From Planococcus liqunii (GTDB taxonomy: Bacteria; Bacillota; Bacilli; Bacillales_A; Planococcaceae), in assembly GCF_030413595.1 (NCBI RefSeq), contig NZ_CP129238.1, forward strand, positions 3,224,001-3,288,000: a stretch of 64,000 nt of DNA. The letters run 5' to 3'. Both the position numbers and the translations under genes were made by a program. The notes below the pieces were generated by a model, which saw only the letters and a list, made by a program, of their open reading frames with translations, made no database searches and had not been told where the DNA came from. Positions 1 through 64,000 of this stretch are shown one piece after another (positions within the stretch are counted from its first letter, which is position 1; every line of letters begins with the position of its first letter).

Positions 1-352
1 GATGGTGCTGATAAGTGCCGCCGTTTGCGACGATTGATACTGGTTTGTAGCGCATCGTGCGCGGGTGCAGCATATCAAACGTGTTTTTTAGGACGCCCGG
101 AATCGAGCCTTGGAAAATCGGTGTGGCGATGATGTAGCCATCCGCGTTTTCAAAGCGATGGACGATTTCCTGCATGTCTTTGTTGTATTCGCCGAGCGGG
201 CGGCCGTCGACAAACTGGTGCTCGTAATCAGCCAGGCTTAACATTACAAGCTCCATATCCGGATTAAAATCTTTGATATAGGTTTGCACCTGTTCCAAAA
301 TGGCTCCTGTTTTTCTTCCAATAATTGTGCCGTCCACTAATAAAATCTTCAT
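1..352 (-). CDS. NADPH-dependent FMN reductase (3' end outside window)
   Basis: This is the N-terminal 117 residues of a flavodoxin-like NAD(P)H:FMN reductase; the gene runs off the left edge. It begins MKILLVDGTIIGRKTG, the phosphate-binding loop after the first beta strand. It later carries ATPIFQGSIPGVLKNTFDML, which matches the conserved P-x-Y/F-x-x-S-x-P-x-x-LKN region of SsuE/azoreductase-type enzymes. The ATG at 352-350 follows a GAGGAGG ribosome site with 9 bases of spacing. Family members reduce FMN with NAD(P)H and supply reduced flavin to monooxygenases or reduce quinones and azo compounds. The substrate cannot be read from the sequence. The gene it would pair with lies outside the window. 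Confidence 0.8.
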   Translation of the reverse strand, partial: MKILLVDGTIIGRKTGAILEQVQTYIKDFNPDMELVMLSLADYEHQFVDGRPLGEYNKDMQEIVHRFENADGYIIATPIFQGSIPGVLKNTFDMLHPRTMRYKPVSIVANGGTYQHH

Positions 353-482
353 AAGACGAATCCTCCTCAAATGCGTATCTGCTTGGCTATAAAGCGAACA
401 ACTCATAGCCTTGTTGTCTTTATCATAGCAAACCAGGCTGCTAAATACGCATCGATACGCTTATTCGGGAAAGATTTCATTC

Positions 483-2345
483 TTAAGGCTGAATTCCGGA
501 TTTCATCCGGCTCGTTTCCAATTTCTCCTGAATCCGGATTTCCTGATGGGCCGGCGGGGAAAAACTGACGATGGTGTCACCTATTTTCGGCTCTACCGCC
601 ATGCCCGTGGCAAAGAATTCGATTTTCCCTTGCGCCCGCTCCACGAATAAAGGAATCGTGCCGTCCACGGATCTCTCCCGAAAATCCGTATATGTGTATT
701 GTTCGGTCAATTGCGTTTTCCGCATGGCGTACCCTTCTTCAGCTTTTGCTTCAAGTGCATGGATATTCCATTCCGCCCCGAACAAAGTTCTGCCGCTGAG
801 CGAGGAATGGAAATCCTTTGGATCGCTTTGATGAATCGCGGTCTGGAACAAGTGCGTCCGCCCGAGTTCCGGCACGAAATTATTGATTACCAACGAATTG
901 TACGAGTCCGTATCGGTGGCGACAATCATCGTTTCATACGGTGTCAAATCAATCTCGTACTTGGTATGTTCCGACAGGATTTCGCCGGCAAAGCTCGGCA
1001 CCCCTGCCTGGCGCGCGAGCTGCAGATTGCCCCAAGCCGAGTCCATGATCAACACGTTTTTATTCATGCTTTGAAGCATTCTTCCAAGCCGGACCGCAAA
1101 CCGGCTGCTGCCGACAATTAAAATGCCGGGTTCCACGGAGGAGGTAAGGCCTAATTTTTTGCCGAGCCAGCTGATGGAAAAGCCATGCGCTATGACGGTT
1201 GAAAAGACTAAAGCAAAAGTCAGCGCCGTTAACAGCTCCGCATCTTCAAAGCCTGCGTCAAGAAGCGTAGTGGCGAAATAACCGGACACAGTCAATGCGA
1301 CGATTCCGCGCGGCGCGATCCAGCCGATCAAGGTCTTTTCCTGAACTGTCAAATCGGTGCCGATCGTCGAAAGCCATATCGACAGTGGCCGGACCACAAA
1401 GAGCATCGCCAGGACAAAGGCGATGATGCGCACATTAAAGATTTCAATCAGCACATCCAAACTGAGCGAGGCGGTCAGCATGACGAAAATGCTGGAAATC
1501 AGGAGGACAGAAATATTTTCTTTAAAATGGCGCATTTCGTTGATGGACGTAATGTTCATATTGGCCATCATGATGCCCATTGCCGTAACGGCCAGCAAGC
1601 CGGTTTCATGCATCACCATATCTGAGATGGTGAACACCAATAGCACAAAGGCAAACACCATTGGCGATTTAAGGTATTCGGGAATCTGCCCTTTTTCGAA
1701 CATCCGCCCCATTCCCCATCCGGCGCCCATTCCGAGCAGCACTGCAAACAGCGCCGCTAAAAAGAACAAGCCGAATGCCGCCGCTGATTCTTCGCCCATG
1801 GCGAACAGCACAAATTGAAAAGCGAATAAGGCCAGCAAAGCGCCGAACGGATCGACCACGATGCCTTCCCATTTTAAAATGGCCGCAGGGCGGGCTTTCA
1901 GTTTTGCCTGCCGCAATAAAGGCAGAATCACCGTCGGTCCGGTCACAATAAACAAACCGCCGATGACGAACGAAACCGCAATGGACAATCCTGCCAGATA
2001 ATGGGCAGCAAGCGACCCGGCAATCCAGGCGATGAAAGCGCCGAATGTGACAATCCGCAAAACCGGCTTGCTGAAGCTTTTGATTTCCTTAAAGTTTAAA
2101 TTCAAGCTTCCTTCAAATAAAATAATCGCTACCGCTAAGGAAATCAGCGGGCTGAATAAGTCGCCAAAACTTTCTGATGGCGAAATGACGCCGAGCAGCG
2201 GACCGACAAGAAGGCCCGCAATCGACATGAGGACAATCGCCGGCAACTGCAAGCGCCACGCAATCCATTGTGACAAGACGCCGAGGAACAGCACCAGCAT
2301 GACATCAAATAATAAAGAATCGATAACAGTGACCCTCCTTTTCAC
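483..2345 (-). CDS. CPA1-family cation/proton antiporter with C-terminal RCK (TrkA)-like domain
   Basis: A 620-residue polytopic membrane protein. Residues about 10-400 form the Na+/H+ exchanger core with roughly 12 hydrophobic segments. The family hallmarks GPTVILPLL and EGIVVDPFGALLAL are present, the latter holding the ion-binding Asp. Residues about 405-520 look like an NAD-binding RCK/TrkA-N fold (ILIVGSSRFAVRLGR), followed by a TrkA-C-like tail. It should exchange Na+ or K+ for H+ under nucleotide or ligand control. The start is uncertain. The longest frame opens with GTG at 2345, but the only good ribosome site (AAGGAGG, 2340-2334) lies inside that extension. No ATG, GTG or TTG sits at normal spacing after it; an in-frame ATC at 2324-2322 does. 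The next ATG is at 2300. Confidence 0.85.
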   Translation of the reverse strand: MKRRVTVIDSLLFDVMLVLFLGVLSQWIAWRLQLPAIVLMSIAGLLVGPLLGVISPSESFGDLFSPLISLAVAIILFEGSLNLNFKEIKSFSKPVLRIVTFGAFIAWIAGSLAAHYLAGLSIAVSFVIGGLFIVTGPTVILPLLRQAKLKARPAAILKWEGIVVDPFGALLALFAFQFVLFAMGEESAAAFGLFFLAALFAVLLGMGAGWGMGRMFEKGQIPEYLKSPMVFAFVLLVFTISDMVMHETGLLAVTAMGIMMANMNITSINEMRHFKENISVLLISSIFVMLTASLSLDVLIEIFNVRIIAFVLAMLFVVRPLSIWLSTIGTDLTVQEKTLIGWIAPRGIVALTVSGYFATTLLDAGFEDAELLTALTFALVFSTVIAHGFSISWLGKKLGLTSSVEPGILIVGSSRFAVRLGRMLQSMNKNVLIMDSAWGNLQLARQAGVPSFAGEILSEHTKYEIDLTPYETMIVATDTDSYNSLVINNFVPELGRTHLFQTAIHQSDPKDFHSSLSGRTLFGAEWNIHALEAKAEEGYAMRKTQLTEQYTYTDFRERSVDGTIPLFVERAQGKIEFFATGMAVEPKIGDTIVSFSPPAHQEIRIQEKLETSRMKSGIQP

Positions 2346-2493
2346 AACTTTTGGTGAATTTTTTTCTATGTCCCAGACTCATTTGACCATTATAGAGGGT
2401 TTGCCGGTGATATGAAAAGCGAGAACTGAGCCGCCAGGGATTTAAAAAATCGGTTTTTATGTTACAATGGAAAAAAATCTAAGGGTGAATCTA

Positions 2494-2676
2494 GTGAACA
2501 GACAGGAAATTGAATTTGAAATTGCTGATTTGAAGAGTGACTATATACGCCACCAAGGCGATATCGAGAAACTCGAAACAACTGGACATGCACGGATGGT
2601 AGAACAAGCGGAAGAGCGCTTGGAGAAAATGGAACAACGCCTTGCGGAATTGAACAAGAAACTCGCGGAACTGTAG
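2494..2676 (+). CDS. SE1832-family small coiled-coil protein
   Basis: A 60-residue charged protein that reads as one long amphipathic coiled coil rich in Glu, Lys and Leu (EERLEKMEQRLAELNKKLAEL). It resembles the small conserved SE1832 family of Firmicutes, whose function is unknown. The frame opens further upstream at 2467, but GTG 2494 is preferred because AAGGGTG (2481-2487) sits 7 bases before it. A -10-like TACAAT overlaps 2463-2468. The TAG stop lies in the loop of the following terminator. No partner is evident; the upstream gene is divergent. Confidence 0.7.
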   Translation: MNRQEIEFEIADLKSDYIRHQGDIEKLETTGHARMVEQAEERLEKMEQRLAELNKKLAEL

Positions 2677-2693
2677 CCCGCGAATTTTTTTTT
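2663..2693 (+). terminator. Rho-independent terminator of the SE1832-like gene
   Basis: Stem TCGCGG (2663-2668) pairs with CCGCGA (2678-2683) and is followed by nine T residues. The upstream gene's TAG stop (2674-2676) is in the loop, so translation termination and the hairpin overlap. Confidence 0.8.
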
Positions 2694-2765
2694 GCGCATC
2701 CCCTTTTTCTCTTATCCCTCAAAGACCCCAATTAGTTTGCACTGTCTGGATTCTAGTACTTGCCG

Positions 2766-3041
2766 GAGCTGAACAGGCGCTTCCGCTTTTCTTGATGTCC
2801 AGCTGCAGCGCCTAGCTCCTCGGGTCGTAAGCCACTTTGGCTGTGCGGCTGGAAATACGCCGCTTTGCCAAATCGTCTTACGCCGGTCGGAGCTAAACAG
2901 GCGCTTCCGCTTTTCTTGATGTCTAGCTGTAGCGCCTAGCTCCTCGGGTCGTAAGCCACTTTGGCTGTGCGGCTGGAAATACGCCGCTTTGCCAAATCGT
3001 CTTACGCCGGTCGGAGCTGAACAGGCGCTTCCGCTTTTCTA
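2766..3041. repeat. Tandem intergenic hairpin repeat, period 124 bp, about 2.2 copies
   Basis: The segment AACAGGCGCTTCCGCTTTTC recurs at 2772, 2896 and 3020, exactly 124 bases apart. The intervening sequence is almost identical apart from a few C/T changes. The outer ends pair (AGGCGCT with AGCGCCT). An inner stem joins GTAAG (2829) to CTTAC (2879). It fills the space between the SE1832-like gene and yfmM and carries no credible coding frame. It belongs to the family also found at 6903, 47197 and 54221. Here the core is the subtype with GTAAGCCACTTTGGCTGTGCGG. Confidence 0.85.
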
Positions 3042-3080
3042 TGGCACTTATACTTTTTAAAATATGGAGGAATACTATAA

Positions 3081-4640
3081 ATGAGTTTATTAACAGTAGA
3101 GAATTTAAGCCACACGTTCGGCGACCGCACGCTTTTCAATGATGTGTCGTTCCGTTTGGTTGAAGGCGAACACGTCGGCCTTGTCGGAGCAAATGGCGTC
3201 GGCAAATCCACATTGATGAACATTTTGACTGGGAAAATCATGTACGATTCAGGCCGTGTGGAATGGCAGCCGAAAACCCATTACGGGTATTTGGATCAGC
3301 ATACGCAATTGACGCCTGGACGGACGATCCGCGAAACGCTTCAGGACGCATTTCTTCCGCTTTATAAGAAAGAGGAAGAATTGAACAACATCGCCATGAA
3401 AATGGGCGACGCGGATGCCAATTTGGAAGAATTATTAGAAGAAATGGCTGAAGTGCAAGACGCACTCGATGCCGGCGACTTTTACACGCTTGATGTGAAA
3501 ATTGAAGAAATTGCCCGCGGCCTCGGCCTTGATGCAATCGGGCTTGAACGCCCGGTTGAAGCCTTGTCCGGTGGACAGCGGACGAAACTGCTTCTGGCGA
3601 AATTGCTTTTGGAAAAACCGAAAGTCCTTTTGCTCGATGAGCCGACCAACTATCTGGATGAAGAGCATATTCAGTGGCTCGTCAACTATTTGAAAAACTA
3701 TCCGCATGCGTTCCTGTTGATTTCGCATGATACGGAATTTATGAGCAGCGTAACAGGCGTTATTTTCCACTTGGAATTTTCCCGTCTGTCCCGCTATACT
3801 GCAACTTACGAAAAATTCATCGAGCTTGCAGAATTGGCGAAAAAGCAGCATTTAGACGCTTACGAACGCCAAGCCGACATGATCAAGAAAACCGAAACTT
3901 TCATTGCGAAAAACAAAGCACGGGCATCTACAACAGGACGCGCAAAATCGCGCCAGAAGCAATTGGACCGTATGGACCGCATTGAAAAACCGGAAATCGC
4001 AGCTAAACCGCAGTTTTCCTTCAAAGAAACGCGCAGCCCGAGCCGTTATGTAGTGGAAGCAGAAGCTTTAACGATTGGCTATGACAAGCCGCTTCTTCCG
4101 CCGCTGACGTTCATGATTGAACGCGGCGAAAAAATTGCGCTGGTTGGCATGAACGGCGTCGGGAAATCGACTTTGCTGAAAACCATGCTTGGCAAGATCA
4201 AACCGTTGGACGGCGATGTGTTGCGCGGCGAATATTTGACTCCGAGCTATTTTGAGCAGGAAGTCAAAGCGCCTGCCCACACACCGCTTGATGAAATCTG
4301 GGCTGCTTATCCGAGCCTGGATCAAGGCCAGGTTCGCGGCGCCCTTGCCCGGACAGGACTGAAAAACGAACACATCTCCCGTTCAATGACGCAATTAAGC
4401 GGTGGCGAACAAGCCAAAGTCCGTTTATGCAAATTGATGATGGAAGAAAGCAACTGGCTCATTTTTGATGAGCCGACCAACCACTTGGACATTGACGCGA
4501 AAGCAGAATTAAAACGTGCGATGCAAGCCTACAAAGGCACCATCGTCCTTGTCAGCCACGAACCTGAATTCTACGAAGGCTTGGCGACAAAAGTCTGGAA
4601 TGTTGAAGAATGGATCAACGCCGGCAAACAATCAATATAA
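3081..4640 (+). CDS. yfmM: ABC-F family ATPase, YfmM type
   Basis: A 519-residue soluble protein with two ABC cassettes and no membrane segments. First cassette: Walker A GANGVGKST (about residue 37), signature LSGGQRTK, Walker B LLLDEPTNYLDE. Then a charged linker with KNKARASTTGRAKSRQKQLD. Second cassette: GMNGVGKST, LSGGEQAKVRLC, LIFDEPTNHLD. Length and residue pattern match B. subtilis YfmM (518 residues) as I remember it. ABC-F proteins bind the ribosomal E site and act on stalled translation or antibiotic resistance; which of these applies here is not visible. The start follows GGAGG at normal spacing. It stands alone between a repeat block and a terminator. Confidence 0.92.
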   Translation: MSLLTVENLSHTFGDRTLFNDVSFRLVEGEHVGLVGANGVGKSTLMNILTGKIMYDSGRVEWQPKTHYGYLDQHTQLTPGRTIRETLQDAFLPLYKKEEELNNIAMKMGDADANLEELLEEMAEVQDALDAGDFYTLDVKIEEIARGLGLDAIGLERPVEALSGGQRTKLLLAKLLLEKPKVLLLDEPTNYLDEEHIQWLVNYLKNYPHAFLLISHDTEFMSSVTGVIFHLEFSRLSRYTATYEKFIELAELAKKQHLDAYERQADMIKKTETFIAKNKARASTTGRAKSRQKQLDRMDRIEKPEIAAKPQFSFKETRSPSRYVVEAEALTIGYDKPLLPPLTFMIERGEKIALVGMNGVGKSTLLKTMLGKIKPLDGDVLRGEYLTPSYFEQEVKAPAHTPLDEIWAAYPSLDQGQVRGALARTGLKNEHISRSMTQLSGGEQAKVRLCKLMMEESNWLIFDEPTNHLDIDAKAELKRAMQAYKGTIVLVSHEPEFYEGLATKVWNVEEWINAGKQSI

Positions 4641-4650
4641 GAAAACACGA

Positions 4651-4686
4651 AACGGCCTCTCCTTTTTACAGGAGAGGCCGTTTTTT
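4651..4686 (+). terminator. Terminator after yfmM
   Basis: A 12-bp stem, AACGGCCTCTCC pairing with GGAGAGGCCGTT, with an 8-base loop and six Ts. It separates yfmM from the convergent phospholipase-D-like gene. Confidence 0.9.
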
Positions 4687-4695
4687 ATTGCCCTA

Positions 4696-6153
4696 TTAAT
4701 AAGTTGTCAGTTTCAGGATTTTCTGTACGCCGTAAACGCCGCGCTGCCAGAAGGAAAAGCCGTCTTGGTATTCTTCTACGTCCAAAGTATACAAGGCGTC
4801 TTCGTTATTCCACAGGCGATTGAAATAAGCGTCCATATCTTTCGACAGTTCACTATCGTGCGGCGCGAGAATCCGGATATCATTTTCCAGATTGTAATTA
4901 TCCAGTGTGCGTTCCGTGTAATTCGCCGATCCGCCCATAATAATCCGCTCTTTTTTGGTATTGATCATGATGGATTTTGTGTGGAATTGGCTTTTTGTGG
5001 TGTTGTACCAGCGGACTTTCAGATTCTCGTTCGCTTCTTCATACATTTCATTGACCACCGGGCGGTTCGGCAGCCCGGTCTTTTCTGTGCCGAAGGCGTT
5101 TTCGTTCGGATCCAGAATCATCCGTACATCCACTCCGCGGTTAGCCGCTTCTTTCAATGCATCCACAACTTCGCTTTCCGCAATATAAAACATTGCGAGC
5201 CAGATACTGTCGCCTTTTTGCGCTTTTTCGATGTCTTTCAGCAGCGCATCGAATATTTGCCGTTCGGTCAGGTATTGCGCAGCATATTCCCCCTGCTGTT
5301 CTGTTGCTTCCACTCGCGGCAGCTCTGCAGGTCCGCCTGAAAATTTGGCAACGGCTTCTTCTGCTTCCAGCATGTCGTTGATGATGGGTCCGCTGACCTT
5401 GAATGCCATATTGCCATGAAACCCGCTTGCATTATGCGGATTGGCCGAACTGATGATGGCTTCTTTTTCCGTAATCAAGGCTTTTCGGTGATTGGCTTTG
5501 ATATTCATCATTTCCATATACGAAGCAACCGATAATTTAGGAGCATCGCTCGACATGCCATTGGGCACCCAGCCACGGCTGTCGACATCAAACCACTGGA
5601 AAATCACTCGGTAAAATCCCGAATACAGCGGAGTGGAATCCCGCAGCGCATCCAAATCGGTGTACACCACTTCCACGCCTGCCTCTTCCAGCGTGGCGAG
5701 CAGCTGGCTTTCATACGAGCCATAACCGTTATTCAACGGATCCGTTATAAAATAGATCGGCATGTCCGGATTTTCTTGTTTTTTCTTCAATAAATGATCC
5801 GTCAGCATTTCTGAGACGGCCGGAAAATCAATTTTCTGGTCATTGTAATTATCAAATAAGAAAAAATCCACGACGATAAACTCTTCCGCTTCTTCAATCG
5901 CTGCATTAATCTCATCAAAAATCTCCAGTTCGTGTTCCAGTCCTGCCCCTTTCTTATCTTGGGCATATGAGAGGTCGTAGAGCATCTCTATATTTTCCAG
6001 TTGGTGCATCTCCCCTGCAAACGAAACGCCCGGCGGCAAAGGCTTAAAAGTATGCCACACAATAACCGCTATATACAGCAAAGCGAGGATGCCGGCCGTT
6101 CCCCTTACAATTCTCTTTCGCTTGCTCCAGCCTTGAAATCTCTTTCTTATCAT
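4696..6153 (-). CDS. Membrane-anchored phospholipase D / cardiolipin synthase-like protein
   Basis: A 485-residue protein with one N-terminal membrane helix (about residues 17-37) and an otherwise extracytoplasmic body. Two PLD half-domains are visible. The first active motif reads NHRKALITEKEAIISSAN, the second FHTKSIMINTKKERIIMGG. Both keep the catalytic His and Lys of HxKx4D but have Glu and Asn where Asp is usual. SSAN and GGSAN supply the later GSxN motif. The family transfers or hydrolyses phosphatidyl groups. The altered Asp positions and lack of the multi-helix N-terminus argue against a classical cardiolipin synthase. ATG 6153 is chosen over GTG 6159 because GAGGGG lies 9 bases upstream of it. 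Confidence 0.8.
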   Translation of the reverse strand: MIRKRFQGWSKRKRIVRGTAGILALLYIAVIVWHTFKPLPPGVSFAGEMHQLENIEMLYDLSYAQDKKGAGLEHELEIFDEINAAIEEAEEFIVVDFFLFDNYNDQKIDFPAVSEMLTDHLLKKKQENPDMPIYFITDPLNNGYGSYESQLLATLEEAGVEVVYTDLDALRDSTPLYSGFYRVIFQWFDVDSRGWVPNGMSSDAPKLSVASYMEMMNIKANHRKALITEKEAIISSANPHNASGFHGNMAFKVSGPIINDMLEAEEAVAKFSGGPAELPRVEATEQQGEYAAQYLTERQIFDALLKDIEKAQKGDSIWLAMFYIAESEVVDALKEAANRGVDVRMILDPNENAFGTEKTGLPNRPVVNEMYEEANENLKVRWYNTTKSQFHTKSIMINTKKERIIMGGSANYTERTLDNYNLENDIRILAPHDSELSKDMDAYFNRLWNNEDALYTLDVEEYQDGFSFWQRGVYGVQKILKLTTY

Positions 6154-6214
6154 GAACACTTCCCCCTCGTTTTCATTATAACAAGAAGGAATAGAAAGAA
6201 TTTCTTTTTTTATT

Positions 6215-6247
6215 GGAATAAAAAACCAGCCGAACGCTCAGCTGGTG
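6215..6247 (-). terminator. Terminator of the ECF sigma gene
   Basis: On the minus strand, ACCAGC and GCTGGT form a stem with a 10-base loop, followed by TTTTTT. It lies just past the sigma factor stop. Confidence 0.75.
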
Positions 6248-6264
6248 GGGTAGATTTTATGAAA

Positions 6265-6801
6265 TTAAGCGATTTGAACATATTCGCGTGTGCGGGCATC
6301 TTCAAGCAGCATGTCTTTTAAGCGTTGCTTGCCCCGGAACAAACGGGATTTCACGGTGCCGATCGATACTTTCATCGCTTCCGCAATTTCAATCAACGAC
6401 AACTGGTGAACGTAGAAATAAAGAATCGTCGTACGGTAAATCGAATCCAGCTCCGAAATTTTGTGGCGGATCATCACCGAAACGTCCTGCTGCTCCAAAA
6501 TTTCAGATACCCCGGCTTCGTCAGAAGGGATCAAATCAAGAAGGGATACATCCAAGCCTTCCGGCTGGTAAGCTACATGCTTGCTGCGGCGTACATTTTT
6601 GCGGTAGCGGTCACGGAAAGTGTTCATACAGATTGTCGTCAACCATGCTTTCAAATGATCCACTTCCTGAATCGACGACTCATAACGCACAACTTTCAGC
6701 CAAACTTCCTGCATCAAGTCCTCCGCTTCAGCTTTATTGCGGGTCAATTTCAAACATAGATGATAAATATAGCGGTTGTATTCTGCATATAAACTTTCCA
6801 T
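6265..6801 (-). CDS. ECF-type RNA polymerase sigma factor (group 4 sigma-70)
   Basis: A 178-residue protein with only regions 2 and 4. Region 2 is at residues 8-70 (YNRYIYHLCLKLTRNKAEAE, DLMQEVWLKV). Region 4 is at about 110-165 (LYFYVHQLSLIEIAEAMKVS, TVKSRLFRGKQRL, a helix-turn-helix). A 40-residue linker with no region 3 marks it as ECF. It would direct RNA polymerase to an alternative promoter set. No anti-sigma gene is adjacent: both flanks are repeats or an unrelated enzyme, so its control is not evident. The start follows CGGAGG with 7 bases of spacing. Confidence 0.9.
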   Translation of the reverse strand: MESLYAEYNRYIYHLCLKLTRNKAEAEDLMQEVWLKVVRYESSIQEVDHLKAWLTTICMNTFRDRYRKNVRRSKHVAYQPEGLDVSLLDLIPSDEAGVSEILEQQDVSVMIRHKISELDSIYRTTILYFYVHQLSLIEIAEAMKVSIGTVKSRLFRGKQRLKDMLLEDARTREYVQIA

Positions 6802-6902
6802 GATCGTGCCTCCGTCCGTTTTTCTTATTAACCTTATTGTGCCCTATCCGAAACTTACGCTCTATCGCTTTCACTTTCATTAAACTTACAAAGTTGTAAT
6901 CT

Positions 6903-7315
6903 AGAAAAGCGTAGGCGACCGGTTAGCCCCGACAAGCGCTGGAAGACTTGCAGGTGATGTCGCACTTTGCCATCGCAGGCAAGTCTGAAGCGTCTCGAGG
7001 GGCTGGTCGCCGGAGCTAGACAACAAGAAAAGCGGAAGCGGCATCTTTCCAGCTGCACAGCCGGGGTGGCTTATGACCCCGAGAATCTGGCCGCTGCAGC
7101 TGGACAATAAGAAAAGCGTAGGCGACCGGTTAGCCCCGACAAGCAAGATATGGACCAAAAGAAGTTTGGTCCGTATCTTTGCGACGAAGCACAAAGTGCT
7201 GCAGGAGCAGGGTTTAGATAAACTGGCTGCATGCTCTTCTGTTTTCAGCAGACCAGCCTGAAACGTCTCGAGGAGCTAGGCGCTGCAGCTGGACAACAAG
7301 AAAAGCGGAAGCGCC
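6903..7315. repeat. Mosaic block of three intergenic hairpin repeats
   Basis: Three units each begin with AGAAAAGCG. Unit 1 (6903-7022) has ends AGGCGACC/GGTCGCC and inner arms GACTTGC/GCAAGTC. Unit 2 (7025-7108) has ends AGCGGC/GCCGCT and a shortened core resembling the 2766 block. Unit 3 (7109-7315) has a GGCGACC left end but a GGCGCT right end, and holds an extra hairpin AAGATATGGACCAAA/TTTGGTCCGTATCTT plus the module TTTGCGACGAAGC...TGCAGGAGCAG. It fills the 565-bp gap between the sigma factor and the CNNM gene. No coding sequence is credible here. Confidence 0.8.
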
Positions 7316-7349
7316 TGCTCACGATCGGCAAGTTACAAAGCGAAAAAAA

Positions 7350-7378
7350 CAAAAAGAAAACCCTGCATTATACAGGGT
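7350..7378 (-). terminator. Terminator of the CNNM gene
   Basis: On the minus strand, ACCCTG and CAGGGT pair around a 7-base loop and are followed by a T-rich run. The stop codon of the gene lies inside the hairpin region. Confidence 0.65.
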
Positions 7379-8621
7379 CTGCCATCATTTCTTCTTCTGT
7401 CAGTTTCGTAATGGTCAAGCGGATAATCCGGTTGCGGTCCATTTCGTTCACTTTAACATGGAGATTCTCGTAGGTGAATTCTTCGCCTTCATCCGGCACA
7501 TGCCCCAATTGCTGCATGACAAAGCCCGCAATCGTATCATGGTCGTTCGGCACTTCCACTTTGAACATGTCATTGACGTCTTCGATTTCCAGGCGGCCGT
7601 GGCAGGACAATTGTGTATCCGTCATCTCAAAGACAAGCTCGTCCTCTTCTACATCCGTCTCGTCTTCGATATCCTGGCCAATCATTTCTTCGATAATGTC
7701 TTCCTGTGTGACAATGCCAAGCGTACCGCCGTACTCATCCAAAATGACTGCCATGTGTTTTTTCTTCGACAACATCATTTTAAAGACTTTCTCGACGCTT
7801 ACTGATTGGACGACGAAAAGCGGATTGTCATCCATCAACTCTTCAATGGTCAAATTCGGGTTCATCGACCACTCAATCAATTTTTTCGAGTAAAACAAGC
7901 CGACAATATTATCCAGGCTTTCCTCGTAAACCGGATAGCGTGTATAAGAAGAGTCCAGGATCAAATCCCTTACTTCCTCGTAATTGGAGTCGATGGCAAT
8001 CCCTACCGTATCGGTACGGTGGGTGGACATAACATCCGATACATCTTTGTTCGGAAAATCCAGTATGCCTTTAATCCGCTCTGATTCTTCTTCCTCGAAT
8101 GTTCCTTCAGTAGAAGCGATATCCACCATCGAACGAAGTTCTTCCTTCGTCAATGTCGCTTCTTTTACTGTTCCTTTGGAAATGATGCGGATAAAGATAT
8201 TCGTAAACTGCGACAGCAGCCATGTAAGCGGTTTTAAGATAACTACAAAAAAACTGATGGCCGGAGCCACCACGTAGACAATGCGGTCAGCAAAAGTTGC
8301 CGCAATTGTTTTTGGCAGCACTTCGCCAAAAATGATGATGACCACTGTCAGTACAGCGGTTGCCACCCCGACTTCCCAGCCTCTTGTGAGGGCGATCGTC
8401 GTTACTAAAGTCGGCATTAAGATGTTTACAATGTTGTTCCCGATTAAAATCGTCGTGATCATTCGGTCCGGCTTCGCGATTAACTTCTGTACACGTTGCG
8501 ATTTTGCATCGCCTTGTTCTGCGCGAAGATGGACCTTCATCCTATTAACAGCCGTTAATGCCGTTTCGCTTCCGGAGAAGAAAAACGACATGAATAAACA
8601 AATTCCCAGTGCAATAAACAA
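7368..8621 (-). CDS. CNNM/CorC-type membrane transporter with CBS pair (DUF21 family)
   Basis: A protein of about 417 residues. An N-terminal DUF21 domain (about residues 1-175, four hydrophobic segments, with FFSGSETALTAVNRMK, GNNIVNIL and FGEVLPKTIA) is followed by two CBS motifs (about 200-320, MSTHRTDTVGI and ILDEYGGTLGIVTQEDI) and a CorC_HlyC domain. The family transports Mg2+ or contributes to Mg2+ and Co2+ tolerance, although it was once labelled hemolysin. TTG 8621 is preferred because TGGAGG lies 8 bases upstream; the longer frame begins at GTG 8648. It is divergent from the dipeptidase gene. Confidence 0.88.
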   Translation of the reverse strand: MFIALGICLFMSFFFSGSETALTAVNRMKVHLRAEQGDAKSQRVQKLIAKPDRMITTILIGNNIVNILMPTLVTTIALTRGWEVGVATAVLTVVIIIFGEVLPKTIAATFADRIVYVVAPAISFFVVILKPLTWLLSQFTNIFIRIISKGTVKEATLTKEELRSMVDIASTEGTFEEEESERIKGILDFPNKDVSDVMSTHRTDTVGIAIDSNYEEVRDLILDSSYTRYPVYEESLDNIVGLFYSKKLIEWSMNPNLTIEELMDDNPLFVVQSVSVEKVFKMMLSKKKHMAVILDEYGGTLGIVTQEDIIEEMIGQDIEDETDVEEDELVFEMTDTQLSCHGRLEIEDVNDMFKVEVPNDHDTIAGFVMQQLGHVPDEGEEFTYENLHVKVNEMDRNRIIRLTITKLTEEEMMADPV

Positions 8622-8701
8622 ATTTAGTTCCTCCAGTGTATAAAACACAATTTTTTACGAGCTCTTTCCGTATGAAAGATTATACCATAGCGATTTTCCA
8701 A

Positions 8702-8732
8702 TTGTCGAAACACATAGCTCCTATGTTATAAT
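8702..8732 (+). promoter_or_regulatory. Extended -10 promoter for the dipeptidase gene
   Basis: TGTTATAAT (8724-8732) is a perfect TGn-extended -10. A weak TTGTCG -35 lies 19 bases upstream. The predicted transcript starts about 25 bases before the ATG. Confidence 0.55.
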
Positions 8733-8768
8733 TTTTCCATAATTAAAAAATAGGAATTGAGGGATATA

Positions 8769-10142
8769 ATGAATGCACAAATGATAGACGAATATTTCAA
8801 GAACCACCGGGAAGAACATTTAGAAGAATTGAAAGCATTCTTGCGGATCCCTTCCATCAGCTCATTGTCCGAACATAAAGATGATGTTCGAAAAGGCGCC
8901 GAATGGCTGCGCGATGCCATGGAAAAAGCGGGTCTGGAAAATGCGAAAGTGTTTGAAACTGAAGGGCATCCTGTTGTTTACGCCGACTGGCTTCATGCCG
9001 AAGGCAAACCGACTGTATTGGTTTATGGCCATTACGACGTTCAGCCGGTCGATCCACTGAACCTTTGGGAGACTCCTCCTTTTGATCCGCAAGTCCGCGA
9101 CAACAAATTGTATGCACGCGGAGCGAGCGATGATAAAGGGCAGACCTTTATGCATGTAAAAGCGGTTGAAGCTTTGCTTCAATTGAACGGCGAGCTTCCT
9201 GTGAACATCAAATTCATCGTTGAAGGCGAAGAAGAAATCGGCAGCCCCACACTGCCAAAATACGTTGAACAAAACAAAGAACAACTGAAGGCTGATTTGA
9301 TTGTTATTTCCGATACAGGCATGCAAGGGCCAGGACGTCCGGCAGTTTGCTACGGACTGCGCGGCCTTGCCGGCATCCAGATTGACGTGAAAGGGCCAAA
9401 AGGCGATTTGCATTCCGGACTCTACGGCGGTGCTGTGCAGAACCCGCTACATGCCATCGTTGAGATTCTCCAATCGTTCCGCGATAAAGAAGGCGTCATC
9501 CAAGTAGAAGGCTTTTACGAAGATGTACTGGAAGTATCGGACGAAGAGCGCGCTGAATTTGCGGCTCTGGAATTTAATCTTGAAAAAGAAAAACAGGACT
9601 TGGGCATCACAGATGATTTCGGCGAGAAAGGCTATTCATTTGTTGAACGTACATGGATCCGCCCGACACTCGAAATCAACGGCATCACCGGCGGCTTTTC
9701 CGGGGAAGGCATCAAAACCGTATTGCCCGCAGAAGCCAGCGCGAAAATCACGTGCCGCTTAGTGCCGGATCAGGATCCTGACGATATTGTCGCGAAGCTC
9801 CGCGCACATGTTGAAGCGAATAAACCAGCAGGCGTTACTGTCGAAATCTCTGACTTTGACAAAGGCCAGCCGTTCCTGACGCCTTACGACCATCCAGCCA
9901 TTCAAGCTGCCGGGCGTTCGTACGAAAAAGTCTACAATGTCAAAACTGCTTTTACCCGCATGGGCGGTTCGGTGCCGATTGTCGCTGTATTCGACCAAGT
10001 GCTTGGCTTGCCGGTTGTGTTGATGGGCTTTGGCTTGTCGTCTGAGAACTTCCATGCCCCGAACGAACATTTCCACTTGGAAAACTTCGACAAAGGGCTC
10101 CGCGTCATCAGCGATTACCTGTTCGAAGCAGCAAACTTATAA
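8769..10142 (+). CDS. M20 family zinc dipeptidase
   Basis: A 457-residue cytosolic metallopeptidase. Metal and catalytic motifs of clan MH are in order: YGHYDVQP (first His), GASDDKG (bridging Asp), EGEEEIGS (general-base Glu and metal Glu), ISDTGM (Asp), and FHAPNEHF (last His). The dimerisation lid lies between about residues 185 and 340. Length and motif wording fit the carnosinase/CNDP-like M20A dipeptidases rather than PepV or ArgE. It would cleave small peptides for nitrogen supply. ATG 8769 has GAGGG 6 bases upstream; the longer frame starts at TTG 8757. The gene is monocistronic, with its own terminator. Confidence 0.9.
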   Translation: MNAQMIDEYFKNHREEHLEELKAFLRIPSISSLSEHKDDVRKGAEWLRDAMEKAGLENAKVFETEGHPVVYADWLHAEGKPTVLVYGHYDVQPVDPLNLWETPPFDPQVRDNKLYARGASDDKGQTFMHVKAVEALLQLNGELPVNIKFIVEGEEEIGSPTLPKYVEQNKEQLKADLIVISDTGMQGPGRPAVCYGLRGLAGIQIDVKGPKGDLHSGLYGGAVQNPLHAIVEILQSFRDKEGVIQVEGFYEDVLEVSDEERAEFAALEFNLEKEKQDLGITDDFGEKGYSFVERTWIRPTLEINGITGGFSGEGIKTVLPAEASAKITCRLVPDQDPDDIVAKLRAHVEANKPAGVTVEISDFDKGQPFLTPYDHPAIQAAGRSYEKVYNVKTAFTRMGGSVPIVAVFDQVLGLPVVLMGFGLSSENFHAPNEHFHLENFDKGLRVISDYLFEAANL

Positions 10143-10149
10143 TCAATGG

Positions 10150-10188
10150 AGAAAGGCCTTTCCGATAGCCGGAAAGGCCTTTTCTTTA
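10150..10188 (+). terminator. Terminator after the dipeptidase gene
   Basis: The stem GAAAGGCCTTTCC / GGAAAGGCCTTTTC has a short loop and a T-rich tail. The convergent SDR gene ends 20 bases further on. Confidence 0.85.
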
Positions 10189-10208
10189 TGGTTATCCAGG
10201 CTGGCCAT

Positions 10209-11087
10209 TTACGAAGACATGTAAGCCCCTCCGTTGACGTGAAGGAATTGCCCTGTCATATAGGCGCCGTCAGTAGAAGCCAATAGCACAAAGCTTCCGG
10301 TTAAATCCACCGGCTGTCCGGGCCGGCCAAGCGGCGTGGACTTGCCGAATTCCGCCACTTCTTTTTCTGAATGGCTTGATGCGACGAGCGGCGTCCAGAT
10401 TGGGCCTGGAGCAATGCCGTTCACCCGGACACCATCGGGTGCAAGTTCCTTCGCCATGGCACGCGTAAATGCGACAATGGCGCCTTTTGTCGTGGAATAG
10501 TCCACCTGTCCGGTTTGGCCTGCATACGCATCAATTGAAGACGTGTTGATAATGGAACTGCCCACTTTTAAATGCGGCAGCGCCGCTTTCGTTAAATAAA
10601 ACATCGAAAAAATATTGGTGGCGAAAGTTTTTTGCAATTGTTCTGCCGAAATATCCAAGATGCTTTCCTGACGGTTGGCCCATGCAGCGTTATTGACCAG
10701 AATATCGAGCTGGCCATGAAGTTCGATGACGTCTTCAATCGCTTTTCGGCAAAACACTTCATCTGATATATCGCCTGCATGAAGCGTACAGCGGACATCT
10801 TGCTCTTCAATCAAATGCTTCGTCGCCTCGGCATCGATATGCTCATCGTAGTAAATGATCGCCACATGCGCTCCTTCTTTTGCAAATCCGATAGCCGCCG
10901 CTTTGCCAATGCCGCTGTCTCCGCCTGTAACCACTGCCACTTTGCCGGCCAGCTTGCCGCTTCCTTTGCGGCTCTTCAAATCAAAAACCGGCTGGGGATC
11001 CATTACTTTTTCCAGACCAGGCTTCCTCGACTGGGATTGGGGCGGGATGCCTGCAGCCAAATATTTTTCCTGTGTCAGATCCTCCAT
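10209..11087 (-). CDS. Short-chain dehydrogenase/reductase, YhdF/YdaD type
   Basis: A 292-residue classical SDR with an N-terminal extension of about 45 residues. Cofactor motif VVTGGDSGIGKAAA, NNAA motif (ILVNNAAW), catalytic Ser in INTSSIDAY and YxxxK in YSTTKGA, then APGPIWTPL. The extension with PPQSQSRKPGLEKVMDP is typical of the general-stress SDR group (GSP39-like) in Bacillales. It should reduce or oxidise a small carbonyl or alcohol with NAD(P)(H); the substrate is unknown. ATG 11087 has AAGGAG 9 bases upstream. The longer frame from 11150 is also open. I looked for a sigma-B promoter upstream and found none. Confidence 0.88.
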   Translation of the reverse strand: MEDLTQEKYLAAGIPPQSQSRKPGLEKVMDPQPVFDLKSRKGSGKLAGKVAVVTGGDSGIGKAAAIGFAKEGAHVAIIYYDEHIDAEATKHLIEEQDVRCTLHAGDISDEVFCRKAIEDVIELHGQLDILVNNAAWANRQESILDISAEQLQKTFATNIFSMFYLTKAALPHLKVGSSIINTSSIDAYAGQTGQVDYSTTKGAIVAFTRAMAKELAPDGVRVNGIAPGPIWTPLVASSHSEKEVAEFGKSTPLGRPGQPVDLTGSFVLLASTDGAYMTGQFLHVNGGAYMSS

Positions 11088-11243
11088 CAGTACACGCTCC
11101 TTTTTCTCCTTGCTATACCCGCTTTGCAAAGATTCAACTCGCTTATCCATTTAGCTCCGGTGGATTCGAACGGTGCATAGGGTTTCTTTCTGGCGGGGAA
11201 ACTGGTTAAATAAACTCAACAGCATTTTCCCTGGAGGCGTAGC

Positions 11244-11810
11244 ATGGTCATTTATTGGATTGCGGCTTATATAATCGGTAATATTTTGACAGCGTGGTGG
11301 ATTGGCAAATGGAAAGGAATCGATTTGCGAAAAGAACGGAGCGGCAACCTCGGCGCCCGGAATGCCGGAGCCGTTATCGGCAAATCGGCATTTGTCCTGA
11401 CATTTTTAGGGGATGCGGCTAAAGGGTCGGTTGTCGTGGCGATCGGCCATTTAGCCGGATTCGAAGAATGGGTAGTTGCGGTTGGCGGCCTTTCCGTAAT
11501 TTGCGGACATCTTTTTCCGCTTTGGCTAAAAGGGCGCGGAGGCAAAGGCATTGCAACGTTTATTGGCGTCAGCTTGTCATTAACACCGTTCTTTTTTCTG
11601 GTTATGTTCCTGGCTTTCGCCCTTTTCTTCCCTGTCCTGAAAAGTGCGACATTGACCATGTTGATCAGCTACGCAGCATTTTTCTGTGCCTTAGCCTTCA
11701 ATGAAGGCTGGATGGATTACTGGCCGCTTGGTTTAGCCGTTATCCTGATTCTCATTAAACATCAGGCAGATATCCAGGAATCATTTCAAAACCGTTTTTC
11801 GAAACCATAA
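11244..11810 (+). CDS. PlsY-like glycerol-3-phosphate acyltransferase (first paralog)
   Basis: A 188-residue integral membrane protein with about five helices. The PlsY signatures are present: SGNLGARNAG (motif 1, G3P/acyl-phosphate site), GHLFPLWLKGRGGKGIAT (motif 2, glycine-rich), and a late LILIKH in place of the usual R/K-H-x-x-N-I motif 3. PlsY transfers an acyl group from acyl-phosphate to glycerol-3-phosphate to make lysophosphatidate. A second PlsY-like gene is at 62357. Bacillales normally keep their principal plsY near parC/parE, so these two are probably accessory paralogs. GGAGG lies 6 bases before the ATG. Confidence 0.82.
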   Translation: MVIYWIAAYIIGNILTAWWIGKWKGIDLRKERSGNLGARNAGAVIGKSAFVLTFLGDAAKGSVVVAIGHLAGFEEWVVAVGGLSVICGHLFPLWLKGRGGKGIATFIGVSLSLTPFFFLVMFLAFALFFPVLKSATLTMLISYAAFFCALAFNEGWMDYWPLGLAVILILIKHQADIQESFQNRFSKP

Positions 11811-11944
11811 GGGCTAGAAAATGGCTAAAGATTTTACACCTGCGGGAAGATGTGCCTTTTTTCTGCACCCATTTGTCTATCGAAGGGTCTCTATACGTGT
11901 TATAGTTTAATTATTCAAAATAATTTTATGATAGGATGGCTAAA

Positions 11945-12799
11945 ATGAAAAAACCAATAGCATGGGTAATGGACACGACTGGATACGTTACGGAAGAATT
12001 TAAAGCTCATCCAGATGTTTATATTGTGCCGCTCAACATCCATTTTGGCACGGAAGAATTTATTGATGGCGTAGATCTAAGCAATTCTCAGCTGTACGAA
12101 CGCATCAAAAAGGCGACCGATTTCCCCAAGACTTCTCAGCCCGCTGCCGGCAAATTTGCGGAGCTGTATGAAAAACTGCAGGAAGAGTATGAATGTGCCA
12201 TTGCCGTCCACGCGTCGGCCAAACTAAGCGGCACGATTGCTTCATCAACTGCAGGAGCGGAAATGACCGGCTTTAAAGTTTTTGCTGTCGATTCTTTGGC
12301 ATTGTCCTATGGTTTGTCCGGTCTGATTGAACGGGGCATGACACTTGCTGCAGGCGGCATGGAAGCAGAAGATATCGCCGCACAGCTCGAACTGGAAACA
12401 AAAAATTTCCGGAATTACATTTTAATCGGCAATTTATCGCAATTGTATAAAGGCGGTCGCATGAGCGGTGCCCAATATTATTTAGGAAGCCTTCTAAAAG
12501 TAAAACCGATCGTCCAACTTAGTGCTGAAGGAGAGTTGGTGCCGATCGACAAAGTGCGCTCTCATAAAAAAGCGGTACAGTATTTAATCGACCACGCCAA
12601 AGCGGATCACGAAAAATTTGGAATCGATACATTCCAGGTCATGCATGGAAATGTGCACGCTGAAGCCGAAAGCTTTAAGCAGGAAATCTTGAAGTTTAAT
12701 CCGCAAGCTGAAGTCCAGATTGGTGATTTAAGTTCTTCGCTTGCCGTCCATGCCGGCGAAGGGACCATTGCACTGATGTGGAGAAGGCCCGTAAAGTAA
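11945..12799 (+). CDS. DegV family fatty-acid-binding protein
   Basis: A 284-residue cytosolic protein with the two-domain DegV fold. It opens with a DTTGYVTEEF motif and then has PLNIHFG, FPKTSQPAAGKF (the TSQP loop) and SGTIASS, all lining the fatty-acid pocket, plus LYKGGRMSGA in the second domain. Family members bind a free fatty acid and, in Gram-positives, can act as FakB subunits delivering it to the kinase FakA. No fakA is in the window. ATG 11945 is chosen over 11936 because AGGATGG lies 5 bases upstream. A TGTTATAGT extended -10 sits at 11898-11906. Confidence 0.9.
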   Translation: MKKPIAWVMDTTGYVTEEFKAHPDVYIVPLNIHFGTEEFIDGVDLSNSQLYERIKKATDFPKTSQPAAGKFAELYEKLQEEYECAIAVHASAKLSGTIASSTAGAEMTGFKVFAVDSLALSYGLSGLIERGMTLAAGGMEAEDIAAQLELETKNFRNYILIGNLSQLYKGGRMSGAQYYLGSLLKVKPIVQLSAEGELVPIDKVRSHKKAVQYLIDHAKADHEKFGIDTFQVMHGNVHAEAESFKQEILKFNPQAEVQIGDLSSSLAVHAGEGTIALMWRRPVK

Positions 12800-12912
12800 C
12801 AGCATTAAAGAATCAGGGGAATAGGCTATCCCCTTTCCCCAATTTCTAATACAAATTTTACAAGCAGTTGTTCTGATAAAATAGAAGTAGAGTGATGAGC
12901 GAGGTGGATTTA

Positions 12913-13932
12913 ATGCAGCATGTAGAACGGGAACTTACAGAACACGTAATGCTTTGTGATGCAAAAGGCCAATTAAATCCGGGCGCTATTGGATATGCAC
13001 GCCAACCCTTCGTTGTCAGCAATCTGCGCGGCAATTTCATGAGAAAGAAAAAGTGGAATTACTGGTGTGTTTTTGGTGAGGAAATTTTGTTTTCTGCGAC
13101 CATAAGCCACTTGGATTACGCGACGGTCTGCTTCGTTTATCTGTTAAACTACGAAACGCAGCGGTTTCATGAAAAAACCATTGTCGTACCTTTTACCCGC
13201 CAGCTGAAATTGTCCGATAAAGTACTTGACGCTTGCCATTTCTTTCACGGTGATATGGCCATCCAAATTGATTACCAGCAGCATAAGACACATCTCCAAG
13301 TAAATGTAGCAGATTTTGACGGCGAAGCGCTTCATGCTTCTTTCGATATCCAGCATCCTGAAACGTATGATTCGCTAAACGTTGTCATTCCCTGGAACCG
13401 GCAAACATTTCAATTTACTGGAAAACACTTGTCATTGCCTGCTTCAGGGACGGTAAGAATCGGCAATCAGCAATTTGAATTCGAACCTGAATACAGTTTT
13501 GCAGTCCTGGACTATGGACGCGGCGTCTGGCCGCGGGAATCTTCCTGGAACTGGGCGATGGCCTCGCAGCGCTCGCTTGGGCGATCAATCGGACTTAATT
13601 TCGGCGGCAAATGGACAGACGGCACCGGCATGACGGAAAATGCATTTTTCGTCAACGGGAAAATGACTAAAATTCATGAAGACGTGCTGTTTCATTACAA
13701 TCGGGAAAATTATAAGGAACCATGGCTGATTCATACGAAATTCTCCGATGATGTTAAATTAACGTTCACACCGTTTTTCGAACGCGTTTCCATCAGTGAT
13801 ATGAAATTGGTAAAGTCCGAAGTCCATCAGCTGTTTGGCTATTATAACGGCTATGTCCGTTATCCGGACGGAAAAAAAGTAAAAATCCTTGAAGTGCTCG
13901 GGTCAATTGAAGAACATTACGCAAAATGGTAA
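12913..13932 (+). CDS. DUF2804 family protein
   Basis: A 339-residue soluble protein without signal peptide or membrane helices. The family is recognised from the early CDAKGQLNPGAIGYARQP segment, the RKKKWNYWCVFG segment, and the late RGVWPRESSWNWA and GLNFGGKWTDGTG motifs. DUF2804 proteins have a beta-rich fold related to carotenoid- and lipid-modifying hydratases, but no reaction is established to my knowledge. ATG 12913 has GAGGTGG 5 bases upstream; the longer frame begins at 12892. It shares a long bidirectional terminator with the next, convergent gene. Confidence 0.85.
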   Translation: MQHVERELTEHVMLCDAKGQLNPGAIGYARQPFVVSNLRGNFMRKKKWNYWCVFGEEILFSATISHLDYATVCFVYLLNYETQRFHEKTIVVPFTRQLKLSDKVLDACHFFHGDMAIQIDYQQHKTHLQVNVADFDGEALHASFDIQHPETYDSLNVVIPWNRQTFQFTGKHLSLPASGTVRIGNQQFEFEPEYSFAVLDYGRGVWPRESSWNWAMASQRSLGRSIGLNFGGKWTDGTGMTENAFFVNGKMTKIHEDVLFHYNRENYKEPWLIHTKFSDDVKLTFTPFFERVSISDMKLVKSEVHQLFGYYNGYVRYPDGKKVKILEVLGSIEEHYAKW

Positions 13933-14016
13933 AAGAGGCACAATGGCAGCTCTCCCGCAAAGTGAGTTTTTCAACTCCGGCTTTTTGGGTGCAGCACCAT
14001 TGCGCCTCTTTTTATT
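13931..14016. terminator. Bidirectional terminator between DUF2804 gene and glycerophosphodiesterase
   Basis: A long hairpin: AAAGAGGCACAATGG (13932-13946) pairs with CCATTGCGCCTCTTT (13997-14011) with one mismatch. An inner loop of about 50 bases holds a smaller hairpin (GGAGTTGAAAAACTC type). T-runs occur on both strands. Confidence 0.8.
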
Positions 14017-14725
14017 TTAGTTCATTCAGCATTCTCTCGGGATAATCGGTGAAAATGCCGTGCACGCCGATTTTCTGGAGTTCCTGGGCATAGTCGAGGC
14101 TATTGACTGTCCAGACATAGACAATCGCCCCTTTCTGCAATGCATTCGTCGTCATTTTCCGAAAAGCTGAAGGCAATGAAACGTGAAGGCGATTCGTTCC
14201 GATGACGCGGGCGTAATCGTAAATATCCACATAAATTTGAGACGTGATAATAGCAGAGTCTAAATCCGTTTCCAGGCAAACTTTCTGGACATCCTCGTGA
14301 TTGAAGGAGGAAATAAGCAACCGGTCCAGCATTCCTTTTTTCGTCGCCAGGTTGATGACTTTATCCACTAATCCATCGTATGGGAAAATATCCGATTTGA
14401 TTTCAATATTCAATCGGTGTGGGGTGTCTTGAAATACGTCCATGACTTCGTCAAGAGTAGGAATGCGTTCCCCGCTCCATTCATCTGAAAACCAGGAACC
14501 GCAGTCGTAACTTTGCAGTTCATCGAGCATTTTGTCTTTGACATAGCCTTTCCCGTCCGTTGTCCGGTTGATTTTTTCATCGTGGATAACGACCATTTTG
14601 CCGTCCTTCGTCAATTGAACATCTATTTCGACGCCGTCGATCGGCAACTTTGCGGCTGCCCGAAAAGCAGCCAATGTATTTTCCGGGTAGGTCCCTGAAC
14701 ACCCTCTGTGTGCATAAATCTTCAT
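14012..14725 (-). CDS. Glycerophosphodiester phosphodiesterase
   Basis: A 237-residue TIM-barrel enzyme with no signal peptide, so it is probably cytosolic. The start reads MKIYAHRGCSGTYPENT, giving the catalytic His-Arg (HRG) and the metal Glu-Asn. VEIDVQLTKDG and VVIHDEKINRTTDG give the metal Glu/Asp and second catalytic His. The C-terminus has VYVWTVN and GIFTDYPE. It hydrolyses glycerophosphodiesters to glycerol-3-phosphate and an alcohol, recycling lipid head groups. It is downstream of kynA by 11 bases and is probably co-transcribed, although the functions are unrelated. The ribosome site is AGGAGG. Confidence 0.92.
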   Translation of the reverse strand: MKIYAHRGCSGTYPENTLAAFRAAAKLPIDGVEIDVQLTKDGKMVVIHDEKINRTTDGKGYVKDKMLDELQSYDCGSWFSDEWSGERIPTLDEVMDVFQDTPHRLNIEIKSDIFPYDGLVDKVINLATKKGMLDRLLISSFNHEDVQKVCLETDLDSAIITSQIYVDIYDYARVIGTNRLHVSLPSAFRKMTTNALQKGAIVYVWTVNSLDYAQELQKIGVHGIFTDYPERMLNELK

Positions 14726-14736
14726 GTCTTATCCTC

Positions 14737-15591
14737 CTAAATCTCTGTCCGCAGTTCCCAAAGTTCCGGGAAAAAGTAATGGTCCAGCACTTTTTTCAAA
14801 TAATGGACGCCTGATGAGCCTCCGGTTCCCTGCCTGAAGCCAATAATGCGCTCAACGGTTTTCATATGGCGGAATCGCCATTGCTGCAGGCTGTCTTCAA
14901 TATCCACAAGTTTTTCTGCCAACTGATACAGCTCCCAGTAAGACTCCGTATCCTGATAAACGGCTTTCCATGCTTGCTTAACACTGTCATTGCTTTCGTA
15001 AACCGTTGTAATGTCCCGGTCCAGCAGTTCCGGATCTATCCCAAAGCCGCTTCTGGCCAGCTTTTGAATAGCGGCATCATAAAGGCCGGGCTTTCGGAAT
15101 GCTGAAAGAAGCTGCTGGTGGAGCTCTTTTTCTTTTTCATAAATTTTTAGTACATGTTTTGTTTTATACCCTAAAGCGAACTCAATCATGCGGTATTGAT
15201 AAGATTGAAAGCCGCTCGCATTTCCAAGGGCGTTCCGGAACTTCAAATAATCGGTCGGAGTCATGGTTGCCAGCACGTCCCACCCTTGAATAATCTGAGA
15301 CTGGATTCTTGAAACCCTGGCTAATTGCTTAAACGCCGGCTGCAAATCATCCCTTTTGATGCAGTCGATCGCAGATTGCAATTCGTGCAAAATCAGCTTC
15401 ATCCACAATTCAGAGACCTGATGAATAATGATGAACAAAGTTTCGTCATGCTGGCCGCTTACCGGAATTTGGGCAGAGAGCAACTTGTCCAGCTGCAAAT
15501 ACTCTCCGTATGTCATATTTCCCTCGAAATCTGTATGGATTCCTTTTTCAGAAGCTGCTGCAATGTTTTGGCCGTTGGTGTAATCTTTCAT
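14737..15591 (-). CDS. kynA: Tryptophan 2,3-dioxygenase
   Basis: A 284-residue haem enzyme. Motifs include [14 protein letters not shown] near the start, [19 protein letters not shown] (containing the distal substrate-pocket His), [18 protein letters not shown] (substrate-carboxylate Arg, and the proximal haem His in the final H), and the terminal FPELW. It opens the indole ring of L-tryptophan to N-formylkynurenine, the first step of kynurenine-route degradation. No kynB or kynU is adjacent, which is unusual. ATG 15591 has GGAG 8 bases upstream. An alternative ATG at 15615, with its own GGAG, adds MSPNGAVI. Confidence 0.93.
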
Positions 15592-15710
15592 GATCACCGC
15601 TCCATTCGGGCTCATCTTTTTCTATCTCCGCTCAGCTCCATGCAACGATTAAAAATAGGGAATTCGGGAATACAGAATTTAACTAATTTAATTGTGAAAG
15701 GATGACTTCT

Positions 15711-16220
15711 ATGACCTTCAAGAAAACATCTGTCCTGACAGCATTGCTGCTTTCTTCCACACTCGCCCTGTCAGCCTGCGGCGAAAGCGATGAAGTAAAC
15801 GAACCTGTCGGCAACGAATCTCAAACGGATCCGGCACCCGGTTCAGGAGATGCCTCCCCTGGCGGCGGAACCGATGAAGAAAGCATTGGCGGCGATACAT
15901 TCGGCTTTACCGAGTTTAGCGTAGATGTGGATTATCCCGACCAGGATGACGCCATTGATATCAGTTATGAAGAAGACCGTGACAATATAGAAGCCAGTTA
16001 CGAAAACAAATTAGAGAATCAGAATTTAGCCGGAGATGAAGCTATGGATGAAATTGAACCGGTTTTCCAGACCCTTGATTTAACTTCGGATATGACTGAT
16101 GAAGAAGCCATCGAATCAGTGGTAGGCGGTTTTGGCATTGAAGCAGGCTACAAAACGATTGAAATAGACGTCCGGTTCTCCGACGGCACGGAAAAAGAAT
16201 TTAAAGGCAAAGGAAACTGA
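15711..16220 (+). CDS. YusW-like secreted lipoprotein
   Basis: A 169-residue protein with a lipoprotein signal: a charged start, a hydrophobic stretch and the lipobox LALSAC, so the mature protein begins at Cys near residue 23 and is membrane-anchored outside. A low-complexity Gly/Pro/Asp/Glu linker follows (about 25-60). An acidic domain of about 100 residues then carries EIEPVFQTLDLTSDMTDEEA and YKTIEIDVRFSDGTEKEF, which resembles the YusW domain. Function is unknown. ATG 15711 is preferred over 15702 because AAAGGA lies 8 bases upstream of it. Confidence 0.78.
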   Translation: MTFKKTSVLTALLLSSTLALSACGESDEVNEPVGNESQTDPAPGSGDASPGGGTDEESIGGDTFGFTEFSVDVDYPDQDDAIDISYEEDRDNIEASYENKLENQNLAGDEAMDEIEPVFQTLDLTSDMTDEEAIESVVGGFGIEAGYKTIEIDVRFSDGTEKEFKGKGN

Positions 16221-16230
16221 TTCCGCCACT

Positions 16231-16259
16231 TGCCATCTGCCTCAGCAGATGGTTTTTTT
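16231..16259 (+). terminator. Terminator of the YusW-like gene
   Basis: Stem CCATCTGC (16233-16240) and GCAGATGG (16245-16252) with a CTCA loop, followed by seven Ts. Confidence 0.9.
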
Positions 16260-16269
16260 GTTGGATGGA

Positions 16270-17109
16270 TTAAACCCGTTTCCAATAAGCGATGGTATTG
16301 ATGGGCTGAAAACCTGCTTTTTCGTAGACGTTTAACGCATTGTTATCCGTTTCGACATCAAGCAGCACTTGCTGTTTGCCTTTTTGATGCGCCAGATTCC
16401 GGCTCCATGCCAAAAAGGCCTGGCCGTATCCTTTTCCCTGTTCTTCAGGATGGACGGCAAATGCAGTTACCCAGAGCGCATCTTCTTCTGCCACCAAGGT
16501 TGCTGTCGCCACTAGTTTTCCTTCTTTTTTCATCAGCCAGACATCTCTTCCCGCTTCTTCCAAGTTATGCGTAATCACCGGGATTACTTCTTCGTCAAAA
16601 GCTGCCCGCAAAAGTGACTCCAGTTCTTCCCGTTCTTCGTTAAACTGCGTTACCGATACGCCTTCAGGTAAATCCACGGTTTCCAAAGACTCTACGCCCA
16701 GCTGGATTTCCTTGAAGTCTTCGCTATAGCCCAAACTCGCAAGAAACCCTGCCGCTTCCTTATCTTCAATAAAAGCTGCCAATTCGCTCTCGGCTTCGCG
16801 CTGCGAGTGCCCGTGATGAATGCCTTCAGCAAGTGCAGATCCAATGGACTGCCTGCGGTAATCCGGATGGACAACTGCCGACCATTCGTAATGATGAAGG
16901 CCGATGATGTCAACGGAAGTTGCAAATCCGATCAATTCCCCGTCATCACTATATGCGACAACGGCAAACCCGCGGCTATGGGGCTGATCCCACACCGGTT
17001 CTTGGAGCACTACGCTGTAATCTTTCTGAAATAGAGCCAGTAATTTTTTCATATCGCTAATTGTTTGTGAATCCAGCGGAAATGATTCAATAGACAGGGA
17101 AATATTCAT
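16270..17109 (-). CDS. Tandem GNAT-domain N-acetyltransferase
   Basis: A 279-residue protein with two GNAT folds. The first (about 1-145) has HYEWSAVVHPDYRRQSIGSA, an R-x-x-x-G-x-A acetyl-CoA loop. The second (about 150-279) has WVTAFAVHPEEQGKGYGQAF, the canonical Q-x-x-G-x-G/A loop, then LLDVETDNNALNVYEKAGF. Only the second copy has the full consensus, so it may be the catalytic half. It would move an acetyl group from acetyl-CoA to an amine; the acceptor cannot be inferred. It is a single gene, transcribed against both neighbours. Confidence 0.88.
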   Translation of the reverse strand: MNISLSIESFPLDSQTISDMKKLLALFQKDYSVVLQEPVWDQPHSRGFAVVAYSDDGELIGFATSVDIIGLHHYEWSAVVHPDYRRQSIGSALAEGIHHGHSQREAESELAAFIEDKEAAGFLASLGYSEDFKEIQLGVESLETVDLPEGVSVTQFNEEREELESLLRAAFDEEVIPVITHNLEEAGRDVWLMKKEGKLVATATLVAEEDALWVTAFAVHPEEQGKGYGQAFLAWSRNLAHQKGKQQVLLDVETDNNALNVYEKAGFQPINTIAYWKRV

Positions 17110-17191
17110 ATTCCACCAACCTTTCTAGTATTATTTTCATCCTAACATATGATGACAGAATTGACCGTTTTTTTACCGTTCTGTATCAACC

Positions 17192-17216
17192 GTTTATACG
17201 GCTTAAGGTTGGGATA
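17192..17216 (+). promoter_or_regulatory. Candidate sigma-B promoter
   Basis: GTTTAT (17192-17197), a 13-base spacer, then GGGATA (17211-17216). This fits the Bacillus general-stress consensus GTTTAA-N12-15-GGGTAT with a change in each box. It is about 40 bases before the TTG of the acyltransferase. It is a match by eye only. Confidence 0.4.
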
Positions 17217-17254
17217 TACTAAATTGGTTAGTTTTAAATTCGGAGGTCATCGTC

Positions 17255-18304
17255 TTGGCAAAACAACGTTTAACTTGGGTGGATATTACAAAAGGCTTTT
17301 TAATGATTTTGGTTGTTATCGGCCATTTTTCGGGGCCGATGCCCACAGAATTTCCGCTCGTTAAGTACATCTACTGGTTCCACATGCCGGCGTTCTTTTT
17401 GTTGAGCGGCTTGTTCTTTAAGCCGATCACTGAAAATCAGCAACTGAAACCGGCTATCCAAAAACGCTTTATGCAATTATTGGTCCCATACATATTCTTT
17501 TTATTGTTGCTGACGTCCATTAAATACGGTATGGCAATCGGCGAAGGCACATTTACCGCGGCGTTCCTGAGACAGGACTTGATTGAACTGGCTGCCGGCG
17601 GCCGTTTTCTCCGCGGTGAACACGGGGTTTTCTGGTTTGTCACCGTGATGTTTGCAACTTACCTATTGTTTTTATGGATCACGCGCTTTAAGCGTTCTAT
17701 CCAATTGATGATTTTGGCCGGCTGCTACATCCTAGCCCAGCTCGAAGGAAAATTTGCGATGAGCCTGGCAAGTGAGCCGGATGCAGCTTCTATGCAGATT
17801 CCCATGCTTTGGAATCTGGACGTTGCACTGCTGGCCGTTGTCTACTACGCTATCGGCTATTACTTGAAGTCCTTCTGGATGAGCATTCCGAAATACGCCA
17901 TTGCGGCGGCGGCAGCCATTGCACTTGCTGCTGTATCGGCTGACCGTGCCGGCTGGATCGATTATCACTTGAGCATGAAGTTTCTGCGCTACGACCATTT
18001 CCTGCTCGACTTGGTCATTCCGCTTGCCTTTACGCTGCTCGTGGTCGGCTTTTTTCAACTGCTTGCTGCCAAAATCACTTTCCCGTGGCTGGTGAAAATT
18101 GAAGAGCATTCAATCTCGATCATGTACCTGCATATCTTTATCGGTTTCCTGGTTGAGGATTTCCTGCCATTCAATTTGTTCACTTATACGGCGCTTGGTT
18201 TACTGATTCCGATTATGCTGTCAATCGCCATTCCCAAAACCATTCCGCTTGGCGAAATCCTGCTTGGGCGATTCAAGCCAAAAACACGCATGCAATTGCA
18301 TTAA
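17255..18304 (+). CDS. Membrane acyltransferase, acyltransferase-3 (OafA/NolL) family
   Basis: A 349-residue protein with about ten hydrophobic segments. It starts LTWVDITKGFLMILVVIGHF, the family R/D-x-x-KG-x-x-x-x-x-V-x-x-H motif with the catalytic His. The YWFHMPAFFLLSGLFF segment and HGVFWFVTVMF follow. Family members O-acylate sugars, polysaccharides or lipids at the membrane; the acceptor here is unknown. TTG 17255 has CGGAGG 8 bases upstream. A sigma-B-like promoter precedes it, suggesting stress induction. A 31-base terminator hairpin follows, duplicated about 490 bp away by an intervening repeat element. Confidence 0.85.
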   Translation: MAKQRLTWVDITKGFLMILVVIGHFSGPMPTEFPLVKYIYWFHMPAFFLLSGLFFKPITENQQLKPAIQKRFMQLLVPYIFFLLLLTSIKYGMAIGEGTFTAAFLRQDLIELAAGGRFLRGEHGVFWFVTVMFATYLLFLWITRFKRSIQLMILAGCYILAQLEGKFAMSLASEPDAASMQIPMLWNLDVALLAVVYYAIGYYLKSFWMSIPKYAIAAAAAIALAAVSADRAGWIDYHLSMKFLRYDHFLLDLVIPLAFTLLVVGFFQLLAAKITFPWLVKIEEHSISIMYLHIFIGFLVEDFLPFNLFTYTALGLLIPIMLSIAIPKTIPLGEILLGRFKPKTRMQLH

Positions 18305-18309
18305 TGAAA

Positions 18310-18340
18310 GAAAGGCTGATCCATTTCGGATCAGCCTTTC
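18310..18340. terminator. Terminator hairpin, left copy flanking element 1
   Basis: A perfect 13-bp stem: GAAAGGCTGATCC with GGATCAGCCTTTC, loop ATTTC. It is nearly identical to the hairpin at 18803-18834 on the other side of the element. It would serve the acyltransferase gene. Confidence 0.8.
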
Positions 18341-18343
18341 GCA

Positions 18344-18798
18344 TGTAGACAAAAGAATGTTTAAGCTTGAGAGATGAATGAACATCCAACCAGACATGCC
18401 GGATCCTCCTTTACAGCCGGACGCGTTCCGCGGGCTCACACCGAACTAACTTGGAACGTACGTCCCGAGTGGATTTCGGCACTTCGTTGCTACGCTGCCC
18501 CGCTGGAGTCGCCGGCTTTCACTTCGGATCCTTAACATGAAGATTATCTAGAGGTATCGCTTTTCTTCTTGAACTGTCTGTTTAAGCTTCAATCGGATGA
18601 GCATGCATTTTCTAATCAAAGAGAGACGCTCCAACCGGCCCGGCCACGAAGACTCCTGTGGGAGCAGCTCAGGTCGAAGGCCCCGCAGGAGCAAGGTTTT
18701 CAGCGACGAGGAGACTGAGGCCGAGCCCACGGAAAGCGAAGTGGCCGGGCCGGTTGGGTTTATGCATGTAGATTCATTTCATTTAAACTTTGTCTACA
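18344..18798. mobile_element. Non-coding element 1 with ends TGTAGACAAA / TTTGTCTACA (455 bp)
   Basis: The ends are perfect 10-bp inverted repeats. An inner 17-bp inverted repeat joins CCAACCGGCCCGGCCAC (near 18632) to GTGGCCGGGCCGGTTGG (near 18740). Between them lies the GACTCCTGTGGGAGCAG...CCCGCAGGAGCA...GAGCCCACGGAAAGCGAAG pattern common to Bacillales intergenic repeats. The left part carries CAGCCGGACGCG and CACTTCGGATCC. A second copy is at 46666-47157. No convincing reading frame exists. It is bracketed by duplicated terminator hairpins (18310-18340 and 18803-18834). Calling it mobile is an inference from the paired ends and the duplicated flanks. Confidence 0.6.
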
Positions 18799-18802
18799 GT
18801 CT

Positions 18803-18834
18803 GAAGGCTGATCCATTTTCGGATCAGCCTTTTC
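18803..18834. terminator. Terminator hairpin, right copy flanking element 1
   Basis: GAAGGCTGATCC / GGATCAGCCTTTTC with loop ATTTT. It differs from the 18310 copy only by single-base indels. It lies just past the stop of the leftward ABC exporter gene. Confidence 0.8.
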
Positions 18835-18843
18835 CATTCCTTC

Positions 18844-20667
18844 TTATAATTTTGCATCCGCCAGCATATTGGCGTAGATGCCGCCGCTGTCAATCAGCTT
18901 TTGCTGGGTACCGTATTCCACGAGTTCGCCCATTTCCATGACCAGCACGAGATCTGCTTGCCGCACCGTATTTAAGCGGTGGGCAATGACAAAACTGGTC
19001 CGTCCGGCCATGAGCCGTTCGAGTGCTTCCTGGATTTTCAGTTCGGTCACGGTGTCGATGCTGCTTGTCGCTTCATCGAGCAGCAGGATGACCGGATCGG
19101 CTACCAATGCCCGGGCAATCGATAATAATTGCTTTTGGCCTTGGCTGATCATCGACCCGTCCCCTTTCAAGACTGTATCGTAGCCATCCGGCAGTTTGGC
19201 GATAAAATCATGGGCATTCGCTTTTTGAGCGGCTTCGATGATTTCCTCATCTGTCGCATCCAAGCGGCCATAGCGAATGTTTTCCCGAACAGTCGCCTCA
19301 AACAGGAATGGATCCTGCAGCACAAAAGCAATCTGTTTGCGGAGCGTTTCGCGCGGCATGTCGGCAATCGGTGTGCCATCCAGGCGTATTTCCCCTTCAT
19401 TGGCGTCATAGAAGCGGGCGAGCAATTGCATGATGGTGGTTTTTCCGGCGCCTGTAGCACCGACAAGGGCCGCTGTCTGGCCGATTCCGACGTTAAAGCT
19501 GACATTGCGGATTGTCCAGTCTTCCTCTGCCCCTTCATACTTAAAAGAGACATCGTCAAATTCGACATAGCCCTGCAGTTCTTTGTCTGCATTTTGAACT
19601 TCGTCGTCTTTTTCTTCGGTTTCTCCCATGATGGAGAACACGCGCTCCGCTCCGGCAATCGCCGAAAGGACGGTATTGAACTGGTTGGCTAAGTCATTGA
19701 GCGGACGCGTAAACTGGCGTGCATATTCCGTGAAAATGACAATAACGCCAATGGAAATATCGCCGTTCAAAGCCAGCAGCCCGCCGGCTCCTGCTACAAT
19801 CGCAAAGCTGCCGTTGTTCAAAAAGTTCATGACTTTCGGGATAAATCCCGAATACGTCCATGCCCAGAATCCGGTTCTCTGGAGGCGCTCACTTTTCACC
19901 AAAAACTCATCCATGACACGAGGTTCCTGAGAGAAGGCTTTGACGATTTTCTGTCCGGAAATGCTTTCTTCGATCAAGCCGTTCAATTCACCGATGGCCT
20001 GCTGCTGTTCCTTGTATAAACGTCCAGTTCTTTTCGTAATCCACTGCATGGCAATAAACATCAGCGGAATGATGATCAGTGTCAGCAACGTCAATAACGG
20101 GCTCAGTATCAGCATGACGATCATCGTCCCAGTCAGCGTCAAGACGCTGGAGAATACTTGAATAAACGAACTGTTCAATGTCGTTGAAACGTTCTCAATG
20201 TCATTGGTCATCCGGCTCATCAGCTCGCCGTGCTGGCGCTTATCGAAGAATGACACCGGCAGCCGCTGCAAATGCTTGAACAGTCCGGTACGCATCCGGT
20301 AAATCACTTGCTGGGCAATGCCGATCATCCAGTAGTTCTGCAAGTACATCGTTAAGGAATAGCCGATATACACAAGGATGAGCCAAAGTACAATCGGACC
20401 CATCCCTTCAAAGGTTTGGGGTACGATATAGTGGTCAATGATATACCCGATCAAATAGGGCCCCAATAAAGCCAGCGCCGAACTGATAAACACCATAACC
20501 AGCACGGTGACCAGCAGCATGCGGTGTTCATCAACCAGCTTCCAGATCCGCAGCAAAGTGGATTTCCAGTTTTCTGCCCGCTCTTGTTTTTTGGGGGCAT
20601 CTTTCGCTAAATCTTCTTTTTTTATAACCGGTTCATAGCCAAAAGGCCGTCGAATGGCATCAAACAT
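18844..20667 (-). CDS. ABC exporter half-transporter, subunit with intact ATPase site
   Basis: A protein of about 607 residues: an N-terminal cytosolic stretch (about 1-45), six membrane helices (50-345), and an ATPase domain (about 365-600). Walker A GATGAGKTT, signature ISQGQKQLLSIARAL (S-Q rather than S-G), Walker B VILLLDEATSSIDT with the catalytic Glu, then AHRLNTVRQAD. It is type IV exporter architecture, pairing with the upstream subunit to pump a drug or lipid. The second ATG (20667) has AGAGGTGG 6 bases upstream; the first (20673) has none at usable spacing. It overlaps the upstream gene by 8 bases, so translation is coupled. Confidence 0.88.
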   Translation of the reverse strand: MFDAIRRPFGYEPVIKKEDLAKDAPKKQERAENWKSTLLRIWKLVDEHRMLLVTVLVMVFISSALALLGPYLIGYIIDHYIVPQTFEGMGPIVLWLILVYIGYSLTMYLQNYWMIGIAQQVIYRMRTGLFKHLQRLPVSFFDKRQHGELMSRMTNDIENVSTTLNSSFIQVFSSVLTLTGTMIVMLILSPLLTLLTLIIIPLMFIAMQWITKRTGRLYKEQQQAIGELNGLIEESISGQKIVKAFSQEPRVMDEFLVKSERLQRTGFWAWTYSGFIPKVMNFLNNGSFAIVAGAGGLLALNGDISIGVIVIFTEYARQFTRPLNDLANQFNTVLSAIAGAERVFSIMGETEEKDDEVQNADKELQGYVEFDDVSFKYEGAEEDWTIRNVSFNVGIGQTAALVGATGAGKTTIMQLLARFYDANEGEIRLDGTPIADMPRETLRKQIAFVLQDPFLFEATVRENIRYGRLDATDEEIIEAAQKANAHDFIAKLPDGYDTVLKGDGSMISQGQKQLLSIARALVADPVILLLDEATSSIDTVTELKIQEALERLMAGRTSFVIAHRLNTVRQADLVLVMEMGELVEYGTQQKLIDSGGIYANMLADAKL

Positions 20668-22387
20668 ATTCATCCACCTCTTCCTCTTGCTGCGAAAGCG
20701 CTATTTGCCGGTAGAGTTCTGACGTTCTCATCAGCTGTTGGTGTGTGCCGTACGCTGAAATCCGGCCTTCTTCCATCAGCAAAATGCGGTCCGCTTTTAA
20801 AGCCGTCCGTATTTTCTGAGTTACCACAAGCATGGTGGCATTTTCGCGTTCTAGTTCTTGCCATAGCGCCGCTTCCGTTTTCACGTCGAGCGCGCTTGTA
20901 CTGTCGTCCAGAATCAGAATGGACGGCTTCCGGACAAGCGCCCGGGCGATGGACAGGCGCTGCTTTTGCCCGCCCGACAAGTTAACGCCTTTTTGGCCGA
21001 CCCGGGTAGCATAGCCTTTTGGGAACCGCTCCACTGTGCCGTGAATTTGGGCTTTCGCTGCTGCCCCTGCCAGTTCTTCCTGTTTTGCCTGCTCCTTGCC
21101 CCAGGACAAGTTATCGGAGATCGTTCCCGTAAAGAGGAGAGACTGCTGCGGAACGATGCCAATCGTTTTTCGGAGCGCCCGCAAAGACCAATTTCTCACA
21201 TCACGGCCGTGGATATAGACGGTTCCTTCCGTCGCATCATAGAAGCGGGGAATCAGCTGGAGCAGCGAAGATTTCCCGGAGCCGGTTGCCCCCATGATCG
21301 CCAGTTTTTCATTGGGTTTCATTTCAAACGAGATGTTTTTCAGCACCGGGCTTTCTGCCCCAGGGTAAGCGAATGAGACATTTTCAAATACCACTTCGCC
21401 CTGGCGGATTGCCTGTTCTTCTCCCGCCTCTTCTTTTTCACGGACATCGTCAGCCACCAGCACTTCTTCAATCCGTTCGGAAGAAGCTTTCGCCCGGGCA
21501 TAAGCCATGATGATAAACGAAAACATCGAAAAAGCACCGGTCATGCGCATGGCGTAGTTGATAATAGCTACCAGTTCCCCGATTTGGGCGCCGCCTTGAC
21601 GGATTTCCGAAGCGCCGAACCAAATGACTGCCAATAACGAAAGGTTCATGCCAAGCAGCAGAATCGGCAAGATAATTTCCATGACACGCAGCGCTTTGAC
21701 CGTATCCATCTTCAGCGATCCTGCTACTTCTGAGAAACGAGTGGATTCGTATTTCCCCCGTAAATACGCTTTGATCAAACGCACCGCTTGCAAGTTTTCC
21801 TGAATCATCCGATTTAAGCGATCAAGCCGCAACTGGACAAAACTGAAATGGGACACGCCTTTTTTGACCATAACGTATAAAAAAATCAATAAGAACGGAA
21901 AAACAATCACCAAATAAAGCGCCAGTTTAGCATTTACAACGAGCGCCATGGCCATGCTGCCGATAACAAGCAGCGGCGCACGGAGCATGATGCGCAGCCC
22001 CATGAACAGCACTTGCTGCACCATCGTGACATCACTCGTTAAGCGTGTGATTAAGCCGGATGCCGGAAATTTGTTGAATGTGGCGAGCGAGAAAGACTGG
22101 ATGCGCCCATACACCGCTTTGCGCAAATCAAAAGAAAAGCTTTGCGACACGTGGGCCGCATAATAGGAATTGATGATCCCAGCGACAAAAGCAATTCCGG
22201 ACATGGCTACCAATACGATTCCATATTGGATGATCCGTTCCTGGCTGCCGGCAAGGATTCCGTCATCAATAATTTTTGAGATGACGAGTGGCTGAAACAG
22301 CTCCACCGTCAGTTCCAGAAGCATAAAGAATAATGCAATTATGATAAGCCCTTTATATGGCTTGGCGTAGGAAAAGACAGTTTTCAT
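20660..22387 (-). CDS. ABC exporter half-transporter, subunit with degenerate ATPase site
   Basis: A 575-residue protein with six membrane helices (about 15-300) and an ATPase domain (about 335-565). Walker A GATGSGKSS and signature [15 protein letters not shown] are canonical, but Walker B reads ILILDDSTSALD: Asp replaces the catalytic Glu. This marks the degenerate nucleotide site of heterodimeric exporters such as the TM287/288 and BmrCD type, with the consensus site built jointly with the downstream subunit. The pair resembles B. subtilis YfiB/YfiC, but I cannot assign it by sequence recall. ATG 22387 has AGGGGG 9 bases upstream. Confidence 0.88.
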   Translation of the reverse strand: MKTVFSYAKPYKGLIIIALFFMLLELTVELFQPLVISKIIDDGILAGSQERIIQYGIVLVAMSGIAFVAGIINSYYAAHVSQSFSFDLRKAVYGRIQSFSLATFNKFPASGLITRLTSDVTMVQQVLFMGLRIMLRAPLLVIGSMAMALVVNAKLALYLVIVFPFLLIFLYVMVKKGVSHFSFVQLRLDRLNRMIQENLQAVRLIKAYLRGKYESTRFSEVAGSLKMDTVKALRVMEIILPILLLGMNLSLLAVIWFGASEIRQGGAQIGELVAIINYAMRMTGAFSMFSFIIMAYARAKASSERIEEVLVADDVREKEEAGEEQAIRQGEVVFENVSFAYPGAESPVLKNISFEMKPNEKLAIMGATGSGKSSLLQLIPRFYDATEGTVYIHGRDVRNWSLRALRKTIGIVPQQSLLFTGTISDNLSWGKEQAKQEELAGAAAKAQIHGTVERFPKGYATRVGQKGVNLSGGQKQRLSIARALVRKPSILILDDSTSALDVKTEAALWQELERENATMLVVTQKIRTALKADRILLMEEGRISAYGTHQQLMRTSELYRQIALSQQEEEVDEYV

Positions 22388-22484
22388 CTGGAAAAACCCC
22401 CTAAGAATTTCGAAACACGAACCTTTTATGTTGACTATTATGCCACAATTCTCTGACAACAGACAGTTTTATTCCCTGAAAAAA

Positions 22485-22517
22485 AGAAAAAAGCAGCACC
22501 TTAAGAGGCGCTGCTTT
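22485..22517 (-). terminator. Terminator of the DMT transporter gene
   Basis: On the minus strand AAGCAGCGCC pairs with GGTGCTGCTT, followed by TTTTTTC. Confidence 0.8.
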
Positions 22518-23436
22518 CGGAATATCCTGCTTTCTTTTTCTTCGGTTTTATATTGCCGGCAAGAGACAGCCACGTGACGAATACCAGCATGATCAGCGCA
22601 CCGCCGAGTTGCGGAGGCGCCAACAATTGCTGGAACCAAAAAACAGAAATGACCATGGCCGTCAATGGTTCAACAGAAGAAAGAATGCTCGTTTCCACTG
22701 GCGAGATAAAGCGCATGCTGCTCAAAAACAACACAAACGCCACCGTACCGACGATGATAATGGCGATCATTGCCCAAATGGCACGGACATCCTGGAACTT
22801 CGTCCATTCTGAAGAAAGGAATATCGGCTTGACCAGCCCCATAAAGGCACCGCCAAAAAGCATCGACCATCCGACTACGAGCATAACGCCCCATTCCTGC
22901 ATTAACCGTGCCGGATATAAGGTGTAAAACATAAAAGTCAGCCCGACAAGAAGTCCCCAAAACAAAGCTTCCCCGCTGATGGCCAGTTTGTCCAAGGAGC
23001 CGTTCGTCAGCAAAAGAAACAAGCCGATCAAGGTTCCTGCCATGCCGGTAATTTGGTAAACCGGTGGGAACTTTTTCTGGCGCAGCGAGACAAACAGAAT
23101 AATGTAAACCGGCGCAAGAAACTGGAGCAAAGTGGCAACGACCGCATCACTCGCTTCAATTGCCGAAACAAAGGTGTATTGAACGCCGAGCATGCCGAAT
23201 ACGGCAAAAATCAGCAACGGACGAACCCAGATCCTTCCTTTGAAAATGGATGTGACCTGCACGCCTCTTAACTTTAAAAAGCCGAGCAGCAGCAAGCCGG
23301 CAAGTATCAGGCGAACCGTCGATAAAAACTCCGGAGAAAATCCGAAGGTGCCGAGCGACCACTGCATCAGCGGCCCCGTCGCTCCCCAAAGCATCGCCCC
23401 GCTTATAATCATGGCTATCCCTTTGACACGATTCAT
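22501..23436 (-). CDS. EamA/DMT superfamily transporter
   Basis: A 311-residue membrane protein with ten hydrophobic segments arranged as two EamA repeats. It begins GIAMIISGAMLWGATGPLMQ, the usual G-x-x-x-W-G-x-x-x first helix. The second repeat contains ISPVETSILSSVEPLTAMVI, the conserved Glu-Pro segment. The tail is basic (KPKKKKAG). Family members export amino acids or other small metabolites; the substrate is not deducible. ATG 23436 has AAAGGAG upstream; the open frame extends to 23463. It is a single gene with its own terminator. Confidence 0.85.
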   Translation of the reverse strand: MNRVKGIAMIISGAMLWGATGPLMQWSLGTFGFSPEFLSTVRLILAGLLLLGFLKLRGVQVTSIFKGRIWVRPLLIFAVFGMLGVQYTFVSAIEASDAVVATLLQFLAPVYIILFVSLRQKKFPPVYQITGMAGTLIGLFLLLTNGSLDKLAISGEALFWGLLVGLTFMFYTLYPARLMQEWGVMLVVGWSMLFGGAFMGLVKPIFLSSEWTKFQDVRAIWAMIAIIIVGTVAFVLFLSSMRFISPVETSILSSVEPLTAMVISVFWFQQLLAPPQLGGALIMLVFVTWLSLAGNIKPKKKKAGYSESSAS

Positions 23437-23492
23437 CGAATCTCTCCTTTCACCGTAAAACATTAACGTTTAGTAGAATGGCTCCAATCGTT

Positions 23493-24554
23493 TTAGAAAA
23501 CTGTATTCAACATTAAACCGGCATAAACCGCCCCTACAAATACAAGCCCGAACAGAAGAGACAGCCAAGGCGGCAATTGCTTTTTATACCCCAGCACCAT
23601 CAGCCCCAGACACATCAGCCCGATGGCTATCAGCAAAGCGCCATTCAAAGAAAAAGCCCACGCACCGTCTATCGGTATGTATTGAGGCCCTTTCAGCAAT
23701 TCGACGAAAGGCGCCATCCCTTCTGAACGGAAAGTGTCATTGATATCATGAGGCGGTGCTTGCTTGCTCATGAAAGCAGTCAAAGCAAAGACCAGCAAAA
23801 TCAACAAGAATTCAACTTTCAGCCATACACGTTCATAGACGCCTTTTTTATTCAAAAACCCATTGATCAAGGCTGCGGCCAGTATCGGAATAATCGTCAG
23901 ATGCTTCAGCAGCAGCAGTTGGCCATAAGGCAATACCCATGATTTCGCATAGTCTGCAGGATTTACAAAAAACAGCATAATGATGATGCCGCTGATAAAC
24001 AAGGCAGCTAGGCAGGCAATGGCGAACGGAGTAAACCAGGCAGTGAATGATTTCCAATTTGAGCCGTCATGCGCCAACCAGGCTACATGCAGCAGGACAC
24101 CAATCCAAAGCGACATAGAAAGAAAATGAATAGAATGGCTAAAAAACCCTGCCCATAAATTCAAGGTGGAAACGTGGCTGAAAAAGCCGACAATCAAAAC
24201 CAGGATGCCGGTATAGTACGCGCGCATATGCACGGAGCCGCTATAAAAAACCGTCAGACCCAGCAAAATGCAAAAAAGCAATGTGAGAACCCAGCCATTT
24301 CCGATGCGAAAATCCACCAAAACCCGAAAAAACGTACTGAACACGCCTTGGCCGTTATTTAAAAATACGACCAATTCGATAACAGGCGCCAAAGAAAACA
24401 GCGCAATGCCCGCAACACTTATCAGCTGCAGTTTTCTGGAATCCTGAAATAGCGGTTTGCGGTTCGCCGGAACAAAGCTTAGAACAATGCAACCAATAAT
24501 ATAGGAAAACGCCAGATACAACAAGACATCCGAGATTGCCGTAAAAAAAATCAT
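23493..24554 (-). CDS. copD: CopD-type copper transport membrane protein
   Basis: A 353-residue protein with about eight or nine membrane helices. Membrane-embedded His residues recur (FFSHVSTLNLWAGFFSHSIHFL, LLHVAWLAHDG), as in the CopD/PcoD domain, which carries copper ions across the cytoplasmic membrane. In B. subtilis the CopC and CopD modules are fused (YcnJ). Here they are separate genes joined by an ATGA overlap, so stop and start share bases 24551-24554. An extracytoplasmic loop with KQAPPHDINDTFRSEG near residue 270 is typical. The direction of transport (uptake in YcnJ) is inferred. Confidence 0.82.
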   Translation of the reverse strand: MIFFTAISDVLLYLAFSYIIGCIVLSFVPANRKPLFQDSRKLQLISVAGIALFSLAPVIELVVFLNNGQGVFSTFFRVLVDFRIGNGWVLTLLFCILLGLTVFYSGSVHMRAYYTGILVLIVGFFSHVSTLNLWAGFFSHSIHFLSMSLWIGVLLHVAWLAHDGSNWKSFTAWFTPFAIACLAALFISGIIIMLFFVNPADYAKSWVLPYGQLLLLKHLTIIPILAAALINGFLNKKGVYERVWLKVEFLLILLVFALTAFMSKQAPPHDINDTFRSEGMAPFVELLKGPQYIPIDGAWAFSLNGALLIAIGLMCLGLMVLGYKKQLPPWLSLLFGLVFVGAVYAGLMLNTVF

Positions 24555-25114
24555 GCTTTTTTCTTAAGCAGCTTGTACAAACTAAAGCCTATTAGCACAG
24601 CTGCCGCAATAAGAAGGATGGTGGACAATAGACCGCTGCCCGCCTCGCTGCTTTCAACGGATTCATTCGCTTCGGGGCTTTCTGCTTGTTCGTTTGCTGC
24701 CGGCTCTTCTTCAGGCGTTTCACTTTCAGCAGACTCTTCTTCGGCAGACTCCTCTTCGGCAACCTCTTCCGCTTTTATGCCAAATGGCACTTGCCCTTCA
24801 ATTGGATGGCCGTCTTCTCCAATGATTTTCCAGACAATGATGTACTGGCCATTTGGAAGCTCTTCAGTAAGCGATCCCGTCATGACATTTTCGTTTATAG
24901 AAATATTTTCCACGTCATAATTTTGTTCAGCGCCTTCCAAAACCATGGAGCTTCCTTCTTCAATAACGGTGCCAAAAACCAGTTCAATTTCTTTCGGCTG
25001 CACTTGCAGGACTTCGCCTTCCGCTGGTGTAGAAGATGTCAAGGTCGTATGTGCTTGTGCGGAAAGTGGTGTAGCTAACATCAAAAGTAATAATAAAGTG
25101 ATAATTTTATTCAT
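24551..25114 (-). CDS. copC: CopC-domain copper-binding protein, membrane-anchored
   Basis: A 187-residue protein. A signal peptide ends at LSAQA, so the mature chain starts with His (HTTLTSSTPAEGE), the N-terminal Cu(II) ligand of CopC proteins. The second ligand lies in GEDGHPIEGQVPFG. Residues about 20-115 are the beta-barrel domain. A Glu/Ala/Ser-rich linker (about 118-155) follows, then a C-terminal membrane helix and KKK tail that anchor it outside. It should hold Cu(II) and hand it to CopD, encoded immediately downstream with a 4-base overlap. GAGGG precedes the start. Confidence 0.87.
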   Translation of the reverse strand: MNKIITLLLLLMLATPLSAQAHTTLTSSTPAEGEVLQVQPKEIELVFGTVIEEGSSMVLEGAEQNYDVENISINENVMTGSLTEELPNGQYIIVWKIIGEDGHPIEGQVPFGIKAEEVAEEESAEEESAESETPEEEPAANEQAESPEANESVESSEAGSGLLSTILLIAAAVLIGFSLYKLLKKKA

Positions 25115-25205
25115 TTTTTATTCCCTCTTCTTTCATTTCTCTCATTATTTTCTTTTTTTCTTCCACCATTCTCTCACGGCTGATAAAATAAGCATAGTGA
25201 ATATA

Positions 25206-25223
25206 TGTAAAATTTTATTTACA
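25206..25223. promoter_or_regulatory. Inverted repeat upstream of copCD, possible operator
   Basis: TGTAAA-ATTTTA-TTTACA, perfect 6-bp arms, about 90 bases upstream of copC. It lies in an AT-rich region with possible promoter boxes on both strands. No copper regulator gene is nearby, so the binder is unknown. It could be chance in AT-rich DNA. Confidence 0.3.
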
Positions 25224-25323
25224 ATTTTTTGAAAAGGATGACTATATTCCTTTTCTTCTTTATAATGGAAATAAAGAGAAAATTCCGTTGGTAAATTTCT
25301 CTTTATTCAACTGACTGTGAAAT

Positions 25324-25400
25324 GGACCAACCGGCCTTTTGCGGTCGTAGGCTCTCCTGTTTCAAGAAGCGGAGCATTGCCCGCTGAAGCGGGATAAACT
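25324..25400 (+). repeat. Structured leader repeat, copy 1 (upstream of GGDEF-EAL gene)
   Basis: It begins GGACCAACCGGCC and ends GAAGCGGGATAAAC, with hairpin CCCGC-TGAA-GCGGG. It is alignable along its whole length to the minus-strand sequence 58494-58414, which leads into an unrelated transporter gene. Both copies are in sense orientation just before the ribosome site. In the 25114-25422 gap this repeat, the copC inverted repeat and a TATAAT at 25261 are the only signals I see. Confidence 0.55.
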
Positions 25401-25421
25401 ATGGAAAAGGAGCGTTATGGA

Positions 25422-27428
25422 ATGAGTGAATTGCAAGACCTACTATCGAATAATCTCGTTTTCAACCACATCCCTTTTCCCATTATCATTATGGACAAAG
25501 ACGGGCTTGTTGTATGGTGCAACCGCCATGCAGAACGTGTTTTCCAAGTCGAATCCAGTTCCATTAAAGGGCAACTTTATCCTTATATGAACCCTGAAAA
25601 AGCTGCACTTTATAAACATTCTTGGGAAACGATTTTACATAGCAAGGAACCTGTCCGGTTTGAAGACGTGGAAGTTGGTTTAGGCACCGGCGGGCATACA
25701 TATACGACAATCGTCACAAAATCGTTTGCCGCAGACGGCGAACAGTTTATCATGTCCATTTTTGAAGTGGATGAAGCGGATGAAGAAGGCTCAGCAAGCA
25801 GAGAATTGAACAGCTTGCGAAACGGACTGGACGACTCGTTCATGCTTTTGTATTTTGATGAAGACTTCCTGATTACGTATGCCAATCCCCTGTTTTTGAA
25901 ATTAAGCAAATGGACACCGAAACGCATACTCGGAAAACCAATCTGGCAAATGTTCGGCGAAGCCGGCGAAGATGTTCATTTTGTTGAAACACTGACTGCG
26001 ACGCTGAAAAACGGCAAAGTCTGGAATGGGCAAGCCAAGAAATTGAAAAAAGACGGCGACGTCTATTGGGTGGATTTAACCGCCATTCCCATGCAGGTCA
26101 AAGGCGATGACACGTATTACATTTTCCTGGAGAAAGATATTACAGCCTCCAAAAAGGCGCAGCACCATCTAGAAGCCATCGCTTTTATCGATCCCATTAC
26201 GGGCCTTGAAAACCGGCACCGTTTGGAGCAGGTGGTTAATGAATTCATTGAAGAACGCAAGCACTTCTCTTTTGTATACATGGACATTGACCGTTTTTAC
26301 ACATTGCAGGATGTATCGGATACCGATACGGAAAACGAACTTCTTGTTGAATTCACGAAACGTTTGCGGATGTATTTCTCCGACTCAATCATTACCCGCG
26401 CAGGACTGCATGAATTTGCATTGGTGACGCCGCTCAGCAATTGGTTTATCGAAGGGTTCCTTCACTATTTGCAGCAGCATCCTATCTATATGCACGGCAC
26501 CGCAATTCCATTGACCGTCAGCGGAGCGATTACACGGTATCCGGAAGACCAGCAATCGTTTGTCCATTTGATCAAAGCTTCGCATGCGACAATCAAAAAA
26601 GTGAAAGAACGCGGCGGCAGCGCCATTTCCGCCCTTACTTCCGATGACCACGAGCGCCTTAACCGCACTTCCCTTATTGAACGGCGCCTGATCCATGCAC
26701 TGGACCGCCGCAACCTGCGCCTGCTTTACCAGCCTCAAGTCAATTTGAGCACCGGCAAAGTGGAGGGCGTGGAAGCGCTCGTGCGATGGGAAGACTCGGA
26801 AATCGGCATTGTGACACCGGATGAACTGATTCCCATCGCTGAAGAAAGCGGCATGATTCATGAAATTGGCAAATTCGTTCTTGAAACAGTCTGCGCTCAG
26901 CAGAAAGAATGGAAATCACGCGGCATCGATTTGAACGTCAGCATCAACTCTTCAATCCGGGAATTCCGGGATAAGGACATGGCTAAAGTTTTTCTGGAGC
27001 AGCTTGCACTGAATGAAGGAGTCGCAAACTCGCTGACAATTGAAATCACCGAGAAATTCGCTTTGGAAGCAGAAGCGGAACAATCCATCATCAAACAGAT
27101 GAAACAGCTGCACCAAGCCGGCATTTCTTTCTCGCTAGACGATTTTGGCACAGGCTATGCATCGTTCCGTTATATGCTCCTGCTCCCGATTTCAAGTTTA
27201 AAGATCGACCGTGACATCATCCAGTCCATTACAAAGCAGGAAAAAATGCAGAAAATGATCAAAGGCATGATCCAATTCGGCAAGAGCTTGGATTTCCAGG
27301 TAACCGCCGAAGGCGTTGAAACCAATGAACAGCTTGAATTGCTTCGCGTCATGGACTGCGATATCATCCAAGGCTATATTTCCGGGCGCCCGATGGAAGC
27401 CCATGATCTGGAAAAGTGGTTGAACTAA
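25422..27428 (+). CDS. PAS-PAS-GGDEF-EAL protein, predicted c-di-GMP phosphodiesterase
   Basis: A 668-residue soluble protein. Two PAS domains (about 10-115 and 130-250, with a PAC-type end YYIFLEKDITASKKAQ) lead to a GGDEF domain (about 255-415) whose active site reads RAGLHEF instead of GGDEF, so it is not expected to make c-di-GMP. The EAL domain (about 425-660) keeps every key residue: EALVRW, NVSINSS, ITEKFAL, LDDFGTGYASF, KIDRD, AEGVET and QGY. It should hydrolyse c-di-GMP under PAS sensing, the dead GGDEF perhaps binding GTP. ATG 25422 has AAAGGAG 9 bases upstream; another ATG lies at 25401. Confidence 0.92.
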   Translation: MSELQDLLSNNLVFNHIPFPIIIMDKDGLVVWCNRHAERVFQVESSSIKGQLYPYMNPEKAALYKHSWETILHSKEPVRFEDVEVGLGTGGHTYTTIVTKSFAADGEQFIMSIFEVDEADEEGSASRELNSLRNGLDDSFMLLYFDEDFLITYANPLFLKLSKWTPKRILGKPIWQMFGEAGEDVHFVETLTATLKNGKVWNGQAKKLKKDGDVYWVDLTAIPMQVKGDDTYYIFLEKDITASKKAQHHLEAIAFIDPITGLENRHRLEQVVNEFIEERKHFSFVYMDIDRFYTLQDVSDTDTENELLVEFTKRLRMYFSDSIITRAGLHEFALVTPLSNWFIEGFLHYLQQHPIYMHGTAIPLTVSGAITRYPEDQQSFVHLIKASHATIKKVKERGGSAISALTSDDHERLNRTSLIERRLIHALDRRNLRLLYQPQVNLSTGKVEGVEALVRWEDSEIGIVTPDELIPIAEESGMIHEIGKFVLETVCAQQKEWKSRGIDLNVSINSSIREFRDKDMAKVFLEQLALNEGVANSLTIEITEKFALEAEAEQSIIKQMKQLHQAGISFSLDDFGTGYASFRYMLLLPISSLKIDRDIIQSITKQEKMQKMIKGMIQFGKSLDFQVTAEGVETNEQLELLRVMDCDIIQGYISGRPMEAHDLEKWLN

Positions 27429-27430
27429 TT

Positions 27431-27477
27431 TAAAATCGGTATGGCCCTGGCATTAATCCGGGGTCATACCGATTTTT
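27431..27477. terminator. Bidirectional terminator between GGDEF-EAL gene and thrE pair
   Basis: AAAATCGGTATGGCCC (from 27432) pairs with GGGTCATACCGATTTT with a single mismatch. The stop codon of the leftward gene (27453-27455) lies in the loop. Confidence 0.85.
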
Positions 27478-27920
27478 CGTTGTATCCGTTTTGCTTGCTG
27501 CTTAAATACCGCTTGCATCAGCACTTCCGCAAAGACAAGCCCCATCGCGACAGCTCCTGAAATCATCAAGGCTTCAGAAGCGAATTTAATGGCTTCCAGG
27601 TAATTATTTTCTACAATATTTCGCATGGCATTATACGCTTTGCTTCCCGGAACGAGCGGAATGATGCCGGCAACACTGAAAATAATCATTGGCATCCGAA
27701 ACTTTTTCGCCAATAAATGCGCCACAAGCGCCACGCCGAACGCCCCGGCAAAAGTAGCCTGGACAGGATCGCCCAGCAAAAGCTCGTAACTCCGGTAAAT
27801 CAGCCAGCCGGTCATGCCGACCAGCCCACAGCTGATTAAAGTGCGGCGCGGTGTATTGAAAATCACGCCAAAGGCGCCAGCTGCCAAAAAACTTAGAAAC
27901 GCCTCTAATGGCCAATTCAT
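27453..27920 (-). CDS. Threonine/serine exporter, small subunit (ThrE_2/YjjB-like)
   Basis: A 155-residue protein with four or five membrane helices. It has FGVALVAHLLAKKFRMPMIIF followed by GIIPLVPGSKAYNAMRNIVE, the conserved P-L-V-P-G-x-x-x-Y/L motif also found in the larger partner. It corresponds to the C-terminal half of one-piece ThrE exporters. It forms the export channel together with the upstream 251-residue subunit, 11 bases away. AGGAGG precedes the ATG. The substrate (Thr, Ser or another small acid) is inferred from the family. Confidence 0.85.
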   Translation of the reverse strand: MNWPLEAFLSFLAAGAFGVIFNTPRRTLISCGLVGMTGWLIYRSYELLLGDPVQATFAGAFGVALVAHLLAKKFRMPMIIFSVAGIIPLVPGSKAYNAMRNIVENNYLEAIKFASEALMISGAVAMGLVFAEVLMQAVFKQQAKRIQRKIGMTPD

Positions 27921-27931
27921 TCCATCTCCTC

Positions 27932-28687
27932 CTAAAATGATAATACGAGCGCGATGCCGCCCCCGATGGCAAATGCCGTCAAGAATGCTTCGGCCCCTTT
28001 TGACAACCCGGAAACAAAATGACCGGCCATCAAATCACGCACGGCATTGGTAATGAGCAGGCCTGGGACCAGCGGCATGATCGATCCGATGATGATGGTA
28101 TCCCGGTCAATGCCAAACCCGGAGTAGACAGCTAATATGGCCAATATCCCGATCGCCAGAGACCCGATAAATTCCGCAAAAAACTTCACCCGGGTTCTTT
28201 CCAAAATCGTCTCTACGATAATAAATCCCGTACCTCCAAAAACAAACGCAAACGGCAAATCATTCCAGCTGCCGCCAAGCAAAATCAAAAAACAGCCGCT
28301 TGCTGTGGCAGCTGCCAGGATTTGCAGCCACATGTTAAATTTGTAATTGGTTTGGTCGATTCCCTCTAATTCCTCATACGCTTGCTGAAGCGTCAACTCT
28401 TGTGCAACCAGTTTCCTTGAAACTGCATTGACCAGCGCTACCCGCTCTAAATCGGTTTGGCGTGCATTGATGCGGACAAAACGAGTTGGGAGTTCGTCGC
28501 TCGGTGAAAACATAATGCCGGTCGGCGTCACAAAACAATGGGAATTCGTCATTTTTTGTGAAACAGCCATCCGGATCATCGTGTCTTCCACGCGATACGT
28601 TTCCGCCCCATTTTCCATCAATATTTTACCTGCTAGCAAAAAACAATCCAGGGCAAGCTCGCGCCTTGTTTCTCCAGTTTGAACCAC
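27932..28687 (-). CDS. Threonine/serine exporter, large subunit (ThrE/DUF1212, YjjP-like)
   Basis: A 251-residue protein. The cytosolic N-terminal region (about 1-115) has ETYRVEDTMIRMA and CFVTPTGIMFS, typical of DUF1212. Five membrane helices follow, with IIGSIMPLVPGLLITNAVRDL (P-L-V-P-G motif) and GHFVSGLSKGAEAFLTAFAI. It pairs with the 155-residue protein encoded next. GTG 28687 is supported by AGGGGGG 7 bases upstream. Homologous pairs export succinate in E. coli and Thr/Ser in corynebacteria, so the substrate is uncertain. Confidence 0.87.
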   Translation of the reverse strand: MVQTGETRRELALDCFLLAGKILMENGAETYRVEDTMIRMAVSQKMTNSHCFVTPTGIMFSPSDELPTRFVRINARQTDLERVALVNAVSRKLVAQELTLQQAYEELEGIDQTNYKFNMWLQILAAATASGCFLILLGGSWNDLPFAFVFGGTGFIIVETILERTRVKFFAEFIGSLAIGILAILAVYSGFGIDRDTIIIGSIMPLVPGLLITNAVRDLMAGHFVSGLSKGAEAFLTAFAIGGGIALVLSF

Positions 28688-28787
28688 TTGCTTTCCCCCC
28701 TAAATTTTACCCCGTTCAACGGACAATCAGCGGAAGATGAGCGATCCCCCGCTGATTGATTTCATTTTATTCCTCATGATAGCGTAT

Positions 28788-28828
28788 TTCATCAAAAAAT
28801 TAAACGCCCCCGAATTACAGGGGCGTTT
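28788..28828 (-). terminator. Terminator of the zinc alcohol dehydrogenase gene
   Basis: AAACGCCCC / GGGGCGTTT with an 8-9-base loop. On the minus strand it is followed by AATTTTTTG. Confidence 0.8.
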
Positions 28829-28859
28829 GATCCTCCGAAATTATAGCATACTTTCAGCT

Positions 28860-29999
28860 TTACGGTTTCAAGACGACTTTCGTACAATCATCTGTATGGT
28901 CATTGAAAATTTGGTAAGCGTCGCTCGCTTTTTCAAGCGGCATGATGTGTGAAATGATTTCACGCGGATCAAACTCGCCGTTTTCAATTTTTTCATAAAG
29001 CATCGGCATCAAATGAATGACCGGCGCTTGGCCCATTTTCATCGTCACATTGCGTTCGAAAAGGTGGCCCAACGGGAATTGGTTGTAATTCAATCCGTAA
29101 ACACCTGTCAATTGGATAACTCCAAACTTGCTGACGGCATCTTTCGCCGTTTTAATGGCGCTTAAGGTACCGCCTTGAAGGAACAGCTTCTGCTGAACGG
29201 CTTCAGCCGGGGATTTCTTGCCATCCATCCCTACACAGTCGATGACGACGCGCGCGCCGCCGCTTGTAATTTCATGGATGAACGCACCCATATTGTCATG
29301 CTGCGAAAAATCGAACACTTCTACGTTATTGATTTTTTTTGCCAAATTCATGCGATATGGAATTTCATCCACTGCAATAACGCGCTTAGCTCCCTGCATC
29401 CAGGCAAATTTCTGCGCCATCAGCCCAATTGGCCCACAGCCTAGGACAACTACCGTGTCTCCTGGTCTTACTCCTGCATTTTCAACACTCCACCAGGCGG
29501 TTGGCAATACATCCGATAAGAACAGCAAGGATTCGTCTTCAAGCTCCGACGATTCCGGAATCACTAGAGGCATGAAATTGCCATACGGAACGCGCAGGTA
29601 TTCAGCTTGGCCTCCTTGGTAATCGCCGTAGCGCTCTGTCAGGCCGAAATAGCCTCCAGTATCAAAATGCGGATTGCCGTTCGAGTTATCGCATTGGCTT
29701 TCCATGTCATGGCTGCAATAGAAGCATTGGCCGCAACTGACGTTGAACGGCAATACGATGCGGTCGCCTTTTTTCACCTTTGTTACGTCAGGGCCCACTT
29801 CTTCTACAATCCCCATCGGTTCATGGCCAATGACTGTATCTTTTGTCGTCGGTAGTGCACCTTGATAAATATGCAAATCTGTTCCACAGATTGCCGTCGA
29901 AGTGATTTTGACAATAATGTCTTCTCTTTTTTGGATTTCTGGATCTTTCACGTTTTTCACTTGCATGTCTTTTGTGCCTTGAAAAGTTACCGCTTTCAT
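28860..29999 (-). CDS. Zinc-dependent alcohol dehydrogenase (glutathione-independent formaldehyde dehydrogenase-like)
   Basis: A 379-residue medium-chain dehydrogenase. Catalytic zinc ligands: Cys in AICGTDLH, then GHEPMG. Structural zinc Cys cluster: CGQCFYCSHDMESQC. Nucleotide-binding VVVLGCGPIGLMAQ with IAVDEIPYR (Asp, NAD-type). The 20-residue loop NGNPHFDTGGYFGLTERYGD is characteristic of the formaldehyde-dismutase/threonine-dehydrogenase-like branch. It oxidises an alcohol or aldehyde; the substrate is unconfirmed. ATG 29999 has GGAGGG 6 bases upstream; the frame extends to 30065 without a better site. Confidence 0.88.
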   Translation of the reverse strand: MKAVTFQGTKDMQVKNVKDPEIQKREDIIVKITSTAICGTDLHIYQGALPTTKDTVIGHEPMGIVEEVGPDVTKVKKGDRIVLPFNVSCGQCFYCSHDMESQCDNSNGNPHFDTGGYFGLTERYGDYQGGQAEYLRVPYGNFMPLVIPESSELEDESLLFLSDVLPTAWWSVENAGVRPGDTVVVLGCGPIGLMAQKFAWMQGAKRVIAVDEIPYRMNLAKKINNVEVFDFSQHDNMGAFIHEITSGGARVVIDCVGMDGKKSPAEAVQQKLFLQGGTLSAIKTAKDAVSKFGVIQLTGVYGLNYNQFPLGHLFERNVTMKMGQAPVIHLMPMLYEKIENGEFDPREIISHIMPLEKASDAYQIFNDHTDDCTKVVLKP

Positions 30000-30065
30000 C
30001 CATATCCCTCCGTTTTTTTCAGAATACTTTTCTTCTTCCCTTTTTCTGCTAATGGAAAACGTCAT

Positions 30066-30101
30066 AAAAAAACAGACGAAGAACTTCTTCGCCTGTTTTC
30101 C
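30066..30101 (-). terminator. Terminator of the beta-propeller gene
   Basis: AACAGGCGAAGAA / TTCTTCGTCTGTT with a short loop, followed on the minus strand by TTTTTTT. Confidence 0.85.
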
Positions 30102-30103
30102 GC

Positions 30104-32251
30104 TTAATAGCTTAAGGTATTCAATAAACTAAAGGTATCGGTTTCGTAACTTTTCACTTCGCTGTTTGCTACGGTAAACAAGGTATCTCCGATGGATAGG
30201 ATGCGCTGGACGCTCGTTTCCCACTCTTCATAGGGCATATCGGATTTCGACATCAAATTGGCTGCTTCGCTGATGCCTTCCGGCGTGATGGTATAAACCA
30301 TCGCACCTTGTGCTTCAAAGTTAACATCGCCCCCGGCCGCTTCTTCGTACATCGTCACCGGGAAACCGAATAGATCCGATTCCGGATGGACGAATAAGGC
30401 TTTGTGGTCGTATTGCAAAGGTGAATAAGTGCCGCGCCCACCGATGATTTCCGTATCCTTTTCCTTTGGATTGGCGAAATCGCTGACATCAAACAAAGAG
30501 ATTTTCATGCCCCCTGTAACGACCATCGGCTCTCCGTCTTTAACAGGTTCCAGTTTGGTGTCAGAGCCAAATCCGATCAAGTGATTTTCATCCAGCGGAT
30601 GCAGGTAATTGGAGAAGCCGGGTATTTTCAATTCGCCCAGAACTTTCGGAGAAGACGGAACCGAGACATCAATGACGAATAAAGGATCCGTTTCTTTGAA
30701 CGTCACCATATACGCTGTATCTCCGATAAAGCGGGCGGAATAGATTCGCTCCCCTTTAGCCAGGTCTTCTACAGACCCCACTTGCTTCATGCCACTATCG
30801 AGGATGAACAAATGATTTTTGGAAGGGGCGGCTTCATCCCATGCCACACCTTCAGTCGTCACGATCCGGAAATGCCCGCCGTACTCATCCATTGAAAATT
30901 GGTTGAGCAGCGTTCCGGTCACTTCATTTGATGCCTGGAACTGGACATCCGTCCCATTGAGCATGAACTTGAAGATTTCCGTATTGGCAAATTGCGGCAT
31001 CCAAATCGCCATGCTGGCGTCGCCTTCAACATTTTGTTCATCGATTGGCATATAATGAGACGCCGTTAAATACAACGATTCTTCTGTCATATACAACTGC
31101 TCGCTGCCGCCTAAAAAACCTTTTGTTGAAACGGCATTTTGCTCAGGCTTCGACAAGTCGATAGCCGTTATGATGCTGTAGCTGCCTTCCATCGACCCCG
31201 GCAAGATGGAAATACTCTCAAAAGCCATTGGCTGAAGCTCGCCATCTCCTTCGGAGTCATAGGTATGCGGCCGCAATTCGCCGTTGTCCTGTTCTTCAAT
31301 TGCCCAGAAATCAGGATACACATGGGTGACGTAATACAAAATATTGTTTGTCAGGCGTGCATTATTCAAATTGCCTTCTGTCCCAAATTCACGGAGTTCC
31401 TGCGGTGCTGCGGGGTCCGTGATATCGTAAAGATAAACAGATACCAGCCCGATTTGCGATTGATAATTTGGGATGGTGCCTTCAAACGGAATGGCTGTGT
31501 AACGGCTGCCGAGCACAACCAGTGTATCGCCTGATATAAACAGCTGCTGCGGATACATCTCCTGTTCGAATTTGATTTCGCTTGCGATGCTCATAGCTTC
31601 CGGATTGCGGACATCCGTAACGAGAACCCGGGAATCGCTGATCGAGTAGATGTATGAGCCGTCCGTTTTCACTAAATCAGCTTCGTCCACTCCTTCCACT
31701 TGGTTATTGGTGGTTGAATGTTCACCGCCGTTTTCTGCTCCTCCGCTGGTGGCGCTGCTGTCGGCGGACTCTTCCGTAACGCCGCCTTCATTGTTGAACA
31801 CGCCAGATTGTTCGTTGTTTTTCTGAAGTTCCAGCAACTGCGCAAAATAAGCTTTCAATTCTTTTTCGTTCGCCAGCGTTTTGATTTCTTCCTGGACGCT
31901 GAATGCCACTTCCTTAATATCCAACGACTTTAAAAAATCTCTTTGCAGTGCTGACTTTTTGATATGAAGTGTGTAATTGCCGATCGGAATTTGGGGAATC
32001 TCAATTGTTTTGCCGTTTTGATGGAGTGCCATTTCAACTTCAATCGGCTCCCCGTTTCCATCCGTCAAGTACAAATCCCCTCTTTCGATGGCTTCCGGAT
32101 CGAGCGCTGAAGAAAAGTTTGCCCGCCATCCTTGTTCCGCTAAGGCAACGGAAGATGCATTTACCGATACCTTATCGTTCATCCACACAAACGACAACGC
32201 AATAGCCGCAATGGCTGCTGCAACCAATAGCCAAATACTCCTTTTCTTCAT
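30104..32251 (-). CDS. Secreted beta-propeller domain protein (PF09826-like)
   Basis: A 715-residue protein with an N-terminal membrane helix (residues 5-23) as signal or anchor. A small N-terminal domain follows (about 35-115, a bacterial Ig-like SbsA fold by appearance: ANFSSALDPEAI), then a Ser/Glu/Gly-rich linker (about 150-180). A long repeating beta-propeller runs from NNQVEGVDEADLVKTDG onward. That NQV-x-GVDE-x-D-x-VKTDG block is the family signature. Repeats such as VYLYDITDPAAP and LFVIDVSVPSSPKVLG show blade periodicity. Its biochemical role is unknown. It is monocistronic; GGAGG sits 5 bases before the start. Confidence 0.85.
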   Translation of the reverse strand: MKKRSIWLLVAAAIAAIALSFVWMNDKVSVNASSVALAEQGWRANFSSALDPEAIERGDLYLTDGNGEPIEVEMALHQNGKTIEIPQIPIGNYTLHIKKSALQRDFLKSLDIKEVAFSVQEEIKTLANEKELKAYFAQLLELQKNNEQSGVFNNEGGVTEESADSSATSGGAENGGEHSTTNNQVEGVDEADLVKTDGSYIYSISDSRVLVTDVRNPEAMSIASEIKFEQEMYPQQLFISGDTLVVLGSRYTAIPFEGTIPNYQSQIGLVSVYLYDITDPAAPQELREFGTEGNLNNARLTNNILYYVTHVYPDFWAIEEQDNGELRPHTYDSEGDGELQPMAFESISILPGSMEGSYSIITAIDLSKPEQNAVSTKGFLGGSEQLYMTEESLYLTASHYMPIDEQNVEGDASMAIWMPQFANTEIFKFMLNGTDVQFQASNEVTGTLLNQFSMDEYGGHFRIVTTEGVAWDEAAPSKNHLFILDSGMKQVGSVEDLAKGERIYSARFIGDTAYMVTFKETDPLFVIDVSVPSSPKVLGELKIPGFSNYLHPLDENHLIGFGSDTKLEPVKDGEPMVVTGGMKISLFDVSDFANPKEKDTEIIGGRGTYSPLQYDHKALFVHPESDLFGFPVTMYEEAAGGDVNFEAQGAMVYTITPEGISEAANLMSKSDMPYEEWETSVQRILSIGDTLFTVANSEVKSYETDTFSLLNTLSY

Positions 32252-32309
32252 AGTCGCCTCCGCCTTTCAAACCGCTCTTTTCCCATTAGACAGGAAATAC
32301 CGGAAAAAG

Positions 32310-33506
32310 TTACAGAATTCCTTCGATATTTTTCAGGCTCGATTGGAAGGTCTGGAAAAACACATCAGGAGCATGCACTGTTTTTCCGCCGCCTTGTGCT
32401 AGCTGGGCATTCCCGCCGCCCTTTCCATCAGTCAACTGAAGAAGTTCCTGCAGGACATTTTTCATATTGCCTTCCGCTTGTTCGCCTTTCGCACAAACAA
32501 AACGAATGCTTTCGTCTTCAGTAATCAAAAACAGCAGCACCGCTTCAGGGTGCTGGGCGACCGTCAGCCGAGCCAATTGCTGCACTTCTTTCACTGGCCG
32601 GCTGGAAAATACTTGATGGATGATTCCGGTGCCGCTCTCCGGCTGAATCATCTGTGCTTCTGCTTCGAGCAATTTTGTGCGCAATTCTTTCATTTCCTTG
32701 TCTTGTTCCGCTTTTTCACGCAGCAGTGCATCCGCCGCTGTCGGCAAATCAGCCAGCGGGGCGTTGAGTTTTTGCACCAATTCATTGGTTTGATCGAGCA
32801 GCAAATCGAAATGGTCCATTGCCCGGTTTCCGCATAAGAAATACACACGGGTGCCGCCTTTCGCCTTTTCTGTCCCGATAATTTTGATCATTCCGATGTC
32901 TGCTGTATTTTTGGGATGGGTGCCGCCGCACGCATTTAAGTCGACTCCATCAATTTTCACCAGCCGAATCTCTCCGCTTACCGCCGGCGGCTTTCTTAAA
33001 GCCATCGTCTGCGCCTCCACGTCTGAAACCCATTGTGTGGAAATCGGCAGGTGTTTCCGGATGATTTCATTCGCTGCCCGTTCCGCCTGCTGCAGCTGGA
33101 TATTGGAAATCTGCGTTGCATTCAAATCGATCGATACCCGCTCTTCCCCTAAATGGAAACTGGCCGTCTTCAAGTGATGATGATCGTCCAAAACGGCACT
33201 TAAAACATGCTGGCCGGCATGCTGCTGCATATGGTCCCAGCGGCGATTCCATTCAATTTCCGCTTTAAAGCTTCCTGTTGGCAGCGGATCCGCCGTGTAA
33301 TGCCGGATTTCATCTTTAACGCTCTGCACATCCACCACCCGTACTTCGCCAATATAGCCGGTATCGGACGGCTGCCCGCCTCCTTCTGGATAAAAACAGG
33401 TTTGATCCAAAACGGCATAAGTTCCGTTTTCGTCTTCACCGCTTGCAACGATATTGACTATTGCTTGCGAAAGTTCCGAATCCTCGTAATAAAGCCTTGA
33501 TGTCAT
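32310..33506 (-). CDS. Alanyl-tRNA editing protein, AlaX-L type with DHHA1 domain
   Basis: A 398-residue protein homologous to the C-terminal two-thirds of AlaRS. The beta-barrel domain contains TCFYPEGGGQPSDTG. The editing domain has the zinc motif HMQQHAGQHVLSA plus CGGTHPKNTADIG. A coiled-coil linker (EKAEQDKEMKELRTKLLEAE) leads to a DHHA1 domain ending DGKGGGNAQLAQGGG. It hydrolyses Ser or Gly mischarged on tRNA-Ala in trans. No catalytic AlaRS core is present. It is divergent from the lipid kinase. GAGGG precedes the ATG. Confidence 0.92.
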   Translation of the reverse strand: MTSRLYYEDSELSQAIVNIVASGEDENGTYAVLDQTCFYPEGGGQPSDTGYIGEVRVVDVQSVKDEIRHYTADPLPTGSFKAEIEWNRRWDHMQQHAGQHVLSAVLDDHHHLKTASFHLGEERVSIDLNATQISNIQLQQAERAANEIIRKHLPISTQWVSDVEAQTMALRKPPAVSGEIRLVKIDGVDLNACGGTHPKNTADIGMIKIIGTEKAKGGTRVYFLCGNRAMDHFDLLLDQTNELVQKLNAPLADLPTAADALLREKAEQDKEMKELRTKLLEAEAQMIQPESGTGIIHQVFSSRPVKEVQQLARLTVAQHPEAVLLFLITEDESIRFVCAKGEQAEGNMKNVLQELLQLTDGKGGGNAQLAQGGGKTVHAPDVFFQTFQSSLKNIEGIL

Positions 33507-33593
33507 AATAATAACCCTCTTTCTTTTTGAATAGCTCCCTCTCTTTAGTTTACAGGGAACGGTTTAGTGGAAAATAAGAAATGAAAAAGATTT

Positions 33594-33622
33594 AATCAGT
33601 GGGACGTTTCGTCCTCCTGATT
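33594..33622. other. Hairpin in the leader of the lipid kinase gene
   Basis: AATCAGTGGGACG / CGTCCTCCTGATT around a TTT loop, with one internal mismatch and no T-run after it. It may be a leader structure or a relic terminator. I could not match it to a known riboswitch. Confidence 0.4.
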
Positions 33623-33706
33623 ATCCTTTGGTGCAGCGAAACCTTGCTTGAACTAGAAGGCGTTTTCTGCCCTGTACTTTAAGTTAACTACTAGGAGGGT
33701 TTACGC

Positions 33707-34624
33707 ATGCCGAGATTTGAGCGTTCGGTTTTATTGTATAACGGCGCAGCAGGTGCGTCTACGAGCGAGACAGTCCTTCCTTTGGCCGTTCCGGCTTTGG
33801 CTAGAGCTTCCAAAAAGCTGGAACTGGTTCAAACCCATTCAAAAGAGGAATTTGAAGAAGCTTGTAAAATCGCGGCAGATTCAGCAGATGTTCTCTTTGT
33901 GGCCGGAGGAGATGGGACCGTCCATACTGCTGTCCAAGTGCTATCCAGCCTGGAAAAAGCTCCGATTCTTGGTATTCTTCCGAGCGGAACCTGCAATGAT
34001 TTTGCCCGTACGCTTACCATTCCGATGGCGCTTGACGCAGCCGCAGAAGAATTGATTGAAGGCGAAGTGAAAGAAATCGATTCCGCTCGGATCAACGATC
34101 ATTCGTTCTTGAATTTTGCCGGCATCGGGCTGATTGCCGACGCATCATTGAACATCGATCCGGACTTGAAAGACCGCTACGGCAAATTGAGTTATTTTAT
34201 GAGCGCCCTTCAAACCATGCGGCAGTCTGAAAACTTTTCTATTTTCATGGAAATCGATGGCGTCCATTATACGGAAGAAGGCGCCGCCGTGCTGATTATG
34301 AACGGCAAATCGATCGGCACCCATACATTCCCGCTCAGTACCATCGATCCGGCCGATGGCTTGCTTGATATATTTATCATCCAGACGCCGTCTATCGCCG
34401 CAATCCGCGAATGGTTTTCACTGTCACAGCCAGATGTTTCTCCTGAAGAATTAGACCATATCACCCATCACCAAGGAAAGCATATTGTCATCCGGACGGA
34501 AAACGAAATGGACGTGGATACGGACGGGGAAATTTACTTGAAAACACCGGTTACGATTGAAATCCAGCCGAAGAAATTGGAGATGCTCGTTCCAAGAACG
34601 CCGGAAGAAACTGCAATTTCATAA
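33707..34624 (+). CDS. Diacylglycerol kinase-family lipid kinase (DagK/YegS/BmrU type)
   Basis: A 305-residue cytosolic kinase. The nucleotide-binding signature VAGGDGTVHTA (G-G-D-G-T) is near residue 67, followed by LGILPSGTCNDFART (the P-x-GT-x-N-D-x-A-R motif). The C-terminal beta domain has the DPADGLLDIFII segment and the metal/lipid motif DVDTDGE. It transfers phosphate from ATP to diacylglycerol or a related lipid alcohol. TAGGAGG is well spaced from the ATG. The leader carries a hairpin at 33594-33622. The gene is followed by a 16-bp hairpin. Confidence 0.88.
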   Translation: MPRFERSVLLYNGAAGASTSETVLPLAVPALARASKKLELVQTHSKEEFEEACKIAADSADVLFVAGGDGTVHTAVQVLSSLEKAPILGILPSGTCNDFARTLTIPMALDAAAEELIEGEVKEIDSARINDHSFLNFAGIGLIADASLNIDPDLKDRYGKLSYFMSALQTMRQSENFSIFMEIDGVHYTEEGAAVLIMNGKSIGTHTFPLSTIDPADGLLDIFIIQTPSIAAIREWFSLSQPDVSPEELDHITHHQGKHIVIRTENEMDVDTDGEIYLKTPVTIEIQPKKLEMLVPRTPEETAIS

Positions 34625-34640
34625 AAGGCAGAGGAAAAAG

Positions 34641-34680
34641 GGCTGTCCAATAAGTCGAGTAATAGACTTATTGGACAGCC
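34641..34680. terminator. Hairpin after the lipid kinase gene
   Basis: GGCTGTCCAATAAGTC and GACTTATTGGACAGCC form a perfect 16-bp stem with an 8-base loop. The A-run lies on the left and only CCCCTTGC on the right, so termination efficiency for the kinase is uncertain. Confidence 0.65.
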
Positions 34681-34725
34681 CCTTGCTTCTAAAAAAGGAT
34701 GTGGTAATACTATTGCTCCTGTCTC

Positions 34726-34783
34726 TGCATCGCTGCGCTAGCTTCGAGACATGAAAAACCGTTGCATCGCTGCGCTAGCTTCG
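34726..34783. repeat. Direct 21-bp repeat TGCATCGCTGCGCTAGCTTCG
   Basis: Two identical copies, at 34726-34746 and 34763-34783, in the gap between two hairpins. The reverse complement recurs inside element 2 at 47023-47043. It appears to be an exchangeable module of the intergenic repeats. Confidence 0.7.
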
Positions 34784-34787
34784 TCGC

Positions 34788-34826
34788 AAAGGAGTTGTCC
34801 CAAATTATTTTTGGGACAACTCCTTT
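34788..34826 (-). terminator. Terminator of the lysine-degradation operon
   Basis: A 17-bp perfect stem, AAAGGAGTTGTCCCAAA with TTTGGGACAACTCCTTT, loop TTATT. It lies immediately after the acyl-CoA dehydrogenase stop. Confidence 0.8.
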
Positions 34827-34827
34827 C

Positions 34828-36021
34828 CTATTCTTCAAATGGCCACTTCGGCAGCATCCGGTTCAGTTTTTTGTCTTCCCGTTTGCCAAGCACGTATTCG
34901 GCCTGCATAATGGTGTGGATTTCCCGGGTGCCTTCGTAAATGACCGGCGCTTTGGAATTCCGGAGAAAGCGGGCAACCGGATATTCATCGGAATAGCCGT
35001 ATGCACCGTGGATCTGCACGGCATCGTCTGCCGCTTTATTGGCAAAATCGCAGGCTTGCCATTTGGCCATTGATGTTTCACGCGTATTGCGCAGGCCTTT
35101 GTTTTTCATTTCACCGGCGCGGTAGACGAGCAGACGGCTCATTTGGAATCCGGCTTCCATATTGGCAATCATTTGCTGGACCAGCTGATGTTCGCCGATT
35201 GACTTCCCAAAAGTGGAGCGTGAATGGCAATATTTTACGCTTTCCTCCAAACAAGCCATGATCAATCCGCAAGCCCCTGCTGCGACGGTAAATCGCCCGT
35301 TATCAAGCGAGGCCATGGCAATCTTAAACCCTTCCCCTTCTTCGCCGAGCCGGTTTTCCGCTGGAATCCGCACATCGTCGAAGAACAATTCGCCGGTATT
35401 GCCGGAACGTATGCCATATTTGCCTTTGATCGCTTTGGAAGAAAAGCCTTCCCGCGTCCGTTCGACGATAAAAGCACTGATGCCATTATGTTTTTTCGCT
35501 TTGTCGGTATAGGCAAACACAATAAAATGGTCGGCCACATCGCATAGGGAAATCCAGGTCTTCTGTCCGTTCAGTATATAGTCATCGCCGTCCCGCACAG
35601 CCGTTGTGGAGAGGGCAGCTACGTCCGAGCCTGCGCCCGGTTCTGTCAAACCGAAAGCTCCTATTTTTTCTCCCTTAGCCTGCGGTACAAGGAATTGCTC
35701 TTTTTGCTGATCGCTTCCCCACTGCAAAAGCGTCATGGAATTTAGGCCCGTATGGACAGAAACCGCTGTGCGGAATGCGGTATCTCCCCTCTCCAATTCT
35801 TCACATACAATGGCCAGCGCATTGTAATCCATTCCGCTGCCGCCGTATTTTTCCGGAATACAGACACCCATTAGACCAAGTTCGGCTAGCCGTTTCCAAA
35901 GACCCTGATCAAATCCGCCCGTTGCATCCCACTCGGCGATATGCGGCAGAATTTCATCGTCCACAAATTGGCGGACGGTTTTTCGGAGCATTTGCTGTTC
36001 CGGTGTAAATTCGAAATCCAT
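34828..36021 (-). CDS. Acyl-CoA dehydrogenase
   Basis: A 397-residue flavoprotein. FAD and substrate motifs: FGLTEPGAGSDVAALST, RTREGFSSKAIKGKYGIRS, FFDDVRIPAENRLGEEGEGF, and the C-terminal VIYEGTREIHTIMQAEYVLG with the usual catalytic Glu in Y-E-G-T. It takes electrons from the alpha-beta bond of an acyl-CoA and passes them to ETF. As third gene behind lysine 6-dehydrogenase and an aldehyde dehydrogenase, it may act late in lysine breakdown (for example on a C5 acyl-CoA), but the sequence alone does not fix chain length. AAGGGGG precedes the start. Confidence 0.88.
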   Translation of the reverse strand: MDFEFTPEQQMLRKTVRQFVDDEILPHIAEWDATGGFDQGLWKRLAELGLMGVCIPEKYGGSGMDYNALAIVCEELERGDTAFRTAVSVHTGLNSMTLLQWGSDQQKEQFLVPQAKGEKIGAFGLTEPGAGSDVAALSTTAVRDGDDYILNGQKTWISLCDVADHFIVFAYTDKAKKHNGISAFIVERTREGFSSKAIKGKYGIRSGNTGELFFDDVRIPAENRLGEEGEGFKIAMASLDNGRFTVAAGACGLIMACLEESVKYCHSRSTFGKSIGEHQLVQQMIANMEAGFQMSRLLVYRAGEMKNKGLRNTRETSMAKWQACDFANKAADDAVQIHGAYGYSDEYPVARFLRNSKAPVIYEGTREIHTIMQAEYVLGKREDKKLNRMLPKWPFEE

Positions 36022-36042
36022 TCCTTTTCCCCCTTTTCTCTT

Positions 36043-37209
36043 TCAGCTTTGATATGCTGAACGGTGAATCGTTTCGTGAATTTCGACCCCGCGTTTCGCC
36101 ATTTCTTTCATGTACTCATCACCCTTCACAATGAGTTCCGGCGGAATGGCTCCCCGCTTATCGATGACGCCGCTGCCGATCATTTGCGCCACAACGGAAA
36201 TCGTGTACGCCGTTGCGCGCGCCATAGCTGTCACTCCAGTTTCGGCGTCTTTGACAGTGACCATATTGTATTCGTACGTCAGCTCCTCTTCAGCCTCTAT
36301 TCCTGAAACCTGGACACGGAGCACTACCGCATCCTGTTTATCGCCGAGTTCAGTGATTGGCGTCAATACTTCGCGCAGCACATCCCGCGGCTTGACGGAT
36401 ACGCCATTGACCATCACCGTTTTTTCCCGGTCGGTGAAGCCCAGTTCCACGAGAATCCGGAATTTTTCTGCATGTCCTTTATAGCGCAAGGTTTTATATT
36501 CCAAGGTTTCAATATGATTGAACGTGTCAATCAATGTCGACGTGCCGCCGGAAGTATGGAACGCTTCCAGCTCTCCGAACCCGTCAAATTCCACCGCTTC
36601 AATTTCGGATAAGGAAGCGACTTCTTTCACTTCTCCTCCCCGAATGACATGCGATGGATCTGTATAATGATCAAAAACCCCTTCAAGCGAGAACACGTGA
36701 TTGTATTCAAGCGGCGGTTCAGGTTCTACCGGTATCCCGCCGACAAAAAGCTTAATTTCCCGTACTTCGTCAAGTTTTGCGGCACCATGCCCTGCTAGAA
36801 TATTGATCATTCCAGGCGCTACTCCAAGATCGGGGATCAGCGTGATGCCTTTTTTCTCTGCTTCTTCATGCAATCCCAGAACGGCGTCTGTCGCCCCTCC
36901 GATATGGCCGCCCAAATCGACGTAATGGACGCCGCAAGAAAGAGCGGTTTTGGCCACCTTTTCATTGAATGTGTAAAACAAGGCGTTGATCACGACGTCG
37001 CCTTTCGAAATGACAGCCGCCAGTTCCAGGTCGTCATTGGCATCCAGATAAAGCACTTCCAGCTTGTCGCTTTCGACGTACTCTTTAAAAAGTTCCGCTT
37101 GCGCAATATTCATATCAGCTAAATAAACCTTTTCTACCTTGCTGCTCGCGACTAAATCACCTGCCGCTTGCTTGCCCATCAACCCCGCTCCCAATACAAC
37201 CACTTTCAT
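36043..37209 (-). CDS. lysDH: Lysine 6-dehydrogenase (saccharopine dehydrogenase superfamily)
   Basis: A 388-residue NAD enzyme. The Rossmann start [19 protein letters not shown] and VYLADMN (Asp for NAD ribose) are clear. [25 protein letters not shown] and [16 protein letters not shown] are typical of lysine 6-dehydrogenase and related saccharopine-reductase-like proteins. It would deaminate the epsilon amine of lysine to alpha-aminoadipate semialdehyde. Length matches the Geobacillus enzyme as I recall it. The frame is open to 37401, but ATG 37209 has AGGGGAG 6 bases upstream and begins the Rossmann fold directly. It lies between the aldehyde dehydrogenase and acyl-CoA dehydrogenase genes, in one operon. 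Confidence 0.85.
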
Positions 37210-37228
37210 TTCTATCTCCCCTTCCTGT

Positions 37229-38710
37229 TCAGATGTCATTGTCAATTTGGGCACGCTGCAGCTTCCCGCTGAAATCCACATAAACGCTCTTCCATTCCGT
37301 GAAGACATCCAGTGCAGCCACTCCTGAATCCCGGTGGCCATTGCCTGTCCCTTTCGTTCCTCCGAACGGCAAATGAATTTCTGCGCCAGTCGTGCCTGCA
37401 TTAACGTAAACGATGCCGGTATCCAAATCCCGCTGCGCTTTGAATACGCGGTTTACATCGGCTGTATAAATCGAACTGGATAAGCCATAGATTACGCTGT
37501 TATTAACTTCGATCGCTTCTTCAAAACTGCCGACTTCAATGATTGAAATGACCGGCCCAAAAATTTCTTCCTGGGCAATCCGCATATCCGGTGCAACATC
37601 TGTGAATATGGTAGGCGCGTAATAATGCCCCTTGTCATGCGGAGCTTCTTCAAGGATTTTGCCGCCGGTAAGCAAAGTGGCTCCTTCTTCCTGGCCGATG
37701 CCAATATAGGAATGGATTTTTTCCAATGCGCCTTTGTTGATCACCGGTCCGACTTTCACCGATTCGTCCAAACCGTCGCCAATTGTCAATACAGATGTTT
37801 TTTCCAACAATAAGTTCTGCAAGGCCTCTTTTACATCTTTATGCACGATGACCCGGCTGCATGCTGTGCAGCGCTGTCCGGCGGTTCCGAATGCACTCCA
37901 CAAAATCCCTTCGACAGCCAGCTCGAGGTTTGCATCTTCCATGACAATAACGGCATTCTTCCCGCCCATTTCAAGCGAGATTTTTTTCAGATTCCGTCCA
38001 CCGGCTTCCGCCACTTTCCGGCCGGTTTCTGTAGAACCGGTAAACGAAATGACTTTAACGTCGGGATGTTCAATCATGGCGGTTCCCACTTCAGAGCCCG
38101 AGCCGAATACGACGTTCGCAACACCAGGAGGCAATCCAGCCTCTTCGAATATTTTCGCCATTTCATAAGCCATCATTGGCGTCTCGGTCGCAGGCTTCCA
38201 GATGAAGGCATTGCCTGCCACAATCGCGGGAAATGACTTCCATGTCGCTATCGCCACTGGAAAATTCCAAGGTGTGATCAACCCTACTACGCCAATGGGT
38301 GCACGTACACTCATCGCAAATTTATCAGCAAGTTCCGACGGCGTCGTTTCACCAAACAACCGGCGCCCTTCCCCAGCCATGTAGTAAGCCATATCTATTC
38401 CTTCCTGCACTTCTCCCCGTGCTTCTTCGATCACTTTTCCCATCTCTTTGGTCAACACCTGTGCCAGCTCTTCTTTCTTTTGCTTCATCAAGCGCCCAAT
38501 TTCATATAAATAGTCCGCCCGCTTAGGAGCTGGAACTTTGGCCCATTTTTTCTGTGCTGCTTTCGCTGCCAGGACGGCGTCATCGACTTCTTTCGCTGTC
38601 GATAACGGAACCTGCGCCAATTCTTCGCCGTTCGCAGGATTCAGCACAGCTGTATACTTAGCATCCGGTTTGTCTTGCCAGTGCCCATTCACGTAATTCA
38701 TCAATTTCAT
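37229..38710 (-). CDS. Aldehyde dehydrogenase, probable aminoadipate-semialdehyde dehydrogenase
   Basis: A 493-residue NAD(P)-linked ALDH. Motifs in order: [38 protein letters not shown], catalytic Glu in [11 protein letters not shown], catalytic Cys in [10 protein letters not shown], and [10 protein letters not shown]. As first gene of the operon with lysine 6-dehydrogenase, its likely substrate is alpha-aminoadipate semialdehyde, giving 2-aminoadipate. This is inferred from context. ATG 38710 has GGGGG 8 bases upstream. A perfect CcpA cre box is centred about 35 bases upstream of it, so catabolite repression by good carbon sources is likely. Confidence 0.88.
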
Positions 38711-38737
38711 TCCGATTTCCCCCTTTAGCATCATTAC

Positions 38738-38751
38738 TGAAAACGCTTTCA
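38738..38751. promoter_or_regulatory. cre box (CcpA operator)
   Basis: TGAAAACGCTTTCA on the plus strand and TGAAAGCGTTTTCA on the minus strand; both fit the consensus WTGNAARCGNWWWCA. It lies between the aldehyde dehydrogenase start and its upstream region. That position is suited to repress the leftward operon. Confidence 0.85.
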
Positions 38752-38912
38752 TTGTCATTATTCCATACTCTTCATGAAATCTCCAGGAGTTGTTAGAAAT
38801 ATCTGTCTTTTATCTTTATTCTTTGCGTGAGCGAAAGTGCCCTTTTTATTTTTGCTGACAGTCTCTCCTATTATGAATAAGGTGCTATTTCATATTAAAT
38901 CGCTGATATCTA

Positions 38913-38941
38913 TTGACACTGACGGTGCGTCATAGTCTAAT
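38913..38941 (+). promoter_or_regulatory. MerR-type promoter with operator between -35 and -10
   Basis: TTGACA (38913-38918), 17 bases, TCTAAT. The spacer is filled by an inverted repeat GACACTGACG (38915-38924), GTG, CGTCATAGTC (38928-38937), 8 of 10 positions matching. A dyad centred in the spacer is the classic MerR arrangement, so the downstream regulator probably controls itself. Confidence 0.65.
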
Positions 38942-38963
38942 CAATAATGAAGAGGTGATTTAC

Positions 38964-39872
38964 TTGTATAAAGTACAGGAAGTGGCAAAGATTGCAGGAG
39001 TCAGTGTGCGCACACTCCATCATTATGACAGCGTCGGTTTGCTGAAGCCGTCCAACATCGGATCCAACCGTTATCGTTACTACAACGACGAAGATTTGAA
39101 ATTGCTTCAGCATATCTTATTCTTTAAAGAATTGGGCTTTTCGCTGAAGAAAATCCAGGAAATTGTGGCAGAAGGTTTTGATCCGAAGTTCGCTTTGGTT
39201 CAGCACGCAGAGCTCTTGGAAAAGAAAAAAGCGCGCATGGAAAAACTGATTCAAAATGCAGAACGGACCAAACAAGAACTTGAAGGTTTGGCTACCCTAT
39301 CCAATAGCGAGCGTTTCGAAGCGTTTTCCGCTAAGAAATCGGATGACACGATTGAAAAATATAAATCAGCAGCGATGCTGAAAGCGGAAGCTCCAGTTCA
39401 ATCAACAGACACTGAACACGCACCGCAAATTGACGATCTGGAAACGGCGGCGGCCACAACGCCTGTTGAGGAAATTGTAGTGGAAGAAATTGTTTTGGAT
39501 GCACAGGAATCGCCAGCGCTTGAAGAGCTGCACGATTACGAAATCACGCCTCCTGCTGAAGAGCCGAAGCCGGAAAAAGAAGAAGAAGATTTGGAAGAAA
39601 TCAATCGCGAAGGCAACCGGATTTACAATGCAGTTGCGTCATTGATGCACCTGTCCCCGGATGCTCCGCAAGTGCAGACTGAAATGAAAGCTTATTACGT
39701 ATTATTAAATCGCTTTTACGATTGCACACCTAAAATGTTCCGGGGGCTTGCCGATTTGTATGCATCCGACAGCCGCTTTGCCAACAATATCGACCAGCAT
39801 GGCAAAGGCTTATCGAAATATTTAAAAGAAGCGATGTACATTCACGCAGAAAGCATGCAGCAGCATGCGTGA
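38964..39872 (+). CDS. MerR family regulator with TipAS-like effector domain
   Basis: A 302-residue regulator. Residues 1-75 are the MerR winged helix-turn-helix (VQEVAKIAGVSVRTLHHYDS, VGLLKPSNIGSNRYRYY), followed by a dimerisation coiled coil (about 80-115). A Glu/Pro-rich linker of nearly 100 residues (about 125-225) is unusual. The last 80 residues (LNRFYDCTPKMFRGLADLYA, FANNIDQHGKGLSKYLKEAM) resemble TipAS, which in TipAL binds peptide antibiotics covalently. TTG 38964 has GAGGTGA 5 bases upstream; the frame extends to 38913. It overlaps the next small gene by 8 bases and is divergent from the lysine operon. Confidence 0.85.
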   Translation: MYKVQEVAKIAGVSVRTLHHYDSVGLLKPSNIGSNRYRYYNDEDLKLLQHILFFKELGFSLKKIQEIVAEGFDPKFALVQHAELLEKKKARMEKLIQNAERTKQELEGLATLSNSERFEAFSAKKSDDTIEKYKSAAMLKAEAPVQSTDTEHAPQIDDLETAAATTPVEEIVVEEIVLDAQESPALEELHDYEITPPAEEPKPEKEEEDLEEINREGNRIYNAVASLMHLSPDAPQVQTEMKAYYVLLNRFYDCTPKMFRGLADLYASDSRFANNIDQHGKGLSKYLKEAMYIHAESMQQHA

Positions 39873-40023
39873 ACTGATTGGCCCCTGCAACAATTGCAGG
39901 AAAGACATTTATTGCCGTGATGGATTTTTGGACGGCGTTTATGTAGAAGGAAAGCTGTATTGTTTTGATTGCGCCGCTGAATTAAAAGAACCAAAACCTC
40001 AAAACGACCAAACGCAAAAGTAA
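39865..40023 (+). CDS. Small zinc-ribbon protein, translationally coupled to the MerR gene
   Basis: A 52-residue ORF starting MRELIGPCNNCRKDIYCRDG and containing a second pair, LYCFDCAAEL. Two C-x-x-C pairs (plus one more Cys) suggest a single zinc-ribbon. ATG 39865 overlaps the MerR stop by 8 bases (ATGCGTGA), so ribosomes finishing the regulator could reinitiate. The TAA stop lies in the terminator loop. I do not recognise the family. Coding potential is supported by the Cys spacing and coupling, not by homology. Confidence 0.65.
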   Translation: MRELIGPCNNCRKDIYCRDGFLDGVYVEGKLYCFDCAAELKEPKPQNDQTQK

Positions 40024-40040
40024 TTCTTTTGCGTTTTTTT
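40011..40040 (+). terminator. Terminator of the MerR operon
   Basis: AACGCAAAAG / CTTTTGCGTT with loop TAATT, followed by Ts. The TAA stop of the zinc-ribbon ORF is in the loop. Confidence 0.85.
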
Positions 40041-40110
40041 CTTGCTTTATTATTCCCACAATTAAATTCTTTCTTTCCATGTCTTTCTAAACGGCTAGGA
40101 TTTGGATAAA

Positions 40111-41733
40111 ATGAACTATCAAAAAGAAATGAGTGAATGCAGCATGCCACTACAACGCAGAATTTTTTTATACGGAGCTTTGTTTATCTCTGCTGTCATG
40201 GTGCTGGCTGGGATCTCTTTTTACTACACAATCTCCGAAGCGATTGAAGAACAAGTCGGACAGCGTGCACTGGATATCGCCGGTACAACAGCAGACCGCG
40301 AAAACGTAAAAAATGCTTTTAAAGAGGCAGACCCCACTTCCACGCTCCAGCCGATCGCTGAGGAAATTCGGCAACAGACCGGTGCAGAATACGTCGTCAT
40401 TGGAAATACGGAAGGCATACGGACCCATCCAGTGGAAGAGCGCATCGGAAAAAAGATGGTCGGTGATGACAATGAACGTGCCCTTGTATCGGGATTATCC
40501 TATGTTTCAGAAGCTACCGGTTCCCTTGGGCCAGCGCTCCGGGGGAAAGCACCTATAGTTGATGAAGATGGCACGATTGTCGGCATTATTTCGGTTGGTT
40601 TTCTAAAAACGAATATAACTTCCACTTTTCTTCAATACGCCGATTCAATTGTCGGCATTGTGCTGATTGCCATTGTATTTGGCGCTCTCGGCTCAATGGT
40701 TCTTGCCCGCAACATCAAAAAAACCTTATTTGGTTTAGAGCCGGTTGAAATCGCTAATTTATATACACAACGGAACGCTTTGATTGAATCGGTCCGAGAA
40801 GGCATTATTATGGTGGACAACAACGGCAAGATTACGATGGCGAATAGCTCTGCTTATGAAGTGCTGTCTTTTTCAAAAGAGAAAAATCTGATCGGTGAGC
40901 CGATTGAAAAAATTGTTCCGAATACCCAGCTGCTGCAGGTATTGCAAACAGGTGAATCGCAGTTGGACAAGCCTGCAACGATCCGGGGGAAAAAGACGAT
41001 CATCAATCGCATCCCTATTCGCCAAGGCCAAACAATCATCGGCGCGGTCTCCAGTTTCCGGCTCCAGTCGGACATTGAAGGACTTCGAAACGAAGTATCG
41101 CAAGTGCGCCAATATGCAGAAGCTTTGCGTGCACAGACACACGAACACCAGAATTTGCTGTATACATTGTCAGGCTTGATCCAGCTTAATTCTCTTGAAG
41201 AAGCCATGGAGCTCATCCATGACGAATCTGAAGAACAGCAGTCGCTGGTGCGCTTTGTAACCGAGCGATTGCAGGATCCTTTTCTTGGGGGGATCGTGAT
41301 CGGTTTATTCAACCGTGCACGTGAACTGAAAGTAAAATTGATCCTCGACGATGAAAGCTGGTTAAAACAGCTTCCTTCGCATTTTGAGAAAGGGTTATTT
41401 GTCTCTATTTTAGGCAATTTGGTCACCAATGCATTCGAAGCGGTCGAACATCTTCCCGAAGACAGCCGAATTGTCCGGCTTCTTTTAACAGACAATGGCA
41501 GCGAAATCCTGATTGAAGTGGAGGATTCAGGAAAAGGTCTGGATTCCGGAATACTATCTGACCTTTTCAAAAAACGTATATCTACAAAAAACGGCGATGA
41601 CCGAGGCTACGGGTTAGTAAAAGTGTATGAAAACGTACAGGATCTGCAAGGAGAAATCGCTATGGAAAGCGGTGATCTTGGAGGGGCTTTGTTCATAATT
41701 TCGATAAAAATCGGAGGGAATAGCATTGATTGA
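40111..41733 (+). CDS. Sensor histidine kinase of the CitA/DcuS family
   Basis: A protein of about 540 residues. Membrane helix (about 20-42), extracytoplasmic PAS-like sensor (about 45-175, with EYVVIGNTEGIRTHPVEERI and LRGKAPIVDEDGTIVGIISV, as in citrate and dicarboxylate sensors), second helix, cytosolic PAS (about 215-320), a SPOB_a-type H-box (LRAQTHEHQNLLYTLSGLIQ) and HATPase_c (ILGNLVTNAFEA, EVEDSGKGL, GYGLVKVYENVQ). It should sense a di- or tricarboxylate and phosphorylate the next gene's product. The start is uncertain: ATG 40111, or ATG 40144 (MPLQRRIF). The response regulator start overlaps its end by 8 bases. Confidence 0.88.
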   Translation: MNYQKEMSECSMPLQRRIFLYGALFISAVMVLAGISFYYTISEAIEEQVGQRALDIAGTTADRENVKNAFKEADPTSTLQPIAEEIRQQTGAEYVVIGNTEGIRTHPVEERIGKKMVGDDNERALVSGLSYVSEATGSLGPALRGKAPIVDEDGTIVGIISVGFLKTNITSTFLQYADSIVGIVLIAIVFGALGSMVLARNIKKTLFGLEPVEIANLYTQRNALIESVREGIIMVDNNGKITMANSSAYEVLSFSKEKNLIGEPIEKIVPNTQLLQVLQTGESQLDKPATIRGKKTIINRIPIRQGQTIIGAVSSFRLQSDIEGLRNEVSQVRQYAEALRAQTHEHQNLLYTLSGLIQLNSLEEAMELIHDESEEQQSLVRFVTERLQDPFLGGIVIGLFNRARELKVKLILDDESWLKQLPSHFEKGLFVSILGNLVTNAFEAVEHLPEDSRIVRLLLTDNGSEILIEVEDSGKGLDSGILSDLFKKRISTKNGDDRGYGLVKVYENVQDLQGEIAMESGDLGGALFIISIKIGGNSID

Positions 41734-42403
41734 AGTACTGATTATTGAAGACGATAAACGCATCGCTGATATTCATAAACGATTTATTGAAAAAATCGAT
41801 GGCTTTCAAGTTGTCGGATCCGCCTATAACGGAAGCGAAGCAATGGATTGGATCCAAGTGCTGCGCCCTCATTTAATCTTGCTGGATGTTCACTTGCCTG
41901 ACATGAAAGGAACTGAGCTGATTCCGTATATCCAACAGGAAAGCCCTGAATCCGATGTCATTTTCATTACGGCGGCTTCCGAAACCGACATTGTGAAAAA
42001 AGCATTGCGGGGCGGAGTTCTGGATTATATATTAAAACCGCTGACATTTGACCGTTTCAAGGATAGTCTGCTGATGTATCAGGAAAAACGGCGTTCGTTA
42101 GAAACAGACGGCAAGCTCGATGAAGAATCAATCCATCTATTATGGAATAAGAGCCGGCCGGTTTTCTCGGAGCCATTGGTGACACCAAAGGGCATTGACC
42201 CGAACACCATGTTCCGAATCAAAGAAAAATTGTCCACTGCTTTAAACGGCATTACCGCTGAAGAAATGGGTTCGGTTTGCGGAATGAGCCGTTCGACGGC
42301 CCGGCGCTACCTGGAGCATTTAGTAGCCGAGCAATCCGCCAAAGCCGAGCTGCTTTACGGAACCATCGGCAGGCCGGAACGGCGGTACTTCCCCCGCACG
42401 TGA
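41726..42403 (+). CDS. Response regulator of the CitB/DcuR family
   Basis: A 225-residue protein. Receiver domain (1-120) with acidic pocket IIEDDKR, phosphorylated Asp in LILLDVHLPDM, and Lys in YILKPLTFDRF. The C-terminal part has a helix-turn-helix (GITAEEMGSVCGMSRSTARRYLEHL) as in CitB/DctR regulators. TTG 41726 is supported by GGAGGG 7 bases upstream, inside the kinase gene. It probably activates tctCBA in response to a tricarboxylate; three 9-bp-phased direct repeats lie right after its stop. Confidence 0.9.
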   Translation: MIEVLIIEDDKRIADIHKRFIEKIDGFQVVGSAYNGSEAMDWIQVLRPHLILLDVHLPDMKGTELIPYIQQESPESDVIFITAASETDIVKKALRGGVLDYILKPLTFDRFKDSLLMYQEKRRSLETDGKLDEESIHLLWNKSRPVFSEPLVTPKGIDPNTMFRIKEKLSTALNGITAEEMGSVCGMSRSTARRYLEHLVAEQSAKAELLYGTIGRPERRYFPRT

Positions 42404-42437
42404 ACAATATGAACAGTATTAAGTTTATGGACAGTAT
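42401..42437 (+). promoter_or_regulatory. Three phased direct repeats, probable response-regulator sites
   Basis: TGAACAATAT (42401), TGAACAGTAT (42410) and TGGACAGTAT (42428): starts 9 and 18 bases apart. They lie about 20 bases upstream of a TTGAAT -35 candidate (42458-42463) paired with TAAATT (42480-42485). The arrangement suits activation of tctCBA by the neighbouring CitB-like regulator. Confidence 0.55.
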
Positions 42438-42485
42438 CCCCCTTATGCCCATAAACATTGAATTGAATAAAAGTTCTGATAAATT

Positions 42486-42516
42486 AAAGGCAGCAGATGA
42501 AAGCGCTGTCTTTTTT
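42486..42516 (+). terminator. Hairpin with T-run between the regulator gene and tctC
   Basis: AAAGGCAGC pairs with GCTGTCTTT (one G-T pair) and is followed by a T-run. It probably ends the two-component transcript. If the upstream promoter candidate is real, the hairpin would also sit at the start of the tct leader. Confidence 0.65.
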
Positions 42517-42541
42517 ATTATTTTAAAAGGGGATGAATGAT

Positions 42542-43465
42542 ATGTTGAAAAAGTTGATTTCTGTGTCACTTGCTGGTGTATTGGCTGTTGGCCTTGCTGC
42601 CTGTTCTTCAGAAGAAAGCACCAAAGCAAACGGAGATGCAAATTATCCTGAACGCGGAATTACCCTCGTAGCTCCATCGGGTGCTGGAGGCGGCGGCGGA
42701 GCCGTTTACATGGCGGAATATGCGACAAAAGAAGTCGACAACGATTACATGATGCTTGTAAAATCTCCGCCGATTCTGATCAACAACAACAAAGCGGAAG
42801 GCAACAGCCCATACGGCTATAAAGACACAACGCCGCTTGCGCAGTTGACCCGCGATTACGGAGCAATCGTCGTTAAGGCTGATTCAAAATTCCAAACCTT
42901 GACGGATGTCCTTGATGCCATTAAAAAAGACGCTACGGGTGTTACATTGGCCGGTGGTTCTGCTCCAGGATCGATGGACCATTTAGTGGGCATCTTGCCT
43001 GCTTTTGAATACGGAATCGATCCCAAATCAGTCAAGTACGTTTCTTATGACGGCGGCGGTGAAGCTGTAGCTGCTCTTCTCGGCGGCAATGCAGATGTGA
43101 TTACGACCGATGCATCCACTATTGCAGAATATGTGAAATCGGGCGATGTCCGGGTGCTTGCTGTAAGTTCGCCGGAACGGCTTGAAGGAGAATTAAGCGA
43201 AGTTCCGACATTTATGGAAGAAGGAATTGATGCAGAATTTACAATTTGGCGCGGAATTTTCGGACCTAAGAACATGACAGATGGAGCGAAGGAATATTGG
43301 TCAACCAAATTAGAAGAAATGTCCGCCTCGGACGAGTGGAAAAAAGAGCTGGAGCGTAACGGCTGGCAAAGTGAATACAAAAACAGCGAAGACTTTGAAG
43401 CATACTTGAAAACTCAAGAAGAAGTGATTGTTGAATTATTGACAGCACTCGACATGCAAAAATAA
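42542..43465 (+). CDS. tctC: Tripartite tricarboxylate transporter, substrate-binding lipoprotein
   Basis: A 307-residue extracytoplasmic binding protein. Lipoprotein signal with lipobox VGLAAC (Cys near residue 20). The TctC fold shows ITLVAPSGAGGGGGAVYMAE, VTLAGGSAPGSMDHLVGILP and the YDGGGEAVAALLGGNADVI segment that lines the pocket. It captures a tricarboxylate or other acid and delivers it to TctAB encoded downstream. ATG 42542 has AAAGGGG 9 bases upstream; the first ATG at 42533 touches the ribosome site. Confidence 0.92.
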   Translation: MLKKLISVSLAGVLAVGLAACSSEESTKANGDANYPERGITLVAPSGAGGGGGAVYMAEYATKEVDNDYMMLVKSPPILINNNKAEGNSPYGYKDTTPLAQLTRDYGAIVVKADSKFQTLTDVLDAIKKDATGVTLAGGSAPGSMDHLVGILPAFEYGIDPKSVKYVSYDGGGEAVAALLGGNADVITTDASTIAEYVKSGDVRVLAVSSPERLEGELSEVPTFMEEGIDAEFTIWRGIFGPKNMTDGAKEYWSTKLEEMSASDEWKKELERNGWQSEYKNSEDFEAYLKTQEEVIVELLTALDMQK

Positions 43466-43514
43466 TGTGGAAGCGGCTTCGGCCGCTTTCTTACTTTAAA
43501 AGGAGTGAAAGACA

Positions 43515-43964
43515 ATGAGTAAAACCTTCGATCGCTTTGCAGGAATCGCTTTTTTACTGATTGGCCTTCTGTTTGTCCTTGAGAGCCAGCGGATTTCCAA
43601 AAGCTCGTATGGTTCGGCAGTCGGTCCAGACATTTTCCCTATCGGCCTTGGCGCAGTTTTGATCTTGCTGAGCCTGCGTTTGCTATATGAAACATTCCGT
43701 TATCAGGCGAAAACCGAGAGCGGCGAACCCGTCCTGTACAAAAAATTCCTTATCATCTTTGTCAGCGCACTTTTATACGCTGCACTGCTTGAGCCTCTTG
43801 GCTACGTTATTACAACGTTTGCGTTTCTTTTAATTGCCTTCCAGACGATGGAACGCGGCAAATGGATCAAATCCATTATAATCGCTGGCATATTTTCTTT
43901 TGGCGTCTATTACTTTTTTGCCGAGTTCCTCGGCGGTTCATTGCCAGGATTCCCTGTATTTTAA
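43515..43964 (+). CDS. tctB: Tripartite tricarboxylate transporter, small membrane subunit
   Basis: A 149-residue protein with four membrane helices. It has the typical early SYGSAVGPDIFPIGLGAVLI segment (G-P-x-x-F-P) and late GYVITTFAFLLIAFQTMERG. It assembles with TctA as the channel. It lies 49 bases after tctC and 18 before tctA, with AAAGGAG before the ATG. Confidence 0.9.
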   Translation: MSKTFDRFAGIAFLLIGLLFVLESQRISKSSYGSAVGPDIFPIGLGAVLILLSLRLLYETFRYQAKTESGEPVLYKKFLIIFVSALLYAALLEPLGYVITTFAFLLIAFQTMERGKWIKSIIIAGIFSFGVYYFFAEFLGGSLPGFPVF

Positions 43965-43982
43965 CTAGAGAGGTGGAGTATT

Positions 43983-45509
43983 ATGAATACCTTACAATTT
44001 CTGATGGATGGGTTCAGCATTGCGTTTCAATGGCAGAACATCCTCTTTGCGTTTGTTGGCGTTTTAATCGGAACAGCTGTCGGCGTCTTGCCTGGAATCG
44101 GTCCGATGAGCGGTGTCGCCCTCCTCATTCCCGTCACCGCAACTTTGACGGCAGGGCTTCCGACAGAAGCCGCGGCAGCAAGTTCGATTATTCTATTGGC
44201 CGGCGTCTATTACGGCGCCATGTACGGCGGCTCGACCACTTCCATCCTGCTCAATACGCCAGGTGAGTCTTCATCAGTTGTGACTACGCTTGATGGCTAT
44301 CAAATGGCAAAGCAAGGAAGGGCTGGATCGGCTTTGTCCATTGCCGCAATCGGCTCATTTGCGGCAGAAATCATTTCCCTTATCGGACTTGTCCTGCTGG
44401 CAGAACCCCTATCAAATGTCGCTCTCCAATTCGGCCCTGCTGAATATTTCTCCCTTATGCTGTTGGGACTGGCGGCAGTCAGCGGCCTAGCCGGAAAATC
44501 CATGACGAAAGCATTGATGATGACCGTGTTCGGCCTGATGCTCGGAACGATTGGAATTGACGCAGTATCCGGCATCGCCCGCTTTACTTATGACATTCCG
44601 GTCTTGTATTCCGGACTCGAGTTCCTTACGATCGCGGTCGGCCTATTTGCTCTAGGAGAAGTTTTTAAAACGGTTTTGGAGCGTGACCATGAAGACGGCA
44701 CGATGGCGAAAATCGGCCGTATTCTTCCAACCCGCCAGGATTTGAAGGAAAGTGCCGCTCCTATTTTGCGCGGTTCATTTTTAGGCTTCTTTATTGGCGT
44801 TTTGCCAGGTGCAGGCGCTACACTTGCTTCGTTTTTCTCCTATATTGGCGAGAAAAAATTCAGCAAAAATCCGGAGCAGTTCGGCAAAGGCGCGATTGCC
44901 GGTGTTGCTGGCCCAGAATCTGCAAATAACGCAGCATCCGGCGGCGCCATGATCCCCCTTCTGACTCTCGGGATTCCAGGATCGGGAACTACCGCAATCC
45001 TTATGGGTGCCTTGATCATGTACAATATCCAGCCAGGCCCGCTGTTGTTCGATGACCACCCGGAAGTAGCTTGGGGTCTGATTGCCAGTATGTTCGTCGG
45101 TAATTTAATGCTTCTCATCTTGAACATGCCGCTAGTAAAAGTGTTCGCCAAAATCATCCAGACGCCTAAAAAGTATTTATTGCCGATCATTATCGCCATT
45201 TCGTTCTTCGGCGTCTATGCGGTGCAATACACGACGTTCGACCTTTACTTGCTTCTTGCCTGCGGTGTGCTCGGCTACTTATTTACTAAGAACGATTTCC
45301 CGGTCGCCCCACTGGTCTTGGCACTGGTCCTTGGGCCAATGATTGAAAACAATATGCGCCGTGCGCTTACCATTTCAAACGGCGACTTTTCCACATTTGT
45401 CACCAATCCAATTTCTTTAGTGCTGCTTTTAATAGCAGCAGCATGGCTGCTCGTTCCATTGCTTTTAAAATTGAAAGGGCGCTCTGTCGTCTTGAACGAA
45501 GAAGGCTAA
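43983..45509 (+). CDS. tctA: Tripartite tricarboxylate transporter, large membrane subunit
   Basis: A 508-residue protein with about 12 helices in two inverted halves. The signature VGVLPGIGPMSGVALLIPVT occurs early and its echo IGVLPGAGATLASFFSY in the second half. YGAMYGGSTTSILLNTPGES and GPESANNAASGGAMIPLLTL are the other TctA hallmarks. It couples substrate import to an ion gradient. It is the last gene of tctCBA; a terminator follows. Regulation by the upstream CitA/CitB-like pair is inferred from adjacency. Confidence 0.95.
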   Translation: MNTLQFLMDGFSIAFQWQNILFAFVGVLIGTAVGVLPGIGPMSGVALLIPVTATLTAGLPTEAAAASSIILLAGVYYGAMYGGSTTSILLNTPGESSSVVTTLDGYQMAKQGRAGSALSIAAIGSFAAEIISLIGLVLLAEPLSNVALQFGPAEYFSLMLLGLAAVSGLAGKSMTKALMMTVFGLMLGTIGIDAVSGIARFTYDIPVLYSGLEFLTIAVGLFALGEVFKTVLERDHEDGTMAKIGRILPTRQDLKESAAPILRGSFLGFFIGVLPGAGATLASFFSYIGEKKFSKNPEQFGKGAIAGVAGPESANNAASGGAMIPLLTLGIPGSGTTAILMGALIMYNIQPGPLLFDDHPEVAWGLIASMFVGNLMLLILNMPLVKVFAKIIQTPKKYLLPIIIAISFFGVYAVQYTTFDLYLLLACGVLGYLFTKNDFPVAPLVLALVLGPMIENNMRRALTISNGDFSTFVTNPISLVLLLIAAAWLLVPLLLKLKGRSVVLNEEG

Positions 45510-45530
45510 TCCTCGTGATTCTTTCCATAA

Positions 45531-45558
45531 AAAAACCGTCCCCTCGAGGACGGTTTTT
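45531..45558. terminator. Bidirectional terminator between tctA and trhO
   Basis: AAAAACCGTCC / GGACGGTTTTT, a perfect 11-bp stem with a 6-base loop, serving both convergent genes. Confidence 0.9.
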
Positions 45559-45566
45559 CTTGTTTA

Positions 45567-46529
45567 TTAAACTTCTGTTGTTTCTTTAAGGGCATCCAGG
45601 CGTTCCTGGACTTCAGCGCCTGTCAAGCCGTGTTCAAATGCATAGCGGTTGCGCGGATGTTCGCGGCACTCGTCTGAGCATGAACGCATGTATTTGTGTT
45701 CGTTTTCTTCAGAAGCAAGAATTTTCTTGTTGCATTCCGGATTTGCACAGTTTACGTAGCGTTCACAAGGTTCGCCGGTAAAATGGTCTTTTCCGACAAT
45801 GACATGCTCCACTTGGTTAACCGGAACGGCAATGCGCTCATCAAAGACGTACATCTGGCCATCCCAAAGCTGCCCTTTCACTTCCGGGTCTTTTCCGTAA
45901 GTTGCGATGCCGCCGTGCAATTGCGCCACATCTTCAAATCCTTCTCTTTTCAGCCAGCCGGAGAATTTTTCACAGCGGATTCCGCCTGTGCAGTAAGTCA
46001 AAATTTTCTTGCCTTCAAACATTTCTTTGTTTTCACGGACCCATTCCGGAAGATCACGGAAGTTTTCAACATCCGGACGCACAGCGCCGCGGAAATGGCC
46101 CAAGTCATACTCATAATCGTTGCGTGCATCAAGCACGATTGTATCCTGATCCTGCATGCGTTTGTAGAATTCGGCAGGTTCGAGGTAAGTTCCAGTCAAT
46201 TCATGTGGATTGATGTCTTCTTCCAACCCCAAATGAACGATTTCTTTTTTCGCGCGTACATGCATTTTTTTGAATGCATGGCCATCAGCTGCATCAATTT
46301 TAAAGACGATATCCGCAAAACGTGAATCGCTTTTCAACATTTCCATGTATGCTTCCGTCTGTTCGATCATACCGGAGCAAGTACCGTTGATCCCTTCATG
46401 GGAAACCAGGATACGGCCTTTCAATCCAAGTTCTTTGCAAGCTGCCAAATGTTCAGCTGCAAAAGCTTCCGGATCTTCAATCGGTGTATATAAATAATAA
46501 AGTAAAACGTTGTGTGTATGATTTTGCAT
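45567..46529 (-). CDS. trhO: tRNA uridine(34) hydroxylase, rhodanese-like
   Basis: A 320-residue cytosolic enzyme. An N-terminal ferredoxin-like domain (about 1-105, with [16 protein letters not shown]) precedes a rhodanese domain (about 125-220) whose active loop is [15 protein letters not shown]. The C-terminus has a Cys-rich cluster ([18 protein letters not shown]), a zinc-binding tail common in Gram-positive members. It introduces the hydroxyl of 5-hydroxyuridine at the tRNA wobble position. A single gene, with GGGGG upstream. Confidence 0.92.
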
Positions 46530-46639
46530 GAATCATACCCCCTATTCTTCAATTTGTTTCATAAGTCCTACTGACTTCAAAAACCTCAATCATTTTACAA
46601 TAAAAACCCGCAAACTTCAACTTTTACAGAATTGAAAAA

Positions 46640-46660
46640 ACAGCTGTATTGAACAGCTGT
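46640..46660. terminator. Terminator hairpin, left copy flanking element 2
   Basis: ACAGCTGT-ATTGA-ACAGCTGT with an A-run on its left, giving a T-run on the minus strand. 19 of 21 bases match the copy at 47163-47183. It would end leftward transcripts from the VOC operon. Confidence 0.7.
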
Positions 46661-46665
46661 GAGCT

Positions 46666-47157
46666 TGTAGACAAAAGAATAGTTACACATGATAGCCGAA
46701 TAAGTATACGACTGAAGAGAGAATACTGAATCCTCCGTTTCAGCCGGACGCGCTCCGCGGGCTCGCGCCGCGCTGGAGTCACCTTCTTTCACTTCGGATC
46801 CTAAACGTGAAGCTATCGAAAGGTGTCGCTTTTCTTTTTTAACTAGTTAGTTTGGCTTCAATCGGATCATCGTTCACTTTCGAATCAAAGAGAGCCACCT
46901 CAACCGGTCCGGCCACGGAGACTCCTGTGGGAGCAGTGAAGGAGCAACGCGACGGAGCGACGAAAGTTGAAGACCCCGCAGGCAAGACATTGGCCGAAGG
47001 CAGTGAGGCCAAGTCTTTGCGACGAAGCTAGCGCAGCGATGCAGGAGCAGCGGGTTTCGAAGCAGCGAGGAGGCTGAAGCTGAGCCCACGGAAAGCGAAG
47101 TGGCCGGTCCGGTTGATTTGATGCATCGCTATTCATTTCATCTAAACTTTGTCTACA
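46666..47157. mobile_element. Non-coding element 2 with ends TGTAGACAAA / TTTGTCTACA (492 bp)
   Basis: A homologue of element 1 (18344-18798). It has the same 10-bp inverted ends and the same internal order: CAGCCGGACGCG...CACTTCGGATCC...AATCAAAGAGAG...GACTCCTGTGGGAGCAG...GAGCCCACGGAAAGCGAAG. The inner inverted repeat TCAACCGGTCCGGCCAC / GTGGCCGGTCCGGTTGA differs from copy 1 at its outermost pair on both sides (C-G there, T-A here). It lacks about 50 bp present in copy 1. It holds an extra module with TCTTTGCGACGAAGC and the 21-bp sequence shared with 34726-34783. The terminator hairpin is duplicated on its flanks. It is non-coding. Confidence 0.6.
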
Positions 47158-47162
47158 AGTTG

Positions 47163-47188
47163 ATAGCTATATTGAACAGCTGTTTTTT
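47163..47188. terminator. Terminator hairpin, right copy flanking element 2
   Basis: ATAGCTAT-ATTGA-ACAGCTGT followed by a plus-strand T-run. Two substitutions from the left copy weaken one arm. Confidence 0.65.
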
Positions 47189-47196
47189 ACCTTCCG

Positions 47197-47471
47197 AAGC
47201 TAAACAGGCGCCTTCACTTTTCTTTTTGTCCAGTTGCGGCGCCCAGCCCCTCGAGGTCGCTTCGGTCTTTCGGTGATGGCAAAAAGCGCCATCTCCTCAA
47301 GTCCTCCAGCGCTTGTCGGGACTAAGCAGGCGCCTTCACTTTTCTTTTGTCCAGTTGCGGCGCCCAGCCCCTCGAGGTCGCTTCGGTCTTTCGGTGATGG
47401 CAAAAAGCGCCATCTCCTCAAGTCCTCCAGCGCTTGTCGGGGCTATGCAGGCGCCTTCACTTTTCTTTTTC
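47197..47471. repeat. Tandem intergenic hairpin repeat, period 121-122 bp, two copies
   Basis: AGGCGCCTTCACTTTTC recurs at 47206, 47328 and 47449. Each unit carries CCCCTCGAGG, CTCCAGCGCTTGTCGGG and an inner hairpin GATGGC/GCCATC, the same subtype as 54221 in inverse orientation. The last bases of the VOC gene, including its stop, are read from the repeat end. Confidence 0.85.
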
Positions 47472-47870
47472 CACGTTTAAGTCCCAGACAAAGCCGAATT
47501 TGTCTTTGACTTTTCCGTATTTGGCTCCCCAGAACGTATCCTGCAGTTCCATGATCACTTGTCCGCCGTCGGACAGCTTGCTGAAAATCTCCACCGCTTC
47601 TTCACCGGTTTCGCATTCTACTACTAAAGCCAATCCGGAACGCGGCTGAACGGGCTGTTCTTCCACAGAATCAGCCATCATCAGCTTGAAATCGCCTTTT
47701 TGAAGCAGGCAGTGCAACAGAAATTCTTTGGCGTGGTCCGGGGCTGGGAAATTTGAGTCCCCATAAGTTTGGCTCGCCATTCGTTCGAGCCCGAAAACTT
47801 CTTCGTAAAAAGAAGCCGCTTGATCTGCTTGCCCGTAAAAGCTTAAATACGGCGTGATTGCACCTTTCAT
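47457..47870 (-). CDS. VOC (glyoxalase/bleomycin-resistance fold) family protein, PhnB-like
   Basis: A 137-residue protein with the paired beta-alpha-beta-beta-beta VOC fold. It has ITPYLSFYGQADQAASFYEEVFG near the start and ELQDTFWGAKYGKVKDKFGFVWDLN at the end, the wording of PhnB/DUF1338-like members. The reaction is unknown. ATG 47870 has AGGGG 9 bases upstream. It follows the hydroxyacid dehydrogenase gene by 12 bases and should be co-transcribed. Its final codons and TGA stop fall in the GAAAAGTGAAGGCGCC end of the adjoining repeat. Confidence 0.8.
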   Translation of the reverse strand: MKGAITPYLSFYGQADQAASFYEEVFGLERMASQTYGDSNFPAPDHAKEFLLHCLLQKGDFKLMMADSVEEQPVQPRSGLALVVECETGEEAVEIFSKLSDGGQVIMELQDTFWGAKYGKVKDKFGFVWDLNVEKEK

Positions 47871-47882
47871 TTTCCCCATCCC

Positions 47883-48833
47883 CTAACAGATTCGATTTTT
47901 TACCGAACGGCCTTCCAAGCATGAAGCAATCGCTTCTGCGTTCATTGCCATCATCGCCATGCGGGTTTGGACCGTTGAACTGCCGATATGCGGCAGCACC
48001 GTCACATTCGGCAGCGACAATAAGGGGTGGTCCGTCGGAAGCGGTTCCTGTTCAAAAACATCCAGCCCGGCACCCCATAGCCTGTTTGCTTTCAACGCTT
48101 CGTATAACGCAGTTTCATCGACGATGCCGCCGCGTGCCACGTTGATCAAAACAGCGGATTCCTTCATTAACGACAATTCATGCTCGCCGATCATCCCTTT
48201 TGTTTCGTCCGTCAGCGGCGTTAAGATGACCACATAATCCGCCTGTTGAAGCAGGTCTTCCAGTGTTGCATACTTCACGTCTTCCAAGCTTCTGCGCGTC
48301 CGGTTATGGTAAAGCACATTCATGCCGAATCCTTGGGCGCGCCTTGCTACGGCTTCGCCGATGCGCCCCATGCCGATGATGCCGAGGGTTGCGCCGCCGA
48401 CATTCATGCCGGCCATTCCCAGCGGGCTCCAGGACTTCCATTCACCCGAACGGACTGTCCGATCCGCTTCCACAATGCGGCGTGCGGTTGCCAATAGCAG
48501 GGCAAATGTCAAATCGGCTGTGGTTTCCGTCAATACATCAGGTGTATTGGTGACGAATACTTTATGTTTATGTGCCGCGTCCAAATCGATATTGTTATAG
48601 CCTACTGCCAGGTTCGCCACGATTTTCAAGTTCGGTGCAGCTTCAAACACTTCTGCATCAATCTGGTCCGATAGCATCGTCCAAAGTGCTTGAGCTTCTC
48701 CCACTTGTTTCAGTAGTTCCTCGCGCGGCGCGGAAGTCTCCGTATCTTCCCACATCCGTACTTCGAAAGACTCCTGCAGACCCAATACCGCCTCATCAGG
48801 CAATTTCTGTGTAATGTAAACAATTGGTTTCAT
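47883..48833 (-). CDS. D-2-hydroxyacid dehydrogenase (glyoxylate/hydroxypyruvate reductase-like)
   Basis: A 316-residue D-isomer-specific dehydrogenase. NAD motif LGIIGMGRIGEAVARRA, substrate Arg in INVARGGIVDE, catalytic Glu in FEQEPLP, catalytic His in LPHIGSSTVQTR. The early NLAVGYNNIDLDAA segment fits the glycerate dehydrogenase/GyaR branch. It interconverts a D-2-hydroxyacid and a 2-oxoacid, probably reducing glyoxylate or hydroxypyruvate. It is first of two genes with the VOC protein. GGAGGG precedes the ATG, and a terminator upstream isolates it from dedA. Confidence 0.9.
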   Translation of the reverse strand: MKPIVYITQKLPDEAVLGLQESFEVRMWEDTETSAPREELLKQVGEAQALWTMLSDQIDAEVFEAAPNLKIVANLAVGYNNIDLDAAHKHKVFVTNTPDVLTETTADLTFALLLATARRIVEADRTVRSGEWKSWSPLGMAGMNVGGATLGIIGMGRIGEAVARRAQGFGMNVLYHNRTRRSLEDVKYATLEDLLQQADYVVILTPLTDETKGMIGEHELSLMKESAVLINVARGGIVDETALYEALKANRLWGAGLDVFEQEPLPTDHPLLSLPNVTVLPHIGSSTVQTRMAMMAMNAEAIASCLEGRSVKNRIC

Positions 48834-48871
48834 GCTGACCCTCCATTTCTATTGTCAAATAATTATAACAA

Positions 48872-48906
48872 TAAAAAAAACTGCCGGCAAACAACCGACA
48901 GTTTTT
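48872..48906 (-). terminator. Terminator of the metallophosphoesterase-dedA pair
   Basis: On the minus strand AAAACTGTCGG pairs with CCGGCAGTTTT and is followed by a T-run. Confidence 0.8.
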
Positions 48907-48916
48907 CCAGAAATAC

Positions 48917-49534
48917 TCAATCCATCTCGCGGGATCTGATTTTCTTTACGTAATACCAAACAGCTGCAAGCCCGCCCAGCACAATCAAAGCGTAAACGAC
49001 GTTTGAATAGATATCGAGCTGTTCCATAATTTGGTCGCGGTTTTCTCCGACCGCTTCTCCCACAAACACAAGAACTGTATTCCAAAGCAGTGTTCCGAGT
49101 GTCGTGAACGTCAGGAACAGCCAAAACTTTGTATTGGCCATTCCGGCCGGAATTGAAATCAGGCTGCGGACCAGCGGAATGAGCCGGCCGAAAAAGATCG
49201 TCCAAATGCCGTAGCGGTCAAACCAGGCATCGGCCCGGTGAATATCCGCTTTTTTCACCCGCAGGATGTGGCCGTATTTCTCCACGATTTTTTCCAGGCG
49301 CTCCACATCCAGCAACAATCCGATTCCGTAAAGAATCAGTGCACCGGACACGGATCCCGCTGTGGAAGCCAAGATGACGCCCAGAATCGTCATATCCGTC
49401 GTTGTCGTCATGAAGCCGCCAACCGTCAAAATCACTTCGGACGGAATTGGCGGAAATACGTTCTCCAGCATAATCAGCAAAAAGATTCCGAGATAACCAT
49501 AGTCAGACATAATTGATGTAATCCATTGTTCCAT
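48917..49534 (-). CDS. DedA family membrane protein
   Basis: A 205-residue protein with about five hydrophobic segments. DedA/VTT hallmarks: FLLIMLENVFPPIPSEVILTV (E-x-x-x-P-P-x-P-S-E), the Gly-rich GSVSGALILYGIG, the re-entrant FFGRLIPLVRSLISIPAGMA (F-x-x-R-x-x-P-x-x-R), and the late LWNTVLVFVGEAVG. Family members translocate phospholipids, such as undecaprenyl phosphate or phosphatidylethanolamine. ATG 49534 has AAGGAG 9 bases upstream. It follows the metallophosphoesterase gene by 13 bases. Confidence 0.9.
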   Translation of the reverse strand: MEQWITSIMSDYGYLGIFLLIMLENVFPPIPSEVILTVGGFMTTTTDMTILGVILASTAGSVSGALILYGIGLLLDVERLEKIVEKYGHILRVKKADIHRADAWFDRYGIWTIFFGRLIPLVRSLISIPAGMANTKFWLFLTFTTLGTLLWNTVLVFVGEAVGENRDQIMEQLDIYSNVVYALIVLGGLAAVWYYVKKIRSREMD

Positions 49535-49547
49535 TCCATTGCGCTCC

Positions 49548-50633
49548 TTAGCTTGTCGGCTCAAATTTCATCTTGATTGACCAAAGTTCCGAACGGCTTC
49601 CGATCCGGATAGCCGGACCCCAAAAGCCAAAACCGGAAGATACAAGAAGATGGGTTTTTCCTGCAAGACGATGTCCATAATCCAGTTCAAATACTTTTTT
49701 TGTGATAAAGCGGTTCGGCCACATTTGCCCTTTATGGGTATGGCCCGATATATGTAAATCTGCCCCCAATTGTACAGGAGTCTTTAAATCCGAAGGTGTA
49801 TGGTCCATGATGATCCACGGCAGCTTGTCTTTTGGCTGCAAGAGCTGCAGCGCATGCCGCTTTCCATTGGTCCGGTCTTCTCGTCCTGTTAAATAGAAAC
49901 GATTTCCAACCAGAATAGTTTCATCCCGCAGGATATTTACGCCCGAACTTTCCATCAGCTTGACCAATAAAGGAATTTTTTTGCCGTAGTATTCATGGTT
50001 CCCTAAAACACCATAAACCCCGAGCTTCGCTTCCAGTTTTTCCATTTCCTCTTTCATCCCGTACCTTGCATACCAAACAGGGTCGTCATCTACTAAATCG
50101 CCGGCCAGCAATACGACATCCGGATTCAGTTTATTGGCATGGGTGACAAAACGCTTCAGGTGCCGCCTGCCGGACAGTATCCCCAAATGAAAATCTGACC
50201 CGATAACAAGATGAAGCGGCTCTGCCGCTGGACGATCGACCGTAATTTCCAAGTTCCGTACAACCGGGCTGTAAGCGAGAAAAGTTCCGGCAATAAAAAT
50301 CAGCAGGAAAATAACCGCCACTGCATTTCCAAGAATCAGCGCTTCTTGAGTCCCCTCCCAAAGCAAACTAACAATATTCGCTACCGGAAAGAGAAGGAGG
50401 GCATATTCCAGAAATGCAAACCAATACGCGCCGATGATGGTAAAAGCCAGAAAGCGGTGCCCTAAACGTCCGATAAAGAAACTGAACGCGATGAGGAGCC
50501 AAACAACCCCGAACAGGGTCGGATAAATCCACTGCGCCCATGAGTCCATCCATATATACACGTTCCAGCCTAAATACGCCACAAGAGCCAGGTAAATTGC
50601 CAGCGATCCGATAATCGACGCAATGATTTTCAT
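49548..50633 (-). CDS. Membrane metallophosphoesterase, calcineurin-like
   Basis: A 361-residue protein. Four membrane helices (about 1-125) are followed by a calcineurin-like domain: SDFHLG (metal ligands), LAGDLVDDD, LGNHEYY (Asn-His), ISGHTHKGQ (G-H-x-H). All five metal-binding motifs are intact, so it should be an active two-metal phosphoesterase at the membrane, probably facing outward. Relatives such as YkuE act on lipid-linked or head-group phosphates. ATG 50633 has GGAGGG 9 bases upstream. It precedes dedA, which could link both to lipid handling. Confidence 0.87.
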   Translation of the reverse strand: MKIIASIIGSLAIYLALVAYLGWNVYIWMDSWAQWIYPTLFGVVWLLIAFSFFIGRLGHRFLAFTIIGAYWFAFLEYALLLFPVANIVSLLWEGTQEALILGNAVAVIFLLIFIAGTFLAYSPVVRNLEITVDRPAAEPLHLVIGSDFHLGILSGRRHLKRFVTHANKLNPDVVLLAGDLVDDDPVWYARYGMKEEMEKLEAKLGVYGVLGNHEYYGKKIPLLVKLMESSGVNILRDETILVGNRFYLTGREDRTNGKRHALQLLQPKDKLPWIIMDHTPSDLKTPVQLGADLHISGHTHKGQMWPNRFITKKVFELDYGHRLAGKTHLLVSSGFGFWGPAIRIGSRSELWSIKMKFEPTS

Positions 50634-50809
50634 AGCAGCTGTCCCTCCTCTTTGTTCTATAGTAGGGATATTATAGCATTTTTCGTTCAGCACCACCTTA
50701 CCTAGCTCCAACTACGCCTCAGGTCTTAGTAAAAGATGCAGTCAGGGACCGTGTTGGAAAGATTCTTTCCTTGATAAGATTAGGTTACAAATTGAGAGGA
50801 GGAGTTAAA

Positions 50810-51151
50810 TTGAATAAGTTTTGGATGATTACACTCGGCATCGTTGCCGGCATCATCGTACTATCCAACCTCGGCGCTATGATGGGATTGGCAGTTTCCG
50901 GTTTGATTCTCTACATGGGTGTGCATTTCTACTTGAAAAGCATATCGACTGCAGCAAAAATCTGGTGGGGGTTTGTCGGAGCTGTCGGTGTATTATCAGC
51001 CATCTCCAACGTGCCGGCCTTGATCGGAGTTGCGGCAGCTGCCGGACTGTGGTGGATTTACCGCAACTGGAATGAACGCCCAATCGTTGCTGCTAAAACA
51101 AACGATCCGTTTATGAATTTCGAAAGACAATGGGACAAACTGACAAAATAA
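50810..51151 (+). CDS. Small membrane protein heading the lia-type operon (lmo0954-like)
   Basis: A 113-residue protein with three or four hydrophobic segments (ITLGIVAGIIVLSNLGAMMG, LAVSGLILYMGVHFYLK, IWWGFVGAVGVLSAISNVPA) and a soluble tail ending PFMNFERQWDKLTK. It resembles the small protein found beside PspA in Listeria (lmo0954 family) and takes the place of LiaI in B. subtilis. It may dock PspA at the membrane. TTG 50810 has GAGGAGG 7 bases upstream. It is first of five tightly spaced genes. Confidence 0.75.
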   Translation: MNKFWMITLGIVAGIIVLSNLGAMMGLAVSGLILYMGVHFYLKSISTAAKIWWGFVGAVGVLSAISNVPALIGVAAAAGLWWIYRNWNERPIVAAKTNDPFMNFERQWDKLTK

Positions 51152-51163
51152 GGAGGAAAACAA

Positions 51164-51802
51164 ATGGCATCTTTATGGGAACGTTTAAAATTTGCAGTCG
51201 CAACAGACGTTGACACACTTGTATCAAAGAAAGAACAGAAAAATCCGCTGGCGGTCTTGAACCGCTACATCGTGGAAGCCGAAAAGCAAACAGAAGAAAC
51301 CGGCAAATGGGTGGAACGCCAAGCCAAGCTTAACAGCAAGTTTGAAAAGGAATTGGCGGAAGCTTCAGCTATGCTCGAAAAACGGCAGGCACAGCTCGAA
51401 TTAGCCCGAAATTCCGGAGAAAGCGATTTGTCTGCTTTTGCAGAAATGGAAGTGGCCACTTATTCAAACCGCACAGCGGAGCTGGAACAGACTCTTACGG
51501 AGAACCTTGCTGAATTGACAGGCCTTGAACAGCGCTACGAAGAAATGAAGCACAAAGTGAAAGACATGAAAGTGCGCCAGCTCCAGCTCATGGGCAAGGA
51601 AAATGCCACACGCGCCCATCACCAGATGGACAAAGTTCTGAATCCGCAACTGGCAGCGGAACGCATCGGATCCTATGACGACATGGCGTCGTACATCAAA
51701 ACGCTGGGTTCAAAAGTTGAAGAGGAACACGAACGCTCCGCTATGGAACGCCGGCTGGAAGCTTTGGAAAAAAACAGCCCCAAACACGAAGAAATTGGTT
51801 AA
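51164..51802 (+). CDS. pspA: PspA/IM30 family protein (LiaH-like)
   Basis: A 212-residue almost wholly helical coiled-coil protein. It has KEQKNPLAVLNRYIVEAEKQ near the start and repeated heptads (RQAQLELARNSGESD region, EQRYEEMKHKVKDMKVRQLQ). The family forms ESCRT-III-like rings or rods on the inner membrane face and protects it during envelope damage. It sits between the small membrane protein and liaF, as LiaH does in B. subtilis. AAGGAGG precedes the ATG. Confidence 0.88.
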   Translation: MASLWERLKFAVATDVDTLVSKKEQKNPLAVLNRYIVEAEKQTEETGKWVERQAKLNSKFEKELAEASAMLEKRQAQLELARNSGESDLSAFAEMEVATYSNRTAELEQTLTENLAELTGLEQRYEEMKHKVKDMKVRQLQLMGKENATRAHHQMDKVLNPQLAAERIGSYDDMASYIKTLGSKVEEEHERSAMERRLEALEKNSPKHEEIG

Positions 51803-51867
51803 ACTAGAGTGAGAAGAAGGATTCCTTCTTCTCGCTTTTCCGCTACAAAGAAGGAGGCAAAACTGCG

Positions 51868-52566
51868 ATGCAACAGTTCACAACTAACAAACAAGCGTTT
51901 TTCCTATTGAGCGCTTTACTTCTCATATTCGTGGAAGCTGCATTTTTCGGAAATGGCAGCGTATTTTTGGTTCTTCTTGGTATCGGACTCATTTATTACG
52001 CAATGAACAAAAGTGCCAAAACGCGAAAAACCTATATGTGGACAGGCTTAATCCTGATTGGCATCTCGGTGCTGTCGATGTGGAGCCTGCGCTTAATGAT
52101 TTTTGTCATAGCGGTCTATCTGCTGGTGCGCTTGTGGAAAGGCGAGGAATGGGAGCAGCGCGTGCCGATTCAAGGCACCGTCGATAAAGGCCTCATTCAG
52201 AACAAAATCTTGTCTGCCCAAAGCACCCCTATTGAATCCTATGAATGGAAAGACATCCACGTCCAAGGGTTTGTCGGCGATTTGCTGGTGGATGTAACGC
52301 AAACCGTACTCCCGAAAAAAACTTCCTTGATCTCTATCCGCCAAGGGTTTGGCAAAATTAGAATTGTCGTGCCCTATGAAATTCCCGTACGCATTTACTA
52401 CACGACGATTTTAGGCGATGCTCAATTTTTCACCGGTGAAAAGAAGCGCATCTGGAACGGCACCATCCATGCAGAAGACGGCTACAGCCCAGATGGCTAC
52501 AGTAAAACCGAGCTGATTGTTTCCCTTTCAACTTGGATGGGCGATGTCGAGGTGATTCGCAGATGA
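51868..52566 (+). CDS. liaF: LiaF-type inhibitor of the LiaSR system
   Basis: A 232-residue protein. Four N-terminal hydrophobic segments (about 10-90) precede a cytosolic beta-rich domain with EWKDIHVQGFVGDLLVDVTQ, IRQGFGKIRIVVPYEIPVRI and MGDVEVIRR, typical of the LiaF C-terminal domain. It holds the LiaS kinase inactive until cell-wall antibiotics perturb the envelope. Its stop overlaps the liaS start by ATGA (52563-52566). AGAAGGAGG precedes the ATG. Confidence 0.9.
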   Translation: MQQFTTNKQAFFLLSALLLIFVEAAFFGNGSVFLVLLGIGLIYYAMNKSAKTRKTYMWTGLILIGISVLSMWSLRLMIFVIAVYLLVRLWKGEEWEQRVPIQGTVDKGLIQNKILSAQSTPIESYEWKDIHVQGFVGDLLVDVTQTVLPKKTSLISIRQGFGKIRIVVPYEIPVRIYYTTILGDAQFFTGEKKRIWNGTIHAEDGYSPDGYSKTELIVSLSTWMGDVEVIRR

Positions 52567-53588
52567 GACAAATCCTTCCGCGCAGCTTATTCTTCGTCGG
52601 CTTATTCGCTCTCATCATATTTGGTATCTTGATTGTATTATTGGGGCTTCCGACTGAACGCACATGGTCGGTGCTATGGGAAGATTTTGTCGCCGGCCTT
52701 CCTTTTGGCATCTGGATCCTCGTGCTGATGCTTGCCTTGTCGTCCGGAATCGCCTGGTGGTCGGAATCTTTGTCGCGTTCAAAGGTACAGGAGCTCGATG
52801 ACATTTTTCAGGCACTGCTCCGCAACGAAGACCAAACCGTCATCCAAGCCGCCCAAATGAAAACTTTGCCGAATCAGTTGTCCTTATCGATTCTAAAATT
52901 GCAGAAACTGCTGGAATCCCAGCGCAAAAGCTTAGCACGCATTTCCAACGAACGGGCAGAAACCCAGGACCAGATCATTCAGGAACGGTTGATTATGGAG
53001 CGCCAGCGGCTCGCGCGCGAACTGCACGATTCGGTTTCCCAGCAATTGTTTGCCGCTTCAATGCTGCTGTCTTCGATGACTGAGCAGGAAGGGGCATCTC
53101 CCGGCCTGCTGCAGACCGAAAAAATGGTGCAGCAGGCCCAGCTTGAAATGCGCGCCCTGCTCCTGCATCTGCGACCGGCTGCGCTTCATGACAAGAGCCT
53201 GCGCCAAGGCTTGTTTGAACTCGTATCCGAACTGAAAGAAAAAGTGTATTTCACCATTGAGCACAAACTCGAAGAAGTGCCGCTGCCAAAAGGCGCGGAA
53301 GACCATCTATTCCGCATCGCCCAGGAAACCCTGTCGAATACGCTGCGCCACTCCAAAGCGACCGAAGTCCACATTTTATTCATTGAACGCGACGACTTTG
53401 CCATTTTACGCATCCAGGACAACGGAGTCGGTTTTGAAAGTGAACAGTCGAAATCGACTTCCTACGGGCTGAAGCATATAGAAGAAAGAGCCATTGAAAT
53501 CGGTGCTACCAGCAAAATTGTTTCTGTGCCTTCCGAAGGCACCATTGTGGAAGTAAAAGTCCCTATCGAAAGGAAGGTTTCTCAATGA
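52563..53588 (+). CDS. liaS: LiaS/VraS-type sensor histidine kinase
   Basis: A 341-residue kinase with two membrane helices (about 8-28 and 45-68) separated by a very short external loop, the intramembrane-sensing layout. HisKA_3 box: [20 protein letters not shown]. HATPase_c: [42 protein letters not shown]. It detects lipid II-active antibiotics with LiaF and phosphorylates LiaR. It overlaps liaF and liaR by 4 bases each. Confidence 0.93.
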
Positions 53589-54220
53589 TTCGAATCTTAT
53601 TGGTTGATGACCACGAAATGGTGCGCATTGGCGTTTCGGCGTATCTGCAGTCGCAAAGCGATATGGAAGTGGTCGGTGAAGCGGTGAACGGTGAAGAAGC
53701 GGTCCACATGGCGCTCGATCTCCGCCCCGATGTTATTTTGATGGATATGGTCATGCCGGTCATGAACGGGGCAGAAGCCACCGAAGCCATCATCCGCCAA
53801 TGGCCGGAAGCAAAAATCATGATTGTCACCAGCTTTTTGGATGACGACAAAGTCTACCCGGCGCTGAAGGCAGGTGCCGTCAGCTACATACTGAAAACGT
53901 CGAAAGCATCCCGCATTGCCGATTCCATCCGTGAAACGATGAACGGCACCCCGGTGCTCGAACCTGAAGTGATGAGCAAAATGATGAAGCAAATGCGCCA
54001 TGACCATGTGCTGCATGAAGATCTGACCGAGCGCGAAATGGAAATCCTGCTGCTGTTGGCGAATGGCTATACCAATCAGGAAATAGCGGATGAACTCTTT
54101 ATCGCATTGAAAACCGTCAAAACCCATGTCAGTAATCTGCTTTCAAAATTGGAAGTCCATGACCGCACCCAAGCCGTCATTTACGCCTTCCAGCACAAAC
54201 TGGTCTCTCCTCCGCAATAA
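53585..54220 (+). CDS. liaR: LiaR/VraR-type response regulator (NarL family)
   Basis: A 211-residue regulator. Receiver: [13 protein letters not shown], phosphorylated Asp in [16 protein letters not shown], Lys in [12 protein letters not shown]. LuxR-type helix-turn-helix: [40 protein letters not shown]. It should activate its own operon from a promoter upstream of 50810. Its TAA stop falls at the junction with a GAAAAGCG intergenic repeat, in the string CAATAAGAAAAGCG that also opens a repeat at 7105. Confidence 0.94.
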
Positions 54221-54342
54221 GAAAAGCGCAAGCGCCTTGTTTAGCCCCGACAAGCGCTGGAAGGCTGGCCAGTGATGGCGCTTTCTGCCATCGCAGGCCA
54301 GCCTGAAGCGTCTCGAGGGGCTAGGCGCTGGAGTCTGGACAT
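54221..54342. repeat. Single intergenic hairpin repeat
   Basis: Ends AGCGCC / GGCGCT; inner arms GGCTGGCC / GGCCAGCC and GATGGC / GCCATC; CCCGACAAGCGCTGGAAG and GCGTCTCGAGGGGCTAGG. It is the same subtype as unit 1 at 6903, with pairing arms changed on both sides. Confidence 0.85.
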
Positions 54343-54386
54343 GAAATAAAAAGCTAAAAAGCTATACTTCTTTTTCATTAAATATA

Positions 54387-54424
54387 AAACAGCGATTCCA
54401 TAAAACCGGAATCGCTGTTTTTAT
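54387..54424 (-). terminator. Terminator of the second two-component system
   Basis: AAACAGCGATTCC / GGAATCGCTGTTT, a perfect 13-bp stem with an 8-base loop. T-rich on both sides, so it can also stop liaR transcripts. Confidence 0.88.
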
Positions 54425-56560
54425 TTATACAGTATGAATTGAAACTTTCACTTTAAACAAGTCCCCGTCCACTTCAATTTTCATAGCGCCTCCGTGAAGT
54501 TCGGCAATCGATTGGGCAATGGCAAGCCCAAGCCCGGAGCCATCCGTTTGCCGCGATTCATCTCCCCGTTTAAAACGCTCAAACAATTCATCGGTGTTTT
54601 CGCCAAGCTCATAGCGCGTGATGTTTTTTATCGTAAATTCTGCTTGTCCTTCCGCTTCCTCAAGCGATAAATAAACCCGTGTGCCAGGCAGCGCATATTT
54701 AATGGCATTCAAAATCAAATTATCGAGCACCCGCCACCATTTTTGGCCATCCACTTGTGCATAGACCGGTTTATTGGGTTGGGAAATGCGAAAATCGAGA
54801 CCGGAAAGTTCAATGTCTTCTGCATGTTCGGCAATCGCCTGCTGAAGCAATTGGTTTAGGTCAATGCGGGTGCAGTGAAGTTCCATATTGCCGCTTGCCA
54901 TCTTGGAAACTTCAAACAAGTCTTCAATCAATGTTTTCAGACGCTGCGATTTGCGGTCCAGGATTTCTGCATAGGATATGCGTTCTTCGTCCGATAAATG
55001 AGGCGTTTTCATTAAATCGGTATAGGTGATGATTGAAGTCAGAGGCGTTCGCAGATCATGGCTGACATTGGTGATCAATTCCGTTTTCAGCCGCTCGCTT
55101 TTCGCCTGCTCCGACATCGACAAGCGCACGCCTTCTTTCAACTGGTTCAGCTGTTTGGCATGCTGGGCCAAAGGCGATTTGCCGCGTACCGGAAGCTCTT
55201 GGTTCAGTTGTCCATTGGCAATCGCTTCTGTTTGCATCATCAGCACATTTAAATAACCGAAACGCTTCATCATCATGAGCAGGACCGGGATGCCGATCAG
55301 TAAAGTTGACGGTATCCATACCAAAAATAAAGGCGGATAGACGAGCGCCATTACGGTTCCAGCTCCCCATAAAAAGACGATAACAAGCAGCATTAAACTC
55401 TGGACTCCAATCGATTTATCCAGGAAGGCTTCTTTTGCATTCCGTATATTCCGGAGGACAAGGCTTTGCTGGAACTCAAATTTCAGCAATTCTACTTTTC
55501 TATAATAAGCAAACAACCAGATAATCTGCAAAAGAGATATGCCGATTAATCCAAGTGCGACAAACAGTTTCCACCCGAAGTCCAATCCAAACCCAATAGG
55601 ATCAGAAAATCCGATAGCCATCAACGACCGGAAAAGCTTCGTCACTGCATACAGTCCGAAAAACGATGATAAAAACACCAGTAAAAAGCGGACATCCATT
55701 GTTAAGCCGATCCATTTCTTGTAAAGGTGCATTCGGGTGAACCAGTTCAGATCAAACCGCAGATGTGTCCATAAGAGAACTCCTCCTGCAATTGCTAAAG
55801 CAGTTAATCCATAAAGTATGCTCTTAACGGTTGTAAAATGCATAAAACTTTTCCCATGGCTCGATGCCGCCAGCAATGACCGGTCAATTTGAATCGTTCC
55901 AACAAAGTTGGCATCTGATTTAATTTCAGTGCCGAAATCTGTCGTGTAGAGAGCAGATTCGGCACTTAAAGGGTTGCTGCCTGAATAAGCCTTTTCAAAA
56001 TATGGTTTTCCAGAAAAGTCTCCTTTCGTAAACGTTTCTCCGGTTTCGGAATTTGTCAATTCGTATACGTAGTGTTGCGAGTCTTCGAGGAAAGCGGTTC
56101 GTTCACTTCTTTGTTCGCGGATTATCCGCTCAATCTCAGCCTTGTGCTCTTCCTCTATTTTTTTGATGACTGTTTCGTTTTCTGAAAAATTATTGCGGAT
56201 TTCTTTGATTTTCTTATCCCGCTCTTGAATCAATGCTTCTTCCAAGCTTTTATTGTCTGCTAAAGCCGCGTCTTCAATATCGGTTGTGTATTGATTTTGG
56301 ATACTGAGGATTTGTTCGGCAAGCGATCCATAGCGATTGCGGTATTCCTCAATTTCTTCTGAAGTGACCGGTACCGTCTCCTCGGACGATAACGGATCCA
56401 ATTCCAAGGCAATCAGGCGGTCTGTAAAAGATGCGAAATCATTCTCGAAATCCGCCGTGTCTGTATAGGATTTCCCCAAGTATTTCTGCCCCAGTTCCAT
56501 AACACTGAAAATGCCAATCAAAACCATGGATGCAGTTAATAACCAAAGCCATTTCTTCAT
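54425..56560 (-). CDS. Large sensor histidine kinase with HAMP-like region
   Basis: A 711-residue kinase. N-terminal helix (about 5-25), a large extracytoplasmic region (about 28-245) with a strongly charged coiled coil (EERDKKIKEIRNN-like heptads) and a PAS/Cache-like part, then about five more helices (250-430), a HAMP-like linker (MMQTEAIANGQLNQEL), HisKA with NVSHDLRTPLTSIITYTDLM, and HATPase_c (NLILNAIKYALPG, GSGLGLAIAQSIAELHGG). The multi-helix middle resembles VanS-like kinases of Bacillales. The signal is unknown. AAAGGAGAGG precedes the ATG. The regulator gene is upstream with a small ORF in between. Confidence 0.88.
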   Translation of the reverse strand: MKKWLWLLTASMVLIGIFSVMELGQKYLGKSYTDTADFENDFASFTDRLIALELDPLSSEETVPVTSEEIEEYRNRYGSLAEQILSIQNQYTTDIEDAALADNKSLEEALIQERDKKIKEIRNNFSENETVIKKIEEEHKAEIERIIREQRSERTAFLEDSQHYVYELTNSETGETFTKGDFSGKPYFEKAYSGSNPLSAESALYTTDFGTEIKSDANFVGTIQIDRSLLAASSHGKSFMHFTTVKSILYGLTALAIAGGVLLWTHLRFDLNWFTRMHLYKKWIGLTMDVRFLLVFLSSFFGLYAVTKLFRSLMAIGFSDPIGFGLDFGWKLFVALGLIGISLLQIIWLFAYYRKVELLKFEFQQSLVLRNIRNAKEAFLDKSIGVQSLMLLVIVFLWGAGTVMALVYPPLFLVWIPSTLLIGIPVLLMMMKRFGYLNVLMMQTEAIANGQLNQELPVRGKSPLAQHAKQLNQLKEGVRLSMSEQAKSERLKTELITNVSHDLRTPLTSIITYTDLMKTPHLSDEERISYAEILDRKSQRLKTLIEDLFEVSKMASGNMELHCTRIDLNQLLQQAIAEHAEDIELSGLDFRISQPNKPVYAQVDGQKWWRVLDNLILNAIKYALPGTRVYLSLEEAEGQAEFTIKNITRYELGENTDELFERFKRGDESRQTDGSGLGLAIAQSIAELHGGAMKIEVDGDLFKVKVSIHTV

Positions 56561-56563
56561 TGA

Positions 56564-56725
56564 TCAAACCTCTCCTTTAGATAAATTGCGAAGAGAAGCC
56601 AGCAATCCTTCAAATGGCGACACGAAAAAAAATTCTACGATAAACGAAAAACAGTAAAGCAAGCTGAACAAGGCACAAATAACCGCTACAATCGACCATA
56701 CATCATTTTTCCATTTTGTAGCCAA
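56564..56725 (-). CDS. Possible 53-residue membrane peptide between regulator and kinase
   Basis: An open frame starting TTG 56725 inside the end of the response regulator gene (another frame) and stopping 3 bases before the kinase ATG. Predicted product: a short basic start (ATKWKND), one membrane helix (VWSIVAVICALFSLLYCFSF) and a tail SPFEGLLASLRNLSKGEV. AAGGTGG (56741-56735) sits 9 bases before the TTG. It fits the 140-bp gap exactly and keeps tight operon spacing. I do not recognise a family. It could regulate the kinase in the membrane, or be a chance frame. Confidence 0.5.
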   Translation of the reverse strand: MATKWKNDVWSIVAVICALFSLLYCFSFIVEFFFVSPFEGLLASLRNLSKGEV

Positions 56726-57392
56726 TGCCCCACACCACCTTTACGTATCTCGGATTTTTCGGATCTGCTTCGATTTTTTCGCGGATTTTGCGAATATGTA
56801 CTGCAACGATATTTTCAGCGTTGTAAGCCGGCTCGTTCCAGACACGTTCGTAAATCTCATGGATTGAAAACACACGTCCGGCATTGGCCATGAGCAATTC
56901 CGTTATTTTAAATTCTATCGGCGTCAGCTTGATCGTTTCGCCATGAAGCGTTACATCTTTCGCATTCGTATCCAATATAAGCCCATCTATTTCAATGCGC
57001 TGGGCTTTATCCTCGTAATTCCCGAGCGTCACGTAACGTCTGAGTTGGGATTTTACCCGGGCTACCAGTTCCATCGGATGGAACGGTTTTGTGACATAAT
57101 CATCCGCCCCTACTGACAAGCCATGGATTTTATCGGAATCCTCCGCTTTTGCACTTAGCATAATAATTGGGATATTGCGCTGTTCCCTGATTTTAAAAGT
57201 CGCTGAAATCCCGTCCATTTTCGGCATCATGATATCGAGAATCATGACATGCACCTCATTTTCTTCAAGCAATTGGATCGCTTCCAAGCCGTTTGCCGCT
57301 TTCAATACATGGTAGCCTTCATTTTTCAAATATATTTCAATGCCGTCCCGGATATCTTGATCGTCGTCCGTGACCAGTACTGTATGCACCAT
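56703..57392 (-). CDS. OmpR/PhoB-family response regulator
   Basis: A 229-residue regulator. Receiver: VLVTDDDQDIRDG, phosphorylated Asp in VMILDIMMPKMDG, Lys in DDYVTKPFHPMELVARV. Winged-helix domain: IKLTPIEFKITELLMANAGR, VFSIHEIYERVWNEPAYNAE, VAVHIRKIREKIE, VWGIGYKMEK. The wording is close to VanR-type regulators. ATG 57392 lies 8 bases after AAAGAGG; ATG 57395 and GTG 57401 are in-frame alternatives. It is followed by the small membrane ORF and the large kinase. Confidence 0.9.
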   Translation of the reverse strand: MVHTVLVTDDDQDIRDGIEIYLKNEGYHVLKAANGLEAIQLLEENEVHVMILDIMMPKMDGISATFKIREQRNIPIIMLSAKAEDSDKIHGLSVGADDYVTKPFHPMELVARVKSQLRRYVTLGNYEDKAQRIEIDGLILDTNAKDVTLHGETIKLTPIEFKITELLMANAGRVFSIHEIYERVWNEPAYNAENIVAVHIRKIREKIEADPKNPRYVKVVWGIGYKMEK

Positions 57393-57487
57393 CATCTGCA
57401 CCTCTTTCCTCTATGAAGTCTATTGTAAAAGAAAATTCTTAAGTACAGCTTAGGATAAATCTGAAGAAATTCTTAAGAAACCTTTAG

Positions 57488-58378
57488 CTATTCTATAGAA
57501 AGAGCTTTGCGTTTTGAATCAGCCTTTTTTCTGCCGAACGTCAAAACCAAAATCCCGCCAAGCAGCAGCAAAACGCCGACCCAGGCAATTCCCGTCAGCA
57601 CTTCCCCGACAATGAATACGCCGAGCAGAGCGGCTGTCATTGGCTCAGCAAGCGACAAGGTCACCGCAGAAGAAGATGGTATAAGCTTTAAGCCGCTGGA
57701 GAATAGAATATAGGAAAGACTGGTCGCTCCTAATCCCAGATATAAAATGACACCTAAATTTTCCGGTGCTGCTATGTATGACAAATCAAAAAAGAATAAG
57801 AACGGCATTAAATACAGTGCACTTAACGAGAAAATGACCGCAACTGCCGGAACAGCGTCCATACGTTCCAACACTTTCTTGCTGACACCGGCGTAAGTTG
57901 CGAATGACAACCCGGCACCCAGTGCGAGCAAAATGCCTGCCGGGTCAACAGCAGGTGCATCCTTATCCGCAAACAGCAGCAAACAGCCGATAATCGCTAA
58001 GCCGGTCGCCATGCTCCAAATGCGGTCGGGTTTTCTTTTTAGCACCGCCCATTCCAAAATGCCTGAAAAAACCGGTGCACTGCCGATGGCAACAACCGTT
58101 CCGATCGCAATCCCGGTCAACTGGACTGATGAAAAAAATAAGGGCTGAAACAGTGCCATTGTGGCTGCTGATAACAAGACAGCTTTCCATGGGATTGAGC
58201 GAAGCTTCAATTTTTTTGTCCATAGCACAAACGCCAAAAGCGTAAAGCCTCCTATACTCAAACGCAGCGCACCGATTGTCAGAGGATGGGCCGTTCCATC
58301 GATAAAACTTTGTGCAGTTCCCGTCGTCCCCCACAGCATTGCCCCAAGCAATACCCATATATATGGCCAGTAATTCAT
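57488..58378 (-). CDS. EamA/DMT superfamily transporter
   Basis: A 296-residue protein with ten hydrophobic segments in two EamA repeats. It begins WPYIWVLLGAMLWGTTGTAQ. The second repeat carries LSLAEPMTAALLGVFIVGEV, the Glu-Pro motif. The tail is basic. Substrate unknown. ATG 58378 has AGAGG 8 bases upstream; the frame remains open to 58507. Its leader is a structured repeat shared with the GGDEF-EAL gene. Confidence 0.85.
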   Translation of the reverse strand: MNYWPYIWVLLGAMLWGTTGTAQSFIDGTAHPLTIGALRLSIGGFTLLAFVLWTKKLKLRSIPWKAVLLSAATMALFQPLFFSSVQLTGIAIGTVVAIGSAPVFSGILEWAVLKRKPDRIWSMATGLAIIGCLLLFADKDAPAVDPAGILLALGAGLSFATYAGVSKKVLERMDAVPAVAVIFSLSALYLMPFLFFFDLSYIAAPENLGVILYLGLGATSLSYILFSSGLKLIPSSSAVTLSLAEPMTAALLGVFIVGEVLTGIAWVGVLLLLGGILVLTFGRKKADSKRKALSIE

Positions 58379-58413
58379 ATCCAACACCTCTTTTTTTCGT
58401 ATTATGGCAGTAA

Positions 58414-58535
58414 CTTTATCCCGCTTTAACGGGCAGTAAGACTCCCGCTTTTTCCGAGCGGGAGATCCACTGATCGTAAAAGTCCGATTGGTCCAACTAA
58501 CAATCAATGGGGATGAAGAAAATCCCCATTAATTG
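58414..58535 (-). repeat. Structured leader repeat, copy 2 (upstream of DMT transporter)
   Basis: On the minus strand: hairpin CAATTAATGGGGAT / ATCCCCATTGATTG (58535-58501), then GGACCAATCGGACTTTTACG, hairpin TCTCCCGCT / AAGCGGGAG, hairpin CCCGTTAAAGCGGG, and GGATAAAG. The part from 58494 to 58414 aligns with 25324-25400. The last hairpin is CCCGC-TGAA-GCGGG there. Confidence 0.6.
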
Positions 58536-58617
58536 AGTTTCACTTTATCATGAAATGAATGCTTTGAGATACCTGTCTTCATCAATTATAATGGAAGAAA
58601 AGAGAGGAGATGATCAC

Positions 58618-58848
58618 ATGTATATGACAATCCCGGAAACTGCCGCTTTTCTGTCGATGCCTGAAGAACAAATCTTGAGTTATGTGCTTGAAGGCCGCAT
58701 TCGCGCAGTCCATGACGGAGAGCAGTACTTGGTCAACACCTCACAGTTTGAAACGCATTTCCAGCAGCTTGAATTAGCCAAACAGGCCCTTGAAGAATGG
58801 CGTGCGACTCCGATCCCGGATGATGTGGATATCCAAGATGAAGACTAA
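58618..58848 (+). CDS. Excisionase-like small DNA-binding protein
   Basis: A 76-residue protein. Residues 1-45 read MYMTIPETAAFLSMPEEQIL, SYVLEGRIRAVHDGEQYLVN, a winged helix-turn-helix of the excisionase/MerR-like HTH_17 type. An acidic helical tail follows (ELAKQALEEWRATPIPDDVD). It is probably a small regulator rather than a phage excisionase, since no integrase or attachment site is near. ATG 58618 has GAGGAG 8 bases upstream; the longer frame opens at 58555. Confidence 0.75.
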   Translation: MYMTIPETAAFLSMPEEQILSYVLEGRIRAVHDGEQYLVNTSQFETHFQQLELAKQALEEWRATPIPDDVDIQDED

Positions 58849-58860
58849 AAAAACATAAAA

Positions 58861-58897
58861 CAACACGGCCGTGGAAATTTACCGGCCGTGTCGTTTT
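58861..58897. terminator. Terminator between excisionase-like and YjgB-like genes
   Basis: CACGGCCG / CGGCCGTG with an 11-base loop, then a T-rich run on the plus strand. It separates convergent genes. Confidence 0.85.
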
Positions 58898-58902
58898 TCT
58901 CT

Positions 58903-59559
58903 CTACTGTTTTTTCAAAAGATTAACATGATCTGTCGTGCCATTTTTCGCCAGGACAAACTGCAATTCGTAATCTCCTGCATGATAGACAAGATTTGTTT
59001 CACCGGTAGCTGGAATTTTTCGTTCTTCCGCCGGCTCTCCAACATGCTCAAGCAAATCTTTCTTTGTAATGCCGCCAAGATTCGTTTGGCGCTCCACGTT
59101 GGTGCCGAAATAGCGTGCTTCTTCCATGACATTGTTTTTGTCATAGGCAATTTGATAAGAAGCATTTCCCATCGAACCGTGATAAAAATCGAATTCATCC
59201 ACTTGCTCCTCCGGTTCGCCTATTGCGGCATACACTTCATCGCGCGTTGCTTTCCCGACTTGAAACCCATCAGAGAATCGGTAGACAATACCGGTTTCGG
59301 CGTTTTTTACAATTTCTTTTAAAGTGTCTATTGCCATTCCTTTTTGCTCGTCATCGACTACCGGTTCTTCCACTCCACTTTCACTCTCTTCCGCCTTCTC
59401 CTGTTCCGGCTCTGCTGCTGCTGTTTCTTCCACTGTTTCAGTTGAATGTTCTTCTGTATGGCTTTTTGGCACATCCTCGTTGCTGCTCGCTTCGCTGCAC
59501 GCGGCTAAGCTGAGAGCCAGCGTGGCTGCGCTGCCTAACCAAAATAGCTTTTTAACCAT
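58903..59559 (-). CDS. YjgB-family lipoprotein (DUF4309)
   Basis: A 218-residue exported protein. Signal with lipobox LSLAAC (Cys near residue 21). A Glu/Thr/Ser-rich linker (about 23-70) leads to a globular domain (about 75-218) containing AIGEPEEQVDEFDFYHGSMG, ASYQIAYDKNNVMEEARYFG, LGGITKKDLLEHVGEPAEER and ATGETNLVYHAGDYELQFV. The doubled G-E-P element is typical of DUF4309/YjgB. Function unknown; probably attached to the outer membrane-leaflet surface. GGGAGGGGG precedes the ATG. Confidence 0.8.
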   Translation of the reverse strand: MVKKLFWLGSAATLALSLAACSEASSNEDVPKSHTEEHSTETVEETAAAEPEQEKAEESESGVEEPVVDDEQKGMAIDTLKEIVKNAETGIVYRFSDGFQVGKATRDEVYAAIGEPEEQVDEFDFYHGSMGNASYQIAYDKNNVMEEARYFGTNVERQTNLGGITKKDLLEHVGEPAEERKIPATGETNLVYHAGDYELQFVLAKNGTTDHVNLLKKQ

Positions 59560-59672
59560 AAAACAACCCCCTCCCGAATTTCGAATATTCTACTTTACAG
59601 ACGCTCGAACTCAGGGTTTGTTGCATACCAAAAACTTTCGCTTTCAATAAGTTAAGTGAAATCCATTGCACA

Positions 59673-59698
59673 AAAGAAAAACCCATGCTTATCGCATG
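59673..59698 (-). terminator. Terminator of metYX, containing the metX stop codon in its loop
   Basis: On the minus strand CATGC and GCATG (plus flanking weak pairs) enclose GATAA, followed by a T-run. The TAA of metX (59691-59689) is in the loop. Confidence 0.65.
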
Positions 59699-60702
59699 AG
59701 TTCAGGAACGACCAGGCTATTCAATTTCTTTTGGATATACTCTCCCCATTTTTCGAACTCGACCAGAAATCCGTCATGTCCGAACTGGGTTTCGATGATT
59801 TCCCACGAAGCGTTTGCCATGCTCTTTAACCACGGAATCATCTGCTCGCTCGGGTACAGCAAATCATACGTAAAGGATAGAGTAAAGATTTCCACATCGA
59901 TTTTCTCCCGTGACACGTCATGGGTATTCATCGCTTTCAACAAAGTCAGGTAACTGTTGGCATCAAAGCGTTTCGCCAGTTTTTGCCCCTGGTAGTCCAA
60001 ATATGATTCTACCTGAAACTGTCCTTCTTTGGTGCTGCGCCGGAAGCGCTGGTCGAACAAATTGCCGCTCCGGTAAGTGACCATCGCAGCCATCCGCGCC
60101 AGTTCAAACCCTTTTAGATCTGCAGAATCCACATAATTCCCGCCCTCAAAAAGTGCATCAGTTTCTATGGATTGAATGCCGATCCAGTTGAATGCTACTC
60201 CGTAATCGCTATAGGCGGGCGTCACTGCAAGCGGCAAAATGCCATCTACAAAATCCGGATACAAATGCCCCCACTCCAGCGCTTTCATCCCGCCGAGCGA
60301 ACCACCAAGAACCGCTGTCAGATGAGAGATGCCAAGTTCTTTCAAAGCGGCATATTCCGCACGCACCATGTCGCGTATCGTAAGCAGCGGAAATGAGGCC
60401 CGGTAAGGTTCTCCGGTTTCCGGGTTTATCGACGTTGGTCCCGTTGAACCATGGCAGCCGCCGAGCACGTTAAAGGTAATGACTTGAAAAACGTCTGTAT
60501 CCACAGCTTTGCCAGGCCCGATCAGCCCCGACCACCAACCTGGATTTTCAGCAGTGCCTACAGCGAACTGATCGCCTGTCAGCGCATGGCAGACGAGGAT
60601 GGCCGGAGCCCCTTCTTTTCCGCAGCGTTCATAGGCAAGTTTCACATCATGCAAGACTTCCGTAGATTCTAAGGTCAGTGATCCTATGGATACAGTCGTC
60701 AT
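59689..60702 (-). CDS. metX: Homoserine O-acetyltransferase
   Basis: A 337-residue alpha/beta-hydrolase-fold enzyme. Nucleophile elbow LGGSLGGMKALEWG, oxyanion region VCHALTGDQFAVG, NVLGGCHGSTGPTS, and catalytic His in TQFGHDGFLVE. It acetylates homoserine from acetyl-CoA for methionine synthesis (transsulfhydrylation route). It is second gene behind metY, 14 bases apart, and so under the same SAM riboswitch. ATG 60702 has AAGGAGG 8 bases upstream; the open frame extends to 60765 without a site. Confidence 0.93.
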   Translation of the reverse strand: MTTVSIGSLTLESTEVLHDVKLAYERCGKEGAPAILVCHALTGDQFAVGTAENPGWWSGLIGPGKAVDTDVFQVITFNVLGGCHGSTGPTSINPETGEPYRASFPLLTIRDMVRAEYAALKELGISHLTAVLGGSLGGMKALEWGHLYPDFVDGILPLAVTPAYSDYGVAFNWIGIQSIETDALFEGGNYVDSADLKGFELARMAAMVTYRSGNLFDQRFRRSTKEGQFQVESYLDYQGQKLAKRFDANSYLTLLKAMNTHDVSREKIDVEIFTLSFTYDLLYPSEQMIPWLKSMANASWEIIETQFGHDGFLVEFEKWGEYIQKKLNSLVVPELMR

Positions 60703-60715
60703 GTCCGTTCCCTCC

Positions 60716-62008
60716 TTACACGTTTTCCAAAACTGCTGCCTGGATGGCTTGTTCAAGATCGGCAATCAAATCTTCCGGATTTTCAAGCCCTACTGACAAG
60801 CGGATCAATTCTTCGGTAACGCCTGACAATTCCAGTTCTTCTTTTTTCAATTGCTGATGCGTGGTCGAAGCCGGGTGGATGATCAATGATTTGGCATCGC
60901 CGACATTCGCTACATGCGACCATAAACCGACACTGTCAATGACTTTGCGCCCCGCTTCGCGTCCGCCTTTCACGCCGAAGTTGACGATTGAACCGTAGCC
61001 GTCTCTCAAATATTTCTGCGCCAACTGGTGAGACGGGTGGTCTTCAAAACCGATATAGTTTACCCACTCCACTTGCGGATGGTCTTTCAAATATTCCGCA
61101 ATCAAGCGCGCATTGCTGTTATGGCGCGGGATGCGCAAATGCAAAGTTTCCAGTCCCTGCAGGAACGCATGGGCACTTTCCGCACTTAATGACGGCCCGA
61201 AATCGCGAAGCAGCTGCACGCGCAGCTTGGTTGCGAACGAGGCGCCTTCCACGTCGATGCCATAGCGGATGCCGTGGTAGCTTTCATCCGGCTCTGTGTA
61301 GTTCGGGAATCTTGAATTATTCCAATTGAACTTGCCGCCGTCCACGACAACGCCGCCAATGGTTGTGCCGTGCCCGCCGATCCATTTTGTCGCGGAATGG
61401 ATGACAACGTCTGCGCCGAACGCGATCGGATTGCTGCCGTAAGGCGAGGCAAATGTATTGTCAATCAATAAAGGAATCTGATTTTCATGGGCGATGTCGG
61501 CTACCGCTTCTACATCAAAAACGTTCAAGCTTGGGTTTCCGATAATTTCACCGAAAATCGCTTTTGTTTTATCCGTAATGGCTGCCCGGAAGTTTTCCGG
61601 GTTTGTTGTTCCGTCTACAAATTTAACCGTGATGCCATAGCGCGGCAATGTGTTGGCAAAAAGGCTGTAGGTACCGCCGTACAGATTGCCGTCCGCCACA
61701 ATTTCGTCTCCCGCTTCCGCTACGTTCAGAATGGAGAAAGCAATGGCCGCCATTCCCGATGCAAGGGCGACTGCAGCAGTCCCGCCTTCAAGAAGCGCCA
61801 CACGCTGTTCAAAGACGTCCACGGTCGGGTTCATGATGCGCGAATAAATATTTCCTTGTTCTTTCAATCCAAATAAGTTTTGGGCATGCTCCGTATTTTT
61901 AAACACATAAGAAGTGGTTTTATGGATGGCTACCCCTCTCGCTCCAGTCACTGGATCCGGTTGTTGTCCGCCGTGCAATAAAAGCGTTTCTGGTTTAAAG
62001 TTTGTCAT
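60716..62008 (-). CDS. metY: O-acetylhomoserine sulfhydrylase
   Basis: A 430-residue PLP enzyme of the Cys/Met metabolism family. Motifs: SRIMNPTVDVFEQRVALLEG, LALASGMAAI-type segment, DNTFASPYGSNPIAFGADVV, and the PLP lysine in HSATKWIGGHGTTIGG. The C-terminus has VGDAKSLIIHPASTTHQQL and RLSVGLENPEDLIADL. It makes homocysteine from O-acetylhomoserine and sulfide, the acetyl ester coming from MetX encoded next. An S-box riboswitch in the leader makes expression fall when S-adenosylmethionine is plentiful. Confidence 0.94.
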   Translation of the reverse strand: MTNFKPETLLLHGGQQPDPVTGARGVAIHKTTSYVFKNTEHAQNLFGLKEQGNIYSRIMNPTVDVFEQRVALLEGGTAAVALASGMAAIAFSILNVAEAGDEIVADGNLYGGTYSLFANTLPRYGITVKFVDGTTNPENFRAAITDKTKAIFGEIIGNPSLNVFDVEAVADIAHENQIPLLIDNTFASPYGSNPIAFGADVVIHSATKWIGGHGTTIGGVVVDGGKFNWNNSRFPNYTEPDESYHGIRYGIDVEGASFATKLRVQLLRDFGPSLSAESAHAFLQGLETLHLRIPRHNSNARLIAEYLKDHPQVEWVNYIGFEDHPSHQLAQKYLRDGYGSIVNFGVKGGREAGRKVIDSVGLWSHVANVGDAKSLIIHPASTTHQQLKKEELELSGVTEELIRLSVGLENPEDLIADLEQAIQAAVLENV

Positions 62009-62060
62009 TTTGTTTTCCTCCTAAGGTTTTTTTGATGGAAACCGCGGTTGAGGAGGAATA

Positions 62061-62094
62061 GAAAAAAGCCCCCTTCAATTAAGAAGAGGGCCGT
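62061..62094 (-). terminator. Terminator of the metYX SAM riboswitch
   Basis: On the minus strand GCCCTCTTC pairs with GAAGGGGGC, followed by TTTTTTC. It is the expression platform, downstream of the aptamer and before the metY ribosome site. Confidence 0.9.
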
Positions 62095-62111
62095 TGTATA
62101 CGGATTGCCTC

Positions 62112-62229
62112 CTCTCATCTGCCAGATCCCGTCTTGCCGGATCTGTAGGATTTAGCACCTTTCCAAGCATCGCTTGTTGGTTGCCGGGCATCATAGGGCC
62201 TATTCCCTCCGCCTCTCTTGATAAGAGTA
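62112..62229 (-). ncRNA. SAM-I (S-box) riboswitch controlling metYX
   Basis: Minus-strand aptamer: CTCTTATCAAGAGAGGCGGA, GGCCCTATGATGCCCGGCAA, GGTGCTAAATCC, and the closing strand AGATGAGAG pairing with CTCTTATC-type P1. These are the invariant S-box blocks in order. The intrinsic terminator follows at 62061-62094. The gap 62008-62357 holds nothing else I can see. Confidence 0.95.
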
Positions 62230-62356
62230 TTCAGATTTAGTTTTCCATCATGTTGAGTAGTATAAAAAGAATAAAATAATTTGTCAAGTCTATCTTTTCT
62301 AAAAATTATGAAACCATTACTTCTTTCAGCCGTTTACTATATAGAGGTGAGAAAAT

Positions 62357-62998
62357 ATGATTTTATGGATTGCATTTGCACTTTTTTCAGGTTATTTGAT
62401 CGGCTGCCTTCATGGTTCTTCCCTTGCCCAGCTCTTATCCGGCGTCAATGTCAAAAAAGAAGGCGTCAAAAATTCTGGAGCGTCCAATGCGGCAATCGTC
62501 CTTGGCTGGAAATACGGCGCACTGGTCGCTTTTTGGGACATCCTGAAAGGAGCTCTCGCCGTCGTCGGATTCCGCCTTTTGCTGAACAGCTTTTCTTTAT
62601 CCGATGACACGGTTTGGATGCTCTTGTTCCTGGTAGGAGCCGGTGTGATTTTCGGCCACAACTTCCCATTTTATATGAACTTTGACGGCGGCAAAGGAAC
62701 CGCTTCTGTCATAGGCGTCATGCTTGCGCTCGACTGGAAACTTGGGCTTGCCGGCGGATTGCTGCTGGTGCTGGCGGCACTAGTCACCAATTATTTGGTG
62801 ATTGGCGTGCTGGTTTTGTATGGCATGTTTTTTGCCATCGCCTACTGGCCGGCTGAAGGCATCTGGCCCCTTGCCACTGCTGTTGCCTTATTTGCTATGG
62901 CCGTTTGGAAACATCTTGAAAACATTATTCGCATCAAAGATGGCACGGAAACAAAAGTATCTGCGGTATTTCGAAAGAAACCAGCAGGGTCCGCCTAA
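62357..62998 (+). CDS. PlsY-like glycerol-3-phosphate acyltransferase (second paralog)
   Basis: A 213-residue protein with five or six membrane helices. PlsY motifs: VKNSGASNAAIVLGWKYG (motif 1, S-G-A-S-N where S-G-N-x-G-A-T-N is canonical), GHNFPFYMNFDGGKGTASV (motif 2) and WKHLENIIRIKDGTE (motif 3, H-x-x-N-I-x-R, better kept than in the 11244 paralog). It should use acyl-phosphate to acylate glycerol-3-phosphate or a similar acceptor. It stands alone between two methionine loci. GAGGTG precedes the ATG. Confidence 0.82.
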   Translation: MILWIAFALFSGYLIGCLHGSSLAQLLSGVNVKKEGVKNSGASNAAIVLGWKYGALVAFWDILKGALAVVGFRLLLNSFSLSDDTVWMLLFLVGAGVIFGHNFPFYMNFDGGKGTASVIGVMLALDWKLGLAGGLLLVLAALVTNYLVIGVLVLYGMFFAIAYWPAEGIWPLATAVALFAMAVWKHLENIIRIKDGTETKVSAVFRKKPAGSA

Positions 62999-63065
62999 CA
63001 CAACGGCTTCACATAGGTCTTTTTGCTTCTTTTCTCTGCTTGAATAAAGTTTTTTAGAGATGCCC

Positions 63066-63094
63066 TTGACTTATTCGTTATTTCACAATAAAGT
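63066..63094 (+). promoter_or_regulatory. Candidate promoter for metN
   Basis: TTGACT (63066-63071), 17 bases, TAAAGT (63089-63094). The -10 matches 4 of 6 positions. It lies about 35 bases before the riboswitch aptamer. Confidence 0.45.
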
Positions 63095-63127
63095 AAACAT
63101 TACAAATCGAATAACGTACATCACTTT

Positions 63128-63241
63128 CTTATCCAGAGAAACCGAGGGACAGGCCCTATGACGTTTCGGCAGCGGGTTCGCTATATGCGAACACTGTGCT
63201 AATTCCTGCAGATGCTTTTTTTGCATCTGGAAGATGAGAAC
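63128..63241 (+). ncRNA. SAM-I (S-box) riboswitch controlling metN
   Basis: Starts CTTATCCAGAGAAACCGAGG, continues GGCCCTATGACGTTTCGGCA, TGTGCTAATTCC, and closes with AGATGAG, which pairs with CTTATC. The blocks are those of the S-box family, slightly divergent from the metYX copy (for example TGTGCTAA in place of GGTGCTAA). Confidence 0.9.
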
Positions 63242-63260
63242 GAGATGGTTTCATTCTGAA

Positions 63261-63303
63261 GCCTTCTTTTTTCTTGTGGATAAGAAAAAAGAGGGCTTTT
63301 TTT
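63261..63303 (+). terminator. Terminator of the metN SAM riboswitch
   Basis: GCCTTCTTTTTTCTT pairs with AAGAAAAAAGAGGGC around GTGGAT and is followed by Ts. Standard S-box expression platform. Confidence 0.88.
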
Positions 63304-63368
63304 CGTTCATTTTGAAAGAAAGTGGAAGTGTACAGTAAAGGTTTAGACAGCAAGAGGAGGCATACCAA

Positions 63369-64000
63369 ATGATTCAATTTGAAAAGGTCGCAAAAACCTA
63401 CCAGTCGGGCAAGCAGGAAATCCACGCGTTGAACGGCATTGACTTGACCGTTGAAACAGGTGAAATATATGGTGTCATCGGCTTTAGCGGCGCCGGCAAA
63501 AGTTCCTTGATCCGGACGGTCAACTTATTGGAACGGCCGACAAGCGGCCGGGTTTTGATCCACGGCAAAGACATCTCCACCCTATCCAGCAGAGAAATCC
63601 GGGAAACCCGGAAAGACATCGGCATGATTTTCCAGCATTTCAATCTGTTGAATTCAAAAACGGTGTACCACAACGTCGCCATGCCGCTTATCCTGGCAAA
63701 CACACCGAAAAACAAAATCAAGGAACAAGTAAAAGACTTGCTTGATTTTGTGGGGCTTGCAGACCAAGCTGAGAAATACCCTGATCAGCTTTCCGGCGGA
63801 CAGAAGCAGCGGATCGGCATTGCCCGTGCGCTTGCTACCAACCCTTCGGTTCTGCTGTGCGACGAAGCGACATCCGCGCTAGATCCGCAAACAACGCAGT
63901 CCATCCTGGAATTGCTTCGCCGCATCAACCGGGAATACAATATCACCATTTTGCTGATTACCCACGAGATGGGCGTAATCCGGGAAATCTGCGATAAAGT
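63369..64000 (+). CDS. metN: Methionine ABC transporter ATP-binding protein (3' end outside window)
   Basis: The first 210 residues of a MetN-type ATPase: [20 protein letters not shown], Walker [33 protein letters not shown] (Q-loop), signature [15 protein letters not shown], Walker [14 protein letters not shown], and [15 protein letters not shown] (H-loop). It powers import of D/L-methionine with MetI and MetQ, whose genes should follow outside the window. AGAGGAGG is 8 bases before the ATG. The leader carries its own SAM riboswitch. Confidence 0.95.

Follow-up and report, generated by a model that had tools for sequence, protein, structure and literature searches.

The window analysed here, 64,000 nucleotides of the Planococcus liqunii genome (NZ_CP129238.1, positions 3,224,001 to 3,288,000), contains an element, termed element 2, that stands between two nearly identical copies of a terminator hairpin. 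This raises the question of how a single terminator came to lie on both sides of an insertion. The initial annotation of this DNA proposed that a bidirectional terminator, with an A-run, a hairpin and a T-run, had been split and its hairpin duplicated. The duplication of the terminator hairpin at element 2 is real and general. We consider it very probable that element 2 is a MITE moved in trans by an IS1182-family DDE transposase that targets hairpins, with the duplication arising via an extruded hairpin. The present analysis adds three points to the initial annotation, namely that the element belongs to the MITEs and has ends of the IS1182 type, that what was duplicated is the target site, in a length that varies, and that autonomous relatives behave in the same way.

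Element 2, element 1 and their empty sites

Element 2 and its flanking hairpins occupy the following positions of the window.

46640..46660, no strand assigned: left hairpin copy of element 2, ACAGCTGT-ATTGA-ACAGCTGT, with the A-run outside
46661..47162, + strand: element 2, a MITE of 502 bp with left end GAGCTTGTAGACAAAAG and right end CTTTGTCTACAAGTTG
47163..47183, no strand assigned: right hairpin copy of element 2, ATAGCTAT-ATTGA-ACAGCTGT, with the T-run outside

The two hairpin copies, 21 bp each, agree at 19 of 21 bases, and the A-run is found only on the outer left and the T-run only on the outer right, all as initially annotated. The annotated length of 492 bp is correct for TGTAGAC...TCTACA; the comparison of copies, which had been suggested for defining the ends, shifted them 5 bp outward on each side. 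The terminal inverted repeats are imperfect and 15 bp long, (G/C)AGCTTGTAGACAAA and CAGACTGTAGACAAA; GAGCTTGTAGACAAA and CAGACTGTAGACAAA match at 12 of 15 positions. Since 46661-47162 holds no ORF of at least 100 aa, element 2 encodes no transposase, and it was thus filed as a MITE with IS1182-type ends and not as an IS1182 element. Element 1 is built like element 2, around a hairpin that is unrelated, as the annotation had noted, and its left outer bases deviate from the family consensus.

18312..18338, no strand assigned: left hairpin copy of element 1
18339..18803, + strand: element 1, a MITE of the same family, 465 bp
18804..18831, no strand assigned: right hairpin copy of element 1, with one extra loop base

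The empty site that the annotation had proposed to look for was found in the closest relatives of the element 2 site, genomes G007 and G004 (94% and 92% identity in the flank, respectively). Both lack the element and carry AAAAAACAGCTGTATTGAACAGCTGC, which holds one hairpin and leads into a right flank that can be aligned, GCTAAACAGGCGCC. The left hairpin of element 2 is the same as this single hairpin except for the last base. In the right copy, which has decayed, 2 of the 21 bases are altered. A double hairpin in relatives lacking the element, the arrangement that would speak against a duplication by insertion, was seen in none of the 30 orthologous loci displayed, of 46 genomes matched. At the element 1 site, the insertion is common to G004 and G007, and among the 12 loci displayed G023 has a single GGCTGATCC-GGATCAGCC hairpin without the element. 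The third site is that of L117 in G031, with a duplication of 41 bp, where 20 of 46 genomes were matched and 12 loci displayed. A single hairpin without an element was found there in eight of the 12 (G002, G006, G008, G009, G016, G034, G044 and G045), a different hairpin in G011, and the element in G031 and G037. In G027, the element lies in the opposite orientation with the hairpin on both sides, and the same terminator was thus hit at least twice; it is occupied in three species (L321 of G027, L312 of G031 and L317 of G037).

Both neighbour genes of element 2 run leftward. Its left hairpin copy is intact and gives a terminator-like match, with shuffled sequences averaging 1.3 such matches, and folded as DNA the left and right copies reach -8.3 and -1.4 kcal/mol, respectively. 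Judging from its sequence, the left copy can serve leftward transcription. The neighbours of element 1 converge, and both of its copies fold well (-15.0 and -11.6 kcal/mol), though this comparison of hairpin intactness with gene direction covers two loci only and is anecdotal. According to simple and thus rough ORF calls, the ORFs next to the element are convergent at 34 of 56 loci and divergent at no locus, the remaining loci being +/? (7), -/- (6), +/+ (5) and ?/- (4). After insertion, the left copy with the A-run would still stop leftward transcription and the right copy with the T-run rightward transcription. As each direction would thereby keep a hairpin with a T-run, the insertion may be nearly silent.

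Two pairs of tandem repeats, of 121 bp (97%) and 124 bp (98%), lie at 47219-47460 and 2764-3011 of the window; one of the pairs adjoins element 2 on the right, where related sequence is also present in G007 and G004. A plasmid search with trhO returned 6 records at 60-80% identity.

Copies of the family and the length of the duplication

A DNA search with element 2 against its own genome yielded 85 matching pieces, so that parts of the element also match other places of this genome. The left-end pattern GAGCTTGTAGACAAAAGAATTTTTA, with up to 3 mismatches, occurs at 24 places in the own genome and at 0 for the reversed control, and a first script found both ends at 26 of 31 candidate stretches. 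Nearly all of these copies have terminator-like hairpins on both sides, and nearly all stand at different terminators. Within the genus, the left end was detected in 14 of 46 genomes with one pattern and in 19 of 46 with another, and at one mismatch it was absent from the other 215 genomes of the family that were searched. The named records with the left-end 20-mer belong to Planococcus or Planomicrobium, except for one Lentisphaerae MAG with an exact match (L185), and two further exact matches were obtained in viral contigs.

The delimited set comprises 76 copies from the genus, of 86-662 bp, that differ in their junctions; the own genome contributes 24 of these. Mechanical ORFs of 101-178 aa are present in 12 of the 76, and none of the 10 scanned matches Pfam at 0.01, suggesting that the elements are non-coding or at least without a conserved ORF. 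They are thus short and lack a conserved protein, are multicopy with terminal inverted repeats, generate a target-site duplication and have an autonomous relative with the same ends, which are the features of a MITE.

With up to 15% mismatches and end offsets of up to 3 allowed, 57 of 76 copies have a duplication, which measures 18-41 bp (mean 27.6, s.d. 5.1); they include 18 of the 24 own-genome copies. All 57 duplicated sequences differ from one another, in agreement with the annotated view that it is the hairpin that is shared and not a sequence. Clean duplications, defined by no offset and at most 2 mismatches, number 46; 39 of them are centred exactly on the hairpin dyad, and in 44 the midpoint lies no more than 0.5 nt from it. 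Duplication length follows hairpin span (r = 0.71), and the first base is A in 44 and the last base T in 43 of these 46. The hairpin span extends 0-11 bp, mostly 2-3, past the duplication, so that cutting does not always occur at the outermost base pair.

When the 40-base flanks were folded, a hairpin reaching the element was found on the left in 69 and on the right in 66 of the 76 copies, compared with 23 of 135 stretches taken 200 bp further out. Together with the count of left ends, this supports the earlier argument that coincidence does not explain the pattern. The A-run lies outside on the left in 46 and the T-run outside on the right in 42 of the 57 duplicated copies, and the inner sides carry an A-run or a T-run in 2 and 5 of 57 only. 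These runs, the duplications themselves and the empty sites at three loci bear out the proposed splitting of a bidirectional terminator with duplication of its hairpin.

The script found no duplication in 19 of 76 copies. Several of these, element 1 among them, are near-misses through divergence or a loop indel, and in L124 two different hairpins flank the element. A few copies (e.g., L106, L113 and L137) probably had their right ends mis-assigned and are still counted among the 76.

Autonomous relatives of the IS1182 family

IS1182-family elements of 1.5-1.85 kb with near-identical ends were found in other genera and on plasmids. Their typical ends are CAGACTGTAGACAAA...TTTGTC(T/G)ACA(G/A)TCTG; in several, the right end equals the MITE right end letter for letter, and L308 (Sutcliffiella plasmid) and L248 (G250) have a left end, CAGCTTGTAGACAAAG, like that of the MITEs. 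The transposase domains of these relatives are PF13751, PF05598 and PF01609. Against the IS1182 model NF033551, with a cut-off of 270, L261 and L237 scored 466 and 481 bits, respectively, and the second ORF of L226 (249 aa) alone scored 235.7 bits, below the cut-off. Within the genus, 18 of 46 genomes encode PF13751 proteins, and a protein search with the L226 transposase (1e-20) detected relatives in 59 of 261 genomes.

Two elements of the genus, L226 (1531 bp) and L224 (1660 bp), are each bracketed by identical hairpins, of 33 bp and 36 bp, respectively, and have ends of the TGTTGAGAAA/TGTCGAGAAA kind. The longest IS target, that of L237, measures 52 bp with a 23-bp stem. A palindromic direct repeat, found without using the ends, spans the transposase in 20 of 30 loci, and in all 20 of those displayed it abuts the element ends within one base. 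Five plasmid loci brought the set to 35, of which 30 yielded both ends. A separate script gave an exact shared hairpin repeat of 19-52 bp in 22 of 35 IS loci, a count that favours hairpins, as the best-folding flank was chosen among several candidate ends, and that misses the repeat of L257 and leaves L311 outside. Eight of the 30 loci with both ends have no shared repeat by script, among them L257, for which the other analysis found one. A different hairpin stands at each end in L235, L243, L245, L246, L248, L307 and L309, and also in L311, which recombination between copies may explain.

The own genome has neither a PF13751 match nor a match to the L226 transposase at 1e-20, and we thus infer the mobilizing partner from its ends and behaviour. 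Among the 19 genomes with the left end, the L226 query matched only in G025 (remnants) and G044 (partial), and PF13751 was present in 7. The MITE-bearing genome G044 contains a partial PF13751 element, cut by the contig end, whose end CAGAGTGTAGACAAAAG directly follows a hairpin. No large autonomous copy was found among the near-identical MITEs of G031, G034, G037 and G006, where the delimited copies reach 594 bp at most and some copies hit contig ends or had no recognized right end (e.g., L099 and L109). A high-scoring IS1182 group of G001 and G036, with the end AAAAGGGGCTGTCCC, proved a false lead as the partner and was reused as a negative control; none of the 5 distinct flanks of this other subgroup of the genus folded into a hairpin reaching the element, the group being only partly delimited and the stretches taken too short. 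The long duplications of the IS1202 family were also considered and dropped, since the transposases with matching ends are IS1182.

Several further observations concern the relatives. L226 (2037-3418) and L224 have the transposase frame interrupted at one common position, a shared GGAAAAAAGC, possibly a programmed frameshift; IS1182-family genes annotated as two frames are mentioned in PMC3711429. In G025, 8 matches retain only a C-terminal stretch of approximately 54 residues of an IS1182 transposase (89% identity to L226), and at L157 of this genome the end CAGAGTGTTGAG adjoins a hairpin. The G025 remnants probably represent another MITE that arose by deletion. Many MITEs contain GC-rich repeats (window 46730-47120) that recur in IS1182 elements (L261, L253 and L224), in non-coding sequence close to one end, with 70-95% identity among the matches listed.

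Proposed insertion route, alternatives and known systems

Taken together, the sequences show that the element sits at a terminator hairpin, which is single in empty sites and present whole on both sides of the element in a duplication of variable length centred on the dyad, and that autonomous elements with very similar ends duplicate whole hairpins as well. We propose that the target palindrome is extruded, as a cruciform or a single-strand hairpin, which would bring its two feet next to each other whatever the length of the hairpin. The two 3'-OH ends of the element would then join to the 5' feet, one on each strand, and repair or fill-in would copy the hairpin on each side. As the feet of an extruded hairpin are neighbours, the duplication would be as long as the hairpin. 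On balance, we favour the wider view that an IS1182 subgroup across many Bacillota, together with its MITEs and through a transposase of ordinary geometry, makes hairpin-dictated duplications of 18-52 bp that leave a working terminator on each side, an insertion that spares the host.

A variant that differs in the extrusion step only, with the same transposase, is that the target is a hairpin on single-stranded DNA, at the lagging strand or in a transcription bubble. It too predicts dyad-centred duplications, and the targets are indeed strong hairpins at gene ends; however, for a whole hairpin to be duplicated both strands must be joined, and a cruciform accounts for this more directly. This variant seems possible but rather unlikely. 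Another alternative is ordinary insertion, with the duplication length set by the transposase, into A/T-rich gene ends that contain terminators by chance. DDE transposases generally make target duplications of family-typical length. The prevalence of A as the first and T as the last base of the clean duplications fits insertion into A/T-rich gene ends. Yet the lengths range over 18-41 bp in the MITEs and 19-52 bp in the IS elements while staying centred on the dyad, for which a fixed stagger cannot account, and L056 and the IS targets of L226, L242 and L263 lack A...T ends, leaving this explanation very unlikely.

Two further alternatives concern the origin of the second hairpin. Had the element inserted between tandem terminators that already existed, copies with two different hairpins such as L124 would be expected; however, the two sides have the same sequence in 57 of 76 copies, and the single hairpin of the empty sites refutes this order of events at the three loci concerned, so that as a general account it is exceedingly improbable. 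The regular presence of hairpins at both flanks might instead suggest that they are part of the element and travel with it. This is refuted both by the differences among all the duplicated sequences and by the three loci at which the hairpin is the terminator of relatives without the element, and it retains practically no probability. Extrusion of a target hairpin thus remains the preferred reading. The length of the duplication depends on how the target folds, which would be expected if DNA hairpins form in vivo at terminators and are the true substrate, and the copies of the element would then be natural records of hairpin extrusion. They also suggest why the elements can reach dozens of copies at gene ends.

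ISfinder gives direct repeats of 0-60 bp for the IS1182 family. The palindromic targets of this family are credited to Siguier et al. (2015) in the parts of Furi et al. (PMC4923244) and PMC5678879 covered, and Wan et al. state in the latter that no detailed data were given there. The present elements share the family, the palindromic targets and the variable repeats; what they add is a repeat length governed by the hairpin and a family of MITEs. According to the same parts of PMC4923244 and PMC5678879, IS1272 and TnSha1 likewise have an IS1182-family transposase and hairpin targets, including terminators, without a sequence consensus; their insertion removes the target hairpin wholly or in part without generating a duplication, whereas the elements described here keep and duplicate it. 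The pattern of IS1272-type inverted-repeat-replacing transposition, with the hairpin removed and nothing duplicated, was accordingly not what was found. Wan et al. (2017; PMC5678879) drew duplication of a whole stem-loop, by joining at the 5' feet of the extruded palindrome, as the possible pathway b of the model in their Fig 13, and the parts of that paper covered contain no cases of it. In the open-licence literature, whole-hairpin duplication was encountered only as this model branch, within the parts of the sources covered. Judged by their junctions, which show the products predicted for it, the present elements look like a natural realization of the pathway b branch. The palindromic targets of the IS1182 family are known, and the duplication of whole hairpins with a length set by the hairpin is the variant described here. 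Hairpin-losing relatives of the IS1272 type and hairpin-duplicating ones can in this way be linked in one testable scheme.

ISEfa7, annotated as IS1182-like on Enterococcus faecium plasmids, shares the ends CAGACTGTAGACAAA...TTTGTCTACAGTCTG. Of two copies analysed, one (L310) has a 20-bp hairpin repeat on both sides, and the flanks differ in the other (L311). Unlike the MITEs, ISEfa7 is autonomous, and its protein is 55% identical to the L261 transposase.

Group IIC introns also insert at terminator hairpins, by means of intron RNA with a reverse transcriptase, and unlike the present elements are not known to make a target duplication. A group II intron was considered as a candidate in this window and rejected, the only Rfam matches at gathering score being two SAM riboswitches. 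These are located at 63126-63240 (+) and 62112-62227 (-), on opposite strands and pointing apart, with approximately 0.9 kb between them.
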